DNA from: Rhodococcus sp. HM1
GTDB lineage: Bacteria; Actinomycetota; Actinomycetes; Mycobacteriales; Mycobacteriaceae
Length of the DNA: 64,000 bases
Direction of reading: 5' to 3'
NCBI RefSeq assembly: GCF_023218075.1
Contig: NZ_JALPTB010000030.1
Span: 1 to 64,000 of the forward strand
The position numbers and the translations under genes are program-made. Below, piece after piece: positions 1-64,000 of this stretch. The notes under the pieces are model-generated. The model did not search any database. It worked only from the letters and a program-made list of their open reading frames with translations, and was not told where the DNA came from. Positions within the stretch are counted from its first letter, which is position 1. Each line of letters starts with the position of its first letter.

Positions 1-845
1 CCTCCCGGATCCCGTATGTGCACCGGCGCCTGGCCGAACTCGGCCCGATCGCCACCCTCGACGACCCGAAAACCGTCGTCGCCAAGGGCGCGGCCGGGTT
101 CGTCGCCGGCGGACGCGCCACCGACCCTGCCCCATGGCGCGCGACCGAGCCTGTCCGCCGCGAGCCCGCGCAGCCGCCGCGCACGCCCATTCCCGCGCCG
201 AGTTTCACCGGTGTTCCCGTACCGGAACCGGCTCCGGTGTCCGGGCGGTCGCGCACACCGTTCGTGATCGCCGGGGCTGCGCTCGCCACGGTGCTCGCCG
301 CGGCAGGCGTCTACTTCGCCGTCGACGGTGGCGAGACCCCCGCGACCGCCGCGGCATCCACCATCGACGCGGCCGCCACCCCGGCCGGCGCACCCCCTGC
401 GACCTCGGACTCGGCATACATCAGCGAGGTGTCCGAGGACGTTCTGCCGTTGCTGCCCGGCAAGCTGATCACCTCGTCGTCCTCGTGCGACAAGTCCGGA
501 TTCAGTTACGAGGGTGCGTTGCAGCTGCGGTGTGTGGTGATCGCCGATTCGAGTGTCGGCAAGGCGATGCGGTTGGCGGAGGACGACGACCAGTGGGTCA
601 CCGCCTGGCGCGACGACCAGTACGCCCGCTCGAATTTCATCCGGTACCGGGACCGAACCCTGTCCGGATACGCCAGTCGCGTGCACTCCTCGGGTGATCG
701 CATCGTCAACTACGCCACGGACGACACGTACAGTTCCGGATTCGAAACGATCGACCGGAAGACGGGTCTGATCCTGACGTACAGCGTCGACACCGTCGAG
801 CAGGGCCTGACCCTGGCGACCGAACTCGGCTTCGCCGACTCGTGA
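1..845 (+). CDS. Hsp70-family (actin-like ATPase) membrane-anchored protein, 3' part only
   Basis: The reading frame enters from the left edge, so the true start lies outside the window. The first residues, SRIPYVHRRLAELG followed by DDPKTVVAKGAA, match the end of the Hsp70 ATPase fold (SRIP helix and the 'VAKGAA' phosphate-2 region). A proline-rich linker follows, then one membrane segment (about nt 261-323, IAGAALATVLAAAGVYF), then about 170 residues with two cysteines that would lie outside the cell. This layout, a cytosolic Hsp70-like ATPase, one TM helix and an extracytoplasmic tail, is common in actinobacteria. The ligand of the outer domain is unknown to me. The family is fairly sure from the C-terminal ATPase motifs; the role is not. 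Confidence 0.7.
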   Translation, partial: SRIPYVHRRLAELGPIATLDDPKTVVAKGAAGFVAGGRATDPAPWRATEPVRREPAQPPRTPIPAPSFTGVPVPEPAPVSGRSRTPFVIAGAALATVLAAAGVYFAVDGGETPATAAASTIDAAATPAGAPPATSDSAYISEVSEDVLPLLPGKLITSSSSCDKSGFSYEGALQLRCVVIADSSVGKAMRLAEDDDQWVTAWRDDQYARSNFIRYRDRTLSGYASRVHSSGDRIVNYATDDTYSSGFETIDRKTGLILTYSVDTVEQGLTLATELGFADS

Positions 846-849
846 TTCG

Positions 850-869
850 CGGCCCGTCACTGCGGGCCG
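850..869. terminator. Hairpin between convergent genes
   Basis: A 7-bp inverted repeat, CGGCCCG (850-856) and CGGGCCG (863-869), with a 6-nt loop. It lies between the Hsp70-like gene and the DUF2786 gene, and its loop contains the latter's stop codon. There is no T-tract. It is a plausible bidirectional terminator. Confidence 0.45.
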
Positions 870-2011
870 GACGTTGACGGTGAGGTGAGGAAGGCGTTCT
901 CGGCTGCTTCCCGTCCGGCGTGCCAGCCCTCGGCGTCGACGGTGCGGGCACGCGACGACCGGGTCGCGGGGAACAGGCGGCGGAATTCCTCGTCGACCGC
1001 CTCGGAGCGGCGAGCCAGGATCGGCGCGAGCGTCGTCATCGGCAGGTGCGCGTCGGCGGCGGCGTCGACCGTGGCACGAGCGTCGGCCTCCCGCAACCGT
1101 TCCCCGATCCGCCCGGCGTAACCGGCGAGGAACGCGCGCCGGAACGCGGTGGCCCCGCCGCCGACCCGGCCGCCGGTTCCGGCCGCGGCCATCGCGCGGG
1201 TCGCCTGCACGAGCAGCGACCCGAACAGCACCTCGATCTGGCGCAGTTCGACGTCACCGCCGACGACCGTGGCGATACCGACCTTCGCGAACCACACCGT
1301 GCGCGCCCGGTTCGCGCTCCCGATCGCGGTGAGCAGCAGCACCTTCTCCTTGGCGTACGGATTGTCCAGGTGCACCCGCATCCCGCGGATGCCGGACGAC
1401 TCGTCCTTCCCGGCGAGCAGGGCCGCGCTCACCGCGTAGCGGGTCACGAGTTCCTGGGCCTTCGCGGTCAGCGCCTCGGCTTCCTCGGGGAAGTCGGTGG
1501 ACTCGGCTTTCGACAGGAGCCCGCGGATCCGGTCGAGGATCCGCGGATCCGGGACCGTATCCGCCGAGGAGGCGGTGCGCAGCGGCGGCCACTGCGACGG
1601 CGGCGGGGCCAGAACGGTGAAGCGCGGCAGGTACTTCCAGGTGAACGCGAGGCCGGTCACCTGGAACCGCGTGACGTCCGGCAACGCGCGCTGCAGGGCG
1701 GCGCCGAACAGCGGACCCCGATCGCCGGGCGGGATCCGCGTCGCGAGTGCGGCGAGGTGCGGATGGTGGTCCGCGACGGTGCGGATCTGCCGGAGCCAGC
1801 CTTCCGGGGCCCGGTCCTCGGCGCGGCTGCGGTGCGCGTCGAACAGCACCGCGGCCGCGCCGAGCGGCACGTCCGAGAGGTCGCCGGAACGCGCCGTCAC
1901 GTGCAGCACGTCCGCGGGTTGCCATCCCCGCTCGTACGCCCAGGTCAGCTCGTCGAGCAGCGCCTGGGCGCCGAGGTCTTCTTCTCGAATGTATGTTCTA
2001 GTGCTCCCCAT
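857..2011 (-). CDS. DUF2786 domain protein
   Basis: A 384-residue protein with ATG start. The recognisable part is residues about 160-195 (RIRGLLSKAEST, then EEAEALTAKAQEL), the signature of DUF2786. The rest is alpha-helical and alanine/arginine rich, with no signal peptide or membrane segment. It follows metG on the same strand after a 45-bp gap and could be read from the metG promoter. No biochemical function is established for this family and I do not propose one. Confidence 0.75.
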   Translation of the reverse strand: MGSTRTYIREEDLGAQALLDELTWAYERGWQPADVLHVTARSGDLSDVPLGAAAVLFDAHRSRAEDRAPEGWLRQIRTVADHHPHLAALATRIPPGDRGPLFGAALQRALPDVTRFQVTGLAFTWKYLPRFTVLAPPPSQWPPLRTASSADTVPDPRILDRIRGLLSKAESTDFPEEAEALTAKAQELVTRYAVSAALLAGKDESSGIRGMRVHLDNPYAKEKVLLLTAIGSANRARTVWFAKVGIATVVGGDVELRQIEVLFGSLLVQATRAMAAAGTGGRVGGGATAFRRAFLAGYAGRIGERLREADARATVDAAADAHLPMTTLAPILARRSEAVDEEFRRLFPATRSSRARTVDAEGWHAGREAAENAFLTSPSTSGPQ

Positions 2012-2056
2012 GTGGGCAGTGTGACGGAAGGCACCGACACGAACCCGGGATGCCGA

Positions 2057-3616
2057 CTATTCGGCGTCGTCGACGAACCGCGGGAACACCGGCGACGGTG
2101 CCGGCAGCGCGGTGCCCGGCACCAGACGCGTCGCGAGGTCCGCGAACGTGCGGGCATCCGTGTCCTGGCCGAGCAGGTCGAGGATCTTGGTCCCCGAATC
2201 CGGCATCACCGGCTGGACGAGGATGCCGACGATGCGCACGACCTCGAGCGTCACGTACAGGACCGTGGCCATGCGCGCCGGATCGGTCTTGCGCAGCACC
2301 CACGGTTCCTGCGCGGAGAAGTACCGGTTCGTCTCGCCGAGCACGTGCCAGATCGCCTCGAGCGCCAGGTGCAGGGCCTGCACGTCGAACTCGGCGCGCA
2401 CCTTCTCGAGCAGGCTGTCGGCCTGCGCCAGCAGCGCCAGGTCGTCCTCGGTGAACTCGCCCGGCGTCGGCGCGAGCCCGTCGAGATTCTTCGCGACCAT
2501 CGTCAGCGACCGCTGCGCCAGGTTGCCCAGTTCGTTCGCCAGATCCGCGTTGATCCGGGTGGCGATCGCCTCGTGGCTGTAGCTGCCGTCCTGGCCGTAG
2601 GAGATCTCGCGCAGCAGGAAGAACCGCAGCTGGTCCAGACCGTACTTCTCGACCATCTCGAGCGGGTTGACGACGTTGCCCACCGACTTCGACATCTTCT
2701 CGCCCTTGTTGAAGAGGAAGCCGTGCACGAACACCCGCCGGGGCAGTTCGATGCCCGCCGACATCAGGAACGCCGGCCAGTACACCGTGTGGAAACGGGT
2801 GATGTCCTTGCCGATGATGTGCAGGTTCGCGGGCCAGAACTTCCGGAACGCGTCGGACTCGGTGTCCGGGAATCCGACACCGGTGAGGTAGTTCGTGAGC
2901 GCGTCCACCCACACGTACATCACGTGGTCGGGATGCTCCGGCACCGGAACACCCCAGTCGAACGTGGTGCGCGAGATCGACAGGTCCTTCAGGCCACCGG
3001 AGACGAAGCTGACGATCTCGTTGCGGCGGGTCGCGGGGGCGATGAAGTCCGGCTGCTCCTCGTACAGCGCGAGCAGCTTGTCCTGGTAGGCGGACAACCG
3101 GAAGAAGTAGGTGGACTCCTCGGTCCACTCCACCGGGGTCCCCGTCTCGGTGGAGATCCGGGAGCCGTCCTCCTGCAGCGTCGTCTCGGCCTCGGCGTAG
3201 AACGCCTCGTCGCGCACCGAGTACCAGCCCGAGTAGGTGTCGAGGTAGATGTCGCCGGAATCGACCATGCGCTGCCAGATGGCTTTGCTGGCCTCGATGT
3301 GGTCCGCGTCGGTGGTGCGGATGAACCGGTCGTACGAGATGTTCAGGGCCTTGTCCATGGCCTCGAACACGCTCGAGTTGCGCGCGGCGAGCTCCTCGAC
3401 CGGCAGCCCTTCCTTGACGGCCGTCTGCTGCATCTTGAGGCCGTGCTCGTCGGTGCCGGTCATGAAGAACACGTCGAAGCCGTCGAGACGCTTGAACCGT
3501 GCGATCGCGTCCGACGAGATGTACTCGTAGGCGTGCCCGATGTGCGGGGCACCGTTCGGGTAGGCGATCGCGGTGGTCAGATAGAACGGCGGGCGGGCGG
3601 AAATGGGCGCAGTCAT
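2057..3616 (-). CDS. metG: Methionyl-tRNA synthetase
   Basis: A 519-residue class I aminoacyl-tRNA synthetase that charges tRNA-Met in the cytosol. HIGH is at residues 25-28 ([10 protein letters not shown]) and [11 protein letters not shown] at about residue 305, so both ATP-binding signatures are intact. The length fits the short actinobacterial form, which lacks the C-terminal tRNA-binding extension of the E. coli enzyme. The reading frame stays open far upstream, but ATG 3616 aligns with the family N-terminus and lies just below a -10 element. It is divergent from tatD with only 21 bp between the starts, as in the mycobacterial metS-tatD arrangement. Confidence 0.97.
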
Positions 3617-3637
3617 GGTGGCCCTACTGTATAACCC
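3617..3637. promoter_or_regulatory. Overlapping divergent -10 elements for metG and tatD
   Basis: The whole intergenic space is 21 bp. TACTGTA (3625-3631) reads as TACTGT on the plus strand and TACAGT on the minus strand, both fitting TANNNT. The plus-strand element ends 7 nt before the tatD GTG, so tatD is probably leaderless. The minus-strand element ends 9 nt before the metG ATG, leaving room for a leader of at most 2-3 nt. Neither start has a clear Shine-Dalgarno sequence. Confidence 0.65.
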
Positions 3638-4474
3638 GTGAGCAAAGCCCGTCCCGCGCCCGAGCCCCCCGAACCCCTCGCACCCCTCGTCGACGCCCAC
3701 ACGCATCTCGACGCGTGCGGCGCGGAGGATCCCGAATCGGTTGCGGCGATCGTCGATCGGGCCGCCGCGGTCGGTGTGGGCCGGGTCGTCACGGTCGCCG
3801 ACGATCTCGACGCGGCACGGTTCGCGGTGCAGGCGGCGCACTGGGACGACCGTGTTTACGCGGCCGTCGCGATCCACCCGACCCGCGCGAACGTCCTCGA
3901 CGAGCAGACCCGCGCGGAGGTCGAACGCCTCGCCGCGGACCCGCGGTGCGTCGCGGTGGGGGAGACCGGCCTGGACCTGTACTGGCCGGGCAAACTCGAC
4001 GGCTGTGCCGACCCCGTCGAGCAGGAGGACGGTTTCCGCTGGCACATCGACCTCGCCAAGCGCCTCGGCAAGACGCTGATGATCCACAACCGCGACGCGG
4101 ACGCCGAGCTGCTGCGGGTCCTGCACGACGAAGGCGCTCCCGAGACAGTGATCTTCCACTGCTTCTCGTCGGACGCGGACATGGCGCGGGCCTGCGTCGA
4201 CGCCGGCTACGTGCTGAGCTTCTCCGGGACCGTCAGCTTCAGGAACGCGAAGGCGCTGCGCGAAGCGGCGCCGCTGGTGCCGCGCGAGCAGGTGCTGGTG
4301 GAGACGGACGCGCCGTTCCTGACCCCGCATCCGTTCCGGGGCGCCCCCAACGAGTCGTACTGCCTGCCGTACACGCTGCGGGCGCTCGCCGAGGTGCGCG
4401 GGGAGGATCCGCTCGAACTTGCGGCCGCGACCACCGCGAACGCCGAACGGGTCTACGGCTTCCCGGCGATCTGA
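3638..4474 (+). CDS. tatD: TatD-family metal-dependent hydrolase (DNase-like)
   Basis: A 278-residue TIM-barrel hydrolase. The TatD metal ligands are visible: [10 protein letters not shown] (H21, H23), the glutamate of [10 protein letters not shown], the histidines of MIHNRDAD and IFHCFSSD, and the aspartate of LVETDAPFL. Family members are Mg-dependent 3'-5' exonucleases or quality-control deoxyribonucleases. The GTG start follows a -10 element by 7 nt and is probably leaderless. In mycobacteria tatD is followed directly by rpfB; here about 2.5 kb (macA-like, VOC, doxX) is inserted between them. Confidence 0.93.
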
Positions 4475-4521
4475 TCCCGAACCGCCCGGGTACGCGCGCC
4501 GGAACCGCAACAATCGGAGGC

Positions 4522-5580
<1,059 letters not shown>

Positions 5581-5583
5581 CCG

Positions 5584-6090
5584 TCAGAGCACCTGGTTCC
5601 CGTACATCTCGCCGAGCGGATCGGCGATGAGTTCGACGCGGGCGCCGTCGGGGTCGCGGAAGTACAGCGACGTCCCGCTGTGTTCCTCGGTGGCGACACC
5701 GGCGTCGGCGAGTGCCGACCGCAACCGTTCCCAGTGGTCGGGGGCGACGCTGATCGCGATGTGGTGCAGTCCGCCCAGGACCTCCCGGTAGGGGCCGACG
5801 TCGAGCCCGGGGAAGTCGAAGAATGCCAGCAGGTTTCCGTTGCCGATGTCGAAGAAGAAGTGCGTCGAGCCCGGGTAGTCGCGGTTCTCGATCAGTTCGG
5901 TGAGTGGGAATCCGAGGAGGTCCTGGTAGAAGCGGATCGTCGTCTCCACGTCGCTGCTGAGCAGCGCGGTGTGGTGGAGCCCGCGGGCGGTGGAGGCGGG
6001 CCGCCGGTCGGCGGGCAGCAGGTACTGCGTGCGGAGACGTTCGCGCTGGGCTTCGAACCGGTCGGGTTCCCGGTCGGTGGTGGTGCTCAC
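5584..6090 (-). CDS. VOC-superfamily metalloprotein (glyoxalase/extradiol dioxygenase fold)
   Basis: A 168-residue protein from GTG 6090, chosen because GAGGAG lies 6 nt upstream; the frame extends to 6141 but without support. Two beta-alpha-beta-beta-beta modules are visible, opening with GLHHTALLSSD and GLHHIAISVAP. The histidines of these segments and the glutamate of RVELIADP are the likely metal ligands. The substrate cannot be told from sequence: VOC proteins include dioxygenases, lyases and resistance proteins. It is divergent from doxX across an operator-like region and convergent with the maleylacetate reductase gene, so a role in aromatic or quinone metabolism is possible but inferred. 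Confidence 0.8.
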   Translation of the reverse strand: MSTTTDREPDRFEAQRERLRTQYLLPADRRPASTARGLHHTALLSSDVETTIRFYQDLLGFPLTELIENRDYPGSTHFFFDIGNGNLLAFFDFPGLDVGPYREVLGGLHHIAISVAPDHWERLRSALADAGVATEEHSGTSLYFRDPDGARVELIADPLGEMYGNQVL

Positions 6091-6109
6091 GATTCGCTCC
6101 TCACAGTTC

Positions 6110-6158
6110 GTTGCGTGTTCAACTACCTGAGCGTAAACCATATCGTTGCGCAGTCAAC
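6110..6158. promoter_or_regulatory. Pair of 14-bp GTTG-N6-CAAC sites between VOC and doxX genes
   Basis: Two imperfect palindromes, GTTGCGTGTTCAAC (6110-6123) and GTTGCGCAGTCAAC (6145-6158), are identical at 11 of 14 positions with centres 35 bp apart. They lie in the divergent promoter region just upstream of the VOC gene's Shine-Dalgarno sequence. No regulator gene is adjacent. A transcription-factor operator is the simplest reading. Confidence 0.5.
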
Positions 6159-6242
6159 CAATTTCCCGCGGTGCGATACATTGAGTGTGACGTGCATCAC
6201 CGATGTGCGTGAACCTTCCGTTTCGTCGATGAGAGGTTCCCC

Positions 6243-6671
6243 ATGAACAGCACGTTCTTCCGCGACATCGCGATTCTGCTGGCTCGACTGGGTATCGGCG
6301 TCATCTTCCTGGTGCACGGGTTGCAGAAGCTCATCGTCAACGGCTACTCCGGCACCAAGGCCGGCTTCGAGAGCATGGAGGTCCCCGCGCCGCCGGTCAG
6401 CGCGTTCATCGCCACGTGGGTGGAGATCCTCGGCGGCGTCTCCCTGATCCTGGGTCTGCTCGTCCCCGTGTTCGGGGTGTTGTTGTTCCTGGACATGCTC
6501 GGCGCCTACCTGTTCGTCCACATGGGTAACGGCGTCTACGTCAACGACGGCGGGTGGGAACTCGTCGGCGCGCTCGGCCTCGGGTCGCTGCTGCTCGCCG
6601 CGGTCGGGGCGGGGGCGTACAGCCTCGACCGCTTCATCGCGCCGAAGGTGCCCTTCATGGCGCGCGCGTAA
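6243..6671 (+). CDS. DoxX-family membrane protein
   Basis: A 142-residue protein with four hydrophobic segments and the DoxX signature near the N-terminus (ARLGIGVIFLVHGLQKL). A short charged loop precedes FIATWVEILGGVSLILGL. DoxX proteins are integral membrane proteins; in mycobacteria DoxX is reported to work with superoxide dismutase and a thiosulfate sulfurtransferase in redox defence, while other members are quinone-linked. ATG 6243 follows GAGAGG. The gene is divergent from the VOC protein and probably co-regulated through the paired palindromes. Confidence 0.85.
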   Translation: MNSTFFRDIAILLARLGIGVIFLVHGLQKLIVNGYSGTKAGFESMEVPAPPVSAFIATWVEILGGVSLILGLLVPVFGVLLFLDMLGAYLFVHMGNGVYVNDGGWELVGALGLGSLLLAAVGAGAYSLDRFIAPKVPFMARA

Positions 6672-6690
6672 TCTGCGGCTGGCGCCGCCC

Positions 6691-6730
6691 GTGTGCCTTT
6701 GTGGCGGCTGGAACCGCCGGAAAGGCACAC
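6691..6730. repeat. 40-bp palindrome, copy 1
   Basis: The arms GTGTGCCTTTGTGGCGG and CCGCCGGAAAGGCACAC pair at 15 of 17 positions around a 6-nt loop. A second copy at 14541-14580 is identical at 35 of 40 bases. Both sit a few bases after a stop codon (doxX here, the ABC-F gene there). It could be a terminator or a small dispersed REP-like element. Confidence 0.7.
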
Positions 6731-6930
6731 CGCGCGGCCGGGTTCTCGTGTGTGCGAACGGCCGGGTCGGGCCGTGAATTTCCGCCTTCTTTCGACCATC
6801 CTTTCGAACGGCGTTTCGTCCGGAATCACATGCTCGTAATTCGGGGTGAGAATCGCACGTCCGTACCACTTTCCCCGGTCTCGGCGAAGTGATCGAAAAT
6901 CACGAAATGTCACCAAGCATTTACAATTGA

Positions 6931-9285
<2,355 letters not shown>

Positions 9286-9294
9286 GTTCAGGAC

Positions 9295-10170
9295 GTGTCA
9301 GACGACTCTCCCCGCGGCCAGGCGGCACTGCTCGGACCTGCCGAGGTCCGGACGCTCGCCGAGGAGTTCGGCGTTCGCCCGACCAAGCAACTCGGCCAGA
9401 ACTTCGTGCACGACGCCAACACCGTGCGCCGCATCGTGTCGGTCGCCGGCGTGGGCCGCGACGACGTGGTGCTCGAGGTCGGCCCCGGTCTCGGATCGCT
9501 GACCCTCGCTCTGCTCGACGTCGTGGACCGGGTGGTCGCGGTCGAGATCGATCCGAAGCTCGCCGCGCGGCTGCCCGAAACCGTCGGGCAGCGAGCACCC
9601 GAGCTCGCCGGAAACCTCGACGTCGTGCTGCAGGACGCGATGAAGGTGATGCCGGACGAGTTGCCGGTCACCCCGACCGCGCTCGTCGCGAACCTGCCCT
9701 ACAACGTCGCGGTGCCGGTGCTGCTGCACCTGTTCGCCGAGTTCCCCTCGCTGCGCACCGCGTTGGTGATGGTCCAGTCCGAGGTCGCCGACCGGCTCGC
9801 CGCGCAGCCGGGCAGCAAGGTGTACGGGGTGCCCAGCGTGAAGGCCTGCTTCTTCGGGGAGGTGCGTCGCGCGGGTGCGGTCGGGCGCGCGGTGTTCTGG
9901 CCCGTGCCGCAGGTCGAATCCGGTCTCGTGCGCGTCGATCGCTACACCGAACCGCCGTGGCCCATGGATGCGGAGTTCCGCCGCCGTGTCTTCGCGGTCG
10001 TGGATGCCGCGTTCGCGCAACGCCGCAAGACGCTGCGCGCGGCGCTGAGCGGCTGGGCGGGTTCGCCGGCCGAAGCGGAACGACGCCTGGTCGCGGCGGG
10101 TATCGACCCGTCGATGCGTGGTGAAAAGCTCGATGCCGCAGCGTTCGTGCGGCTCGCAAACGTCGAGTGA
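9295..10170 (+). CDS. ksgA: 16S rRNA dimethyladenosine transferase
   Basis: A 291-residue SAM-dependent methyltransferase that dimethylates two adjacent adenosines near the 3' end of 16S rRNA during 30S maturation. Visible motifs are [11 protein letters not shown] at the N-terminus, the SAM-binding [17 protein letters not shown], and the catalytic NLPYNVAVP. The C-terminal domain contains [12 protein letters not shown], typical of the family. GTG start, 9 bp after the second rpfB. Coupling of cell-wall factor and ribosome maturation genes in one transcript is also seen in mycobacteria. Confidence 0.96.
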
Positions 10171-10348
10171 CCGCCGGCGCCGTTGCCTGCCAAGGCGATT
10201 CGCTCAACAGTTGCGGACTCGCGAAGTGTGTGATCTACTTGTCCACGGTCGTTAGGTAGTGTGTTTGTGGTTAACCCTCGCACATTTCTGGTTGCGAGCG
10301 GATGCGATAGCCACCACGGAAATCGTTTCAGCCGTCGAGTGACAGACC

Positions 10349-10369
10349 CGGACGGTGTTCAGCCGTCCG
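10349..10369 (+). promoter_or_regulatory. Hairpin in the cold-shock gene leader
   Basis: CGGACGG (10349-10355) and CCGTCCG (10363-10369) form a perfect 7-bp stem with a 7-nt loop, 45 nt upstream of the cold-shock start codon. The whole 243-bp gap after ksgA could supply a long structured leader, as is usual for csp mRNAs. I could not settle the promoter. Confidence 0.4.
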
Positions 10370-10413
10370 ACGACGGGGAGGCGACCGCCACCCCACAGCA
10401 GTTAGGAAACAAC

Positions 10414-10620
10414 ATGGCTGAAGGTACCGTGAAGTGGTTCAACGGCGAAAAGGGCTTCGGCTTCATCGCTCCGGCCGACGGTTCGGCTGACGTCTTCGTG
10501 CACTTCTCCGAGATCCAGGGCCGCGGCTTCCGCACCCTCGAGGAGAACCAGCGCGTGAGCTTCGAGATCGGCCAGGGCCAGAAGGGCCCGCAGGCCACCG
10601 GCGTCACCGTCATCGGCTGA
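10414..10620 (+). CDS. cspA: Cold-shock domain protein
   Basis: A 68-residue single cold-shock domain that binds single-stranded nucleic acid and acts as an RNA chaperone. RNP1 (KGFGFIAP, about residues 15-22) and RNP2 (DVFVHFSEI, about 29-37) are intact. ATG 10414 has AGGAAA upstream. It stands between ksgA and a convergent WYL regulator and is closed by a strong terminator, so it is probably monocistronic. The long spacing from ksgA fits an own promoter and an extended leader. Confidence 0.96.
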
Positions 10621-10634
10621 TACCCGATACCTCC

Positions 10635-10673
10635 ACGAAACCCCGGAACTCACAACGAGTTCCGGGGTTTCGT
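10635..10673. terminator. Strong terminator after the cold-shock gene
   Basis: A perfect 17-bp stem, ACGAAACCCCGGAACTC (10635-10651) and its complement (10657-10673), with a 5-nt ACAAC loop. It lies 14 nt after the cold-shock stop and 33 nt before the stop of the convergent WYL gene, so it may serve both. Confidence 0.85.
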
Positions 10674-10706
10674 GCTGCAAACCGTTGCGGTGTCCCGCTT
10701 TTCGCG

Positions 10707-11675
10707 TCAGGCGCGCCCGTACCGGGCGGCGAGCAGCGTGTGCCGCTCGGCCAGGTCCCGACACGCGTCGCGCAGTTCGGGCGGATCCAGCACCGTGAAA
10801 TCGACGTCGAACGCGTGCAGCCAGCCCGCGATCGACTCGAGCGACCGGCCCTCGAGTACCACCGCGCAACTGCTGTCGTCGACGAGTTCGACACTGCCCC
10901 AGTCGTCGTCGACCTTCGGCGCGATCTCGTCGAAGGGCGCGTGCAGCAGCACCCGGGCCTGCACCTGTGCGGCGCCGCGCCGGATCCCGCGCGCCACGAA
11001 CTCGGCCGCACCGCCCGGCGGCAGCTCCCGGGGCGTGAACCGCGGACCCGTGGGGATCTTCGGATCCATCCGGTCGACGCGGAACGTGCGCCAGTCCTCC
11101 CTGTCGACGTCCCAGGCGACCAGGTACCACCGCAACCGCGACCGCACCAGGCGATACGGCTCGACCTCGCGCCGCGCGGATTCCCCGTCGTGCGTGCGAT
11201 AGTCGAAGCGCAGCCGCTCGTGGGTGTGACACACCGCAGCGACCGTGCTCAGCAGCGCCGCGTCCACCGCCGACGCCGCCGGCCGCCGGTCCACCACATC
11301 CACCTCCAGCGCCTCGAGCCGGTGCCGCAACCGCGACGGCATCACCTGCCGCAGCTTGGCCAGGGCCCGGGTCGCGGCCTCACCGATCCCGGTGACCGAG
11401 TCGTTCGCACCGGCCTGCAGCGCGAACGCGACGGCGACGACCTCCTCGTCGTCGAGCAGCAGCGGCGGCATCTCGGCGCCCGCCCCGAGCCGGTAGCCGC
11501 CGCCGACCCCGACGGTCGCGTCCACCGGATACCCGAGGTCCCGCAGCTTGTCGACATCGCGCCGGACCGTCCGGGTGGTGATCGACAACCGCTCGGCGAG
11601 TTCGGCGCCGGACCAGTCCCGGCGGGTCTGCAGCAGGGCCAGCAGCCGCAGCAGGCGGGCGGAGGTTTCGCGCAT
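10707..11675 (-). CDS. HTH-WYL transcriptional regulator (YafY/DeoR-type N-terminus)
   Basis: A 322-residue protein with an N-terminal winged HTH (about 5-60; [20 protein letters not shown], then [16 protein letters not shown]) and a WYL domain (about 140-225; [26 protein letters not shown]). WYL domains sense small ligands or nucleic acids. ATG 11675 is the first start that aligns with the HTH; the open frame runs on upstream antisense to ispE and is not coding. The gene is divergent from ispE with 96 bp between starts and convergent with the cold-shock gene. Its target is unknown. Confidence 0.9.
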
Positions 11676-11735
11676 GCGACGACGATCCCACGGATTGCGG
11701 ACGAGTTCGGTCCTGATCGGCGACGGCTGCCGGAG

Positions 11736-11763
11736 CTTGGGGTCGGCACCGTCCGGGTAAGCT
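11736..11763 (+). promoter_or_regulatory. Likely ispE promoter, leaderless start
   Basis: TTGGGG (11736-11741), a 16-bp spacer and TAAGCT (11758-11763), followed 8 nt later by the ispE GTG at 11772. There is no ribosome-binding site in the 8 nt, so transcription probably begins at or next to the start codon. Confidence 0.45.
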
Positions 11764-11771
11764 CTGTTCTC

Positions 11772-12698
11772 GTGCTTTCCGTCGTTCCGTCGCCCGTCAC
11801 GGTGCGGGCCCCGTCCAAGGTCAACCTGCATCTTGCGGTCGGTGACCTGCGCGAGGACGGCTATCACGAGCTGCGCACCGTGTTCATGGCCCTGTCGCTG
11901 AGCGACGAGGTCTCGGTGGTGCCGGCCGACGGTCTCGGCGTGCGGGTGCGCGGCGCCGACGCCGCGCTGGTGCCCGCCGACTCCACCAACCTGGCGTGGC
12001 GGGCCGCTGAACTCGTCGCCGCGCGGGCCGGCCGCCGGCCCGAGGTCGCGATCACGATCGACAAGGGCATTCCCGTCGCGGGCGGCATGGCCGGCGGCAG
12101 TGCCGACGCCGCCGCCACGCTCGTGGCGCTCGACGCGCTGTGGAGCCTGGGGCTCGGGCGGGAGGAACTCCACGCACTCGCCGCCGAACTCGGCAGCGAC
12201 GTGCCGTTCTGCCTGCACGGCGGCATCGCCATCGGCACCGGACGCGGCGAGCACCTCGTGCCCGTACTGTCCCGGCACACCTTCCACTGGGTCCTCGCGC
12301 TCGCCAAGGAGGGACTGTCCACGCCGGTGGTGTTCCGCGAACTCGACCGGCTCCGCGCCGAGGGAGACCCGCGCCGCGTCGGCGGCACCGACGAGCTGCT
12401 GCATGCGCTCGCCGGCGGCGATCCGCACGTGCTCGCCCCGCTGCTCGGCAACGACCTGCAGGCGGCGGCACTGTCGCTGAACCCGGCGCTGCGTCGCACC
12501 CTGCGTGCCGGTGTCGAGGCCGGCGCACTGGCCGGAATCGTGTCCGGCTCCGGCCCGACCTGCGCGTTCCTGTGCGCCGACGAGCGCGCCGCGGTCACCG
12601 TGAGCGCCGAGCTCGCCGGTGCGGGCGTGTGCCGCACGGTGCGCGTCGCGTCCGGTCCGGTGCACGGCGCCCGCGTCGTCGGCACCTCCACCCCCTGA
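11772..12698 (+). CDS. ispE: 4-diphosphocytidyl-2-C-methyl-D-erythritol kinase
   Basis: A 308-residue GHMP kinase of the non-mevalonate (MEP) isoprenoid pathway; it phosphorylates CDP-methylerythritol with ATP in the cytosol. Motif 1 ([14 protein letters not shown]) is at residues about 10-23, the ATP loop [17 protein letters not shown] at about 100-116, and motif 3 ([13 protein letters not shown]) near the C-terminus. GTG 11772 is chosen because the frame upstream is antisense to the WYL gene and a -10 element lies 8 nt away. The ksgA-ispE linkage is conserved; here csp and the WYL gene intervene. Confidence 0.95.
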
Positions 12699-12736
12699 CC
12701 CTCTCGAACCCCGAAAACCGGAAGGCACTGCTCCGC

Positions 12737-14533
<1,797 letters not shown>

Positions 14534-14540
14534 CGCCCCG

Positions 14541-14580
14541 GTGTGCCTTTGTGGCGGTGGGAGCCGCCACAAAGGCACAC
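14541..14580. repeat. 40-bp perfect palindrome, copy 2
   Basis: The arms GTGTGCCTTTGTGGCGG (14541-14557) and CCGCCACAAAGGCACAC (14564-14580) pair at all 17 positions around TGGGAG. It starts 8 nt after the ABC-F stop and is probably its terminator. It matches the element at 6691-6730 at 35 of 40 bases. Confidence 0.75.
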
Positions 14581-14598
14581 GGGCGGCGCAGCCGCCTC

Positions 14599-14629
14599 TT
14601 GACCTCGAGTCGACTCGAGGTCGCACGAT
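14599..14629 (+). promoter_or_regulatory. MerR/SoxR-like promoter with 22-bp operator
   Basis: A perfect 22-bp palindrome made of GACCTCGAGTC and its complement GACTCGAGGTC occupies 14601-14622. TTGACC (14599-14604) overlaps its left edge, and CACGAT (14624-14629) sits exactly 19 bp downstream as a poor -10. A long 19-bp spacer filled by a dyad is the hallmark of MerR-family promoters, and the CCTCgAGt...aCTcGAGG core resembles the SoxR box. No merR gene lies nearby. Confidence 0.6.
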
Positions 14630-14666
14630 GAGTCGTGTCAGCAGACAACACTCATCAGGAGGATCG

Positions 14667-15095
14667 ATGTCCACAACCGAAACATCCAGTTCCTCAACAG
14701 TTCTGCGCCGATCGTGGACGACCGGGCGGCCTGTCGTCGTGGTCGCCGCGGTCGCGGGAGCGCTCGTGCTCAACCTCGTCCTGTGGCTGATCGGCCTGGC
14801 TGCGGGTGGTTCGTTCGAGCACACCGACGCCGGCGCGACCGTCAGTGCCGCACCCGGCGGCGTCGTACTCATGACCGTGGTGCCCCTGGGCATCGGACTC
14901 ACGGTCGCGGTCCTGCTCGGTCTGTGGTGGCGAGGATTCCTGCGGATCGCCCAGGTGGTGGGCGCGTTGCTGCCGCTCGCCACGATCGCGGGCACGCTCT
15001 CGGCGGACTTCGACACGGCCAGCACCGTGACGCTCACCCTTATGCACGTGGTGATCGCCGTCGTCGCCGTCGTCGCGCTCGAAAAAGTGCGCTGA
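14667..15095 (+). CDS. DUF6069-type four-helix membrane protein
   Basis: A 142-residue protein with a short polar, serine/threonine-rich N-terminus and four predicted membrane helices (about 25-48, 68-90, 95-115 and 122-140). The general look, including VLMTVVPLGIGLTVAVLLG followed by LPLATIAGTLSADFDT, fits the actinobacterial DUF6069 family. ATG 14667 follows a strong AGGAGG. It is expressed alone behind the MerR/SoxR-like promoter and ends at a terminator. The function is unknown; the promoter suggests induction by a metal, redox agent or drug. Confidence 0.75.
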   Translation: MSTTETSSSSTVLRRSWTTGRPVVVVAAVAGALVLNLVLWLIGLAAGGSFEHTDAGATVSAAPGGVVLMTVVPLGIGLTVAVLLGLWWRGFLRIAQVVGALLPLATIAGTLSADFDTASTVTLTLMHVVIAVVAVVALEKVR

Positions 15096-15103
15096 AACGC
15101 CGA

Positions 15104-15141
15104 GTGCGTCCTTCGAGCCCCCATCGGCCCGAAGGACGCAC
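15104..15141. terminator. Terminator between convergent genes
   Basis: A perfect 12-bp stem, GTGCGTCCTTCG (15104-15115) and CGAAGGACGCAC (15130-15141), with a 14-nt loop. It lies between the stops of the DUF6069 gene and the acyl-CoA dehydrogenase gene. Confidence 0.7.
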
Positions 15142-15155
15142 CGGCGCCCGACTGC

Positions 15156-16310
15156 TTACAGCCCCAGCAGCTTGCTGATGATCTCGTTCATGATCTCGGT
15201 GGTGCCGCCACCGATACCGAGGACGCGGGCGTCGCGGAAGTGCCGCTCGACCTCGCTCTCGCGCATCAGACCGATACCGCCGGCGAGCTGAACGGCCTCC
15301 ATCACGGCCTTGTCGCAGACCTTCACTGCGTTGTTCTTCGCCATCGACGTTTCGAGCAGCATGCCCTCGCCGTTGACCCAGCGCTCCGCGACGGAACGGC
15401 AGAACGTATGCGCCGCAGTGATTTCGGTGGCCAGGTCGGCCAGGCGGTGACGCACCACCTGACGCTTGGACAGCGGGCGGCCCATCGTCTCGCGGGACTT
15501 GACCCACTCGACCGTCAGGTCGAAGCAGCGCTGAGCGGTCGCGACCGCCTGGAACGCGAGCGACAGCCGCTCACCCTGGAACTGCTGCGCGATCTGGCCG
15601 AACGCCGAGTTCTCGACGCCGACAAGGTTTTCCACGGGCACGCGCACGTCGTCGTAGAACAGCTCGGCGGTGTCCGAGCACAGCCAGCCCATCTTGTCGA
15701 GCTTGCGGGACACCGTGAATCCCGGTGTGTCCGTGGGCACGACGATCAGCGAAATACCGCCGGCACCGGCGTCGCCGGTGCGCACCGCGGTGGTGACGAA
15801 GTCGGCGCGGGTACCGGAGGTGATGTACAGCTTCGAGCCGTTGATCACGTACTCGTCGCCGTCGCGGCGCGCGGTGGTGCGGATGTTCGCCACGTCGGAG
15901 CCGCCGCTGGGCTCGGTGATCGCGAGCGATCCGATGAGCCGGCCCTCGAGCGCGGGACGGGCGAACCGGTCGATGAGATCGGTGTTGCCCGACGCGACGA
16001 TGTGCGGAGTCGCGATGCCGTGGCTGAACAGGGCCGAGATCAATCCGGACGAGCCGCCCGCGAGGATGATCTCCTCGAGGATCGCGAGCATGTCGAGCGG
16101 GTTGCCGCCGGAGCCGCCGTGCTCCTCGGCGACGGACGCGCCCAGCAGGCCCGCGTCGGCGGCCTTGCGGTGCAGCTCCCGCGGAATCGCGCCCTCACGT
16201 TCCCAGGTGTCGATGTGGGGGACGATCTCCTTGCGCGTGAAGTCGGCGGCGAGCTGCCGCAGCGCCTTCCGCTCGTCGGTGTCCCAGCGCAGGATTTCGG
16301 TGGTGGTCAC
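15156..16310 (-). CDS. Acyl-CoA dehydrogenase
   Basis: A 384-residue flavoprotein that would oxidise acyl-CoA to enoyl-CoA, passing electrons to ETF. Conserved segments include AITEPSGGSDVANIRTTA (FAD/substrate binding) and LYITSGTRADFVTTAVRTG. The C-terminal QLAGGIGLMRESEVERHFRD resembles the dehydrogenase FAD-binding tail; RDARVLGIGGGTTEIMNEII is the usual end of the family. GTG 16310 lies 2 nt after the upstream crotonase stop, so the two are translationally coupled. Third gene of a thiolase-crotonase-dehydrogenase operon; chain length or branching of the substrate cannot be read from sequence. Confidence 0.93.
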   Translation of the reverse strand: MTTTEILRWDTDERKALRQLAADFTRKEIVPHIDTWEREGAIPRELHRKAADAGLLGASVAEEHGGSGGNPLDMLAILEEIILAGGSSGLISALFSHGIATPHIVASGNTDLIDRFARPALEGRLIGSLAITEPSGGSDVANIRTTARRDGDEYVINGSKLYITSGTRADFVTTAVRTGDAGAGGISLIVVPTDTPGFTVSRKLDKMGWLCSDTAELFYDDVRVPVENLVGVENSAFGQIAQQFQGERLSLAFQAVATAQRCFDLTVEWVKSRETMGRPLSKRQVVRHRLADLATEITAAHTFCRSVAERWVNGEGMLLETSMAKNNAVKVCDKAVMEAVQLAGGIGLMRESEVERHFRDARVLGIGGGTTEIMNEIISKLLGL

Positions 16311-16312
16311 GG

Positions 16313-17107
16313 TTATTCGCCCTTCCAGACGGGTGCGCGCTTCTGCATGAAGGCCATGACGCCTTCGAGGGTGTCGGCGCTGGTGGTGAGACGCGCGAGC
16401 GCTTTGTCGGTGAGTTCCCAGGACTGATCCTCGGCGGCGATGTTGCCGTCGACGATGCCGCGGGCGACGGTCTTGCTGGCCTGCACGGCCAGGGGAGCGC
16501 CGGCCGCGACGTCCTCGGCGAGCGCCAGGGCGGTGGACAGCACGTCCGTCTGCGGCACCACGCGGTTGACGAGGCCCCACCGCAGCGCGTCCTGCGCGGA
16601 CATCGGCTTGCCCGTGAGGATCAGCTCCATCGCGACCGCGCGCGGGATGGCCTGGCCGATGCGGAACACGCCGCCGGCACCGGCGATGAGCCCGCGATGC
16701 ACCTCGGGCAGACCGAATTCGGCGCTGTCCGCGGCGACGACGAGATCGCTCGCCAGCGCGAGTTCGGTGCCGCCACCGAGCGCGGTGCCGTTCACCGCGG
16801 CGATCACCGGCTTGCGGATGTGGTGCTTGACCACACCGGCGAAGCCCCAGTGCGCGGTCTCGGGCGGGGTGACGCCGTCGGGTCCGGAGGTGCCGAGGGC
16901 CTTGAGGTCGGCGCCGCCGCAGAACACGCTGTCGCCGGCACCGGTGAGCACGACCACCCGCACGCTGTTGTCTTCGTCGGCGCGCTCCCACGCCTCGCCG
17001 AGGCCCTGGTGCACCTCCGCGTTGATGCTGTTGGCGGCGCGGGGACGGTTGATGGTGACGAGCAGGGTGTGGTCCCGCTGCTCGACGAGAACGACCGGTT
17101 CGGTCAC
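16313..17107 (-). CDS. Enoyl-CoA hydratase/isomerase (crotonase family)
   Basis: A 264-residue crotonase-fold protein. The oxyanion-hole segments CGGADLKALG and NGTALGGGTELALASD are present, and both likely catalytic glutamates are kept (GGTELALAS and LPEVHRGL). It would hydrate or isomerise a trans-2-enoyl-CoA in beta-oxidation. The GTG start overlaps the thiolase-like gene's TGA by 4 bp, giving tight coupling. The specific substrate is unknown. Confidence 0.92.
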   Translation of the reverse strand: MTEPVVLVEQRDHTLLVTINRPRAANSINAEVHQGLGEAWERADEDNSVRVVVLTGAGDSVFCGGADLKALGTSGPDGVTPPETAHWGFAGVVKHHIRKPVIAAVNGTALGGGTELALASDLVVAADSAEFGLPEVHRGLIAGAGGVFRIGQAIPRAVAMELILTGKPMSAQDALRWGLVNRVVPQTDVLSTALALAEDVAAGAPLAVQASKTVARGIVDGNIAAEDQSWELTDKALARLTTSADTLEGVMAFMQKRAPVWKGE

Positions 17108-18627
17108 GATGCGGACTCCTCGGAGGGTTGATCGACGAGAGTGATGGTGAGCGCGCCGCCGGCGTCGGCGACGCGGAGGGTCTGCCCGATGAGTGCGGGG
17201 CCGGTCGCGAGGATCGCGGCGCCCGCGGCGTCGGTGTGCCCGGCGACGCGGCGGCCGTCGGGGGTGAGGCCGATGAGGAAGCCGGTGGCCGGATTGCCGT
17301 CACGTCCGTATTCGGCTGTGGCGGTGACGACTTCGACCTCACCCTCGTAGTCGCGGGCGGCTTCGGGTGCGGTCGCCGGCAGCAGTACCGGTTCCGGATC
17401 GCCGATGTAGCCGTCGGTGTGCGGCGCCGCGGCGAGGATGACGGTGTGCTGGTACGTCAGGTAACCGCCGTTGCCGTGCACGAGGGCGAGCTCGCCGTCG
17501 GTGCGCAGCCGTCGCGCGACCGCGACGATCGAGTGCAGCGTGTAGCTGTTGAGCGGTCCGCCGAAGAACGAGTGCCCGCCGGTGACGCTGGGCACGGTCT
17601 CGCGCGGCAGCCCGAGGTGTTCGACGAGCAGCTTCGGTACCACAGGGAAGCAGCTGTAGGCGTCGACGATGTCGAGGTCGCGGGCCTTGATGTCGGCGCG
17701 GGACAGGGTGCGGGCCAGGGCGTCGGCGAGCGCGGCCGAGCGGCCGAACTCGGCGCGGGCGAGCACGTCGGCGGGTTCGGTGGCGCCGGCGCCGCCCCAC
17801 ACGTACACGATCCTGTCCTCGTCGATGCCGAGGTCACGGGCGGCGGCGAGGGACGTGACCACGACCGCGGCGGCCTGGTCGACGAACGGCATCGCGTTCA
17901 TCAGCAGCGGGTACGGATCGGTCACCATCCGGTTGCGGGGACCGGGGGTGGCGATGTCCTCGGCGGTGCGCAGGTCCGGGTTCCACGCGGCCGGGTTGGT
18001 GGCGGCGATCTCGGAGAACGCCGCGTACAGCCGGGCGGACCAGGCGACGGATTCGTCGTGCCCGTGCCCGGCCTCGAAGCTGAGCCGGTTCTCGAACAGG
18101 GGATAGACCCGGGTCGGGGCGATCATCGCGGCGCGCTGCATGGCGAGGCTGCCCAGGTCGTCCGGGTCGAACGCGGGCGGGCCGCCGGGCGCGGTGGTCC
18201 AGCCGAGTGCGGCGGGGTCGGTGCCGGACTTGGCCGCACCGGTGACCGACGCCTGCGCTTCACCGCCGACGAGCAGCGCGATCGAGCTCGTGCCTGCGGC
18301 GATGTCGTGGGCGATCCGGTCGAGCAGCGCCGCGGGCCAGTGCCCACCGATCGGCGTGGTCGAGGTGCGGTCGGGGTTTGCTCCCAGGCGGTCGGCGAGC
18401 AGGCCCGGCAGGTCGTCGTACGCCCAGCTCGCGGTCTTGACGGCGCGGATCGTGTCGACCCGGGCGGCGAGGGCCGCGGAGTCGGCGACGCCGGTGTCGG
18501 CGAGGGCCGCGGTGGTGGCCTCGTGGATCAGGTCGAGCGGTTCGCGGGGGTCGGCGGGGGAGCCGGCACGACCGGATCGGAGGTCGCCGACACCGATCAC
18601 GACCGGTACACGGGTGGGGTCTGCCAT
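17104..18627 (-). CDS. Thiolase-like protein with C-terminal OB-like domain
   Basis: A 507-residue thiolase-superfamily protein, longer than the usual about 390. The C-terminal active-site cysteine (DAYSCFPVVP) and histidine motif (GGHSFFGGPLNSY) are visible. The N-terminal segment that carries the acyl-accepting cysteine in true thiolases reads IALLVGGEAQASVTG here, with no cysteine nearby. The last about 80 residues resemble a small beta domain (ATGFLIGLTPDGRRVAGH). This matches the thiolase-like/SCP-x-like proteins of mycobacteria rather than a standard acetyltransferase. ATG 18627, first gene of the acyl-CoA operon, divergent from tetR across an operator. Confidence 0.82.
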   Translation of the reverse strand: MADPTRVPVVIGVGDLRSGRAGSPADPREPLDLIHEATTAALADTGVADSAALAARVDTIRAVKTASWAYDDLPGLLADRLGANPDRTSTTPIGGHWPAALLDRIAHDIAAGTSSIALLVGGEAQASVTGAAKSGTDPAALGWTTAPGGPPAFDPDDLGSLAMQRAAMIAPTRVYPLFENRLSFEAGHGHDESVAWSARLYAAFSEIAATNPAAWNPDLRTAEDIATPGPRNRMVTDPYPLLMNAMPFVDQAAAVVVTSLAAARDLGIDEDRIVYVWGGAGATEPADVLARAEFGRSAALADALARTLSRADIKARDLDIVDAYSCFPVVPKLLVEHLGLPRETVPSVTGGHSFFGGPLNSYTLHSIVAVARRLRTDGELALVHGNGGYLTYQHTVILAAAPHTDGYIGDPEPVLLPATAPEAARDYEGEVEVVTATAEYGRDGNPATGFLIGLTPDGRRVAGHTDAAGAAILATGPALIGQTLRVADAGGALTITLVDQPSEESAS

Positions 18628-18672
18628 CACTGTCCTTAGGGAAGACGCGGTGTTGAACTGACCGAAGAGTAA

Positions 18673-18693
18673 TACGGACTGATCCAGTCTGTA
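18673..18693. promoter_or_regulatory. TetR-type palindromic operator
   Basis: TACGGACTG (18673-18681) and CAGTCTGTA (18685-18693) form an inverted repeat with one mismatch around a 3-nt centre. It lies in the 96-bp space between the thiolase-like operon and tetR, next to AT-rich promoter-like sequence. It is well placed for the adjacent TetR protein to control both directions. Confidence 0.65.
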
Positions 18694-18723
18694 AATAATT
18701 CCGAGGTCTGGCACACTGCCGGT

Positions 18724-19338
18724 GTGACCGAAGCATCACCCCGACGCCGTGGCCGGCCGCGCGACGCCGACCTCGAGGACCGCGTGTTCGACGCCGTGCT
18801 CGAGGTCTACTCCGAGACGAGCTGGCGCGGCTTCACCCTCGACGCCGTGGGCCGCCGGGCCCGCGTCGGCCGCGCCGCCCTGTACCGGCGATGGGATTCG
18901 AAGGACGATCTGCTCGTGCAGGCCCTCGAGGCCCGCAGCCCGCTGCCGGACCCGATCGACACCGGCAGCCTGCGCGCGGACCTGGTCGAGCTCGCCGGTC
19001 AGCTGCTCCGCGGTTACCGCACCACCTCCGGGCTGGTGAGCCTGCGTGTCGCGCTCGACGCGCGCGCCCATCCGGAGCTGCTCGCCCGGCTCACCGACAC
19101 GCTCAACCGCAGCCGGGTGCTCGCGGCGCGCACCATCGTGCACCGCGCGGTCGCCCGCGGTGAACTGCGCGCCGACACGTCCGTGACCCTGCTGCTCGAG
19201 ATGGTCACCGGGGCGGTGCTCAGTCACGTGCTGTTCGCCCTCGGGACCCCGGCCACCGCAGCCGAGGACGAGGCGTACGCGGAGACCATCGTCGACGCGA
19301 CCATCCTGGCACTGGCCCCGCCGCGGCCGAACCGATAG
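18724..19338 (+). CDS. TetR-family regulator of the acyl-CoA operon
   Basis: A 204-residue TetR protein with a basic N-terminus (RRRGRPRDADLEDRV) and an HTH at about 30-60 (FTLDAVGRRARVGRAALYRRW). The ligand domain is C-terminal and divergent. It is transcribed away from the thiolase-crotonase-dehydrogenase operon across a shared palindrome, the usual arrangement for a local repressor released by an acyl-CoA. That role is inferred from position. Confidence 0.92.
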   Translation: MTEASPRRRGRPRDADLEDRVFDAVLEVYSETSWRGFTLDAVGRRARVGRAALYRRWDSKDDLLVQALEARSPLPDPIDTGSLRADLVELAGQLLRGYRTTSGLVSLRVALDARAHPELLARLTDTLNRSRVLAARTIVHRAVARGELRADTSVTLLLEMVTGAVLSHVLFALGTPATAAEDEAYAETIVDATILALAPPRPNR

Positions 19339-19504
19339 CACGGCGACACGGACCGGACGCGGTGAACGGGCGACAACGACGGCGACGTAACCGAACTGCA
19401 ATCGAATTGCCCGGCGAGCCTCCGAAACCGATACCCCCCGACCGGAATCCGGGATAGCCTGGCTGTCAGGTACCAAAAGGTCGTACGGGCTCGGGAGGTC
19501 GGCG

Positions 19505-19987
19505 ATGGATCGGGAGGCCGTCAGTGCGATCGAGCGGGTCAAGTACCGCTATGCTCGCGCGCTCGACACCAAGGAATGGGTCGAGTTCGCGGACACACTG
19601 ACTCCGGAGGCCACCGCCGTCTACGGCGAGCATCTCAGTTTCGAATCCCGGGACGCGTTCGTGGGTTTTCTCGCGAACACGCTCGGCGCCCACGTCGTCA
19701 CCGAGCACCACTGCAGCCACCCCGAGATCGACGTCGCCCCCGACGGGAAGACCGCCACCGGGGTGTGGCTGCTCGCGGACACCGTCGTCGTGCCCGAGGA
19801 CGGGATGCTGCTGCGCGGTTCCGCGTACTACCACGACCGGTACGCGCTGTGCGACGACGGGAAATGGCGCATCTCGCACACCTCCTACGAACGGAACTGG
19901 GAGACAGTCGTTTCCCTCGACGACCTGCCGAGTTTCCGGCTCACCTCCAACCGCTGGGATCTGCTGGAGGTTCCGCGCGCATCATGA
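19505..19987 (+). CDS. SnoaL/NTF2-like protein
   Basis: A 160-residue cone-shaped alpha+beta barrel of the SnoaL-like family. The N-terminal helix (AIERVKYRYARALDTKEW) and the later strands (GSAYYHDRYALCDDGKWRISH) are characteristic. Family members include polyketide cyclases, dehydratases and non-catalytic binding proteins. A GGGAGG ribosome site lies 8 nt upstream of ATG. Its stop overlaps the start of the next VOC gene (ATGA), so the two proteins are made together. Upstream, GCAAT-cga-ATTGC (19398-19410) is a weak operator candidate. Confidence 0.85.
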   Translation: MDREAVSAIERVKYRYARALDTKEWVEFADTLTPEATAVYGEHLSFESRDAFVGFLANTLGAHVVTEHHCSHPEIDVAPDGKTATGVWLLADTVVVPEDGMLLRGSAYYHDRYALCDDGKWRISHTSYERNWETVVSLDDLPSFRLTSNRWDLLEVPRAS

Positions 19988-20415
19988 CGTTCGACGGGAT
20001 CGACTTCCCGAGACCGGGAGCGTTGCCGTATCTCACGGTCTCCGAGGCTCGCACGGCAATCGACTGGTACACAAAGGTTTTCGATGCGCAGCTCGCAGGT
20101 GACCCGGTCGTGATGGACGACGGCCGGATCGGTCATGCGGAACTGATCTTCCCCACCGGCATGGTGTATGTCGCCGAGGAGTTCCCGGAGATGGGGCTGA
20201 CCGCCGCCGAGGCGGGTTCGACGTCGGTGAGCCTGATGCTGCCGGTCGACGACACCGATGCCGTCCTGGCCCGTGCCCGCGGCGCCGGCGGCACCGTCGA
20301 ACGCTGGATCACCGAAAGCCACGGCAACCGCAACGCGACGCTGCTCGACCCGTTCGGGCACCGCTGGCTGCTCGTCGGTCCGGTCACGGGCAACCCCACC
20401 GGCGACACCCCGTAG
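19984..20415 (+). CDS. VOC-family protein (PhnB/glyoxalase-like)
   Basis: A 143-residue VOC protein with the PhnB-like pattern: PYLTVSEARTAIDWYTKVF at the start, GHAELIFPTGMVYVAEE in the middle and NATLLDPFGHRWLLV at the end. It probably forms a dimer-like fold. Whether it binds metal is uncertain. It is coupled by a 4-bp overlap to the SnoaL-like protein, which suggests a shared, still unknown, small-molecule step. Confidence 0.82.
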   Translation: MTFDGIDFPRPGALPYLTVSEARTAIDWYTKVFDAQLAGDPVVMDDGRIGHAELIFPTGMVYVAEEFPEMGLTAAEAGSTSVSLMLPVDDTDAVLARARGAGGTVERWITESHGNRNATLLDPFGHRWLLVGPVTGNPTGDTP

Positions 20416-20457
20416 CGCGCGAACACCGTGTGTCCGGCCGGTGACGACCTCGCCCGG

Positions 20458-20463
20458 TAGGCT
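20458..20463 (+). promoter_or_regulatory. -10 element of a leaderless hydrolase gene
   Basis: TAGGCT ends 7 nt before the GTG at 20471, and there is no ribosome site between. This is the same geometry as at tatD and fits leaderless transcription. Confidence 0.45.
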
Positions 20464-20470
20464 CCCGCCC

Positions 20471-21511
20471 GTGACAGAGTCGTCCTTCATTCGTGCCCGC
20501 GTCGCCAACGGCGTCGGCGAGGTGGTGCTCGATCGGCCCTCGGCGCTCAACGCCCTGGACAGTTCGATGATCCGTGACCTGTACGCGCCGCTGTCGGAGT
20601 GGCGCGACGACCCGCAGGTCACGGCGGTACTGGTGACCAGCGCCTCCGACCGCGCGTTCTGTGCGGGTGGGGACATCAAGTCGGTGCGGGACGCGGCGCT
20701 GGCCGGCGACACCGATCGGGTCCGGGCGTACTTCGCCGAGGAGTACCGGCTGGACGAGCTCGTCGCCACCTACCCCAAGCCGTACCTGGCGCTGCTCGAC
20801 GGCGTCACCATGGGCGGCGGGCTGGGCATCTCCGTCCACGGCGCGGTGCGGGTGGTGTCGGAGAACGCGATGCTCGCGATGCCCGAGACCGCGATCGGAT
20901 TCATCCCCGACGTCGGCGCGAGCCACTTCCTTCCGCGGCTGCGCGGAACCACGGCACGTTGCGACGCCGTCGGCATGTACCTGGGATTGAGCGGCGCCCG
21001 CGTGTCCGCCGGAGACGCCCTCGCGGTCGGGTTGGCCACGCACTTCGTGCCCAGCGACCGCATCGGTGCGCTCGCCGACCGCATCCGCGCGGGCGAATGG
21101 CAGGACGCTCTCGACGAGTTCGCCGAGCCGGCCCCCGAGTCGGAGCTCGCCGACCGGTTCACCGACATCGAGCAGGTATTCGGCGACGGCACCGTCGCCG
21201 ACATCGTTACGCGACTCGACGACGACACGCTCGGTGACCCCGCCTGGGCCATGCAGACCCGCGACGCGCTGCGGGCGCTGTCGCCGACGAGCCTGTACGC
21301 AACCGCCGAACTTCTGCGCCGCGGCGCCGAGAGCACCCTGAGCGAATGCTTCGCGCGGGAGCTCGACGTCGCCGTCCGGATCTGCGGCGAACCGGACTTC
21401 GCGGAGGGGGTGCGGGCCGTGCTCGTCGACAAGGACCGCAACCCGTCGTGGTCGCCGAAGACCATCGAAGACATCGACCCCGCGAGGATCGCCGCGCTCT
21501 TCGAGGACTGA
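20471..21511 (+). CDS. 3-Hydroxyisobutyryl-CoA hydrolase (crotonase superfamily)
   Basis: A 346-residue protein, longer than simple enoyl-CoA hydratases. The motif MPETAIGFIPDVGASHFLPRL-like (with glutamate and the later aspartate of PDVG) is diagnostic for 3-hydroxyisobutyryl-CoA hydrolases, which release free 3-hydroxyisobutyrate in valine degradation. CAGGDIKSVRD and DGVTMGGGLG supply the CoA and oxyanion sites. The C-terminal ECH_2 extension ends in SPKTIEDID. GTG 20471 is chosen because a -10 element is 7 nt upstream. No other valine-pathway gene is adjacent. Confidence 0.9.
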   Translation: MTESSFIRARVANGVGEVVLDRPSALNALDSSMIRDLYAPLSEWRDDPQVTAVLVTSASDRAFCAGGDIKSVRDAALAGDTDRVRAYFAEEYRLDELVATYPKPYLALLDGVTMGGGLGISVHGAVRVVSENAMLAMPETAIGFIPDVGASHFLPRLRGTTARCDAVGMYLGLSGARVSAGDALAVGLATHFVPSDRIGALADRIRAGEWQDALDEFAEPAPESELADRFTDIEQVFGDGTVADIVTRLDDDTLGDPAWAMQTRDALRALSPTSLYATAELLRRGAESTLSECFARELDVAVRICGEPDFAEGVRAVLVDKDRNPSWSPKTIEDIDPARIAALFED

Positions 21512-21522
21512 CCCCCGGGTGA

Positions 21523-21545
21523 CTGCCTCCGTCACCCGGAGGCAG
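21523..21545. terminator. Terminator between convergent genes
   Basis: CTGCCTCCG (21523-21531) and CGGAGGCAG (21537-21545) form a 9-bp stem with a TCACC loop, 12 nt after the hydrolase stop. Part of the arm (CACCCGGAGGC) recurs at 21559-21569. Confidence 0.65.
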
Positions 21546-21579
21546 GAGTCGATTCAGCCACCCGGAGGCGGGAGTTCGT

Positions 21580-22176
21580 TCAGCGCGTGGGGCGCTGCGG
21601 TGCCTGCAGGTCCACGACGATCGGCTGCCCGCCGAGGGTGGCATGGATCTCCGGCTTCTCGAGACCACCGGCGAGCAGGTACTCACCGAGCAGGCTCAGC
21701 AGTTCGTCGTTGTCGACGGTCGGGTCCGAGGCGTGACTGCGGTGGGTCCGGGTGGCCAGCTCGCCGTGCGCGAGCCGCGCGGCGATCCGTACCGACGCCT
21801 GCCCCATCGAGTTGCGGCGTGCCGGGCCGACCGCCGGCCCGCCCGTCGGCAGGCTGCCGAGTTCGGTCGTGGTGGCCGGCGTTGCGCCGATGCCGTTGCT
21901 GCTCGTGCCGTTCGTGCTGGTGCTGCTCACCGGGGATGTCCCTTCCGTAGTGGTGCCGGCGCCCACCCCGCCGGCCGGGTTGCGATCGGATGCATGACTG
22001 ACCTCGGCGTGCGGGCCGGGGCTGCTCGTCATCGGGGTGCTGCTCGGGAGCGGCGTGCTGGGCAGCGGATAGATGAAGGTCCCCGAGCGCTTCGGCGAAT
22101 CGTTCCGCTTGACGGAACCGGTGCGGGCGCGCGCGGGTCTCCCGCCCGGCCCGACGGCCGAGGTGTCGTCGTTCAT
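21580..22176 (-). CDS. Hypothetical protein with disordered N-terminal half
   Basis: A 198-residue protein that I do not recognise. Residues 1 to about 120 are rich in Ser, Thr, Pro, Gly and Ala and look disordered. The last about 70 ([43 protein letters not shown]) look like a small helical/beta domain. AGGAG lies 7 nt upstream of ATG, supporting translation. It sits 92 bp downstream of prfC on the same strand. No signal peptide or membrane segment is seen. Confidence 0.6.
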
Positions 22177-22268
22177 CCACAGCTCCTGAAAATCCCCCGA
22201 GCCAGCGTCAGCTCGACGGCAGGAAAATACCAGTAATCGGAGTCACATGCACTACCGCTGCAACAACC

Positions 22269-24023
22269 TCAGTCGGTGGTGGCGACCAGCGGCTCCAGCG
22301 TCAGATCCGGCAGTTCCTTCCGGATGTACTGCAGCCGCCACTTGTCGCTGACCAGCGCAAGCAGCACCCCGTCGGACCGGGTGAACACCTCGACGCCGCG
22401 CTGCCGGTTCAGTTCGTCCCGCGAGGCGGCGTCGGTGCGGCGGGCCAGCGCGTAGCCGAGCGGTTCGATCCGCGGTTCGACGTTGTACTCGGCTTTCATC
22501 CGCGCCGAGACGACCTCGAACTGCATGGGGCCGACGGCCGCCATCACCGGCGAGGCGTCTCCGCGCACGTCGTTGCGCAGGATCTGCACGACGCCTTCGG
22601 AGTCGAGCTGGTCGACGGCCTTGCGGAACTGCTTGTACTTCGACGCGGCGTCGACCCGCAGGACCGCGAAGTGCTCCGGCGCGAACGACGGGATCGGCGG
22701 GAACTCGACCTTCCGGTCCACGAACAGAGTGTGTCCGGGCGCCAGGGCGGTCGCGTTGACCAGACCCACCACGTCGCCCGGATAGGCGGCCTCGACCGTG
22801 GACCGTTCGCGGCCGAACACCGTCAACGCGTACTTGGTGGTGAACGGCTTGCCGGTCTGGGCGTGGGTGACGACCATGCCGCGCTCGAACACCCCGGAGA
22901 CCACGCGCATGAACGCGAGGCGGTCGCGGTGCGCGGTGTCCATGCCGGCCTGCACCTTGAACACGACCGCGCTGAACGGGTCGTCGACGTTGCGGGGATT
23001 GTCGTCGATGTCGAGGCGGGCGCGCGGCGGCGGAGCCAGCGCGACGAGGGTGTCGAGGATCTGCCGCACGCCGAAGTTCAGCATCGCCGACGCGAAGATC
23101 ACCGGCGACGTTTGGCCGGCGAGGAACAGTTCCTGGTCGTGGTCCTGACCGCTCGCCGACAGCAGTTCCGATTCCTCCGCGGCCTCGGCCCACGCGTCGC
23201 CTTCGCGCTCCAGCGCGGCGTCGGGGTCCAGGTGCTCCTCGGGGGCGATCTTCGCGCCGCCCGCGGTGCGGGTGAACTTGATGTACTCCTCGGCCGCGCC
23301 GTCCTCACCGCGCCGCAGCAGGCCGCGGAAGTCGCCGGCGATGCCGACGGGCCAGAACAGCGGGGTCGGCGTCAGGCCGATCCGCTCGTCGATCTCGTCG
23401 AGCAGTTCGAGCGGTGCGCGACCGGGACGGTCCCACTTGTTGATCACGGTGATCACCGGGATGCCGCGGTGGCGGCACACCTGGAACAGCTTCAGCGTCT
23501 GCGGCTCGAGGCCCTTCGCGGCGTCGATGAGCATGACCGCGGCGTCGACGGCGGTGAGCACGCGGTAGGTGTCCTCGGAGAAATCCGAGTGGCCGGGGGT
23601 GTCGACGAGGTTGATGACGTTGCCCGGGTCGTCCTCGTCGGCGGTGGACTCGCTCGAGCGGTAGTTGAACTGCAGTGCGGTGGAGCTGACCGAGATGCCG
23701 CGGGCCTTCTCCATCTCCATCCAGTCCGAGACGGTCGACTTGCGGCCGGCCTTGCCGTGCACGGCGCCGGCCTCGGAGATCACCTTCGCGTGCAGCGCCA
23801 GCGCCTCGGTGAGCGTGGACTTACCGGCGTCCGGATGGGAGATGACGGCGAACGTGCGGCGCCGAGCGGCCTCCGCGCGCACTTCCTTGGACAGGGCGGC
23901 TGTGCCGGAGTCGCTGATGGCGGTGCCGGTATCGCCGGTGGCCGAGGCGGGCGGGGTACTCAACGCGGAACTGACCTCTCGAAACGGGGGTGGGGGTGCG
24001 GGTATCGCAGGCAACTTCTCCAT
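22269..24023 (-). CDS. prfC: Peptide chain release factor 3
   Basis: A 584-residue translational GTPase that recycles RF1/RF2 from the ribosome. The G motifs are [14 protein letters not shown] (G1), [14 protein letters not shown] (G3) and [14 protein letters not shown] (G4), followed by the RF3-specific domains II and III. The first about 45 residues (proline/alanine/serine rich) precede the family's usual start near [15 protein letters not shown], so a TTG start about 20 codons downstream is also possible; ATG 24023 is kept as the first ATG. It is divergent from the acyl-CoA ligase gene. Not part of the M. tuberculosis core order here. Confidence 0.94.
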
Positions 24024-24143
24024 GTTACTCGGCGATTCGATGTCGATTTCCGTGAGATTCGGTCACGTTTGCCGGGATGCCTTTCCCCATCGGTCCCGGC
24101 GCGGGGACTCTGGACCGCAGAGCCACCGGATCGAGGAGTGCCC

Positions 24144-25778
24144 GTGAGCAGATTCACCGACGAGATGTACGCGACGGCGGAGAGCACACGCCGTGGGCTG
24201 ATCACCGGGGAGCCGGACGAGCCGCTGCGGCAGACCTGGGGCGAGATCCACCGGCAGGCCCGCTGCATGGCCGGGGCGCTGGCCGCGGCCGGTATCGGGC
24301 ACGGTGCCGCCGTCGGTGTGCTGGCAGGCAATCCCGTCGACATCGCCCCGGTGTGTCAGGCCGTCTGGATGCGGGGCGGCAGCGTCACCATGCTGCACCA
24401 GCCGACGCCGCGCACCGACCTGGCCGCGTGGGCGCGCGACACCGAGACGGTCGTCCACATGATCGACGCGCAGGTGGTGGTGCTCGGGGCGCCGTTCGAC
24501 CCGGCCGAACCCGTGCTGCGCGAACGCGGCATCCGCGTCGTGACGGTCGCGCAGATGCGGGCGGGTTCGCCGATCGACCCGGTCGACACCGCCGAATCGG
24601 ATATCGCGTTGCAGCAGTTGACGTCCGGATCGACCGGATCGCCGAAGGCCGTGCTGATCTCGCACGAGAACTTCTATGTCAACGCGTACGCGATGATCGA
24701 CCGCATCAAGTACTCCCTCGACGACGACGTGATGATCAGCTGGCTGCCACTGTTCCACGACATGGGCATGGTCGGGTTCCTCAGCGTGCCCATGCAGGTC
24801 GGCGCGGAGGTCGTGTCGGTGACACCGCTGGAGTTCCTCAAGGCCCCGCTGCTGTGGGCGCAGCTGATCGGCAAGTACCACGGAACAGTCACGGCCGCAC
24901 CGAATTTCGCGTACTCACTGCTCGCCCGCAAACTCGCGCAGGCACCGGACGGCGTCGTCGACCTGTCGTCGATGCGGTGGATGTGGAACGGCGCCGAACC
25001 CGTCGACCCCGACACCATGATCGCGCTGGCCGAGGCCGGTGCGCGTTTCGGGCTGGACCCGATGGCCCTGGCCCCCGTCTACGGCATGGCCGAGACGACC
25101 CTGGCGGTGTCGGTCCCGGACCCGGGGCACGGGCAGGTCCTCGACATCGTCGACCCGGATCTGCTCGAAGCCGGCGGCATCGCCGTGCCCACCATCCGGC
25201 CGAACGGGCGGCGGCTGGCCACGCTCGGTCATCTCGTCCCCGGGCTCGAGGGGCGGGTCGTCGGGCGCGACGGGCAGGTGCTGCCCCCGCGCGGTGTCGG
25301 CATCATCCAGCTGCGCGGCAAGGCCGTGACCTCGGGTTATCTCACCGTGGAGGGGCCGGTCCCGGCGCAGGACGCCGACGGCTGGTTCGACACCGGCGAC
25401 GTCGGCTACTTCACCGAGGAAGGTCGCGTGGTGGTGTGCGGCCGGGTCAAGGACGTCATCATCATGGGCGGCCGCAACGTGTATCCGACCGACATCGAAC
25501 GCGCCGCGTGCAGTGTCGACGGGGTGCGGCCCGGGAACGCCGTCGCGATCCGTCTCGACGCCGGCGACAAACGCGAATCCTTCGCGGTCGCAGTCGAAAC
25601 CAACCGGATCGACGACCCCGCCGAGATTCGCCGCATCGAACACGAGGTGGTGCACGCCGTCGTCGCCGAGGTCGGGGTGCGGCCCCGGACGGTCGCGGTG
25701 CTCGGCCCGGGCAGCATCCCGAAGACCTCGTCCGGCAAGCTGCGGCGCGGCAGCTCGGCCGCCCTCCTGGCCCGCTGA
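24144..25778 (+). CDS. Acyl-CoA/acyl-AMP ligase (FadD/Pks16-like)
   Basis: A 544-residue ANL-superfamily adenylating enzyme. The P-loop-like [18 protein letters not shown] lies at about 155-172, [12 protein letters not shown] at about 310-321, and [26 protein letters not shown] with the hinge GRVKD near residue 440. The C-terminal catalytic lysine motif [10 protein letters not shown] is at about 525. It would activate a fatty or other carboxylic acid with ATP. Position immediately before pth matches the pks16 locus of M. tuberculosis. GTG 24144 has GAGGAG 6 nt upstream. Fatty acyl-AMP versus acyl-CoA product is not decidable from sequence. Confidence 0.9.
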
Positions 25779-25780
25779 CC

Positions 25781-25822
25781 CGTGCGCGTTTCCGGTAGCG
25801 CCCGCTACCGGAAACGCGCACG
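25781..25822. terminator. 42-bp perfect palindromic terminator
   Basis: A 20-bp arm, CGTGCGCGTTTCCGGTAGCG (25781-25800), is followed by a 2-nt gap and its exact complement (25803-25822). It starts 2 nt after the ligase stop and lies 11 nt before the pth stop, so it probably ends both convergent transcripts. No T-tract is present. Confidence 0.8.
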
Positions 25823-25833
25823 AGGGGCAGCGG

Positions 25834-26406
25834 TCAGTGGATGCGGTTCTGCGCGCCCTCGAGGCCCAGGCGCAGCAGCAGCTCGACGGCGTCCGCCCCC
25901 TCCTCGCAGAACACGTCGAGTTCCTTGCGCTCGGTCGTCGAGAACGGCTTGAGCACGAAATCGGCCGGATCCTGCCGGCCCGGGGGACGGCCGATGCCCA
26001 TCCGCACCCGCAGATAGTCCTTCGTACCCAGCGAACTCGACGTCGACCGCAACCCGTTGTGCCCGTTCTCGCCGCCGCCCAGCTTGAGCCGGATGGTGCC
26101 GAAATCCAGATCCAGCTCGTCGTGGATCACCACGATGTTCGCCGGGTCGACCGAGAAGAACTTCGCCAGTCCCGCGACCGGGCCACCCGACAGGTTCATG
26201 TAGGTGCGCGGTTTCGCGATGATCACCTGCCTGCCGTCGAGGCGGGCCTGCACGATGTCCGAGTTGCTGCGCTTGTGCGCGCCGAACGAACCGCCCACGC
26301 GCCCGGCGAGCACCTCGGCCACCATGAAACCGATGTTGTGACGGGTCTTCTCGTACTTCGGCCCGGGATTGCCGAGCCCGACGACGAGCGCGGTGTCCTC
26401 GCTCAC
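25834..26406 (-). CDS. pth: Peptidyl-tRNA hydrolase
   Basis: A 190-residue cytosolic esterase that frees tRNA from peptidyl-tRNA dropped by ribosomes. [20 protein letters not shown] carries the catalytic histidine, YMNLSGGPV the substrate asparagine, and [10 protein letters not shown] the aspartate. Length is normal. GTG start. It follows rplY on the same strand, the conserved actinobacterial pth-rplY pair, with a hairpin between the two genes. Confidence 0.96.
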
Positions 26407-26459
26407 GTTCGTGTGTTCCTTCCCGACCGGTGGCGGTTGCGGCGACCGGTCACACGCGC

Positions 26460-26493
26460 GCGGCGCGCCATCCCGCGGGGGATGACGCGCCGC
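26460..26493 (-). terminator. Hairpin between rplY and pth
   Basis: GCGGCGCGCCATCCC (26460-26474) and GGGATGACGCGCCGC (26479-26493) pair except for one internal mismatch around a GCGG loop. It lies 27 nt downstream of the rplY stop. It may attenuate read-through into pth. Confidence 0.6.
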
Positions 26494-26520
26494 AACGAAT
26501 CATGTGGAGCCGTGGGTGGC

Positions 26521-27132
26521 TCAGGCCTCCTCGGCCGGAGCCTCGGCCTCGGCGCCCTCGGCCGCTTCGCCCTCGAGGGCCTCGGCGGACGGAGCCACGA
26601 CGATGTTCACGAGCAGCAGATCGGCCTCGTCCTGCAGCGACGCGCCCTTGGGCAGCTCGACGCCACCGGCGAGGATCTGGGTGCCGGCCTCGGCGCCCTC
26701 GATGGAGACCTCGACCTGCTCGGGGATGTGCAGGGCCTCGGCCTCGAGCTTGATGGTGGTGACCTCGTTGACGACGAGGGTGCCGGAAGCGGCCTCACCG
26801 GTGATGACCAGCGGCACCTCGACGACGACCTTCTCGCCCTTCTGGACGACCAGCAGGTCGGCGTGCTCGATGTAGTTGCGGATCGGGTGCACGACGACCG
26901 ACTTGGTCAGCGCCAGCTCCTCGGAACCGTCGACCTCGAGGGTGAGCACGGCGTTGGTGCCGTGGGCGCGCAGCACGGCCGCGAACTCGCGGGCCGGGAG
27001 GGCGAGGTGCTTGGGCTCGGTGCCGTGGCCGTACAGCACGGCGGGGACCTGTCCGTCACGGCGGGCACGGCGGGCAGCGCCCTTGCCGAACTCGGTGCGG
27101 ACGGCGGCTACGAGACGGTTCTCGTCGGACAT
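26521..27132 (-). CDS. rplY: 50S ribosomal protein L25 (general stress protein Ctc type)
   Basis: A 203-residue two-domain L25. The N-terminal 5S-rRNA-binding domain starts [22 protein letters not shown] and contains VPAVLYGHG; the C-terminal TL5/CTC domain ends in an acidic Glu/Ala-rich tail. ATG 27132 fits the family N-terminus; the frame upstream has no family match. AGGAG lies 11 nt upstream. Paired with pth. In mycobacteria prsA-glmU lie just upstream, whereas here an 18-kb block intervenes. Confidence 0.95.
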
Positions 27133-27300
27133 GATGTAACGGCTCCTACGCTTGTGGCTCTCACTGGGTCGGTCTTCTCGACGATGCGGGACCGGACGCG
27201 CGCGGGCCGGGAGCGTGGAACGCTCGAGCGGAGCCGCAGCCGCGTCGATCACGGTGAGCCAGCGATTTCGCGGTTCACCCTCGCCGAGACAACTCGAAGT

Positions 27301-27330
27301 ACTTTACCGGATCGCCGGGGGTAAAGCGAA
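27301..27330 (-). promoter_or_regulatory. Possible rplY promoter inside an inverted repeat
   Basis: On the minus strand TTCGCT (27330-27325), an 18-bp spacer and TAAAGT (27306-27301) make a weak promoter. TTTACC (27303-27308) and GGTAAA (27320-27325) form an inverted repeat inside it, which could be an operator. The leader to rplY would be about 160 nt. Confidence 0.35.
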
Positions 27331-27344
27331 CGGCCCCCATCCCG

Positions 27345-28514
27345 TCACAGGCTCCGCACCGCGGCGAGGAATCGGTCGACGTCGGCGGGGGAGACGAAGT
27401 AGTGCGGTGACGCGCGCACCACCGCGTCGAGTGTCCGCGCGGTCATGTCCAGCAGCGTCGAGCTGCGATGACTGACGGTCACCGTCATCGACTGCTCGGC
27501 GAGCGCGTCGCGGACCGCCGTGGGTTCGCGACCGTCCACGGTGAACGAGACGATGCCGCTGCGCGGGTCACCGAGGTCGCGGACCTCGACCCCGGGGATG
27601 CGGCCGAGGCCGTCGCGCAGGTGTTCGGAGCGGTAGGCGATGGCCTCGGTGACCGCGTCGATCCCGAGGTCGAGCAGGTAGTCGACCGCAGCCCCGAGAC
27701 CCAGGCGCGCGGCGACGTCGGCCTCCCACAGTTCGAAGCGGGTGGCGTCGGGTGCGATCTCGTATTCGTCGGCTCCCGACCACCGCGCGCTGTGCAGGTC
27801 CAGCACGGCGGGCTCGAGTTCACCGATCAGCCGCGGCCGCACGTAGAGGAATCCGGTGCCGCGCGGGCCGCGCAGCCACTTGCGCCCGGTCGCGGACAGT
27901 GCATCCACGTCGAGTTCGGGCACGTTCACCGGGAGTTGCCCGACGGACTGGCACGCGTCGAGCAGCACGAGCGCCCCGACCTTGTGCGCCGCGTCCGCGA
28001 CCTCCCGCACCGGGTTGATCAGGCCGCCGTTGGTGGGGGCGTGCACGAGCGACACCAGCTTCACGCGCTCGTCGAGCATCGCGGTGAGTGCGTCGACGTC
28101 GATGCGCCCGTCGGGGCCGGACGGGATCTGCTCGACGGTCGCGCCGGTGGCGCGGGCGCGCTGCAGGGCGGCGACCGCGTTGGCGGCGTATTCGACGCGG
28201 GAGATCAGGATGCGGTCGCCGGGCTGCAGCGGCACCGCGTAGAAGAACGACGTCCACGAGCGGGACGCGCTGTCGGTGAGCGCGACGGACGTGGGATCGA
28301 CGTCGAGCAGCCGGCCGATCGACGTCTTCACCGCGTCCAGCGCGTCGAGCCGCTCGTTCGCGGCGACGTAGCCGCCGACCTCGGCTTCGCGGCGCAGATG
28401 CGCGACGACGGTGTCGAGCACGGGCGTCGGGGGCAGCGACGAACCGGCGCTGTCGAGGAATACGCGGTCGAAGCAGCCCGGGGTGTCCCGGCGAACCCGT
28501 TGGAGATCGAGCAC
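27345..28514 (-). CDS. egtE: Ergothioneine biosynthesis PLP-dependent C-S lyase EgtE
   Basis: A 389-residue class V aminotransferase-fold protein. In ergothioneine synthesis EgtE cleaves hercynylcysteine sulfoxide to ergothioneine. The N-terminal FLDSAGSSLPP, the cofactor-binding LLDACQSVGQLP and the lysine-bearing SATGRKWLRGPRG are visible. The annotation rests on fold plus position: the next genes, divergently transcribed from 28670, are egtA, egtB, egtC and egtD. Without that context it would be called a cysteine desulfurase-like enzyme. In mycobacteria egtE follows egtD on the same strand, so the arrangement differs here. Confidence 0.85.
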   Translation of the reverse strand: MLDLQRVRRDTPGCFDRVFLDSAGSSLPPTPVLDTVVAHLRREAEVGGYVAANERLDALDAVKTSIGRLLDVDPTSVALTDSASRSWTSFFYAVPLQPGDRILISRVEYAANAVAALQRARATGATVEQIPSGPDGRIDVDALTAMLDERVKLVSLVHAPTNGGLINPVREVADAAHKVGALVLLDACQSVGQLPVNVPELDVDALSATGRKWLRGPRGTGFLYVRPRLIGELEPAVLDLHSARWSGADEYEIAPDATRFELWEADVAARLGLGAAVDYLLDLGIDAVTEAIAYRSEHLRDGLGRIPGVEVRDLGDPRSGIVSFTVDGREPTAVRDALAEQSMTVTVSHRSSTLLDMTARTLDAVVRASPHYFVSPADVDRFLAAVRSL

Positions 28515-28624
28515 GGTGCGACCACCTCTTCCGCGTCCCGTACGGACAGCCCGTACGCCTGGAATGTAACCCCGGACCGCGTGTCGCGGCCGGTGTTCTC
28601 ACGGCGCTGCGGCAACGGGCGCGT

Positions 28625-28630
28625 TAGGCT
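28625..28630 (+). promoter_or_regulatory. Likely -10 element for egtABCD
   Basis: TAGGCT at 28625-28630 in the 155-bp egtE-egtA divergent region would start a transcript near 28637. That leaves a short leader carrying GAGAGGG ahead of the egtA GTG. I see no good -35. Confidence 0.4.
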
Positions 28631-28669
28631 CGTCCCAGTCCTGGCTCGGCGGCGAGAGAGGGTGATCGA

Positions 28670-29896
28670 GTGGCGACTGCGATCAACACGGCGTACTCGC
28701 GCGCTGCCCTCACGTCGCGGGCCGAGGCGGTGGCGCACGTTCGCCGCAGCAGTTTCCGGTTCGGGCCGCCGCGGTTGATCGGGGTGGAGCTGGAATGGCT
28801 CACCGCCCGTGCGGACGGCACGGCGGCCCGTCCCGAACTCCGGTCGATCGTCGATTCGCTCGGTTCGCATGCCCCGCGGACGGTGGCTCCGACGTCGTCG
28901 GCGCGACCGTTGCCGTCGGGCAGTGTGGTCACCCTCGAACCCGGTGGCCAGGTCGAACTGTCCAGCGTGCCGTGCGCGTCGGCGCGGCAGGTGTGCGACC
29001 GTCTCGTCGCGGATGCCCGGATGCTGCGCTCGCTGCTGGCCCGGCGGTCGCTGCTCATGCTCGATTCCGCCGGTGACGGCGTGCGGCCGCCGCACCGGTT
29101 GCTGCGCACTCCGCGCTACAGCGCGATGGAACTGCGGTTCGACCGGATCGGACCGATGGGGCGGCTGATGATGAACAGCACCGCCGCAGTGCAGGTCAGT
29201 GTCGACGCCGGCGCGGACGACGACGAAGTGCGCCGCCGCTGGCACCTCCTGCACGCGATCGGGCCGGCAATGATCGCCGCGTTCGCGTGTTCGCCTGCGC
29301 TCAACGGTGTTCCGGACGGCAGCTGGGTGTCGCAGCGCATGCGGACGTGGCTGAACCTGGACCCCGGACGCACCACCCCGGTGTCCGACCCCGCCGACTA
29401 TCCGGCGTGGGCGCTCGACGCGCCGCTGCTGTGCGTCCGATCGTCCGGCCCCGACTGGAATGCGCCACCGGACGCGTCGTTCGCGGACTGGCTGGACGGC
29501 TCCCTGGACGGGGATCTGGGTCGCCGCCCCACCGTCGACGACCTGGACTATCACCTCACCACGCTGTTTCCGCCGGTGCGGCCGTGCGGGCACTTCGAGG
29601 TGCGTTATCTCGATGCCCAACCGGGGGATCTGTGGCAGGTCCCGGTCGCGGCGATCGAGGCGCTGCTGAGATCCCGGGCGGTGATGGACGAGGCGGAGGC
29701 GATCGCGGCCCCGGTCGCGGACCGGTGGGAGGAAGCCGCACAGCATGGCCTCGCCAGTCTCGAAATACGTGCTGCGGCAGTCGGTTTGCTGGCGCTAGCG
29801 GCGGAGGCGTCGCCGGACATGAGATTCACGGCGGCGCTCGATGCCGCGGCGGTCCGGTGCTGCCGCGGTCGCGGACCGGAGGATCAGAGCCGGTGA
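28670..29896 (+). CDS. egtA: Glutamate-cysteine ligase EgtA
   Basis: A 408-residue ATP-dependent ligase of the GCS2 family that makes gamma-glutamylcysteine, the sulfur donor used by EgtB. Family segments include IGVELEWLT near the N-terminus, TLEPGGQVELSSVP, and the ATP/metal-site MMNSTAAVQVSVD. GTG 28670 follows GAGAGGGTGATC. The stop overlaps the egtB start by 4 bp (GTGA). First gene of the egtABCD operon. Confidence 0.94.
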   Translation: MATAINTAYSRAALTSRAEAVAHVRRSSFRFGPPRLIGVELEWLTARADGTAARPELRSIVDSLGSHAPRTVAPTSSARPLPSGSVVTLEPGGQVELSSVPCASARQVCDRLVADARMLRSLLARRSLLMLDSAGDGVRPPHRLLRTPRYSAMELRFDRIGPMGRLMMNSTAAVQVSVDAGADDDEVRRRWHLLHAIGPAMIAAFACSPALNGVPDGSWVSQRMRTWLNLDPGRTTPVSDPADYPAWALDAPLLCVRSSGPDWNAPPDASFADWLDGSLDGDLGRRPTVDDLDYHLTTLFPPVRPCGHFEVRYLDAQPGDLWQVPVAAIEALLRSRAVMDEAEAIAAPVADRWEEAAQHGLASLEIRAAAVGLLALAAEASPDMRFTAALDAAAVRCCRGRGPEDQSR

Positions 29897-31206
29897 GCGC
29901 GCTGCGGGCACAGGTGATGCGGGATCTCGCCCGCGCCCGTGTCCGCACGGCTGCGCTGACCGACCTCGACGACGCGGAACTGACGGCGCAGCATTCGCCG
30001 CTGATGAGCCCGCTCGTCTGGGACCTCGCGCACATCGCGAACCAGGAGGAACGCTGGCTGCTGCGCGAGGCCGCCGGACTGGAGGCCGAGCGTCCCGACA
30101 TCGACGACCTGTACGACGCGTTCCGTCATCCGCGGGCAACCCGGAACGGTCTACCGCTGCTCGATCCCGCACAGGCCCGCCGGTACGCCGACGACGTGCG
30201 GGCGCGGGTGACGGAATCGTTGGAGAAGTGTGAATTCGACACCGACCTCACCCGCGACGGATTCGTCTACTCGATGATCGCGCAGCACGAACAGCAGCAC
30301 GACGAGACGATGCTCGCGACCCACCAGTTGCGTTCGGGCCCACCGGTGTTGTTCGCCCCGGAGGCGCCGCGCACCGGACATCCGGTCGAGGCGGACGAGA
30401 TCACGGTCCCGGCTTGCGAAGTCGAGATCGGGACGTCCATCGATCCGGCAGCACTCGACAACGAACGGCCCGCGCACCGCGTGCACGTGCCTGCGTTCCG
30501 CATCGACACCTTCCCCGTCACCAACGGCCGCTATCTCGAGTTCATGGCCGACGGCGGATACGACCGCCCGGAGCTGTGGAGCGAAACCGGCTGGGAGCAC
30601 CGGCTCCGCGCGGGTCTCGAGGCCCCGCAGTTCTGGACGCGGCAGCACGACGGCACGTGGTGGCGCCGCCGATTCGGGGTCATGGTGCCGGTGCATCCCG
30701 ACGAACCGGTCGTCCACGTGTGTTTCCACGAGGCCGACGCCTACGCACGGTGGGCCGGGAAGCGGCTGCCCACGGAGGTGGAGTGGGAGACGGCCGCGCG
30801 ATGGAACCCTGTGGAGCAGCGCAGCACCCGATACCCGTGGGGCGACGTCGATCCCGGCCCCGAGCATGCGAACCTCGGGCAGCGTCACCTCGGGCCCGCG
30901 GTCGTCGGCGCGTATCCGGCGGGGGCGTCGCCGCTCGGGGTGCAGCAACTGATCGGTGACGTGTGGGAGTGGACGTCGTCGGGTTTCGAACCCTATCCGG
31001 GGTTCGTGGCGTTCCCGTACCGCGAGTACTCCGAGGTGTTCTTCGGCGGCGACTACCGGGTTCTGCGCGGTGGTTCGTTCGGTACGGACGCGGTCGCGTG
31101 CCGCGGGACCTTCCGCAACTGGGACCATCCGATCCGTCGCCAGATCTTCTCCGGATTCCGTTGTGCCCGAGATATTCCCGACACTCCGGACGTCGCGGAT
31201 GTGTAG
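29893..31206 (+). CDS. egtB: Hercynine oxygenase EgtB
   Basis: A 437-residue non-heme iron sulfoxide synthase that joins gamma-glutamylcysteine to hercynine with O2. The N-terminal DinB-like domain carries the iron ligands: H47 (DLAHIANQEERW) and the HX3HXE motif H132/H136/E138 (QHEQQHDET). The C-terminal formylglycine-generating-enzyme-like domain shows FPVTNGRYLEF, RLPTEVEWETAAR and RGGSFGTDAVACRGTFRNWD. The length is typical. Translationally coupled to egtA upstream and egtC downstream (8-nt overlap). Confidence 0.96.
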   Translation: MSALRAQVMRDLARARVRTAALTDLDDAELTAQHSPLMSPLVWDLAHIANQEERWLLREAAGLEAERPDIDDLYDAFRHPRATRNGLPLLDPAQARRYADDVRARVTESLEKCEFDTDLTRDGFVYSMIAQHEQQHDETMLATHQLRSGPPVLFAPEAPRTGHPVEADEITVPACEVEIGTSIDPAALDNERPAHRVHVPAFRIDTFPVTNGRYLEFMADGGYDRPELWSETGWEHRLRAGLEAPQFWTRQHDGTWWRRRFGVMVPVHPDEPVVHVCFHEADAYARWAGKRLPTEVEWETAARWNPVEQRSTRYPWGDVDPGPEHANLGQRHLGPAVVGAYPAGASPLGVQQLIGDVWEWTSSGFEPYPGFVAFPYREYSEVFFGGDYRVLRGGSFGTDAVACRGTFRNWDHPIRRQIFSGFRCARDIPDTPDVADV

Positions 31207-31948
31207 GCATCTGGGCTACCTCGGCCCGGTGCGCACGGCCCGGTCGCTGATCGCCTACGGTCCGCACTCGCTGTTCCGCCAGTCGTGGGCGCCGAAGGAC
31301 ATGCGCGGCGGCGGCACCGTCAACGCCGACGGGTTCGGAGTGGCCTGGTGGACCGCCGACGGCATCCCCGGCCGGTACCGGAGCGAGAAACCGATCTGGT
31401 CGGATCCCTTTGTCACCGAAGGCTTGTCCTCGATCCGGACCGGGGCGATGGTCGCCGCGCTCCGATCCGCGACCGAGGGTATGCCGGTGGAGCGGTCGGC
31501 GGCCGCCCCCTTCACGGACGGCCGGTGGGCGTTCAGCCACAACGGGCGGGTCGTCGGGTGGCCCGGGACGCTCGTGTCGCTCGCGGAGCGGCTCCCGGTA
31601 TCGGAGCTGCTGCGGCTCGAATCGCCCACCGACGCCGCGACTTTGTGGATGCTGCTGCGATCGCGCCTGCGCACCGACAGGCCCGAGGCCGCGCTCATGC
31701 GGCTCGTCCGTGACGTGATCGACCTTTCGCCGCACTCTCGTCTGAACCTGTTGCTGGGCAACGGCTCCGGGCTGTGGGCGACCGCGTGGTACCACTCGCT
31801 GTGGGTGCTCGTCGACGAGCGCATCGCGGTGGTGTCCTCGGAACCGTACGACGATGATCCGCGCTGGAAGCAGGTGCCGGACCGGCATCTGGTCAGCGCC
31901 CGACCGGGACACCTGATCGTGTCCCCCATGGAGGTCCCGAGCGTATGA
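31199..31948 (+). CDS. egtC: Gamma-glutamyl hydrolase EgtC (class II amidotransferase fold)
   Basis: A 249-residue Ntn hydrolase. It begins MCRHLGYLG, so removal of Met exposes the catalytic Cys2. NADGFGVAWW and FSHNGRVVGW are the family's substrate-loop segments. It removes the glutamate from the EgtB product. ATG 31199 overlaps the egtB stop by 8 nt, and its own stop overlaps egtD by 4 bp, so egtABCD forms a tightly coupled operon. Confidence 0.95.
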   Translation: MCRHLGYLGPVRTARSLIAYGPHSLFRQSWAPKDMRGGGTVNADGFGVAWWTADGIPGRYRSEKPIWSDPFVTEGLSSIRTGAMVAALRSATEGMPVERSAAAPFTDGRWAFSHNGRVVGWPGTLVSLAERLPVSELLRLESPTDAATLWMLLRSRLRTDRPEAALMRLVRDVIDLSPHSRLNLLLGNGSGLWATAWYHSLWVLVDERIAVVSSEPYDDDPRWKQVPDRHLVSARPGHLIVSPMEVPSV

Positions 31949-32901
31949 CCGTCGACGTCTATCTGACCCCGGCCGAACTCGACGAGGCGTTGCGGGCCGA
32001 CGCGCGCCGCGGCCTGACCGCGACCCCGAAGTGGCTGTCGCCGACCTGGCTGTACGACGAGCGCGGCGGGGACCTGTTCGAACAGATCACCCGGCTGCCC
32101 GAGTACTATCCGACCCGCACCGAACGTGCTCTGCTGAAAGCGTTCTCGGCGGACATCGCGGACACGATGCGGCCCGAGCTGCTCGTCGAACTGGGGTCCG
32201 GATCGTCGGAGAAGACCCGGTTGCTGCTCGACGCGCTCGCCCCCTACCTGCACACCTACGTCCCGCAGGACGTGTCCGAGTCCGCCCTGCAGGGCGCGGT
32301 CGCCCGCCTGTCCGCCGACTACCCCGACCTCACGGTGCGCGGGGTGGTCGGGGACTTCACCGGTTCGCTGAGCCATCTGCCCGACGGGGGCCGGCGGATG
32401 ATCGCGTTTCTCGGGGGCACCATCGGCAACCTGGTCCCGGCCGAGCGGGCGGAGTTCCTGGCCGAACTCGCCGCGACCCTCGACAAGGGGGAGTGGCTGC
32501 TGCTCGGCGTCGGTCTCGTCGTCGACCCGGAGATCGTCGTCCCCGCGTACGACGACGCGGCCGGCGTCACCGCCGAATTCGACCGCAACGTGCTGCATGT
32601 GCTCAATCACCGGCTCGGGGCGAACTTCGAACCGGATCGTTTCCGGCACGTGGCGCTGTGGGACGCGGACAACGAGTGGATCGAGATGCGGCTCGAGGCC
32701 ACCGCGGCGATGACGGTGCAGATTCCCGGCCTGGACCTCGAGGTGTCCTTCGACGAGGGTGAGCAGCTACGCACGGAGATCTCCGCGAAGTTCCGGCTCG
32801 ACGGCATCGCCCGCGAACTCACCGACGCCGGGTTCGTCGTCCGCCACGAATGGGTCGACCCCGACGACCGGTTCGCACTGATCGGGGCGTCGCGTCGCTG
32901 A
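31945..32901 (+). CDS. egtD: Histidine N-alpha-methyltransferase EgtD
   Basis: A 318-residue SAM-dependent methyltransferase that converts histidine to hercynine (trimethylhistidine), the first committed step of ergothioneine synthesis. LVELGSGSSEKTRLLLDA (about 79-96) binds SAM; PEYYPTRTERALL and FLGGTIGNLVP are family signatures. Length is normal. The last 135 bp overlap, on the opposite strand, the open 3' end of the EamA-family gene. Confidence 0.96.
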   Translation: MTVDVYLTPAELDEALRADARRGLTATPKWLSPTWLYDERGGDLFEQITRLPEYYPTRTERALLKAFSADIADTMRPELLVELGSGSSEKTRLLLDALAPYLHTYVPQDVSESALQGAVARLSADYPDLTVRGVVGDFTGSLSHLPDGGRRMIAFLGGTIGNLVPAERAEFLAELAATLDKGEWLLLGVGLVVDPEIVVPAYDDAAGVTAEFDRNVLHVLNHRLGANFEPDRFRHVALWDADNEWIEMRLEATAAMTVQIPGLDLEVSFDEGEQLRTEISAKFRLDGIARELTDAGFVVRHEWVDPDDRFALIGASRR

Positions 32902-33774
32902 CCGGTTGCGGACCGTGGTTGCCGCGCACAGGATCACGGCGGCACCCCCGACGAGGACGGGCACCGTCGGCGGTTCGCCGAGAAGCACCGCGGCCCAGCA
33001 GATCGTCATCACCGGCTGGGTGAGCTGGATCTGGCTCACCCGCGTCATCGGGCCGATCGCCAGACCCCGGTACCAGGCGAAGAAGCCCAGGAACATGCTC
33101 ACCGCGGCCAGATAGGCGAACGCTGCCCACTCGGTGGCCGTGCCCGTGGGCCGGTGGTCGACTACGGCGAGCACGGTCACGGCGAGCGTGACCGGTGCGC
33201 TGAGCACGAGCGCCCACGAAATGGTCTGCCAGGAACCGAGTTCGCGCGCCAGCAGGCCACCTTCGGCGTAGCCGATCGCGGCGGCGACGACGGCGGCGAG
33301 CAGCAGCAGGTCGGCCGGATGCAATCCGCTGAACTCACCCGACTGCAGCATGCCGAATGCCACCGCGGCGGTCGCGGAAACGGCGGCGGTGACCCAGAAC
33401 GACGGCGCCGGCCGGTCCCGGCCCCGCACCACGGCGGCGACCGCGGTCGCCGCGGGGAGCAGCGCGATCACCACTGCACCGTGGGTCGCGGACGTCGTGG
33501 TCAATGCGTATGCGGTGAGGACAGGGAACCCGATCACGACCCCGCCGGCGACCACCGCGAGCCGCATCCACTGCGCGCCGCGGGGACGTCGCTGCCGAGT
33601 GAGGGCCAGTGCGGCGGCCGCGAGCAGGGCCGCGACGACCGCCCGCCCGATTCCGACGAAGATCGCGGACATCGCGCCGTCGTGCACCGCGATCCGGGTC
33701 AGCGGCAGGGTGAGGGAGAACGCGGCCACACCCGCCAGACCCCATCCCAGACCGCTTCTCGGGGTCGATAGCAC
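32767..33774 (-). CDS. EamA/DMT-family transporter
   Basis: About 335 residues with ten predicted membrane helices and two EamA repeats (LGWGLAGVAAFSLTLPLTR ...; SWALVLSAPVTLAVTVLAVV ...), typical of metabolite exporters. GTG 33774 is preferred because the first helix follows directly; an in-frame ATG at 33813 would overlap the divergent mocR start. The transporter fold ends around residue 288. About 48 further residues are hydrophilic and antisense to the egtD 3' end, because no stop codon occurs earlier. It is divergent from a MocR regulator, which probably controls it. Confidence 0.85.
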   Translation of the reverse strand: MLSTPRSGLGWGLAGVAAFSLTLPLTRIAVHDGAMSAIFVGIGRAVVAALLAAAALALTRQRRPRGAQWMRLAVVAGGVVIGFPVLTAYALTTTSATHGAVVIALLPAATAVAAVVRGRDRPAPSFWVTAAVSATAAVAFGMLQSGEFSGLHPADLLLLAAVVAAAIGYAEGGLLARELGSWQTISWALVLSAPVTLAVTVLAVVDHRPTGTATEWAAFAYLAAVSMFLGFFAWYRGLAIGPMTRVSQIQLTQPVMTICWAAVLLGEPPTVPVLVGGAAVILCAATTVRNRSATRRPDQCEPVVGVDPFVADDEPGVGEFAGDAVEPELRGDLRA

Positions 33775-33788
33775 CTGGCTGTGCGCGG

Positions 33789-33803
33789 TAGTAGCGCTAC
33801 TAT
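33789..33803. promoter_or_regulatory. Palindromic operator and -10 of mocR
   Basis: A perfect 14-bp palindrome TAGTAGCGCTACTA (33789-33802) overlaps TACTAT (33798-33803), which ends 8 nt before the mocR ATG, so mocR looks leaderless. A further half-site-like AGCAGTAGTG lies just inside the coding region. This is a likely site for autoregulation and for control of the exporter. Confidence 0.6.
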
Positions 33804-33811
33804 TGGCTCTC

Positions 33812-35230
33812 ATGTCCGACGATAGCAGTAGTGCCCGGATCGTGTCCGATCTTCGGCGCTGGATCGCGACCGCACCGCCGGGCGCGAAACTCCCGTCGAC
33901 GCGCGCCCTCGTCGCGAAGTACGGCGCCAGCCCGGTCACCGTGCAGGCCGCGCTGCGGACGCTCCAAGCGCAGGGATCGGTGGAAAGCCGCCCCGGGGTA
34001 GGCACTTTCGTCCGCGCCGTCCGGGTGGCGGGACCCAGGGACTACGGGTGGCAGACCGCGGCGCTCGGTTCGCCGGACCGCCGTGTACCGCGGCTGCCCG
34101 CCTCGCTCCGCACCCTCCCGAACGATGTGATCGCGCTGCACTCCGGCTACCCCGACCGCGAACTGCTACCGGAGCGGCTGGTGCGAAGTGCCTTCGGTCG
34201 CGTCGCCCGCAGCGACGCCGTCGTCGGGCGCCCACCGACCGCGGGCCTCCCCGAACTCCAGGCCTGGTTCGCGACCGAACTCGGGGCGGAGACCCCGCTC
34301 GGTGTGGCACCCCCGACGCCGAGCGACACCGTCGTCGTCCCCGGCAGCCAGAGCGGGCTCAGCGCCGCATTCCACGCGCTGGTCGGAGCCGGCAACCCGC
34401 TGCTCGTGGAATCACCCACCTACTGGGGCGCGATGGTCGCGGCCGCGCAGGCCGGCGTGCAGGTCGTGCCCGTCCCCAGTAGCGCCGGCGGCCCGGACCT
34501 CGGTGAACTCGCCCGCGCATTCGACCGCACCGGAGCCCGTGTCTTCTACGCGCAACCGAACTTCGCGAATCCCACCGGCGCGCAGTGGTCGCCGGACCTG
34601 GCCGACGACGTCCTCCGCCTCGTCCGCGACGCCGGGGCCTTCCTCGTCGAGGACGACTGGGCACACGACTTCGGGATCACCGCCGATCCGGTGCCGCTCG
34701 CGACGCGTGACGACAGCGGGCACGTCGTCTACGTCCGGTCGCTGACCAAGAGCGTGTCCCCGGCCGTGCGGGTCGCCGGGATCGTCGCGCGGGGGCCCGC
34801 CCGCGACCGCATCCTCGCCGAAGTGCAGGCCCAGTCGATGTACGTCAGCGGTGTCCTCCAAGCGGTCGCCGTCGACGTCGTCACGCAACCCGGATGGCGC
34901 ACCCACCTGCGCGGCCTGCGGCCGCAACTTGCCGCCCGCCGGGATCTGCTCGCCCGGTCCCTGCGCGAGCACGCACCCGGGCTGCACCTCGACGCGCTGC
35001 CCGCGGGCGGGCTGAACCTGTGGGCGCGGCTGCCCGAGCACACCGACGTCACCGCACTCGTCCGGGACTGCGAGGCCGCGGGGGTCGTCGTGACCGCGGG
35101 CGACGAATGGTTTCCCGCCGAACCCACGGGCCCGCACCTGCGGATGAACTTCTCCGGTCCCGACCCGGGGGCGTTTCCCGACGCGGCCCGGATCATCGGC
35201 GAGGTCCTGGAACGTCAGCGGAAGGACTGA
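33812..35230 (+). CDS. MocR-type (GntR-aminotransferase) regulator
   Basis: A 472-residue fusion. The N-terminal winged HTH (about 8-65; PPGAKLPSTRALVAKYGAS, then TVQAALRTLQAQG) is GntR type. The rest is a class I aminotransferase fold with VPGSQSGLSAAFHAL, AQPNFANPTGAQWS and the PLP-lysine segment YVRSLTKSVSPAVRVAG. MocR proteins use bound PLP to sense vitamin B6 or amino compounds. It faces an EamA exporter and lies upstream of an MFS transporter on its own strand, so an efflux role is plausible. Confidence 0.93.
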   Translation: MSDDSSSARIVSDLRRWIATAPPGAKLPSTRALVAKYGASPVTVQAALRTLQAQGSVESRPGVGTFVRAVRVAGPRDYGWQTAALGSPDRRVPRLPASLRTLPNDVIALHSGYPDRELLPERLVRSAFGRVARSDAVVGRPPTAGLPELQAWFATELGAETPLGVAPPTPSDTVVVPGSQSGLSAAFHALVGAGNPLLVESPTYWGAMVAAAQAGVQVVPVPSSAGGPDLGELARAFDRTGARVFYAQPNFANPTGAQWSPDLADDVLRLVRDAGAFLVEDDWAHDFGITADPVPLATRDDSGHVVYVRSLTKSVSPAVRVAGIVARGPARDRILAEVQAQSMYVSGVLQAVAVDVVTQPGWRTHLRGLRPQLAARRDLLARSLREHAPGLHLDALPAGGLNLWARLPEHTDVTALVRDCEAAGVVVTAGDEWFPAEPTGPHLRMNFSGPDPGAFPDAARIIGEVLERQRKD

Positions 35231-35281
35231 ACAGACGGGCCGGTTGGACAGACACGGGTGGGGCACGGAAGCCTGATCGGT

Positions 35282-36502
35282 ATGGCTTCACCGCGACCCG
35301 CGCTGACGACCCCGGTTCTGCTGCTCATGGCGCTGGCGACCGGATTGTGTGTGGGCGCGAACTACGTCAACCAGCCGCTGCTCGACACCATCGCCACGGC
35401 CCTCGGCACCTCGCACTCGGCAGCCGCGTTCACCGTCACCGTCGCCCAGGTGTCCTATGCGCTCGGCCTGCTGTTCCTCGTGCCGCTCGGGGACATGCTC
35501 GACAAGCGACGACTCGCCGTCGGCCTGATGATCCTCGCGGCCGCCGGGCAGGTGGCCAGCGGATTCGCCCCGAACATCGGGGTCCTCACCGCCGGTATCG
35601 CCGTCACCGGCCTGTTCTCCGTCGCCGCGCAGGTGCTCGTGCCGTTCGCCGCGACCCTCGCCGAACCGGAACGGAGCGGCCGGGCGATCGGCACCGTGAT
35701 GAGCGGGTTGCTGCTGGGGATCCTGTCGGCGCGCAGCGTCGCCGGGCTGCTCGCCGAACTCGGGGGCTGGACCACCGTGTACCGGGCGGGGGCGGTCGCG
35801 CTCATCGTCGTCGCGGTCGCGCTGTGGCGGAAGCTGCCGAGCTCGCGGCCCACCGCCTCGACCGGCTACGCGGCGACGCTGCGGTCGCTCGGCACGCTCG
35901 CGCGCACGCATCGGCGGCTGCGCACCCGCGCGCTGTTCGGCGCGGTGTCGTTCGGATCGCTGGCGGCCCTGTTCTCGACGATGACGTTCCTGCTGGCCGG
36001 CGAACCCTACGGTTTCGGCGACGCGCAGATCGGCCTGGTCGGTCTCGCCGGGGCGGCCGGTGCGCTCGCCGCAAGCTTCGTGGGAAGGGCCGCGGATCGC
36101 GGATACGCCCGCCTCACGACCGGGATCTCCGTGGTCCTGCTCGTCGTGTCGTGGGCTGCGCTCGCCGCCGGTGGCCACAGCCTCGCGTGGTTCCTGATCG
36201 GGTTCGTCGCCGTCGACCTCGCGGTGCAGGGCGTGCACATCACCAACCAGAATGTCGTCTTCGCGCTGGATCCGGCGGCGCGGGCCCGCATGAACTCCGT
36301 GTACATGGTGGCGTACTTCGTCGGTGGGGCCTCCGGTTCGGCGCTGGGGACCGTCGCGTGGACGACGGCCGGATGGTCCGGGGCGTGCATCGCCGGTGTC
36401 GCCCTGGCGGTGACCGCGGTCGGCGTGTGGGCACTGGATCTGCGTGCCGAGCGCCTCGCGGTCACGACACCGCCGAAGACGGTCACCGCCGGTCGGAGGT
36501 AG
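35282..36502 (+). CDS. MFS transporter
   Basis: A 406-residue protein with twelve predicted membrane helices. The cytoplasmic loop LGDMLDKRRLAVGLMIL between helices 2 and 3 is the MFS motif A. NYVNQPLLDTIATALG in helix 1 places it near the YnfM/YtbD-type drug or metabolite efflux branch. ATG 35282 is preferred over GTG 35258 because the latter adds only a short polar leader. It follows mocR by about 50 bp and may be co-transcribed with it. The substrate is unknown. Confidence 0.87.
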   Translation: MASPRPALTTPVLLLMALATGLCVGANYVNQPLLDTIATALGTSHSAAAFTVTVAQVSYALGLLFLVPLGDMLDKRRLAVGLMILAAAGQVASGFAPNIGVLTAGIAVTGLFSVAAQVLVPFAATLAEPERSGRAIGTVMSGLLLGILSARSVAGLLAELGGWTTVYRAGAVALIVVAVALWRKLPSSRPTASTGYAATLRSLGTLARTHRRLRTRALFGAVSFGSLAALFSTMTFLLAGEPYGFGDAQIGLVGLAGAAGALAASFVGRAADRGYARLTTGISVVLLVVSWAALAAGGHSLAWFLIGFVAVDLAVQGVHITNQNVVFALDPAARARMNSVYMVAYFVGGASGSALGTVAWTTAGWSGACIAGVALAVTAVGVWALDLRAERLAVTTPPKTVTAGRR

Positions 36503-36511
36503 CCGCGCCGA

Positions 36512-37630
36512 TCAGGGTCGCGCTCCCACACCGGTGGCCAGTTCCTGTATCCGGCCGCGCACGCTGTCCGGCGCCAGCGGCGGGGTCGGCAGGCCGGCGC
36601 CGGAGCGCAGTCCGTCGACGAACTCCCGGAGAACCTCGACGGGGGAGTGGGCCGGTGACCAGCCCAGCTCGGATCGTGCCCGGGCACAGTCCATCAGCGG
36701 CAGCCGCAGGACGGTGTCGAACAGCCCGGGCTCGGCCGGGGCGAGGTGGGTGTGCCACGCGGCGGCCGCCGCGGACCGGACGAGACCGCTACGCACCGGG
36801 ACGACCCGGGCACCGAGCAGATCACCGAGGGTGTGGGCGTCGACCGGGGGTTCGGCGGCGAGGTTGAAGGGACCGCGCACCGGTCGCAGCACGGCCCGGA
36901 CGTAGGCATCGGCGACGTCGTCGGCGTGCAGAATCTGCATGCTCAGACCGGGCATGTCGGGGACCACGGGGATCGCGCGCACCAGCGAACCGGGGACGAA
37001 CGGGCCCCCGAAAATTCGGCGCTGCGCCGACGCCGAGCCGCGCTGGAAGATGAAACCGGGACGCATCCGCACGACCCGGATCTGCGGGTGGTCGCGTTCG
37101 AACACGTCGAGCCACCGTTCGAGATAAGCCTTCTCCCGCGGATACGCCGCGCCCGGCCAGCCGTGGGTCGGCCACGACTCGTCGACGGCGTGCCCGTCCT
37201 CCGGGCCCGGCGAGTAGGCGCCCACCGACGACGCGACCACGATCACCGGAACCTGCGCGTCCGCCGCCGCGGTGAGCGTCCGGATCGTGCCGAGGACATT
37301 GTTCTCCCACGTCTTCTCGGGTTTGTGCGTGGGATGGAACAGCCACGCGAGATGGATCAGAGCGCCGGCGCCGCGCATCGTGGAGTCCAGCTCCGCGGTC
37401 GCGACGTCGACCGCCTCGAACCGGGCCTTCGGAGCGGTCCATTCGGTGGCGCGGCGCGCAACGCCGAGTATCGATTTCACGGCGTCCTGCTCGCCGAGCG
37501 CCCGTACCACGGCGGTGCCCACGTTACCCGTCGCACCGGTCACCACCACGTGGAGTCCGGACGGTGCCGCCTGTGTCTCCTCGCGCTGTGTCTCCTCGCG
37601 CTGTGTCTCCTCGCTCATGGACCGGGGCAT
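36512..37630 (-). CDS. NAD-dependent epimerase/dehydratase (extended SDR)
   Basis: A 372-residue SDR protein. VVVTGATGNVGTAVVRAL (about 29-46) binds NAD(P). The catalytic pair lies in SSVGAYSPG and YPREKAYLE (YxxxK). The substrate loop and C-terminus do not reveal the substrate. The first 20 residues contain three REETQ/SEETQ units encoded by a 15-bp tandem repeat; ATG 37618 is an alternative start just before that repeat. It is convergent with the MFS gene (9 bp apart). Confidence 0.85.
   Translation of the reverse strand: MPRSMSEETQREETQREETQAAPSGLHVVVTGATGNVGTAVVRALGEQDAVKSILGVARRATEWTAPKARFEAVDVATAELDSTMRGAGALIHLAWLFHPTHKPEKTWENNVLGTIRTLTAAADAQVPVIVVASSVGAYSPGPEDGHAVDESWPTHGWPGAAYPREKAYLERWLDVFERDHPQIRVVRMRPGFIFQRGSASAQRRIFGGPFVPGSLVRAIPVVPDMPGLSMQILHADDVADAYVRAVLRPVRGPFNLAAEPPVDAHTLGDLLGARVVPVRSGLVRSAAAAAWHTHLAPAEPGLFDTVLRLPLMDCARARSELGWSPAHSPVEVLREFVDGLRSGAGLPTPPLAPDSVRGRIQELATGVGARP
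37571..37615. repeat. Three tandem 15-bp units at the epimerase N-terminus
   Basis: CTGTGTCTCCTCGCG at 37571-37585 and 37586-37600 are identical; the third copy at 37601-37615 differs only in the last base. In frame they encode repeated EETQR-like pentapeptides. Copy-number change would alter the protein by five residues without a frameshift. Confidence 0.9.
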
Positions 37631-37669
37631 ACCCGCAGCCCGCCGCGGCCAATCGGCGCGTCGCGACGG

Positions 37670-40249
37670 TCAGGTCAGGTCGGTCGTGGGAAGCAGCCGC
37701 AGCTCCCGCGCGCGGCCCACCGCTTCGTAGCGCGTGTGCACACCGAGTTTGCGGTAGATGCTGCGCAGCTGGGTCTTCACCGTGTTCGGGGAGACGAACA
37801 GTTCCTTGGCGATCTCCCCGAGCGTCGATCCGCGCGCGAGCAGCGCCAGCACTCCCGCTTCCCGCGGCGACAACTCGACCCGGGCGATGGTGTCGACGAA
37901 TATCGACTCGACCGGTCCACCCGGCACCGCCGTGCCGCTCCACGCGACCAGCGTCTCGACGTAGCGCGGGGGCAGCGTTGTGAATGCGCGGCGATTGCCG
38001 AGCCGGACGGAGAGCATGCACGCGCGGTTCCAGGCACGCACGGCGTCGTCGTGCCCGTCCCGATCGACCTGGGCCGCAGCCTCGAGCAACAGGGCCTCGA
38101 GGTGGGCGCGCGGATAACCGCAGTCCGTCCAGGAGACTCGTTTGAGCAGTTTCGACGCGACCTCGGGGTGACCTGTGAGCAGTTCGACGCGCGCGGCCGC
38201 CACCACCAGGAACGGGTGGTTGGACGGCTCCTCGTCGACCGTCGCACGAGCTAGATTGCCGTTGCCGAGCGCGAGTTGCAGGTCCACCTCGACGGCGGTG
38301 AGCAGTACCCGGGAGAACGCACCGGCCGAGTGCTTGTCACTGTGCGCAGCGATGGCCTGGTGCAACCAGGTCAGACCCGAGTAGGCGTCGTGGGTGGCCA
38401 GCGCGTACTGCGAGTGGGCGTAGGCGACGAACGCCCACAGCTCTTCGCGCACACTCGGCCGGCCGAGGAGTTCGAGCGTTTCCTTCGCGGGGGCGAGGTC
38501 GAGCACATCGAGATGCTGCAGGACCGCCGCCGTCCGGCCGGAAACCTTGGCTGCGCCGGACCACGACCCGGCGTTGTCGTAGCGGCGGGCCCGGTCGAGC
38601 CATTCGCGGACCCGGGTGTTGTCGCCGGCCAGCGCCCAGCCCAGCGCCGAGCCCCCGGCGGATTGGTGTGCCACGAAACCCAGTTCGTACGACACGCCAC
38701 TCTGGTAGGCGCGCCGAAAGATGGTCGTCGCCTCGGGCAGGTGCCCGGCGAGCTGCAAGGTCAGGGCCCACTGCATCCGCAACAGCGGCAGCTGTTCACC
38801 GAAGGCGGCGGGCCGGCGGGCCGTGATGCTCGACACGAGCGGTTCGAACTGCAGGGTGCGCGTCGCGGCCTCCGCGATGCGGCCGCCCCGGCGCAGCGCG
38901 ATCGTCTGCGCGGTCGCCACGTACAAGTGGTTGACGGCTTCGGTGTGGCGGGCCGGATCCGTGAGGGTCGCGGGGTCGTCGACGAGTTGCTCCCCCAGGA
39001 TCGGATGGTCGTCGATCATCGAGGTGACCAGGGCCCGCCCGGCCCGCAGCTCGGGATTGTCGACGAGCACGTCGTCGGGCAGCGCCCGCATCACCCGGAC
39101 GAGCTCACCGAACCGGTTCGAGGCCATGTCCACCCAGGAACGCCGGACGATTTCCGCTGCGAGAGCCCAGTTTCCGGATTCGGCTGCATAGAGCGCCGCC
39201 GCCGAGGGCCTGTCCGCATCCATCTCGGACCGGGCGAGCCGGGCCAGCAGCTCGTCGAGACGGCCGGGGTTCTCCCGGCGGGACACGGCCATCACCCGCT
39301 CACGGAGGGCCGGCGGCCACCACCAGGTGGGGGCGTCGACACCGAACGAGCCGACCATCAGGCCGACCGTCTCGAGGTGCACCATGAGCCGGCCCGCGTC
39401 CGGGCGCCCGGTCAATGTGACGGCGTCCTCCGGGGTGATGCGGCTCGCGGCGGCGATCGACAGCGCGAACGCCCGATGTTCGGGGCCGAGGCGCGCGAGA
39501 CGCTCGTCGACGTACTTGTCGAGGAGCGCGGCCACACCCGGATCGGGCAGACCGTGCTGACCGGTACGGCTGGTCGGGCGGTTGCGCACGACCGCGGCCG
39601 CGGCGGACACCAGCGCCGGCACCCCGCCGAGCGCGTTGTGCAGGTCGCCGAGCGCCGCATCGTGCAGGGTGACCCCGTGCCGGTGGAACAGTTCGGTGGT
39701 TTCCTCCCGGGTGAACGCCAGGTCGTCGGCGGAGACGAACGTGGAGTCGATGCCGCGGGCGGTGATGCTCAGCAGCGCGGAGGTGCTGCCCTGCATGCAC
39801 GCGATCACGTCGACGGTGTGGGACTCGTCGAGCAGATCGAGCAGCGGGGCGATGAGGGTCCGTCCGGTCGTGACGGGTACCCCGGACAGGACCAGCACGA
39901 TCGGTGTCTCCGACGAGTCCAGGACCCGGACGAGAAGATCGCGCGGACCCGCGGTGGCTTCCGGCACGGCGAGCCCGGCGCGCCGGCAACAGTCCAGGAC
40001 CACGGCCCAGACCTCGTCCTCGGTGGCATCGTCCGGCAGCGGCGGCACCCACAGCACGGAACGGTCGGGGGTGCCGCCGGCATGCAGCCACGACGCGACC
40101 AGCGTGCGTTTGCCGAAACCGGCCGGCGCGAAGACCATCGTCAGCGCCGACTCACGGTCGAGCAGGGCGGACAGTCGGGGTCGTGGCAGCGCACTGCGCA
40201 GCGCCCGCCACGACGGCACCCCGGCGCGACCGGGGGTCGGAACGCTCAC
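37670..40249 (-). CDS. Large LuxR-family (MalT/LAL-like) regulator
   Basis: An 859-residue protein. Residues about 35-300 form an AAA/NB-ARC-like ATPase domain, about 330-770 a helical TPR-like region, and about 790-850 the LuxR HTH (LSPREAGVLALLARGSTLGEIA, then SPNTVKTQLRSIYRKLGV). The Walker A reads APAGFGKRTLVAS, with Arg in place of the usual Ser/Thr right after the lysine. GTG 40249 has AAGGAG 6 nt upstream. LAL regulators activate catabolic or secondary-metabolite genes on ligand binding. It is divergent from a luciferase-like oxidoreductase, a possible target. Confidence 0.9.
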   Translation of the reverse strand: MSVPTPGRAGVPSWRALRSALPRPRLSALLDRESALTMVFAPAGFGKRTLVASWLHAGGTPDRSVLWVPPLPDDATEDEVWAVVLDCCRRAGLAVPEATAGPRDLLVRVLDSSETPIVLVLSGVPVTTGRTLIAPLLDLLDESHTVDVIACMQGSTSALLSITARGIDSTFVSADDLAFTREETTELFHRHGVTLHDAALGDLHNALGGVPALVSAAAAVVRNRPTSRTGQHGLPDPGVAALLDKYVDERLARLGPEHRAFALSIAAASRITPEDAVTLTGRPDAGRLMVHLETVGLMVGSFGVDAPTWWWPPALRERVMAVSRRENPGRLDELLARLARSEMDADRPSAAALYAAESGNWALAAEIVRRSWVDMASNRFGELVRVMRALPDDVLVDNPELRAGRALVTSMIDDHPILGEQLVDDPATLTDPARHTEAVNHLYVATAQTIALRRGGRIAEAATRTLQFEPLVSSITARRPAAFGEQLPLLRMQWALTLQLAGHLPEATTIFRRAYQSGVSYELGFVAHQSAGGSALGWALAGDNTRVREWLDRARRYDNAGSWSGAAKVSGRTAAVLQHLDVLDLAPAKETLELLGRPSVREELWAFVAYAHSQYALATHDAYSGLTWLHQAIAAHSDKHSAGAFSRVLLTAVEVDLQLALGNGNLARATVDEEPSNHPFLVVAAARVELLTGHPEVASKLLKRVSWTDCGYPRAHLEALLLEAAAQVDRDGHDDAVRAWNRACMLSVRLGNRRAFTTLPPRYVETLVAWSGTAVPGGPVESIFVDTIARVELSPREAGVLALLARGSTLGEIAKELFVSPNTVKTQLRSIYRKLGVHTRYEAVGRARELRLLPTTDLT

Positions 40250-40532
40250 GCGGACTCCTTCGACAAAGCACGAGCTGAACGAAGGCCACCGCTCCCGATC
40301 GGGGGCGTCCCCTCCGGGCCATCGTCAGCTCAGCGTATCCAACAGCATGACGAATCGGACAATCTGCCCCCGATGTCGTCTCACCCCATGATGGTGGTGG
40401 TGGGCAGCGACTTTTGCAACGGCCCATATGCAAACCCGGCCTTCGGGAACGCTGTCGACACGAACTCGGGAGTTTTGGTCACGGCGAGAACATCCCTGGG
40501 CTTCGTGACCGGCGGGCGCAAGACTCCGTGAG

Positions 40533-41633
40533 GTGCGCTTCCAGATACTCGACATCATCTTCAATCCGCCGCATCCGGTCACCGGCCGGGTCGTCCCGCC
40601 TGCCGACCGGCTCGAACGGGTCGTCGAGATGGCGGTGCTGGCCGAGCAGCTCGGCATCGACAGCTATTCGGTGGGGGAACGGCACGCGGGCGACGTGCTG
40701 TCGTCGAGCCCGACGGTCGTGCTCGGCGCGATTGCGCAGGCCACCGACCGGATTCTGCTGTCCACCGGCGTCACGGTCCTGTCCGTTCTCGATCCGGTCC
40801 GGGTCGCCGAGGATCTGAGCACCGTCGACCAGCTCAGCCGCGGTCGCCTCGAGATCGTGATCGGCAAGGGCAACGAGGTACTGCAGTATCCGCTGTTCGG
40901 GCTGGACATCGGCAGGCAATACGAATACCTGACGGAGAACTACGAACTGCTGCGCACCTTGCTGCGCGAGGAGCACGTCGACTGGACCGGGGACCACCGG
41001 CCGCCGCTCACCGACGTGACGACCCTGCCGCGACCGTTCGACGGACCCTTCCGCATCTGGCACGGCTCGGCGACGTCCGCGCACGCCGTCGACCTCGCCG
41101 CGAAGTGGGGCGATCCGATCGTGACCGCGAACGCGCTGCAGCCGCGGGAGAACTACAAGGTGCTCATCGACCGCTATCGCGAGCAGTACGCCGCGTACGG
41201 GCACGACCCCGAGAAGGCGTACGTCGGTTCGGGTTCGGGCGGATTGTTCCTCGCGGACACCACCGAGCAGGCGATCGACGAGTACCGGCCGATCTACGAA
41301 GGGATCGTCCGCCAGGCCGATCAGCGCAAGCACGATCCGGCGGCGGTCGGGAAGGTCACCAGCTTCCGCACCATCGAGGACGCGGTCGAACGGGGGCCGG
41401 CGCTGGTCGGTTCCCCGGAACGGGTCGCCGAGAAGATCCTCGACTACCACGCGAGTTTCGGGCACGTCCTGCAGTCGGTGTCCATCAACCACGTGCTGGA
41501 TTTCGAGCAGCAGAAGGACACCCTGCGCCGCTTCGCGGAGGAGGTGATCCCGCTGGTGCGCGCCGAACTGCCCCCGACCACGTTGTGGTCCGACGCGGAC
41601 CCCGACCGTGCGAAGGGCTTCGTCGTGGCCTGA
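40533..41633 (+). CDS. Luciferase-like (LLM) flavin- or F420-dependent oxidoreductase
   Basis: A 366-residue TIM-barrel protein of the bacterial luciferase family. Recognisable segments are DSYSVGERHAGDVLSSSP near residue 43, LSTVDQLSRGRLEIVIGKG near 105, and RIWHGSATSAHAVDLAAKWG near 172. Members use FMNH2 or F420 to oxidise or reduce small molecules. GTG 40533 is supported by the family N-terminus but has no clear ribosome site. The 283-bp divergent space towards the LuxR gene holds no further gene that I can support. Confidence 0.87.
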   Translation: MRFQILDIIFNPPHPVTGRVVPPADRLERVVEMAVLAEQLGIDSYSVGERHAGDVLSSSPTVVLGAIAQATDRILLSTGVTVLSVLDPVRVAEDLSTVDQLSRGRLEIVIGKGNEVLQYPLFGLDIGRQYEYLTENYELLRTLLREEHVDWTGDHRPPLTDVTTLPRPFDGPFRIWHGSATSAHAVDLAAKWGDPIVTANALQPRENYKVLIDRYREQYAAYGHDPEKAYVGSGSGGLFLADTTEQAIDEYRPIYEGIVRQADQRKHDPAAVGKVTSFRTIEDAVERGPALVGSPERVAEKILDYHASFGHVLQSVSINHVLDFEQQKDTLRRFAEEVIPLVRAELPPTTLWSDADPDRAKGFVVA

Positions 41634-41673
41634 CGAACCCGCGCGAGTCGACGGCCGGCAATACCATCACGAG

Positions 41674-42366
41674 ATGGCGACCGCCCTCTACTACGGTCTC
41701 GGTACTGCGCTTCCGATGCTCGTCGGTGCCGTCATCGGCCTGCGCTACGACCTGCCGAGGCCACTGCTGGCCGGACTTATGGCCTTCGGTGCCGGAGCGA
41801 TGGTCGCGGCGGTGTCGACCGAGCTGTTCCAGCCGGCGTTCGAGTCGGAAGGGGTCGTCGTCGCCGGGATCGCCCTGATGCTCGGTGCCCTGGTCTATGT
41901 GGTTGCCGACCACCTCATCGAGAACCGACTCGGATCTGCGGCGCTCGGTTTCGCCCTGATGCTCGGCGCACTCCTCGACGGGATCCCGGAGAACACGGCC
42001 CTCGGTGTCTCGCTCGGCGGCGAGGGCGGCGGTCTCGTCCTGCTGGTGGCGATCGCGGTGGGCAACGTGCCCGAAGCGGTCGCGGGTGCGGCGTCCATGC
42101 GCGCGCGACCGAACTTCGACCGCAGCCGGGCAGGTCTGCTGTGGACGACGACCGCAATCGTGCTCGTGCTGGTGGTGGTCGCTGCGAATGCCGCGGCGGA
42201 CTCGATCTCGGCGCAGTCGATCGCGGTGATCCAGGCGTTCGCCGGTGGCGCGACGATCGCCGTGCTCGCGGATTCGTTGATGCCCGAGGCGTACCGGGAG
42301 GGTGGGTGGTGGGTCGGGTTGTCGACCGCGGCGGGCTTCCTGGTCGCCTTCGCGCTCGGTGGCTGA
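41674..42366 (+). CDS. ZIP-like membrane transporter lacking the histidine motifs
   Basis: A 230-residue protein with about eight membrane helices and the general ZIP layout. In zinc-transporting ZIP proteins helix 4 and helix 5 carry HNxPEG and HExPE. Here the corresponding segments are LDGIPENTALG (about 101-111) and VGNVPEAVAGA (about 129-139). The proline/glutamate core remains but the histidines are replaced. A different metal or another function is possible. ATG 41674. It is a lone gene between the LLM oxidoreductase and the convergent cstA operon. Confidence 0.75.
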   Translation: MATALYYGLGTALPMLVGAVIGLRYDLPRPLLAGLMAFGAGAMVAAVSTELFQPAFESEGVVVAGIALMLGALVYVVADHLIENRLGSAALGFALMLGALLDGIPENTALGVSLGGEGGGLVLLVAIAVGNVPEAVAGAASMRARPNFDRSRAGLLWTTTAIVLVLVVVAANAAADSISAQSIAVIQAFAGGATIAVLADSLMPEAYREGGWWVGLSTAAGFLVAFALGG

Positions 42367-42387
42367 CGGCCCGCATCCACCGAACGT

Positions 42388-42570
42388 TCAGCAGCAGCGG
42401 GCGCCGGGATTCGAATCGGTCGCCGCGTGCCGGTCCCGCCAGTACTCGCGTTCGGTCGGCACCGGTTCGCCCGGGTGGAGCCGCCGGTGCAGTTCGACGT
42501 ACCGCGCGTAGTCGTGGTCGCCCATCAGCGCGCCGACCCACCACCAGACGCGGCGCAGCACGGCGGTCAC
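42388..42570 (-). CDS. YbdD/YjiX-family small protein, CstA partner
   Basis: A 60-residue protein with the family pattern VGALMGDHDYARYVELHRRLHPG, then REYWRDRH, ending in two cysteines (ARCC). YbdD/YjiX proteins are encoded directly after CstA/YjiY transporters and are thought to be needed for their function. The GTG start overlaps the cstA stop by 4 bp (GTGA), so the two are translated together. Confidence 0.9.
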   Translation of the reverse strand: MTAVLRRVWWWVGALMGDHDYARYVELHRRLHPGEPVPTEREYWRDRHAATDSNPGARCC

Positions 42571-44900
42571 GACGCACCGTCCTCGCTGTGCGGGTGCGTA
42601 TGCTCCCGGTGTGCATGATCGGGGTGCACGTGCGCCGCACCGGGCACCCGGACCTTCCCCGCATGGATCAGCTCGTCCCACTGTTTCTGCAGGTCCCGTT
42701 CGGCAGGGGTGGGCACGAATCCGGCGGGCGCGAAGATCTTCGACGGGACGTCGGGGGTTTCGGTCGTGGGCAGGCCACCGGCCCGCACCGCGCGCACGCA
42801 CACCACCACCCCGGCGGCGACGACGATGAGCACCAGCCCCGCGAACACGATCGACAGGGTGCCCTGGATGAACGTGTTGCGGATGACCGCGTTGATCGCC
42901 TCCGGGGTGCGCGCCGATCCGAAGCTGGTGGCGCCCGAGTTCTTCGCGTCGACGAACGCGCGGTGCTGCGCCCAGTAGCCGACCGCCCGATCGGACGAGA
43001 AGATCTTCTGCCACGACGCGGTCATCGTCACCACGAGATCCCACACGAGCGGCACCCCCGGAATCCACGCCCACTTGACCAGGCCCTTTTTCACGACGAT
43101 GGTCAGCACCACGGTCAGCGCGATCGCGGCGAGCAACTGGTTGGCGATACCGAACAGCGGGAACAGCGTGTTGATGCCGCCGAGCGGATCGGTGACGCCC
43201 ATCAGCAGGATCGCACCCCACAGCCCGACGACGACCAGCGTGCAGAACCAGGCGCCGGGACGCCAGGACGGATCCTTGAACCGGCGGGCGGGTCCACCGA
43301 AGTTGCCGAGCGAATCCGACAGCATGAACCGGGCCACGCGGGTGCCGGCGTCGACGGTGGTGAGGATGAACAGCGCCTCGAACATGATCGCGAAGTGGTA
43401 CCAGAACGATTTGAGGCTGTCGCCCCCGAACAGGTCGCTGAGCACCTGCGACATACCGAACGCGAGGGTCGGCGCCCCGCCGGTGCGGGAGATGATCGAC
43501 TCCTCGCCGACCGCTTCGGCGGCGACCGCGAGTTGCTCCGGCGTGATGTCCGGGCCGCCGAGACCGAGGCCGTTGACGTAGGCCGCGGCGGTCTCCGGGG
43601 TACCCCCGGTCAGGGCCTCGGGGGCGTTGAGCGCGAAGTACAGGTGCTGATCGATGATGCACGCGGTGACCAGCGCCATGATGGCGACGAACGACTCGGT
43701 CAGCATGCCGCCGTAGCCGATCAGCCGGATCTGCTTCTCCTTCTCGAGCAGCTTCGGGGTCGTGCCCGACGCGATCAGCGCATGGAAACCGGACAGCGCG
43801 CCGCACGCGATGGTGATGAACAGGAACGGGAACAGCGATCCGGCGAACGCGGGTCCGTTGCCGGCGATCGCGAACGGGGTGATGTCGGGCATCTCCAACG
43901 CCGGGCGGGCGATGAGGATACCGATGGCGAGCAGCGCGATCGTGCCGACCTTCATGAACGTCGACAGGTAGTCGCGCGGGGCCAGCAGCAGCCACACGGG
44001 CAGCACTGCCGCGGCGAAGCCGTAGGCGATGAGCAGCCACGCGATCGTCACCTTCGACAGCGTGAACCAGTCCGCGCCCCACTCGGTTTCGGCGACCCAG
44101 CCGCCGCCGATGATCGCCAGCAGCAGCAGGACCACGCCGATGACCGAGACCTCCGCGACCTTCCCGGGTCGCAGGTACCGCAGGTACACGCCCATGAACA
44201 GCGCGATCGGGATGGTCATGGCGATGGAGAACAGGCCCCACGGGCTCTCGGCGAGCGCGTTGACGACGACCAGCGCGAGCACCGCGATGAGAATGATCAT
44301 GATGACGAACACGGCGATCAGTGCGGCGACGCCGCCGATCGGGCCGAGCTCGTCACGGGCCATCTGGCCGAGGCTGCGGCCGCGCCGCCGCGACGAGATC
44401 CACAGCACCAGGAAATCCTGGACGGCCCCGGCGAACACGACACCGACGATGATCCAGAGGGTTCCCGGCAGGTATCCCATCTGCGCGGCCAGGACCGGGC
44501 CGACGAGGGGACCGGCCCCGGCGATCGCCGCGAAGTGATGACCGAACAGCACCCGGCGGTCGGTCGGCATGTAGTCCTTGCCGTTCTCCAACTCCTCGGC
44601 CGGTGTCGCCCGTTCGTCGCGCGGTTGCACGATCTTGCGTTCGATGAACCGCGCATAGAAGCGGAACGCGATCAGATAGCTGCACACCGCAGCGATCACG
44701 AACCACACCGCGTTGATGTTCTCGCCGCGCACCAGGGCGATCATCGCCCACGCGATCGCACCGAGAATCGCCAGGACGAGGAAGACGACGCGGGCGGTGG
44801 GGGAGATCGGCGTCCGGTCCACGACCCCGACCGGAGGGAGGTCGGGATCGGTCCGCAGATGCTCGATGTCCCCGCGTGTTCCTGCCGGTTCGACTGCCAT
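42567..44900 (-). CDS. cstA: Carbon starvation protein A, peptide/pyruvate transporter
   Basis: A 777-residue integral membrane protein with about 16-18 helices. FGHHFAAIAGAGPLVGPVLAAQ and GYGGMLTESFVAIMAL are CstA family signatures. E. coli homologues import pyruvate or peptides during carbon starvation. The C-terminal tail is unusually histidine rich (HVHPDHAHREHTHPHSED) and could bind metal. ATG 44900 has GGGGAGGAG upstream, and a 16-bp palindrome abuts that site. It forms an operon with the ybdD-like gene. Confidence 0.95.
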   Translation of the reverse strand: MAVEPAGTRGDIEHLRTDPDLPPVGVVDRTPISPTARVVFLVLAILGAIAWAMIALVRGENINAVWFVIAAVCSYLIAFRFYARFIERKIVQPRDERATPAEELENGKDYMPTDRRVLFGHHFAAIAGAGPLVGPVLAAQMGYLPGTLWIIVGVVFAGAVQDFLVLWISSRRRGRSLGQMARDELGPIGGVAALIAVFVIMIILIAVLALVVVNALAESPWGLFSIAMTIPIALFMGVYLRYLRPGKVAEVSVIGVVLLLLAIIGGGWVAETEWGADWFTLSKVTIAWLLIAYGFAAAVLPVWLLLAPRDYLSTFMKVGTIALLAIGILIARPALEMPDITPFAIAGNGPAFAGSLFPFLFITIACGALSGFHALIASGTTPKLLEKEKQIRLIGYGGMLTESFVAIMALVTACIIDQHLYFALNAPEALTGGTPETAAAYVNGLGLGGPDITPEQLAVAAEAVGEESIISRTGGAPTLAFGMSQVLSDLFGGDSLKSFWYHFAIMFEALFILTTVDAGTRVARFMLSDSLGNFGGPARRFKDPSWRPGAWFCTLVVVGLWGAILLMGVTDPLGGINTLFPLFGIANQLLAAIALTVVLTIVVKKGLVKWAWIPGVPLVWDLVVTMTASWQKIFSSDRAVGYWAQHRAFVDAKNSGATSFGSARTPEAINAVIRNTFIQGTLSIVFAGLVLIVVAAGVVVCVRAVRAGGLPTTETPDVPSKIFAPAGFVPTPAERDLQKQWDELIHAGKVRVPGAAHVHPDHAHREHTHPHSEDGAS

Positions 44901-44911
44901 GTCGGCTCCTC

Positions 44912-44927
44912 CCCGGGTCGACCCGGG
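44912..44927. promoter_or_regulatory. 16-bp palindrome next to the cstA ribosome site
   Basis: CCCGGGTCGACCCGGG is a perfect palindrome that ends 12 nt upstream of the cstA ATG and touches its GGGGAGGAG ribosome site. It may be an operator or, as RNA, a hairpin that limits translation. Confidence 0.45.
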
Positions 44928-45049
44928 TCGGTGGTCCGATCGGCGGGACGAACCTCGTCGGCTGCACGTGATGTGACAGCCGTCACGCTACCGTCTGGTG
45001 GCGGGCGGGAACGGGAAAAACCGGGGATGCCGCGTCCGGCGGCAGTGGA

Positions 45050-45718
45050 TCAGGACTGGGCGCTGAGCCGTGCCTTCTCCAGCGCGCCGAGCGTGCGCAT
45101 GATGGTGGCCTTCTGCTTCTCGAGGTCGCTGCGGCGGGCGCGCGCCGCCAGGCCGGTCTGCTCGGCGACGAGCGCGAGCTGCGCGTCGATCGCGGAGAGC
45201 TGGTCGAGCAGCGCGAGGGCGCGGGCCTGGATCTCGTCGACGTCGACGGCGTCGGTGCGCACGGGTGCGGGAGCGGGCTCGGAGGAGCTGCGGGACGACG
45301 AGGGGCGCGGCGACGCGGTGCGCGGCTTCGAGGCGCGGGCCGGGGCGTTCTCGGCGACCACGGCGGCGGCGCGCGGACGGAGGGCCTTGCGCACGAGCGC
45401 CGGATCGGGCTGCTCGGCGAGCCGAATGTCGTTGAGGGCGCGGCGGGCATCGCGTGCGGCGAGGCGGTGCTCGTACTCTTCCTCGTCGTCGGACTGGAGG
45501 GTTCCGCCGATCGGGCGCAGGCCGTACATGCCGACGAACTTGCGCGCTTCCTCGATGATGTCCTCGTGCTTGCGGCAGGTCGCGCAGCGCGGCTCGTTGC
45601 GGTACTCCTCGACGCCCTCGAGGTCGCCGCACCATACGCAGGCACCCGGTGTCCACCGTCGTGCTGTCCGGATTGTCGCGGATTCGGTGGGGGCCTCGAG
45701 AGTCTGCGCGTCGATCAC
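45050..45718 (-). CDS. Conserved hypothetical protein with zinc-ribbon-like CxxC pairs
   Basis: A 222-residue protein. Two CxxC pairs (CVWC and CATC, about residues 27-49) suggest a small zinc ribbon. A helical stretch follows (RKFVGMYGLRPIGG, then an acidic DDEEEYEHRLAARDARRAL), then a Ser/Pro/Arg-rich linker, and a C-terminal coiled coil (about 160-222; LDQLSAIDAQLALVAEQTGL). I do not recognise a named family. The layout suggests a nucleic-acid or protein-binding adaptor, but that is inference. It is a lone gene downstream of the 45.7-45.9 kb gap. Confidence 0.7.
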   Translation of the reverse strand: MIDAQTLEAPTESATIRTARRWTPGACVWCGDLEGVEEYRNEPRCATCRKHEDIIEEARKFVGMYGLRPIGGTLQSDDEEEYEHRLAARDARRALNDIRLAEQPDPALVRKALRPRAAAVVAENAPARASKPRTASPRPSSSRSSSEPAPAPVRTDAVDVDEIQARALALLDQLSAIDAQLALVAEQTGLAARARRSDLEKQKATIMRTLGALEKARLSAQS

Positions 45719-45888
45719 GAGGAGCCACCTTAAGTGAAAATCGGGCGGCCACGGCGCGTGGGACGGACGTGACCTGCGGGGACGGACGGGAAAGTGACGA
45801 AGATCATGTTAGCGGGGCGACCGCGTTAGGCAAAGTGTTGCGGCACAGCGCTTTCCGTACCGGCCGGTCTGCTGGTTTCCGTCGGCCG

Positions 45889-46518
45889 TCAGGTGGCGGT
45901 CGCCGCGGTGAGCCATTCCACGAGCGGACGGAAACGGCGCCAGGCGTCACGGACCTCGTCGAGCGTGCGGGCGCTGTCGAGCCACGGGGGCGACTGTTCG
46001 GTGCGTCCCGCGGTGAGCGCCTTGTGGCGCATCAGGTCGAGCCGCGGGTGGTCGGGGTCGACCCCGCGCGGACGCGTCTTCAGTTGGGCGCCACCGATTT
46101 CGAAACCTTCCCGGCGCAGCTTTCGGATCAGTTTCTCGAGCTGGGTGCCGCGCCGTTGGTCGTCGACGGCCGCACGGTACGCCTCGATCTGTGCACCGGA
46201 TCCGGCGTAGAAGCCGCCGGCGACGACCAGACCCGCCGCGTCGACCTGCACGTAGTAGCCGACGCCCGGAGCGGTCTGCACGAAGCCGCCCTGGTGTGTC
46301 TTGTACGGCGTCTTGTCCTTGCTGAACCGGACATCGCGATAGGGCCGAAAGACCTTGCCGGTACCGAATTCCGGCTCCAGTTCGGCGAGCAGCGCAAGCA
46401 TCGGGCCGCGCACGCAGTCGTCGTAGACGGCCTTGTGCGCGGCCCAGAATGCCTTGCTGTTGTCGGCTTCGAGATCCTCGTAGAAGTCGAGTGCGGCGAC
46501 GGGGAATCCAGTGAACAC
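45889..46518 (-). CDS. DUF2461 family protein
   Basis: A 209-residue protein with the DUF2461/TIGR02453 pattern: FYEDLEADNSKAFWAAHK near the start, KVFRPYRDVRFSKDKTPYKTHQG and GYYVQVDAAGLVVAGGFYAG in the middle, and PRLDLMRHKAL later. Members are widespread in bacteria and fungi and have no established activity. It lies 28 bp upstream of the stop of prs on the same strand, so it may be read from the glmU-prs transcript. Confidence 0.88.
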   Translation of the reverse strand: MFTGFPVAALDFYEDLEADNSKAFWAAHKAVYDDCVRGPMLALLAELEPEFGTGKVFRPYRDVRFSKDKTPYKTHQGGFVQTAPGVGYYVQVDAAGLVVAGGFYAGSGAQIEAYRAAVDDQRRGTQLEKLIRKLRREGFEIGGAQLKTRPRGVDPDHPRLDLMRHKALTAGRTEQSPPWLDSARTLDEVRDAWRRFRPLVEWLTAATAT

Positions 46519-46546
46519 CCCGACAGTGTGCCCTGTGGAACGGGTT

Positions 46547-47524
46547 TCAGGCCACGCCGTTGAACAGCGACGTCACCGAGCCGTTCTCGAACACCTCGCG
46601 GATCGTCTGCGCCAGGAGCGGAGCGATCGACAGCACGGTGAGGGTCTCGAACTGCTTCTCCGGCGGGATCGGCAGCGTGTTGGTGACGATGACCTCCTTG
46701 GCGCCGCACGCGGCGAGGCGCTCTGCGGCCGGGTCGGACAGCACACCGTGCGTCGCGGCGATGATGACGTCACCGGCGCCGGCCTCCTTGAGGACCCGCA
46801 CCGCGCCGGCGATGGTGCCGCCGGTGTCGATCATGTCGTCGATCAGGATGCAGGTGCGGCCCTCGACCTCACCGACCACGCGATTGGACTTGACCTGGTT
46901 CGGCACCAGCGGATCGCGGGTCTTGTGGATGAACGCCAGCGGGGCACCACCGAGGGTGTCGGCCCACTTCTCGGCGACGCGGACGCGACCCGAGTCGGGG
47001 GATACCACGGCGATGTTGTCGACGCCGTAGTGGCCGCGGATGTACTCCGCGAGCTGACCCTGCGCGTGCATGTGGTCGACCGGGCCGTCGAAGAAGCCCT
47101 GGATCTGGTCGGTGTGCAGGTCGACGGTGATGATGCGGTCGGCACCGGCGGTCTTGAGCAGGTCGGCGATCAGGCGAGCCGAGATGGGCTCGCGGCCGCG
47201 GTGCTTCTTGTCCTGACGGGCGTAGGGGTAGAACGGCAGGATCGCGGTGATGCGCTTGGCCGAACCACGCTTGAGCGCGTCGATCATGATGAGCTGCTCC
47301 ATCACCCACTGGTTCAGCGGGAACGGATGGCTCTGCAGCACGAAGGCGTCGGAGCCACGCACCGACTCCTCGAACCGCACGAAGGTCTCGCCGTTGGCGA
47401 AGTCACGCGCGGTCTGCGGCGTGACCTGGATGCCCAGTTCCTTCGAGACCTGCTCCGCCAGCTCGGGGTGTGCCCGGCCGGCGAAGAGCATCAGGTTCTT
47501 CTGATTGTCGATCCAATTGGTCAC
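46547..47524 (-). CDS. prs: Ribose-phosphate pyrophosphokinase
   Basis: A 325-residue cytosolic enzyme that makes PRPP from ribose 5-phosphate and ATP, feeding nucleotide, histidine, tryptophan and arabinan (DPA) synthesis. The PRPP-binding loop [14 protein letters not shown], the flexible-loop segment [17 protein letters not shown] and the N-terminal [14 protein letters not shown] are present. GTG 47524 overlaps the glmU stop by 4 bp, giving the conserved glmU-prs pair. Confidence 0.97.
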
Positions 47525-48999
47525 TGGTCCAGGCCGTCCTTTTGCGGTTCGTTCTCTTGCTGCTGCTGCGACGCCAACGATGCTGCCTCAGCGGCGGGGG
47601 TCCCGGCTCGATTTCGCTGGACCCATCCTTCAATATTGCGCTGTGGCGCACCCGACACTGCCAGCGCCCCCGGTGGAACGTTCCGCCGGAGCACCGTCCC
47701 GGCGCCCGTGTACGCGCCGTCGCCCACCGTCAGGGGGGCCACGAACATGGTGTCGGAACCGGTCCGCACGTGCGATCCGACGACGGTCCGGTACTTCTTG
47801 ACCCCGTCGTAGTTCACGAACACGCTCGACGCGCCGATGTTGGAATGCTCACCGATCGTCGCGTCCCCGACATAGGTCAGGTGCGGCACCTTCGAATGCG
47901 CTCCGATCTGCGCGTTCTTCGTTTCGACGAACGTGCCGATCTTGCCTTCGGCGCCGAGTTCGCTGCCCGGTCGAAGGTACGCGAAGGGGCCGACGGATGC
48001 GTCCGCGCCGATCACCGAATCCGATCCGTGGGTCCGCACCACCGACGCTCCGGCACCGACCTGCACATCGGTCAGGGTGGTGTCCGGCCCGATCACCGCG
48101 TCCTCACCGATCGACGTGCGCCCGTGCAGTTGCACACCCGGGTGCAGCGTCACGTCCGGTGCGAGGGTGACGTCGACGTCGACCCACGTGGTCGCCGGGT
48201 CGATCACCGTCACACCCTCGCGCATCCAGTACTCGAGGGTGCGGCGGTTCAGTTCGGCCGCGAGCGCCGCGAGCTGCACACGGTCGTTCGCTCCGGCGAC
48301 GCTCACCGCGTCGTCGGTGTAGTGGGCGCGCACGGTCAGCCCCTCGCCGCGGGCGATCGACACGACGTCGGTCAGGTACAGCTCGCCCTGCGCATTGTCG
48401 GCGCTGAGCTTGCCGAGCGCCGAGCGCAGCGCGGCGACGTCGAACGCATACACACCGGCGTTCACCTCGGTGATCGCCAGCTGGGTCGGGGTCGCTTCCT
48501 TGTGCTCGATGATCGCGGTGACGTCGCCGTCGGTGGTGCGCAGGATCCGGCCGTAGCCGGTGGGGTCGGCCGCGGTCGTGGTGAGCACGGTGACGGCCGC
48601 AGCTTCGGGTTCGGCGTGCGTCTCCAGCAGGGCGCGCAGCGTGTCGCTGTCGAGCAGCGGGACGTCCGCGGCCGTGACGACGACGGTGCCGGCGAAGTCG
48701 TCGGGAAGGGTGGTCAGTGCGCACTCGACGGCGTGGCCCGTGCCGAGCTGCTCGTCCTGCACGGCGACGCGAACGTCTCCGTCGAGGTGGGCTGCGAGGT
48801 CGGTGACGGCGGTGGAGATGCGTTCACGGTCGTGACCGACGACCACGACCAGGTGATCCGGGTCGAGCGCCGCCGCCGCGCGCACGGAATGCTCGAGCAT
48901 GGTGCGGCCGCCGAGCGAATGCAGCACCTTGGGGGTCTTGGACCGCATCCTCGTACCCGCTCCGGCGGCCAGGACGACTATTGCGGTCTGCACTTGCAT
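47521..48999 (-). CDS. glmU: Bifunctional GlmU: N-acetyltransferase/uridyltransferase
   Basis: A 492-residue enzyme that acetylates glucosamine 1-phosphate and then transfers UMP to give UDP-GlcNAc, the precursor of peptidoglycan and the mycolyl-arabinogalactan linker. The nucleotidyltransferase motif [17 protein letters not shown] is at about 12-28. The C-terminal half shows left-handed beta-helix hexapeptides and the acetyltransferase site [16 protein letters not shown] Gln/Glu-rich tail ends the protein. ATG 48999 has GAGGGAG upstream; the frame extends further but without family match. Followed by prs. Confidence 0.96.
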
Positions 49000-49070
49000 G
49001 AAGCTCCCTCGACGTTCGACATGCGTCATGGACGAGCGTGTGAGGGCCGGGTCGGCCCCCGTTCGCCTTG

Positions 49071-49142
49071 CTCCGCCGCCAGGACTCGAACCTGAACTAT
49101 CTGAACCAAAATCAGAGGTGCTGCCGATTACACCACGGCGGA
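49071..49142 (-). tRNA. tRNA-Gln (anticodon UUG)
   Basis: A 72-nt tRNA on the minus strand. The acceptor stem TCCGCCG/CGGCGGA is fully paired, the anticodon stem is TCTGA/TCAGA with loop TTTTGGT (anticodon TTG), and the T-arm contains GGTTCGAGTCC. The discriminator is G and CCA is not encoded. It lies between glmU and tetR, the same place as the glutamine tRNA in M. tuberculosis. Confidence 0.95.
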
Positions 49143-49312
49143 TCGCCGCACGTCCGCGAAGTGAACCCCGGGGCGTGCGGTGTGATCCTCGCATGCCGAT
49201 ACGGTCGGCGTCGAACGCGGGGCGGAGACGAGGCGGTCCGCACGGCCCGCAGATTAGGCTCGGCTCCGGGGCCCAGCGTGCAAGCAGGTGTGGCGCCGGA
49301 AAGGAAACCGTC

Positions 49313-49954
49313 GTGTCGCGAACACCGCAACATCAATCGGAGCGGACACCGCGTATCCGCATGACCGGTACGCAACGCCGCGAGCAGTTGATCGAGATCG
49401 GCCGGGCCCTGTTCGCCGAGCGCGGTTACGAGGGCACGTCCATCGAGGAGATCGCGCAGCGCGCCGCCGTGTCCAAGCCCGTCGTCTACGAACACTTCGG
49501 CGGGAAGGAAGGGCTCTACGCCGTGGTCGTGGACCGCGAGATGACCATCCTCATGTCGATGGTCACCGAGAGCCTGACGCGGAACCGGTCCCGCGTCCGC
49601 GTCGAACGGGCCGCGCTCGCGCTGCTCACCTACATCGAGGAACGCACCGACGGTTTCCGCATCCTGGTGCGCGACTCCCCGGTCGCCGCCGAGGAAGGCA
49701 CCTACTCGAGCCTGCTCAACGAGGCGATGCGTCAGGTCGGCACCCTGCTCGCCGGCGACTTCGCCCGCCGCGGCCTGGACCCGGACCTTGCGCCGCTCTA
49801 TGCGCAGGCCCTCGTCGGCATGGTCGCGACCACCGCGACCTGGTGGCTCGACGAACGCAGCCCGTCGAAGGAGGTCGTCGCGGCGCACCTGGTGAACCTG
49901 TGCTGGAACGGCCTGACCCGGCTCGAAGCCGATCCGACGCTCGGCGCCGATTGA
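49313..49954 (+). CDS. TetR-family regulator (Rv1019-like position)
   Basis: A 213-residue TetR protein. The HTH occupies about 20-65 ([40 protein letters not shown]). The C-terminal ligand domain contains [26 protein letters not shown] 49313 follows AAAGGAAACC. It sits between the glutamine tRNA and the mfd region, as does Rv1019 in M. tuberculosis. The inducer is unknown. TACAGT near its 3' end (49955-49960) may be the -10 for the next regulator. Confidence 0.93.
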
Positions 49955-50040
49955 TACAGTCGAAAGTCCGCGAATACCGAGGTAGACGACACCGCGGTGG
50001 TACCGTTGCCCGGCCGATTCGTAGAAGCGACGGGATTGAG

Positions 50041-50124
50041 GTGACAGTGGTTTCCCGCACGTCGATTGCCTGTGCCGAGCGCGTCCGGGCCGAGCGCCCT
50101 GTTCCCGTTCGCCGGGGGCGCTGA
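50041..50124 (+). CDS. Possible 27-residue leader peptide upstream of a TetR gene
   Basis: GTG 50041 opens a 27-codon frame whose TGA (50122-50124) ends one base before the TetR ATG at 50126. The peptide is arginine rich (VRAERPVPVRRGR at its end). GGGATTGAG upstream is a weak ribosome site. Since the TetR start has no strong ribosome site of its own, termination-reinitiation coupling is plausible. No homology is recognised and it could be chance. Confidence 0.3.
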   Translation: MTVVSRTSIACAERVRAERPVPVRRGR

Positions 50125-50125
50125 G

Positions 50126-50761
50126 ATGGCACGTCAGGTTCGCGCCGAGGCCACCCGGGAATCGGTGCTGCGCGGCGCCGCCGAGGTCTTCGTGCGGCTG
50201 GGATACGCGAACGCCAGCCTCAACGAGATCATCGACGAATCGGGCGTGACCAAGGGCGCGCTGTACTTCCACTTCGGCTCCAAGGAGGAGCTCGCCCGCG
50301 GCGTCATCGACGCCGGTTTCGCCCGCTCGGCGGAGGCCGGTCTCGCCAAGATCGACGAACGCACGCCGGCGCTGGAGACGATGATCGAGCTGTCGGTCCT
50401 GTCCGTCGACCTGTCGGTCTCCGACCCGGTGGTCCGTGCGATGTTCCGGCTCGTTCTCGAGATCGGCGACTATCGCGGCTCCGGCGACAACCTGTTCGAG
50501 ATGTGGCTCGGCACGTTGCAGCAGCTGGCGCGCCGGGCGCAGGAGGAAGGCGACCTGTCCCCGGATTTCGATCCCGATGCGGCCGGTCTGATGGTGCTGC
50601 AGATGGTCGTCGGGGCGCGCACCGTCGCCGCCGGTCTCGGTCGCCGCGACCGGTCGATCGAACACATCGAGCTGATGTGGACGAACCTGCTGCCGTCGCT
50701 GGTTCCGGCGACGAAGGTCGAATACTTCCGGCAGTTCGCCGCGCGACGCCTGCGCGTCTGA
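50126..50761 (+). CDS. TetR regulator of the gamma-butyrolactone-receptor (ArpA/ScbR) type
   Basis: A 211-residue TetR protein. Its HTH segment SGVTKGALYFHFGSKEELAR (about 35-54) is the hallmark of ArpA/ScbR-like receptors for butyrolactone signals. Tryptophans in the ligand domain (EMWLGTLQQLAR, IELMWTNLLPS) fit a receptor pocket. Short palindromes TACCGAGGTA (49975-49984) and CACCGCGGTG (49990-49999) upstream could be autoregulatory sites. It precedes the secreted pseudolipase operon by 137 bp. Whether it binds a butyrolactone is unknown; no synthase gene is in the window. Confidence 0.85.
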   Translation: MARQVRAEATRESVLRGAAEVFVRLGYANASLNEIIDESGVTKGALYFHFGSKEELARGVIDAGFARSAEAGLAKIDERTPALETMIELSVLSVDLSVSDPVVRAMFRLVLEIGDYRGSGDNLFEMWLGTLQQLARRAQEEGDLSPDFDPDAAGLMVLQMVVGARTVAAGLGRRDRSIEHIELMWTNLLPSLVPATKVEYFRQFAARRLRV

Positions 50762-50815
50762 GCCGCCCGCGGCTGCGCGTCTGACGACGCCCCGGCGGGT
50801 TATCTGTATCCGTCG

Positions 50816-50830
50816 GTAACGGACTGTTAC
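50816..50830. promoter_or_regulatory. GTAAC-N5-GTTAC operator overlapping a -10
   Basis: GTAAC (50816-50820) and GTTAC (50826-50830) form an inverted repeat. The right arm overlaps TACTGT (50828-50833), the best -10 for the pseudolipase gene. A repressor bound here would block that promoter; the adjacent butyrolactone-type TetR is the obvious candidate. Confidence 0.5.
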
Positions 50831-50836
50831 TGTGCC

Positions 50837-50875
50837 GTGAACTGCGCGCTGCGCCGGGGGCAGCGCGCAGTTCAC
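50837..50875 (+). promoter_or_regulatory. Perfect 16-bp hairpin in the 5' leader of the pseudolipase gene
   Basis: GTGAACTGCGCGCTGC (50837-50852) and its exact complement (50860-50875) flank a 7-nt loop. If the -10 is TACTGT at 50828, the transcript would begin almost exactly at the hairpin, which would cap the mRNA 23 nt before the start codon. It could also be the terminator of the upstream TetR gene. Confidence 0.6.
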
Positions 50876-50898
50876 CACACAGTGACAGGAACGTATCG

Positions 50899-52236
50899 AT
50901 GCGAGTCTTGCGACAACTCGTGGCGACCGGCGCTGCTGCCGCGCTGGCCCTTACCCTCACCACGGCTGCCCTGACCACGGCGACCACCGCCGGCGCCGAG
51001 CCCGTCCAGGTCGACGACGTCTTCAACCCGTTCGTGGTGAGCACCTTCCGCGACGGGCAGATCGCGCATCCGTCGCAGTGGACGCCGCGCCCGGCCTCCA
51101 CCGACCCGTGGTTCGACCCGCCCGCCCTCGGCGACGGGGACGTCCCCGGCACCCTGCTGCGGCACCGCCCGGTGACGGTGCAGGTGTACGGGGTACAGCC
51201 GGGCCACGTCACCGCTCATCAGCTGATGTACGTCACCACCGATTTCGACGGCTCGCGCACCGTCGCCACCGGCATCCTCATGCTCCCCGAGGACGGCACG
51301 CCGCCGCAGGACCGCAGACTCATCGGCTACTCCGAGGCCAACGACAGCCTCGGCCCGAACTGCATGCCGAGCACCCAGTGGACCGGTGGCAACCAGACCG
51401 ATCCGTCGCTGTTCTCCGCGCTCGGACCCGTCGCGCAGATGTTCGGCCGCGGCTGGGCCGTGATGATGAGCGACACCGCCAACGACGGCGACACCGCCCC
51501 AAACGGCTTCTCCATCGGCCGGTTCAGCGGACCCGCGACCCTCGACGGGCTGCGCGCAGCCATCGCGCTGCACGACGCCGGGTTCGCGCCGGACGTCCCG
51601 GTCGGGATCTTCGGGATCGCCGGGGGTGGGGTGGCCGCCGGGTTCGCCGCGGAGATGGCCGGCACCTACGCGCCGGAACTCAATCTCGTCGGCACCGTGC
51701 TCCAGGCCATGGTCGTCGACAGCGCGACCTTCGAACGCACCGCGGACGGCGGTATCGGTTCGGGATTCGTGTTCGCCAACTCGCTCGGCTTCGCTGCGAA
51801 GTACCCGGAGATCGACCTCGACGCCGAACTCACCCCGCTCGGCCGGGCCGCTGCCGACCTGTTCCACAGCACCTGCCAGGGGCTGTATCTGATGTTCCCG
51901 TTCGTGCCGTTGTCCGCGCTGTACACGCACGGGCGGCCCGCCGACAACCCGGCGTTCGCGCGGGCCTACGCCGAGAACGCACTCGGCACCCGACCGAACG
52001 AGATCCCGACCGCCCCGGTGCTCATCACGTCGTGCCGCGACGACTTCCTCGTCCCCTACGAGGACGTCGAGAACCTCGGCAACTTCTGGCGCGCGCACGG
52101 CGCCGACGTCGGATTCGATCCGTCGGTGTGCGGGATCGGCGACGTGCTGACCGACCCGGTCCGGGTGGGCGTCGAGTTGCTCGGCATGCAGAACGTCGAC
52201 TGGTTCGATCGGCGCTTCGAGGAGGCCGGCCGATGA
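50899..52236 (+). CDS. Secreted lipase-fold protein without catalytic serine
   Basis: A 445-residue protein with a Sec signal peptide (about 1-34, cut after AGA). It belongs to the secretory-lipase (LIP) alpha/beta-hydrolase family: LIGYSEANDSLGPNCMPS, GWAVMMSDTANDGD and AAEMAGTYAPELNLVGTV align with the family. The nucleophile elbow, normally GYSxGG, reads GIAGGG with Ala241 in place of serine (codon GCC). The usual histidine near the C-terminus is also not evident, though DDFLVP keeps the acidic region. It is therefore probably a non-enzymatic binding protein. Its stop overlaps the next gene by 4 bp. Confidence 0.82.
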   Translation: MRVLRQLVATGAAAALALTLTTAALTTATTAGAEPVQVDDVFNPFVVSTFRDGQIAHPSQWTPRPASTDPWFDPPALGDGDVPGTLLRHRPVTVQVYGVQPGHVTAHQLMYVTTDFDGSRTVATGILMLPEDGTPPQDRRLIGYSEANDSLGPNCMPSTQWTGGNQTDPSLFSALGPVAQMFGRGWAVMMSDTANDGDTAPNGFSIGRFSGPATLDGLRAAIALHDAGFAPDVPVGIFGIAGGGVAAGFAAEMAGTYAPELNLVGTVLQAMVVDSATFERTADGGIGSGFVFANSLGFAAKYPEIDLDAELTPLGRAAADLFHSTCQGLYLMFPFVPLSALYTHGRPADNPAFARAYAENALGTRPNEIPTAPVLITSCRDDFLVPYEDVENLGNFWRAHGADVGFDPSVCGIGDVLTDPVRVGVELLGMQNVDWFDRRFEEAGR

Positions 52237-53483
52237 AACGTCTGCTCGCCACCGCCCTGACCGCCGTGACCCTCGCCGTCGGGGCCTCCGGAACAGCCAC
52301 TGCCGCACCCGATCTCGACGCTGTCCTCGATCTCGACACCGTCCTCGACGTTCCCCGCAACAACCTCGACTCCGAGCACGGCGGGGGAGTCGCGACCGAT
52401 CTGTCGGCCGACCCCGAGGTGCTGCGGCCGCTGCTCGACCGGGCCCGCGCCACCGGGGCCGACCCGGAACGCTACGCGGCCCTGCTGCACCAGTACTGGC
52501 TCGCCGTGGCGGCCCGCAACGCCGGGATCGACCTGAATCGGTGGGACCCGCAGCTCGGGTTGACGGCCAACGAGCAGAATCTGAAGAACACCTTCGCCTA
52601 CTACCAGAAGCTGCAGCGCGAGCATCCCGACTTCCTGTGGACCGGACAGGGGGGCCTGGCCGGACCGTCCTTCGGTGCCGGCGTCATGGACGTCGACCTG
52701 GTCGGGGTGGTCATCGGCGTCCGGGAGCTGCGCGACGCCCTCGCCCAGGTCACCCGCACGCTCGACGACGCCGCCGCCCCCGCGGCGGCGGAGCTGCCCG
52801 AGGACCTGCGGGCGGTACTCGCCGTCGGGCACACCATCACCCCCGAGGACATCGCGGACTTCCAGGTCCGGGTCATCGCGATGAGCAAGCACATCTTCAC
52901 CGACCTGCTGCCGCAGCACGAGGCATACCTGGCCGGTGGTCTCTACGCGATCGACGAGTTCCGCCGGGCGGGCATCATCGACGACCGCGCCGTCCGGGCC
53001 TGGCGCGATCTCGCGACCGGGGACCCGGAGCTGGTAGTGCGCGGCAACGCCGAACTGCTGCACCGCGAGCAGTACCAGTCGATCGCCGACCAGTGGGACG
53101 CCACCCGCGAGGCCCGCGGTCCCGTCGGCCGGGCGCTGACCTACCTGTCGACGTTCGGCGCCGACCCCGCGATCCCGGGCGTGCTACCGCCCCGGGAGGC
53201 GTTCCCGCTGACGCTGACCGCGGGCGATCCCGCCGTCGGCCCGCAGTGGCGCCTGCAGACACCGCTGCCCGCGTTCAACTGGTCGGACCGCGACGCCCGC
53301 TGGGAGTACATCACCACCCACATGCTGCCGAAGTACCGGTCGCTCGCCCAGGATCGGCCGGCCGAACTCGCGGTCGCCCTGAGCAAGCCGATGGATCAGC
53401 AGTTCCTGGAACAGCGGGCCCTGAATCGGCTGGTGCCCATCCTGCGGTCGGCGGCCCGCACGACGCAGGTGCAGTACTACTGA
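52233..53483 (+). CDS. Secreted protein of unknown function, co-translated with pseudolipase
   Basis: A 416-residue protein with a clear signal peptide (MKRLLATALTAVTLAVGASG, cut near ATA-AP). I do not recognise its family. It is mostly helical, with conserved-looking stretches DPERYAALLHQYWLAVAAR, NTFAYYQKLQREHPDFLWTG and HMLPKYRSLAQDRPAELAV. There is no obvious catalytic motif or lipobox. ATG overlaps the pseudolipase stop (ATGA), so the two exported proteins are probably made in fixed ratio and may form a complex. Confidence 0.75.
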   Translation: MKRLLATALTAVTLAVGASGTATAAPDLDAVLDLDTVLDVPRNNLDSEHGGGVATDLSADPEVLRPLLDRARATGADPERYAALLHQYWLAVAARNAGIDLNRWDPQLGLTANEQNLKNTFAYYQKLQREHPDFLWTGQGGLAGPSFGAGVMDVDLVGVVIGVRELRDALAQVTRTLDDAAAPAAAELPEDLRAVLAVGHTITPEDIADFQVRVIAMSKHIFTDLLPQHEAYLAGGLYAIDEFRRAGIIDDRAVRAWRDLATGDPELVVRGNAELLHREQYQSIADQWDATREARGPVGRALTYLSTFGADPAIPGVLPPREAFPLTLTAGDPAVGPQWRLQTPLPAFNWSDRDARWEYITTHMLPKYRSLAQDRPAELAVALSKPMDQQFLEQRALNRLVPILRSAARTTQVQYY

Positions 53484-53532
53484 ACGTGCCCGCTCGTTGC
53501 AATCGGCGGCGCGGCCTGACAGCATCGCCGCC

Positions 53533-53862
53533 GTGACCTTCGGACCGTTCGACGCCGAGCATGCCCCCGCCGCACTCGCCCGCGTCCTCGACGACCTCGG
53601 TGCGGACGCAGCGGTCACGATCACGGCCGTGCCGCCGCTGCTGACCGTCACCCAGGCGGCGGACGTGCTCGGTGCCTCCCGCGCCGAGGTGGCGCGCCTC
53701 GTCGACAGCGGGGCGCTGCCCGCCGAGTTCCACGGCCTGCACCGGCGGGTGGACCGCGCCGACGTCGTCGCACTGGCGCAGCGTCGCGCGACGATCCGCA
53801 CCCAGGTCCTCGACAACCTCGCCGACCTGGCCCGCCGCGACGGCCTGTACGACGAATTCTGA
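53533..53862 (+). CDS. Excisionase-type HTH protein (VapB-like antitoxin candidate)
   Basis: About 109 residues from GTG 53533 (ATG 53497 is an alternative). The middle carries a MerR/excisionase-like helix-turn-helix (LLTVTQAADVLGASRAEVARL, then HGLHRRVDRADVVAL). The acidic/aliphatic C-terminus (DNLADLARRDGLYDEF) is the kind of segment that binds a PIN toxin. The PIN-domain gene follows after 18 bp. The pair fits an actinobacterial type II toxin-antitoxin module. Confidence 0.75.
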   Translation: MTFGPFDAEHAPAALARVLDDLGADAAVTITAVPPLLTVTQAADVLGASRAEVARLVDSGALPAEFHGLHRRVDRADVVALAQRRATIRTQVLDNLADLARRDGLYDEF

Positions 53863-53880
53863 TCGGAAAGCAGGGGGAAG

Positions 53881-54444
53881 ATGCCCGTACGGGTGGTGCT
53901 CGGTGCATCGGTGCTCGCCGATGCGCGAATGCGGGACGTGGCGCTCGCGTTCGCGGAAGACGGTCTGTACCAACCGTATTGGAGCGACGGTGTCATCGCC
54001 GAAGTGGACCGCCGGCTGCCGACGGAACTGCCGCGACCGGCCCGCGACTATCTGTTCGCCGAACTGGACCGGGCGTTCCCGGACGCCCGCGTCACGTGGC
54101 CGACGACGGTGCTGCGGGAGGTGCCGTACGTCGTCGACCCGCGCGACACCCACCTGACGGCGGTCGCGCTGATCGCTCACGCCGACGCCGTCGTCACCAC
54201 CGACCCGGCGATCGCCGCCGCGCTCGAACGCTCCGGAATCGAACCCTGGACCCCCGACGCGTTCGTCACGTTCGTCGTCGACGCCGACCCCGGCCGCGCG
54301 CGGGCCACGCTGCTGCGGATGGTGCGCAGACGCTGGCTCCCCGGCGCCGACGAGACCGACGACGCACTGCTCTCGCGCCTGGTGACCTGGGCGCGCCGTG
54401 CGCTGGGGGACAGCAGCGCCGACCTGCTCGCGTCCGCGGACTGA
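53881..54444 (+). CDS. PIN-domain protein (VapC-like) with altered first acidic residue
   Basis: A 187-residue PIN-domain protein. The opening strand reads [12 protein letters not shown] where active members have VLDxxVL, so the first metal-binding aspartate is Gly8 (codon GGT). Later acidic positions are kept ([34 protein letters not shown]). VapC RNases need about four acidic residues for Mg binding, so activity is doubtful. It follows the HTH protein by 18 bp and precedes mfd. Confidence 0.75.
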
Positions 54445-54508
54445 GGCACCCTGCCCGCGACGCATAGAATCGAAAAGTTCTCGTCGTACACCCAGGAGCG
54501 ACTGTCAC

Positions 54509-57500
54509 GTGTCTGCTGTGCCCGCCACCCCTCTGTCCGGACTGGCGCGGATCGCGCTGGCCGACGACCAATTGCAGCGGGTCGCCGCGCTCGCCGGCAC
54601 CGCCGAGCAGGCCCTGGTCGCCCCGCCCGCGGCCCGGCCCTTCGTCGCCGCCGCGCTCGCGGACAAAGCGCCGCTGCTGGTGGTCACCGCCACCGGTCGC
54701 GAAGCCGACGACCTGACCGCCGAACTCACCGAAATCCTCGGCGCCGCCGTCGCGCAGTTCCCGTCGTGGGAGACGCTGCCGCACGAACGGCTGTCGCCGA
54801 GCGCGGACACCGTCGGCCGGCGGCTGCAGGTGCTGCGCCGCCTCGCCCGGCCCGACGACCGCGACTACGGCCCCGAACTGCGCGTCATCGTCGCGACCGT
54901 GCGGTCGCTGGTGCAGCCGATGGCGCCGGGTCTCGGCGAGATCGATCCGATCACCCTGCGGGTCGGTTCCGAACACGACTTCGACGAACTCGTCGAACGC
55001 CTCGTCGAACTGGCCTACACGCGCGTCGACATGGTCGGCAAGCGCGGCGAGTTCGCGGTGCGCGGCGGCATCCTGGACGTGTTCCCGCCGACCGCCGACC
55101 ATCCGGTGCGCGTCGAGTTCTGGGGCGACGAGGTCACCGAGCTCCGTCCGTTCTCCGTCGCCGACCAGCGCTCGATCCCCGACGTCGAGGTCGCCACGCT
55201 CATCGCGCCGCCCTGCCGCGAGTTGCTGCTCACCGAGGAGGTCAAGGAACGCGCGGCGCAGCTCGCGAAGGACAACCCGGCCGACGCGGCGCTCGTCGAG
55301 ATGCTCGACAAGATGGCCGGCGGTGTTCCGGTCGAGGGCATGGAGGCGCTGCTGCCCGTGCTGCAGTCCGGTGAGCTGCAGCTGCTCACCGAGGTGCTGC
55401 CCGCCGGCACCCACGTCCTGCTGTGCGACCCGGAGAAGGTCCGCACCCGCGCCACCGACCTCGTGCGCACCGGCCAGGAGTTCCTCGAGGCATCGTGGAC
55501 GGCCGCGTCGATCGGCGGTGCCGCGCCGCTGGACACCGCGAACCTGACCGGCGCCGACGGCCGGAAGATGGATCTCGCGGCCTCGGCGTACCGGACGCTG
55601 CGGCAGGTCCGGGAGGCCGCCGAAGCGCAGGGCGTGCCGTGGTGGACGCTGAGCCCGCTCGCCTCCGGCGCCGACACCGAGGTGGTTCTCGAGGTGCAGC
55701 CCGCGCCGGAGGTGCGCGGTTCCGAGGAACTGCTGTCGATGCTGTTCGTGAACCTGCGCGCGCACGTCACCACCGGTGGCCGCGCGGTGATCGTGGTCGC
55801 CGGTACCGGTACCGGCCTGCGTGTGCTCGAACGGTTGAAGGACAACGAGGTTCCCGCCGCGAAGCTCGAGCCGGGCGCCGAACCGGTCCGCGGCCAGGTC
55901 GGCGTGATCAAGGGCGCGCTCCACGAGGGCCTCGTGCTGGCCGGTAACGGCGACAACCAGGTGCCGGGGCTCGTCGTCGTCACCGAGGCGGACCTGACCG
56001 GCAACCGGGTCACCACCGCCGAAGGCCGCAAGACGCCCGTCAAGCGGCGCAACCAGGTCGATCCGCTGGCGTTGACCGCCGGCGACTACGTGGTGCACGA
56101 CCAGCACGGCATCGGCCGGTTCGTCGAGATGGTCGAACGGACCGTGGGCGGTGCGCGCCGCGAGTACCTCGTCATCGAGTACGCGGCGAGCAAGCGTGGC
56201 CAGCCCGGCGACCGGTTGTTCGTGCCGATGGAGTCGCTCGATCAGCTCTCCCGGTACGTCGGCGGTGAACTGCCCGCGATCAGCAAGCTCGGCGGCTCCG
56301 ACTGGGCCAACACGAAACGCAAGGCGCGCAAGGCCGTTCGCGAGATCGCGGGGGAGTTGGTGCGCCTGTACGCGGCGCGGCAGGCGTCGCCCGGTCACGC
56401 CTTCGGCCCGGACACCCCGTGGCAGAAGGAGATGGAGGACGCGTTCCCCTTCACCGAAACCCAGGACCAGCTCACCGTCATCTCCGAGGTGAAGGCCGAC
56501 ATGGAGAAGCCGGTGCCGATGGACCGCGTCGTCATCGGCGACGTCGGCTACGGCAAGACCGAGATCGCGGTGCGCGCCGCGTTCAAGGCCGTGCAGGACG
56601 GCAAGCAGGTCGCGGTCCTGGTGCCCACGACCCTGCTCGCACAGCAGCACCTGCAGACCTTCACCGAGCGGATGGCCGCGTTCCCCGTCACCGTCAAGGG
56701 CCTGAGCCGATTCACCGATCCGGCCGAGTCCCGCGAGATCGTCGCGGGCATGGCCGACGGCGAGGTCGACATCGTGGTCGGCACCCACCGGCTGCTGCAG
56801 ACCGGAATCCGTTGGAAGGACCTCGGTCTGGTGATCGTCGACGAGGAACAGCGCTTCGGTGTCGAACACAAGGAACACATCAAGGCGCTGCGCACGCACG
56901 TCGACGTACTGACCATGTCGGCGACCCCGATCCCGCGCACCCTGGAGATGAGCATGGCCGGCATCCGCGAGATGTCGACGATCCTCACCCCGCCCGAGGA
57001 GCGGCACCCGATCCTCACCTACGTGGGCGCGTACTCGGACAAGCAGGTCGCCGCCGCGATCCGTCGCGAGCTGCTGCGCGACGGCCAGGTGTTCTACGTC
57101 CACAACCGGGTCAGCTCGATCGACAAGGCCGCCAAGAAGATTCGTGACCTCGTCCCCGAGGCCCGGGTGGTCGTCGCGCACGGCCAGATGAACGAGGACA
57201 CCCTCGAGAAGACCGTGCAGGGCTTCTGGGAACGCGAATTCGACGTGCTGGTGTGCACCACGATCGTCGAGACCGGCCTGGACATCTCCAACGCCAATAC
57301 GCTCATCGTCGAACGGGCCGACTCGCTCGGTCTGTCGCAGCTGCATCAGCTGCGCGGTCGCGTCGGCCGGTCCCGCGAACGCGGCTACGCGTACTTCCTG
57401 TACCCGCCGGAGAAGCCGCTCACCGAAACCGCGTACGACCGGCTCGCAACCATCTCGCAGAACTCCGACCTCGGCGCCGGCATGGCCGTCGCCATGAAGG

Positions 57501-58159
57501 ACCTCGAAATCCGCGGCGCCGGAAACGTTCTCGGAGCCGAACAGTCCGGTCACGTCGCCGGTGTCGGATTCGACCTGTACGTGCGCCTGGTCGGCGAGGC
57601 CGTCGAGGCGTACCGCGCCGCAGCCGACGGCACCCCCATCACCACCGAGGAGGCGCCCAAGGAGGTGCGGGTCGACCTGCCCGTCGACGCGCACATCCCC
57701 GCCGACTACGTCACCTCCGACCGGCTGCGCCTCGAGGCCTACCGCAAGCTCGCCGCCGCACAGGACGACGCGGCGATCGCCGCGGTCGTCGAAGAACTCG
57801 TCGACCGGTACGGCCCGCTGCCCGAAGAGGTCGGCCGGCTCGTGTCCGTCGCGAAGCTGCGGCTGCTGTGCCGCGAATACGGGCTCGAGGAGGTCGCGGT
57901 CGTCGGCACCCAGCTCAAGATCTCCCCGATGGAACTGCCCGACTCGAAGCAGATGCGACTCAAGCGGATCTTCCCGGCCGCCCAGTACCGCGCCACCAGC
58001 GGCATCGTGCAACTGCCGCTGCCGCGCACCGGCGGGGTCGGCTCCGACCGGGTCCGCGACGTCGAACTGCTCCAGTACATCGCGGACTTCCTGCTGGCCA
58101 TGGACGGCAAGGCGCAGGGGTCGGTGGACGTGCGGGTCGCGGCGGGGGTGAGCGCGTGA
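54509..58159 (+). CDS. mfd: Transcription-repair coupling factor
   Basis: A 1216-residue SF2 translocase that removes stalled RNA polymerase from DNA lesions and recruits UvrA. In order: UvrB-like N-terminal module (about 1-350), RNA-polymerase-interacting CarD-like domain (about 500-560; [16 protein letters not shown]), helicase domains with Walker [17 protein letters not shown] and DEEQ box [15 protein letters not shown], the motor's [18 protein letters not shown], and the C-terminal domain. GTG 54509 has AGGAG 12 nt upstream. The stop overlaps mazG by 4 bp (GTGA), the same mfd-mazG pair as in M. tuberculosis. Confidence 0.97.
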
Positions 58160-59046
58160 GCGTCGTCCTCCTCGACCCGCGCCGGCCAGGGGTCGTGCCC
58201 GCGGCCGCGGTGCGCCTGCTGCGCGGGCCGGTCGAGTACGGCGACGAGGTCCCCGACGAGGTGCGCGCTGCGCTCGGTCTCGACCACGAACCGGGAACCG
58301 ACGTGTTCGTCGCCCTCGACGCCGGCAGCGACGCCGTGGCGGCACGGACCGCGCGCGGGGAGGACGTGATTGCGGCGGACCCGGTGCCCGGCGACCGGTT
58401 GCTCGAGGCGGTCGACGTCATGGACCGGCTGTGGGGGTTCGGCGGCTGGGAGGTAACCCAGACCCACGATTCGCTGCGGCGCTACCTGCTCGAGGAAACC
58501 TACGAGCTTCTCGACGCCATCGACGAGGACGACCGGGCCGGGCTGCGCGAGGAACTCGGCGACCTGCTGCTGCAGGTGCTGTTCCACTCCCGGATCGCCC
58601 AGGAATCACCGACCGACCCGTTCGACGTCGACGACGTCGCCGGCACCCTTGTCACCAAACTGGCGCAGCGGAGCCCGCACCTGACCAACGGTCACACCGG
58701 CCCGCTCGACGTCGCCGAGCAGGAGGCGGCGTGGCAGGCGGCCAAGGCCGCGGAGAAGGCGCGCGAGTCGTGTCTCGACGGCATCGCGATGGCGCAGCCG
58801 GCGTTGGCGTTGGCGGAGAAGGTGGTGTCCAGGAGCGCGGAGGCGGGGTTGCCGGAGGATCTGGTACCCGACTCGCTCGGGACGATCCGGATCGGCGGAC
58901 AGTCCAGCGCCGAGCATCGGCTGCGGAAGGCCGTGATCGAATTCGCCGGCCGTATCCGCGAAGCCGAGAACGCCGCCGAAGCGAATCGTGGTGAACGCCG
59001 GTCGCTGTCGCCCGACGACTGGCACAGGTTCTGGCCACGAGGCTGA
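58156..59046 (+). CDS. mazG: Nucleoside triphosphate pyrophosphohydrolase MazG
   Basis: A 296-residue protein. The catalytic MazG core (about 100-200) shows [11 protein letters not shown] and [15 protein letters not shown], the EexxE/ExxD metal-binding motif, then [16 protein letters not shown]. The N-terminal about 90 residues are a less conserved actinobacterial extension. It hydrolyses (d)NTPs to monophosphates, clearing damaged nucleotides. Coupled to mfd by a 4-bp overlap. Downstream the conserved order stops: a glycan locus begins where mycobacteria have lpqU-eno. Confidence 0.94.
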
Positions 59047-59067
59047 GAATCCCGGCGGCCGGTCGTC

Positions 59068-59967
59068 TCACCGACTCCGGCGACCTGTCGCTTCGCCGAG
59101 CATCCGGGCGAGTCGGCGGCCGACCCGGACGACCAGATCCTGTTGCCGCTGTACGTACAATCCTGCCACCGCAAGCCGGGCCGCACGCCGCTGCTCCGAG
59201 TCGAGGTGGTGCTCGGCCAGGGCACGCAACATCTCCCGGCACTCGAGGGTGGTGGCGCAGTGCGCCTGCCAGGACGGCACATCGAGCTTGCGTGCCAGTG
59301 CCGTGGGCGTCGCGTGTGTCAGGTTCCTCCGCCCGAGTACTTCGGGAACGTGTGCCCACGGTCCCGTCAGTGCCAGTTTCGCGGCGAACACCTCGTCCTC
59401 ACGCAGCATGTTCCTGCGTTCTATCCGGAGCGCCGGTTCACGACGGATAAGGCTGTACACGGGATCGACGAGGGGAACGTTCTCGTTCAGCATGCCCAAG
59501 AATGCGGCAAACCGGGTGACGGGATCACACGAACCGAGGGCAGTGTCGTTGTATCGGGCACTTCGGATGAGGCCCTCGGGAGTGAGGTAGTCCATCCGGT
59601 GGGTCACCAGCACGAGCCGGTCGTCCGCGGCGAACGCAGCCAGACTCCGTGAGATGCAATGCGGTGCGAGCCAGTCGTCGTCTCCGACCCACCGAAAGAA
59701 CGTCCCGGTGGCCAGCCCCAGCACACTGATGTAGTTGTTGAGCACGCCGACATTCACGGGATGCCGGTGGTAGACGATCCGGCGGTGACGCTCGCGGAGA
59801 TCGCGGCATACTTGTTCGGTGTTGTCCGTGGAGGCGTTGTCGCAGATCACCAGTTCGAGATTCTCGTGATCCTGCGCCAAGACGGACCGCACCACGTCCT
59901 CGATACGATCTGCACCGTTGCGCACAGGTAACCCGACCGAGACCAGCGTGCCGGACGCCGATGTCAT
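59068..59967 (-). CDS. Family 2 glycosyltransferase
   Basis: A 299-residue GT-A fold enzyme. VSVGLPVRNGADRIEDVVRS and LELVICDNASTDNTEQVC are the nucleotide-sugar-binding segments. GDDDWLAPHCISRSLAAF carries the DxD-like motif, and MLREDEVFAAKLAL supplies a likely catalytic acid. No membrane helix. It starts 4 bp after the cysteine-rich gene's stop and has no own ribosome site, so it is coupled to that gene. The sugar and acceptor are unknown. Confidence 0.88.
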   Translation of the reverse strand: MTSASGTLVSVGLPVRNGADRIEDVVRSVLAQDHENLELVICDNASTDNTEQVCRDLRERHRRIVYHRHPVNVGVLNNYISVLGLATGTFFRWVGDDDWLAPHCISRSLAAFAADDRLVLVTHRMDYLTPEGLIRSARYNDTALGSCDPVTRFAAFLGMLNENVPLVDPVYSLIRREPALRIERRNMLREDEVFAAKLALTGPWAHVPEVLGRRNLTHATPTALARKLDVPSWQAHCATTLECREMLRALAEHHLDSEQRRAARLAVAGLYVQRQQDLVVRVGRRLARMLGEATGRRSR

Positions 59968-59971
59968 GGGG

Positions 59972-60958
59972 TCACACCCGTTCGAGCCAGATCTCCCGCC
60001 AGAACGGTACGAACTCGCGCGGGCAACTGACGTTGTGCGAACCGTTGCAGGTGATTCCTTCGAGGATGATGCAGGGATTCTTCATCGTCAGCAGCTCCCC
60101 GGTTCTCTCGTCGATGCATCGGGTCACGCGTGCCTGCACCCGGGCGGTGCGGCCGCAGTGGCGTGCCATTTCCTCCTCGAAGCCCATGCCCCGGTTCAAC
60201 CGATCTTCGTTGAGGGTCTCCATGATCTCGCTCTTGGTCTTGATCCGGACCGTTTCGCCGGGTTGCAGGTTCAGGTGGGCGGTCGGTGTCCTGCCCACCG
60301 CCCGGCCCTGCACGAAGCCCCACGGCAGTCCGTTGCGAAACCACAGTTTGCGCGGGAGGAGTCGCCGACTGATGTCCTGTATCCGGTTGAACAGGCCTAC
60401 GAGGAAAGCTTCGGCGGACTCGACGGGTCGGACGTTTCCGGTTTTCACGTCCGTCACATACTGCCCGAGATCGCGGAACGGAAGGCATGTCGGCGCGGCG
60501 CGAAGCAGTTCGGTGGCTTGGCACGAATAACGTGACGTGCCGTCCGGGCCGGGCTCCTTGCGGGTGTTGGCATCGAGCAGTGGAATGTCGACGCATGACG
60601 ATCGGGGCGGGTTCGGCATTCCCGGCTCCACGCGTTTGAGCCATGCCTCCTTCCAATACAGCGAACACGAAGTCTGGCAACCTCCGTGAGCAGATCCGTC
60701 GCAACGTGAGTCGGTCAGGTGGACGGCGTGCTCCATGCGGTGGATGCCGGTTCCGGAGATCGTGTCGCAGAGCTTGTACGCAACCTTGTGCACGGTCAGC
60801 CGACGACCACAGAACCGGAGCATTTCCGGCATGAACGGAAGGTTCTCGAGCTCTCCGTTCTCATCCAGGGTTGCGAGAATCTCTTCGGCGCTTCGCACCT
60901 CGACGAGGTCACCGACGCGCAAACTCGGAACAGGTGTCCTGGCCACGGACTTCGTCAT
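59972..60958 (-). CDS. Duplicated cysteine-rich protein of a glycan locus, function unknown
   Basis: A 328-residue protein with two related halves. Half 1 (about 15-112): VRSAEEILATLDENGELENL, RFCGRR, CDGSAHGGCQTSC and WKEAWLKRV. Half 2 (about 232-328): VRIKTKSEIMETLNEDRL, RHCGRT, CNGSHNVSCPREF and WREIWLERV. Each half has about five cysteines at matching positions, suggesting one metal or disulfide site per half. Between them lies a helical linker. No signal peptide or membrane helix. AGGAGG is 8 nt upstream of ATG. I recognise no biochemical family. Its place between a methyltransferase and a glycosyltransferase suggests a step in glycan assembly. Confidence 0.75.
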   Translation of the reverse strand: MTKSVARTPVPSLRVGDLVEVRSAEEILATLDENGELENLPFMPEMLRFCGRRLTVHKVAYKLCDTISGTGIHRMEHAVHLTDSRCDGSAHGGCQTSCSLYWKEAWLKRVEPGMPNPPRSSCVDIPLLDANTRKEPGPDGTSRYSCQATELLRAAPTCLPFRDLGQYVTDVKTGNVRPVESAEAFLVGLFNRIQDISRRLLPRKLWFRNGLPWGFVQGRAVGRTPTAHLNLQPGETVRIKTKSEIMETLNEDRLNRGMGFEEEMARHCGRTARVQARVTRCIDERTGELLTMKNPCIILEGITCNGSHNVSCPREFVPFWREIWLERV

Positions 60959-61039
60959 AGGGATGCCTCCTTCCCCGGTGGCCGCAGGTGCTGTGGAATT
61001 GTGGTCGGCCCGGGTCCCGGGCTCCTCGTCGGTATGCCG

Positions 61040-61705
61040 CTACGAGTCCGTCGCAATGATCGATTTCGTGAGACCGAATATGCGTTCGTGCAAGATCATT
61101 GCGTTCGGGAAGTAGTCCCGCATCTCCGTGATGCCGATCAGTTCGGTCCACAGAACCTCGTGGCGCGCCTCTTCGGTGCTTTCAGGACGTGTGTGTACCA
61201 GCGGCCAGTGTTCGGCGATGGCGACTCGGGCAGCGGCCGGCATGAACTGCATTCCGGGAAAAAGCCAGTGCGGTTCGACCGGAAAATACCGGTACGGCGT
61301 CTGGACCCAATAGCGTGGTGCGAGCTCTCGGACCTGACGAGCCAACTCCGTTCTCCGCGCGTGTCCGCCCACGTGCTCGATGAGCGAATTGGAGAACACG
61401 ACGTCGAAATGGGTGTCGGTCTTCGCGTCTGCGAGAACTCGTGCGGCATCGCATGCGTCACCGAGGACCGGGGTGATCCACCCGTCGTCGGACTCACCGG
61501 GCTCGAAGAGATTGAGTACGGTGACGCGGCCCGGCCTGATCGGGGCGCGGCGCCAGGTCTCCACCGTGCCACCGAGGTCGAGAACGTGTGCCTTCTCGAT
61601 CTCAGGGAACGCCTCGGTGAACATCTGCCAACGCCGCATCCTCGCCTTCGCACCGAGAGATGTCGGAGAATCCACGACCATGCGTCGTATCCGGGTGCCG
61701 TTCAC
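61040..61705 (-). CDS. SAM-dependent methyltransferase of the glycan locus
   Basis: A 221-residue class I methyltransferase. VLDLGGTVETWRR is motif I, and FDVVFSNSLIEHVGGHARR the motif typical of sugar and lipid methyltransferases. The C-terminal half (TPYRYFPVEPHWLFPGMQF) may shape the acceptor site. GTG 61705 is preferred because GGAGGG lies 6 nt upstream; ATG 61681 is an alternative. It leads a three-gene minus-strand group with the cysteine-rich protein and the GT2, 81 bp ahead of the former. Confidence 0.85.
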   Translation of the reverse strand: MNGTRIRRMVVDSPTSLGAKARMRRWQMFTEAFPEIEKAHVLDLGGTVETWRRAPIRPGRVTVLNLFEPGESDDGWITPVLGDACDAARVLADAKTDTHFDVVFSNSLIEHVGGHARRTELARQVRELAPRYWVQTPYRYFPVEPHWLFPGMQFMPAAARVAIAEHWPLVHTRPESTEEARHEVLWTELIGITEMRDYFPNAMILHERIFGLTKSIIATDS

Positions 61706-61821
61706 GCGATCCCTCCGGCGGTGTGGCTCTCGAGGTTCGTGAAGGACCACACTATCACCGTCGGGTGAGTAGGAGACCGATCTCGACACCGTTCGAGGGG
61801 GACGTCCCCGGCCGGGGGTAT

Positions 61822-61827
61822 TACTCT
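61822..61827 (+). promoter_or_regulatory. -10 element of a leaderless GT4 gene
   Basis: TACTCT ends 7 nt before ATG 61835, with no ribosome site between. It is the same leaderless geometry as at tatD and the hydroxyisobutyryl-CoA hydrolase gene. Confidence 0.45.
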
Positions 61828-61834
61828 CGAATTC

Positions 61835-63088
61835 ATGACCCGACAAAGGGTTCGTATCGCAATCGTGGGTATCAACTATGCCCCCGAGTCGATCGGGATC
61901 GCGCCGTACACGACTCTTCTCGCATCCGGACTGGCTGCCCGTGGACACGACGTTCGGGTGTTGACCGGCTTCCCGCACTATCCGGAGTGGATCCGCCGCG
62001 AGGGGCGCTTCCGTCTTCGATCCGAGGAATTCGCGAATCACGTTCGTATCGGCCGTTTCGGTCACTACGTTCCGCGGCGAGCGACGGCGTTCGGGCGTGC
62101 CGTGATGGAAACCACCTTCGGGTTGCAGGTTCTGCTGGCACGATGGAACGACCCCGAGGTCGTTCTGTTCGTGAGTCCGCCATTGCTTGCCGCAGGGATG
62201 TCGGCGTTGCGAGCGCGATTGTCGCGGTCGCGGCCGGCGGTCGGCGTCATCGTTCACGACATCTACAGCCGCGGGGTCGCGGAGACCGCGGCGATCGAAG
62301 GGAGGTCGGCTCTGGCGGTTCAAGCGCTGGAGGCGGCAGTCGTCCGGCTGGCGGACGAGGTCGTGGTGATCCACGAGGGGTTCACGGAGATCCTGGAGCA
62401 CCTCGGTATCGAGCGCGGCCGGATCCGCACCATCCGGAACTGGAACCACGTCGCGCCACCGGATCCTGCGGCGAGCGCGGTGTTCCGCGTGGAATCGGGA
62501 TGGGACCCCGACGAGGTGGTGGTCCTGCACTCGGGGAACATGGGGGCCAAGCAGGGCTTGGAGAACGTGCTGGCGGCTGCGCGACTGGCGAGTCTCCAAC
62601 GACTCCGCGTCCGGTTCGTTCTGCTCGGCGACGGAAATCAGCGCGCCCGTCTGGAGTCGGAGGGTGCGGGTATCGATACCCTGCAGTTCCTGGATCCGGT
62701 CGGTGACGAGGTCTTCCCTTCGGTCCTGGGAGCTGCGGATGTGCTTCTGGTGAACGAACGTCCCGGTGTGGCGCAGATGGCGGTTCCCAGCAAGCTGACC
62801 TCCTATCTCAATTCCGGGAAGCCCGTCCTTGCCGCGACGGACGAGGACAGCTTCGCCGCGACGGAGGTTGCCGCGTCGGGCGCGGGTGTCCGGGTTCCGG
62901 CCGACCGGCCGGACCTACTGCTTCGTGAAGCGGTGCGGCTGGGTACGGACAGCGTGCTCGCAGCTCGGCTTGCGGAGTCGGGACGGCGCTACTGCGCCGG
63001 CACGCTGTCCGAGCACGAGGCCCTGGATCGCTACGAGGAATGGATCCTGGATCTCGTGCGTGCCCCCCACGGGTTGGGAGCACGTTGA
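61835..63088 (+). CDS. Family 4 glycosyltransferase (WcaI-like)
   Basis: A 417-residue GT-B fold enzyme. The N-terminus [26 protein letters not shown] and [15 protein letters not shown] resemble the colanic-acid transferase WcaI. The C-terminal domain has [21 protein letters not shown] and [16 protein letters not shown], the nucleotide-sugar site. Its stop overlaps the ATG of the GDP-mannose dehydratase gene by one base, so it may use a GDP-mannose-derived sugar such as GDP-fucose; that is inference. Divergent from the methyltransferase group across 129 bp. Confidence 0.9.
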
Positions 63089-64000
63089 TGCCGAAGCGGG
63101 CATTCGTGACCGGCATAACCGGGCAGGACGGGTCCTATCTCGCCGAGTTCCTGTTGGACAAGGGCTACGAGGTGCACGGAGTCATTCGCCGCGCGTCGAC
63201 GTTCAACACGCACCGCATCGACCACCTGTATGTGGACCCTCACCAGCCCGGCGCAAGGCTCTTCCTGCACTACGGAGACCTCGTGGACGGGGCGCGGCTC
63301 GCAACATTGCTTTCGACGATCCGTCCTGACGAGGTGTATCACCTGGCGGCGCAATCTCATGTCCGGGTCAGCTTCGACGAGCCGGAATACACCGCCGAGA
63401 CAACAGCATTCGGAACTCTCAGATTGCTGGAGACCATTCGTCGGATCGGCCTCGACTGCCGCTTCTATCAGGCCTCGAGTTCCGAGATGTTCGGGCCGTC
63501 GCCGCTGCCGCAGAGCGAAACCACTCCGTTCCATCCGCGTTCACCGTACGGCTCGGCGAAGGTCTTCGCTTTCTGGACGGCGTGCAACTACCGGGAGGCG
63601 TACGGACAGTTCGCCGTCAACGGCATCCTGTTCAACCACGAATCGCCCAGGCGAGGAGAAACCTTCGTCACGAGGAAGATCACGCGCGCGGTCGCGCGTA
63701 TCCGGGCTGGGCTCGACCGTTATCTGTATCTGGGCAACATCGACGTGATCCGTGACTGGGGATACGCGCCCGAATACATCGAGGGAATGTGGCGGATGTT
63801 GCAGGCCGACACCCCCGACGACTACGTCCTCGCGACGGGAACGGGATATTCCGTGCGCGAGTTCCTCGCTCTCGCCTTCGATCACGTCGGACTCGATTGG
63901 GAGAAGTACGTGCGATTCGATGACCGGTATCTTCGTCCTGCCGAGATCGATGCGTTGGTCGGCGACGCGGCGAAGGCCAGATCCTGCCTCGGCTGGGATC
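63088..64000 (+). CDS. gmd: GDP-mannose 4,6-dehydratase, 5' part
   Basis: The first 304 codons; the gene runs off the right edge. [19 protein letters not shown] binds NADP, and [21 protein letters not shown] is characteristic of GDP-mannose dehydratases. The catalytic SSSEMFG and [10 protein letters not shown] (YxxxK) are intact, followed by [16 protein letters not shown] and [16 protein letters not shown]. It makes GDP-4-keto-6-deoxy-mannose, precursor of fucose, rhamnose or perosamine derivatives. Linked to the upstream GT4 by a one-base overlap. Confidence 0.95.

Follow-up and report, generated by a model that had tools for sequence, protein, structure and literature searches.

The window, the whole 64,000-nucleotide stretch of Rhodococcus sp. 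HM1 DNA that was analyzed, contains two overlapping genes, LIP and SEC, downstream of a gene for a TetR regulator. The features of the locus are as follows.

50126..50761, + strand: TetR regulator of the ScbR family, 211 aa (NF041196), core gene of the glmU-mfd locus
50816..50830, + strand: GTAAC-N5-GTTAC element, overlapping a possible LIP -10 box (TACTGT, by eye)
50837..50875, + strand: perfect 16-bp hairpin (arms 50837-50852 and 50860-50875) in the probable LIP leader
50899..52236, + strand: LIP, predicted secreted CAL-A-like pseudolipase, 445 aa (PF03583; Sec-type signal by eye)
52233..53483, + strand: SEC, predicted exported partner, 416 aa, putative distant DUF2515 relative (Sec-type signal by eye)
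53533..53862, + strand: HTH_17/excisionase-type DNA-binding protein, context gene (start codon by eye)
53881..54444, + strand: PIN-domain protein, context gene (PF13470, 31.4 bits against a cut-off of 27)

The reading frames of LIP and SEC share an ATGA overlap. The HTH_17/excisionase gene (PF12728, 42.1 bits; TIGR01764, 39.5 bits, for the stretch from 53545) is the downstream neighbor of the TetR gene and is kept across the genus, and the PIN-domain gene is part of the same conserved genus locus. A previous sequence-only reading had described an ArpA/ScbR-like regulator, a palindromic operator over a -10 box, a perfect hairpin, a secreted lipase-fold protein with Ala in place of Ser at the nucleophile elbow, and an overlapping exported protein of no known family. 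These features were all recovered: the TetR scores 161.4 bits against NF041196 (cut-off 150), the palindrome and the hairpin (z = -4.37) are present, LIP matches PF03583 and carries Ala241, and SEC falls below every Pfam and NCBIfam cut-off. The hairpin was rejected as a regulatory element since it is absent from the two nearest named relatives, where z values of +1.62 and +1.74 were obtained at the same place. For the comparisons below, the loci of 84 of the 105 LIP matches of at least 420 bits among those listed were read, and the other 21 were left out; the LIP proteins of these loci are referred to as module LIP proteins.

The upstream element and the TetR regulator

The GTAAC-N5-GTTAC element has a single match in the window and none in 100 shuffles. 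R. zopfii and R. phenolicus have the identical element, and most of the surrounding stretch is identical as well. Clade-I LIP genes of genera g22 and g20 also have the shorter motif GTAACGG on their 5' side. A related pattern, GTAAC-N5-GTNAC, was detected in 8 of 77 module-locus upstream regions versus 0 of 444 control upstream regions, and the looser GTNAC-N5/6-GTNAC in 13 of 77 versus 6 of 444. Four of the eight stricter matches (L113, L120, L127, and L139) fall inside the reading frame of the gene upstream and three come from near-identical species, so that two noncoding lineages are left. Strong cross-genus conservation of the pattern was rejected on account of the four coding matches.

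These counts bear on a reading in which the element is a GTNAC-type box for an OmpR-class regulator (MtrA or similar) and the pair forms part of a regulon for envelope or osmotic stress, which is considered unlikely. An excerpt of the Streptomyces coelicolor study (PMC5650626) describes MtrA sites as direct repeats of GTNAC-like half-sites of 5-6 nt with a 5-nt linker, including one site that is a nucleotide shorter and one that lies over a -10 box. MtrA motifs with GTNAC-like repeats are also given for Mycobacterium tuberculosis and Corynebacterium glutamicum in excerpts of two further reports (PMC6265350, PMC3353115). The resemblance and the enrichment over the controls favor this assignment, but the period is 10 bp in the window versus 11 bp in the consensus MtrA sites of the excerpted work. 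None of the eight stricter matches falls in the larger LIP clade, and none of the patterns searched was found in 3 of the 15 clade-I loci (L107, L147, and L161).

It is likewise doubtful that GTAAC-N5-GTTAC serves the ScbR-type TetR as an operator for repression of the pair, that a butyrolactone-like signal releases this repression, and that the pair handles the signal or a lipid. The TetR belongs by score to the ScbR/ArpA/GblR butyrolactone receptors, and its highest-ranking sequence matches among solved structures are CprB and a gamma-butyrolactone receptor. The overlap of the palindrome with a -10-like box, its identity in three species, and the presence of a gblA homologue in the genome also agree with such control. 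The gblA/gblR cluster, however, is located on another contig of the window genome; both PF03756 matches of the genome are at C109, beside a gblR other than the window TetR, and no gblA/afsA biosynthesis gene was found beside the window TetR. The gblR that adjoins gblA scores higher (202 bits), is 37% identical to the window TetR, and is the likely butyrolactone receptor of the genome.

The occurrence of the TetR also differs from that of the pair. Unlike the gblA-adjacent receptors, it is a glmU-mfd core gene; all 18 genus genomes have it, and 13 of them lack the pair. LIP and SEC stand beside it in 3 of 17 genus loci; in two of the five pair-bearing genus genomes they are apart from it, on another contig or approximately 2.7 Mb away. 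Only four of the loci read (the window, R. zopfii, R. phenolicus, and L108) combine a LIP gene with this TetR close by. A TetR match of 195 bits or more is present in 71 genomes, and 49 of these lack a module-type LIP. GTAACGG is present at LIP promoters of g20 and at that of L103, a locus without the TetR. Neither GTAAC-N5-GTTAC nor GTAA-N6-GTTA was found in the TetR's own promoter in the window or in any of the 17 genus loci. In 7 of these 17 loci this promoter contains the similar GTAA-N5-GTTA, with half-sites one base closer than at LIP, so that the operator may still be a shared TetR site despite the absence of the strict motif.

The TetR is thus probably a bystander and not part of the LIP-SEC module; it would belong to the locus where the pair is placed in one lineage, and direct regulation of the pair is possible there. 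The case for a quorum operon loses strength from the surveys of the genus and the family and from the separate location of the gbl cluster. Of the earlier proposal of an exported signal- or lipid-binding pair under quorum-type control, the exported pair built on a triad-less lipase fold is supported and the butyrolactone-receptor control is not supported.

The LIP and SEC proteins

LIP was matched to PF03583 with 100.8 bits against a curated cut-off of 23 in a profile search. The catalytic triad of CAL-A is Ser184-Asp334-His366 according to an excerpt of PMC2841678. The nucleophile elbow reads GYSGG in the three PDB sequence alignments shown (CAL-A and relatives) and GIAGG in LIP, where Ala241 (codon 51619-51621) replaces the Ser. 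The catalytic His is absent and the acid Asp382 is present, so the triad is incomplete. All 84 module LIP proteins have Ala at the elbow and none has the catalytic His; the 17 other LIP proteins all have Ser, and 13 of them have His. The genome also encodes a paralogue, L002, that retains the Ser. Asp382 is conserved in 83 of the 84 proteins and Asp149 in all 84. A hydrophobic N-terminal stretch appears in 83 of 84 LIP proteins and in 81 of 81 SEC-A proteins by a crude test. The dN/dS ratios between the window and R. zopfii are 0.16 for LIP and 0.22 for SEC and indicate constraint between close relatives; the values of 0.35-0.91 for more distant pairs (dS 0.66-0.86) may reflect saturation, a reading offered without proof.

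Retention of enzymatic activity by LIP, through another nucleophile or as a transferase, is improbable. Asp149, Asp382, Asp389, and further polar residues are nearly invariant, perhaps beyond the needs of a scaffold, and some activity of LIP might come from a different nucleophile, but both Ser and His are gone from every module LIP protein read.

No Pfam or NCBIfam family was assigned to SEC over its cut-off in profile searches. The score against DUF2515 (PF10720, titled in Pfam as a protein of unknown function) is 11.9 bits, below the cut-off of 24.3. This profile is matched at E <= 1 by 23 of 28 members of the SEC superfamily (best 3.4e-7), and one fused SEC homologue, L222, exceeds the cut-off with 28.2 bits. 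SEC is thus a putative distant relative of DUF2515, linked through intermediates only. In a sample of 81 SEC-A, 18 SEC-B, and 8 distant homologues, W104, Y124, D153, D224, H229, R278-E279-Q280, and R356 are each conserved at 0.88 or higher. A search of solved structures returned one weak match for SEC alone (E = 0.079) and none with the SEC profile.

SEC starts with a signal sequence and gave no match to a WXG100-like N-terminal domain. In a scan of distant homologues, L223 exceeded the WXG100 cut-off, L224 and L225 gave WXG100 matches below it, and L222 matched Hydro_N_hd. A LIP-SEC gene fusion was not found in the loci read; the long SEC frames are fused to other domains.

Linkage and co-occurrence of LIP and SEC

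In 401 genomes of the family, LIP and SEC occur together in 89, SEC-A alone in 10, LIP alone in 1, and neither in 301 (Fisher p = 2e-76, with kinship not corrected). The cuts of approximately 440 bits for SEC and 420 bits for LIP were set by us from the listed scores. The single LIP-only genome, G197, has split matches to both genes. SEC adjoins LIP in 78 of the 84 LIP loci read, with SEC first in 55, LIP first in 18, and a divergent arrangement in 5; the other 6 loci have no adjacent SEC. Gene calling was crude (GC3-based), with LIP overlooked in L158 and SEC in L189; L158 was added to the adjacency count. The survey called for by the sequence-only reading, for Ala241 and for conserved linkage, was in this way carried out, and neither intact-Ser orthologues of the pair nor a lack of linkage, two of the findings it had named as contrary, was encountered.

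The distances of LIP and SEC are correlated (Spearman 0.72 over 77 loci, with species kinship not corrected). Agreement between the two trees is incomplete: SEC of the clade-II loci L100 and L101 is closest to clade I. LIP is absent from all 18 SEC-B loci read; together with the 6 LIP loci and the 10 SEC-A-only genomes, this means that SEC is not always dependent on LIP. Apart from LIP and SEC, no conserved third neighbor extends beyond the 6 genera of one cluster, which is a broad SDR group. LIP and SEC form a genuine unit, and their joint passage through many related bacteria suggests an undescribed working pair. That they are neighbors by shared inheritance only, with separate jobs, is very unlikely: closely related loci are syntenic and SEC-B lacks LIP, but adjacency is kept in three gene orders across many genera and co-occurrence is nearly complete.

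Proposed function and relation to known systems

We hold with moderate confidence, from sequence comparison, that LIP and SEC may constitute a two-protein extracytoplasmic module of Mycobacteriaceae-type actinobacteria, in which LIP, as a fixed pseudolipase, acts together with SEC and binds a ligand of the acyl or ester type, leaving it uncleaved. Export, complex formation, the ligand, and the division of labor are what we infer here. With its fold and acid Asp retained, LIP would most likely bind a lipid or an acyl ester, either within the envelope or close to it; because the nucleophile is Ala and the His is lost, binding most likely proceeds without hydrolysis by the Ser route. LIP is most likely in complex with SEC, and the linkage could instead arise from a shared pathway. 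The near-invariant polar cluster of SEC (D153, D224, H229, R278-E279-Q280, and R356) may form an active or ligand-binding site. The acting partner would more probably be SEC, with LIP as a candidate adaptor or substrate-presenting protein. More tentatively, the pair may be an undescribed envelope system of mycolate-bearing actinobacteria: LIP, as an obligate pseudolipase, would capture a ligand of mycolate type or with another long acyl chain and pass it to, or activate, a DUF2515-like enzyme. This enzyme would be exported by the Sec route here and would occur as part of WXG100-type fusions in other families.

LIP resembles the PF03583/CAL-A superfamily in its profile and PDB sequence matches, its signal sequence, and the position of the acid Asp, and differs in the loss of Ser and His and in being tied to SEC. 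SEC shares with DUF2515 the weak match seen across its superfamily but is below the cut-off, predicted to be exported, and linked to a pseudolipase. Neuroligins are alpha/beta-hydrolase-fold pseudoenzymes in which the triad is lost and the fold is used for binding. LIP is similar in having a hydrolase fold without the triad, but it is bacterial, predicted to be exported, and linked to a DUF2515-like partner. In one open-access collection, no paper was found on DUF2515 or on PF03583 in Rhodococcus, and nothing on topic was found for pseudolipase-type proteins.

A neighboring ScbR-type gene alone is no ground for inferring quorum control. Module LIP proteins match a lipase profile and will probably be annotated as lipases, although nucleophile and His are both absent from all 84. 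Should the pair be a lipid-handling complex, it would provide a first context for the DUF2515 superfamily and a testable entry to the movement or sensing of acyl lipids outside the cells of mycolate bacteria.

The LIP–SEC pair

The coordinates and features that the sequence-only reading had given for this locus were correct on re-examination. From left to right, the genes are glmU (minus strand), a second TetR that we take to be Rv1019-like, the ScbR-family TetR, LIP, SEC, an HTH_17 protein, a PIN protein, and mfd. The relevant features are as follows.

50126–50761, plus strand: ScbR-family TetR regulator
50816–50830: GTAAC-N5-GTTAC element
50837–50875: perfect 16-bp hairpin
50899–52236, plus strand: LIP, putatively secreted CAL-A-like protein (PF03583) with Ala241 at the nucleophile elbow
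52233–53483, plus strand: SEC (P0003), putative exported partner
53533–54444: HTH_17 and PIN genes

The genome is of the Rhodococcus type. The nearest named relatives found are R. zopfii (LIP 92% and SEC 88% identical to the window) and R. phenolicus (90% and 82%).

The proposed linkage of the two exported-protein genes was borne out. LIP loci were read for 84 of the 105 listed matches of at least 420 bits, and SEC is the adjoining gene in 78 of them (SEC leads in 55 of these and LIP in 18, and 5 are divergent); the other 6 have no adjacent SEC. Among 401 family genomes, SEC subfamily A is found in 99, module-type LIP in 90, and both in 89. The tree of 83 LIP proteins, rooted by midpoint only, splits clearly into two clades, with a branch support of 100/100. 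The smaller clade, which includes the window, holds 15 rows from five genera (g1, g10, g20, g22, and g24), and LIP precedes SEC in all 13 of its loci having both genes; SEC is mostly first in the larger clade. Two loci of the larger LIP clade (L100 and L101) carry a SEC closest to the smaller clade. LIP and SEC distances correlate over 77 loci with a Spearman coefficient of 0.72, part of which species kinship alone would give.

In genus g23, seven loci (L102, L105, L111, L122, L153, L154, and L165) share two further genes near the pair, one for a glycosyl hydrolase 3 and one for a different TetR, and MaoC, SDR, or thiolase genes occur near these or other g23 loci. Broken LIP copies appear in two genomes (L212 and L213). 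SEC subfamily B is represented by 18 loci (L180–L197) from genera g4, g22, g23, g24, g25, and g26, with no LIP in the stretch read around any of them.

Residues of LIP and SEC

The replacement of Ser by Ala at the LIP elbow, first noticed in the window, holds in 84/84 module proteins, versus Ser in 17/17 other LIP-family proteins, including five paralogues from the same genome. With the CAL-A triad as given in the consulted part of PMC2841678 for reference, the catalytic His is present in 0/84 module proteins (77 have Tyr) versus 13/17 of the others. The acid Asp382 is kept in 83/84 and Asp149 in 84/84. LIP is constrained between close relatives (dN/dS of 0.16, window vs R. zopfii) and is therefore being kept, not decaying; in more distant comparisons, where dS is near saturation, values of 0.56–0.69 for LIP and 0.35–0.91 for SEC are obtained. 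From these residues, the module LIP is predicted to be a fixed pseudolipase. Four intermediate proteins (L200–L203) retain Ser at the elbow but not the catalytic His, and in them Asn replaces the acid Asp; they are apparently a second inactive group, and no SEC was found in the ~2-kb flanks read.

A profile search with SEC returned no family over cut-off. Its superfamily extends to DUF2515: with an E threshold of 1, PF10720 hits are obtained for 23 of the 28 members (lowest E, 3.4e-7), and one homologue (L222) exceeds the DUF2515 cut-off. SEC matches occur in 18/298 genomes of the order and in 5/296 of the phylum, 4 of the latter from the same family as the window's genome. In other families of the order, the SEC-like domain is C-terminal to a Hydro_N_hd domain in L222 and to WXG100-type domains in L223 (over cut-off) and in L224 and L225 (below it); it is unfused in L227 and L228. 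Eight columns are invariant in the 28-row alignment (W104, Y124, D224, G236, A256, E279, Q280, and R356), and D153, H229, and R278 are nearly so. This group of conserved polar residues resembles a functional site, and for this reason the action of the pair would be assigned to SEC.

The ScbR-type TetR and the promoter element

The regulator had been proposed as part of the system. The ScbR-type TetR gives one strong match in each of 18/18 genus-group genomes, and the order glmU, Rv1019-like, TetR, HTH_17, PIN, mfd is constant across 17 genus loci (the window and 16 others, with a partial locus, L037, in addition). LIP and SEC lie between TetR and HTH_17 in only three of these: the window, R. 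zopfii, and R. phenolicus. The pair is located away from TetR in two genus genomes (G008 and G016). It is present and divergently oriented in R. rhodnii, with no match to the window-type TetR, glmU, or mfd within 5–6 kb on either side.

Matches to TetR at E 1e-30 are found in 86 of 201 wider-family genomes, paralogues included; in 71 genomes the match reaches 195 bits or more, and module-type LIP is absent from 49 of those 71. Among 56 such TetR loci outside the genus, 13 were read: glmU is near in 13 and mfd in 11, and neither LIP nor SEC is near TetR in any. In genus g22, two genomes carry the pair at the same glmU–mfd site, upstream of TetR in one (L108) and with no TetR there in the other (L103), so the pair does not need TetR at this site. 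The pair has thus been placed or retained there in more than one genus. TetR, constant at the locus and beside the pair in 3/17 loci, is probably a locus resident and not a partner of the pair.

The HTH_17 and PIN genes are 5′ of mfd in 17/17 genus loci, and in several (e.g., L029 and L033) the HTH start coincides with the TetR stop; they were not found in the 13 TetR loci of other genera. They may form a toxin–antitoxin-like unit that is possibly the true neighbor of TetR.

The GTAAC-N5-GTTAC element occurs once in the 64-kb window and is identical in R. zopfii and R. phenolicus; among these three genomes the hairpin is found in the window genome only. If its half-sites are taken as GTNAC, the element resembles the MtrA boxes described in the consulted parts of PMC5650626, PMC6265350, and PMC3353115, with a spacing one base below consensus. 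GTAAC-N5-GTNAC is present in 8/77 module upstreams vs 0/444 controls, but 4 of the 8 matches are in coding sequence and 3 come from sister species. Reading of the element by the ScbR-type TetR, as originally proposed, is favored by GTAA-N5-GTTA, with similar half-sites one base closer, in the TetR promoter of 7/17 genus loci, but GTAAC-N5-GTTAC is in none of those 17 promoters. In genera g22 and g20, GTAACGG recurs in noncoding DNA 5′ of LIP; L108 is the only locus there with an adjacent window-type TetR.

A gbl cluster is located on another contig of the same genome, C109 (L232, 4103–6696).

gblA, ScbA/BarX-type: 297.6 bits (cut-off 200)
gblR: 202.1 bits (cut-off 150)
reductase/epimerase-like gene: no family over cut-off

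Its layout is like that of the R. jostii RHA1 cluster in the part of PMC5735094 consulted. The genome's second ScbR-family match over cut-off is the window TetR, which is 37% identical to this gblR. The C109 cluster, conventional in appearance, is likely the butyrolactone system of this organism.

Secretion, complex formation, ligand, and activity of LIP and SEC are putative. Within the literature covered here, and as far as the searches go, the pair is undescribed. The evidence points to a real finding, and its core is the LIP–SEC pair, not the regulator.
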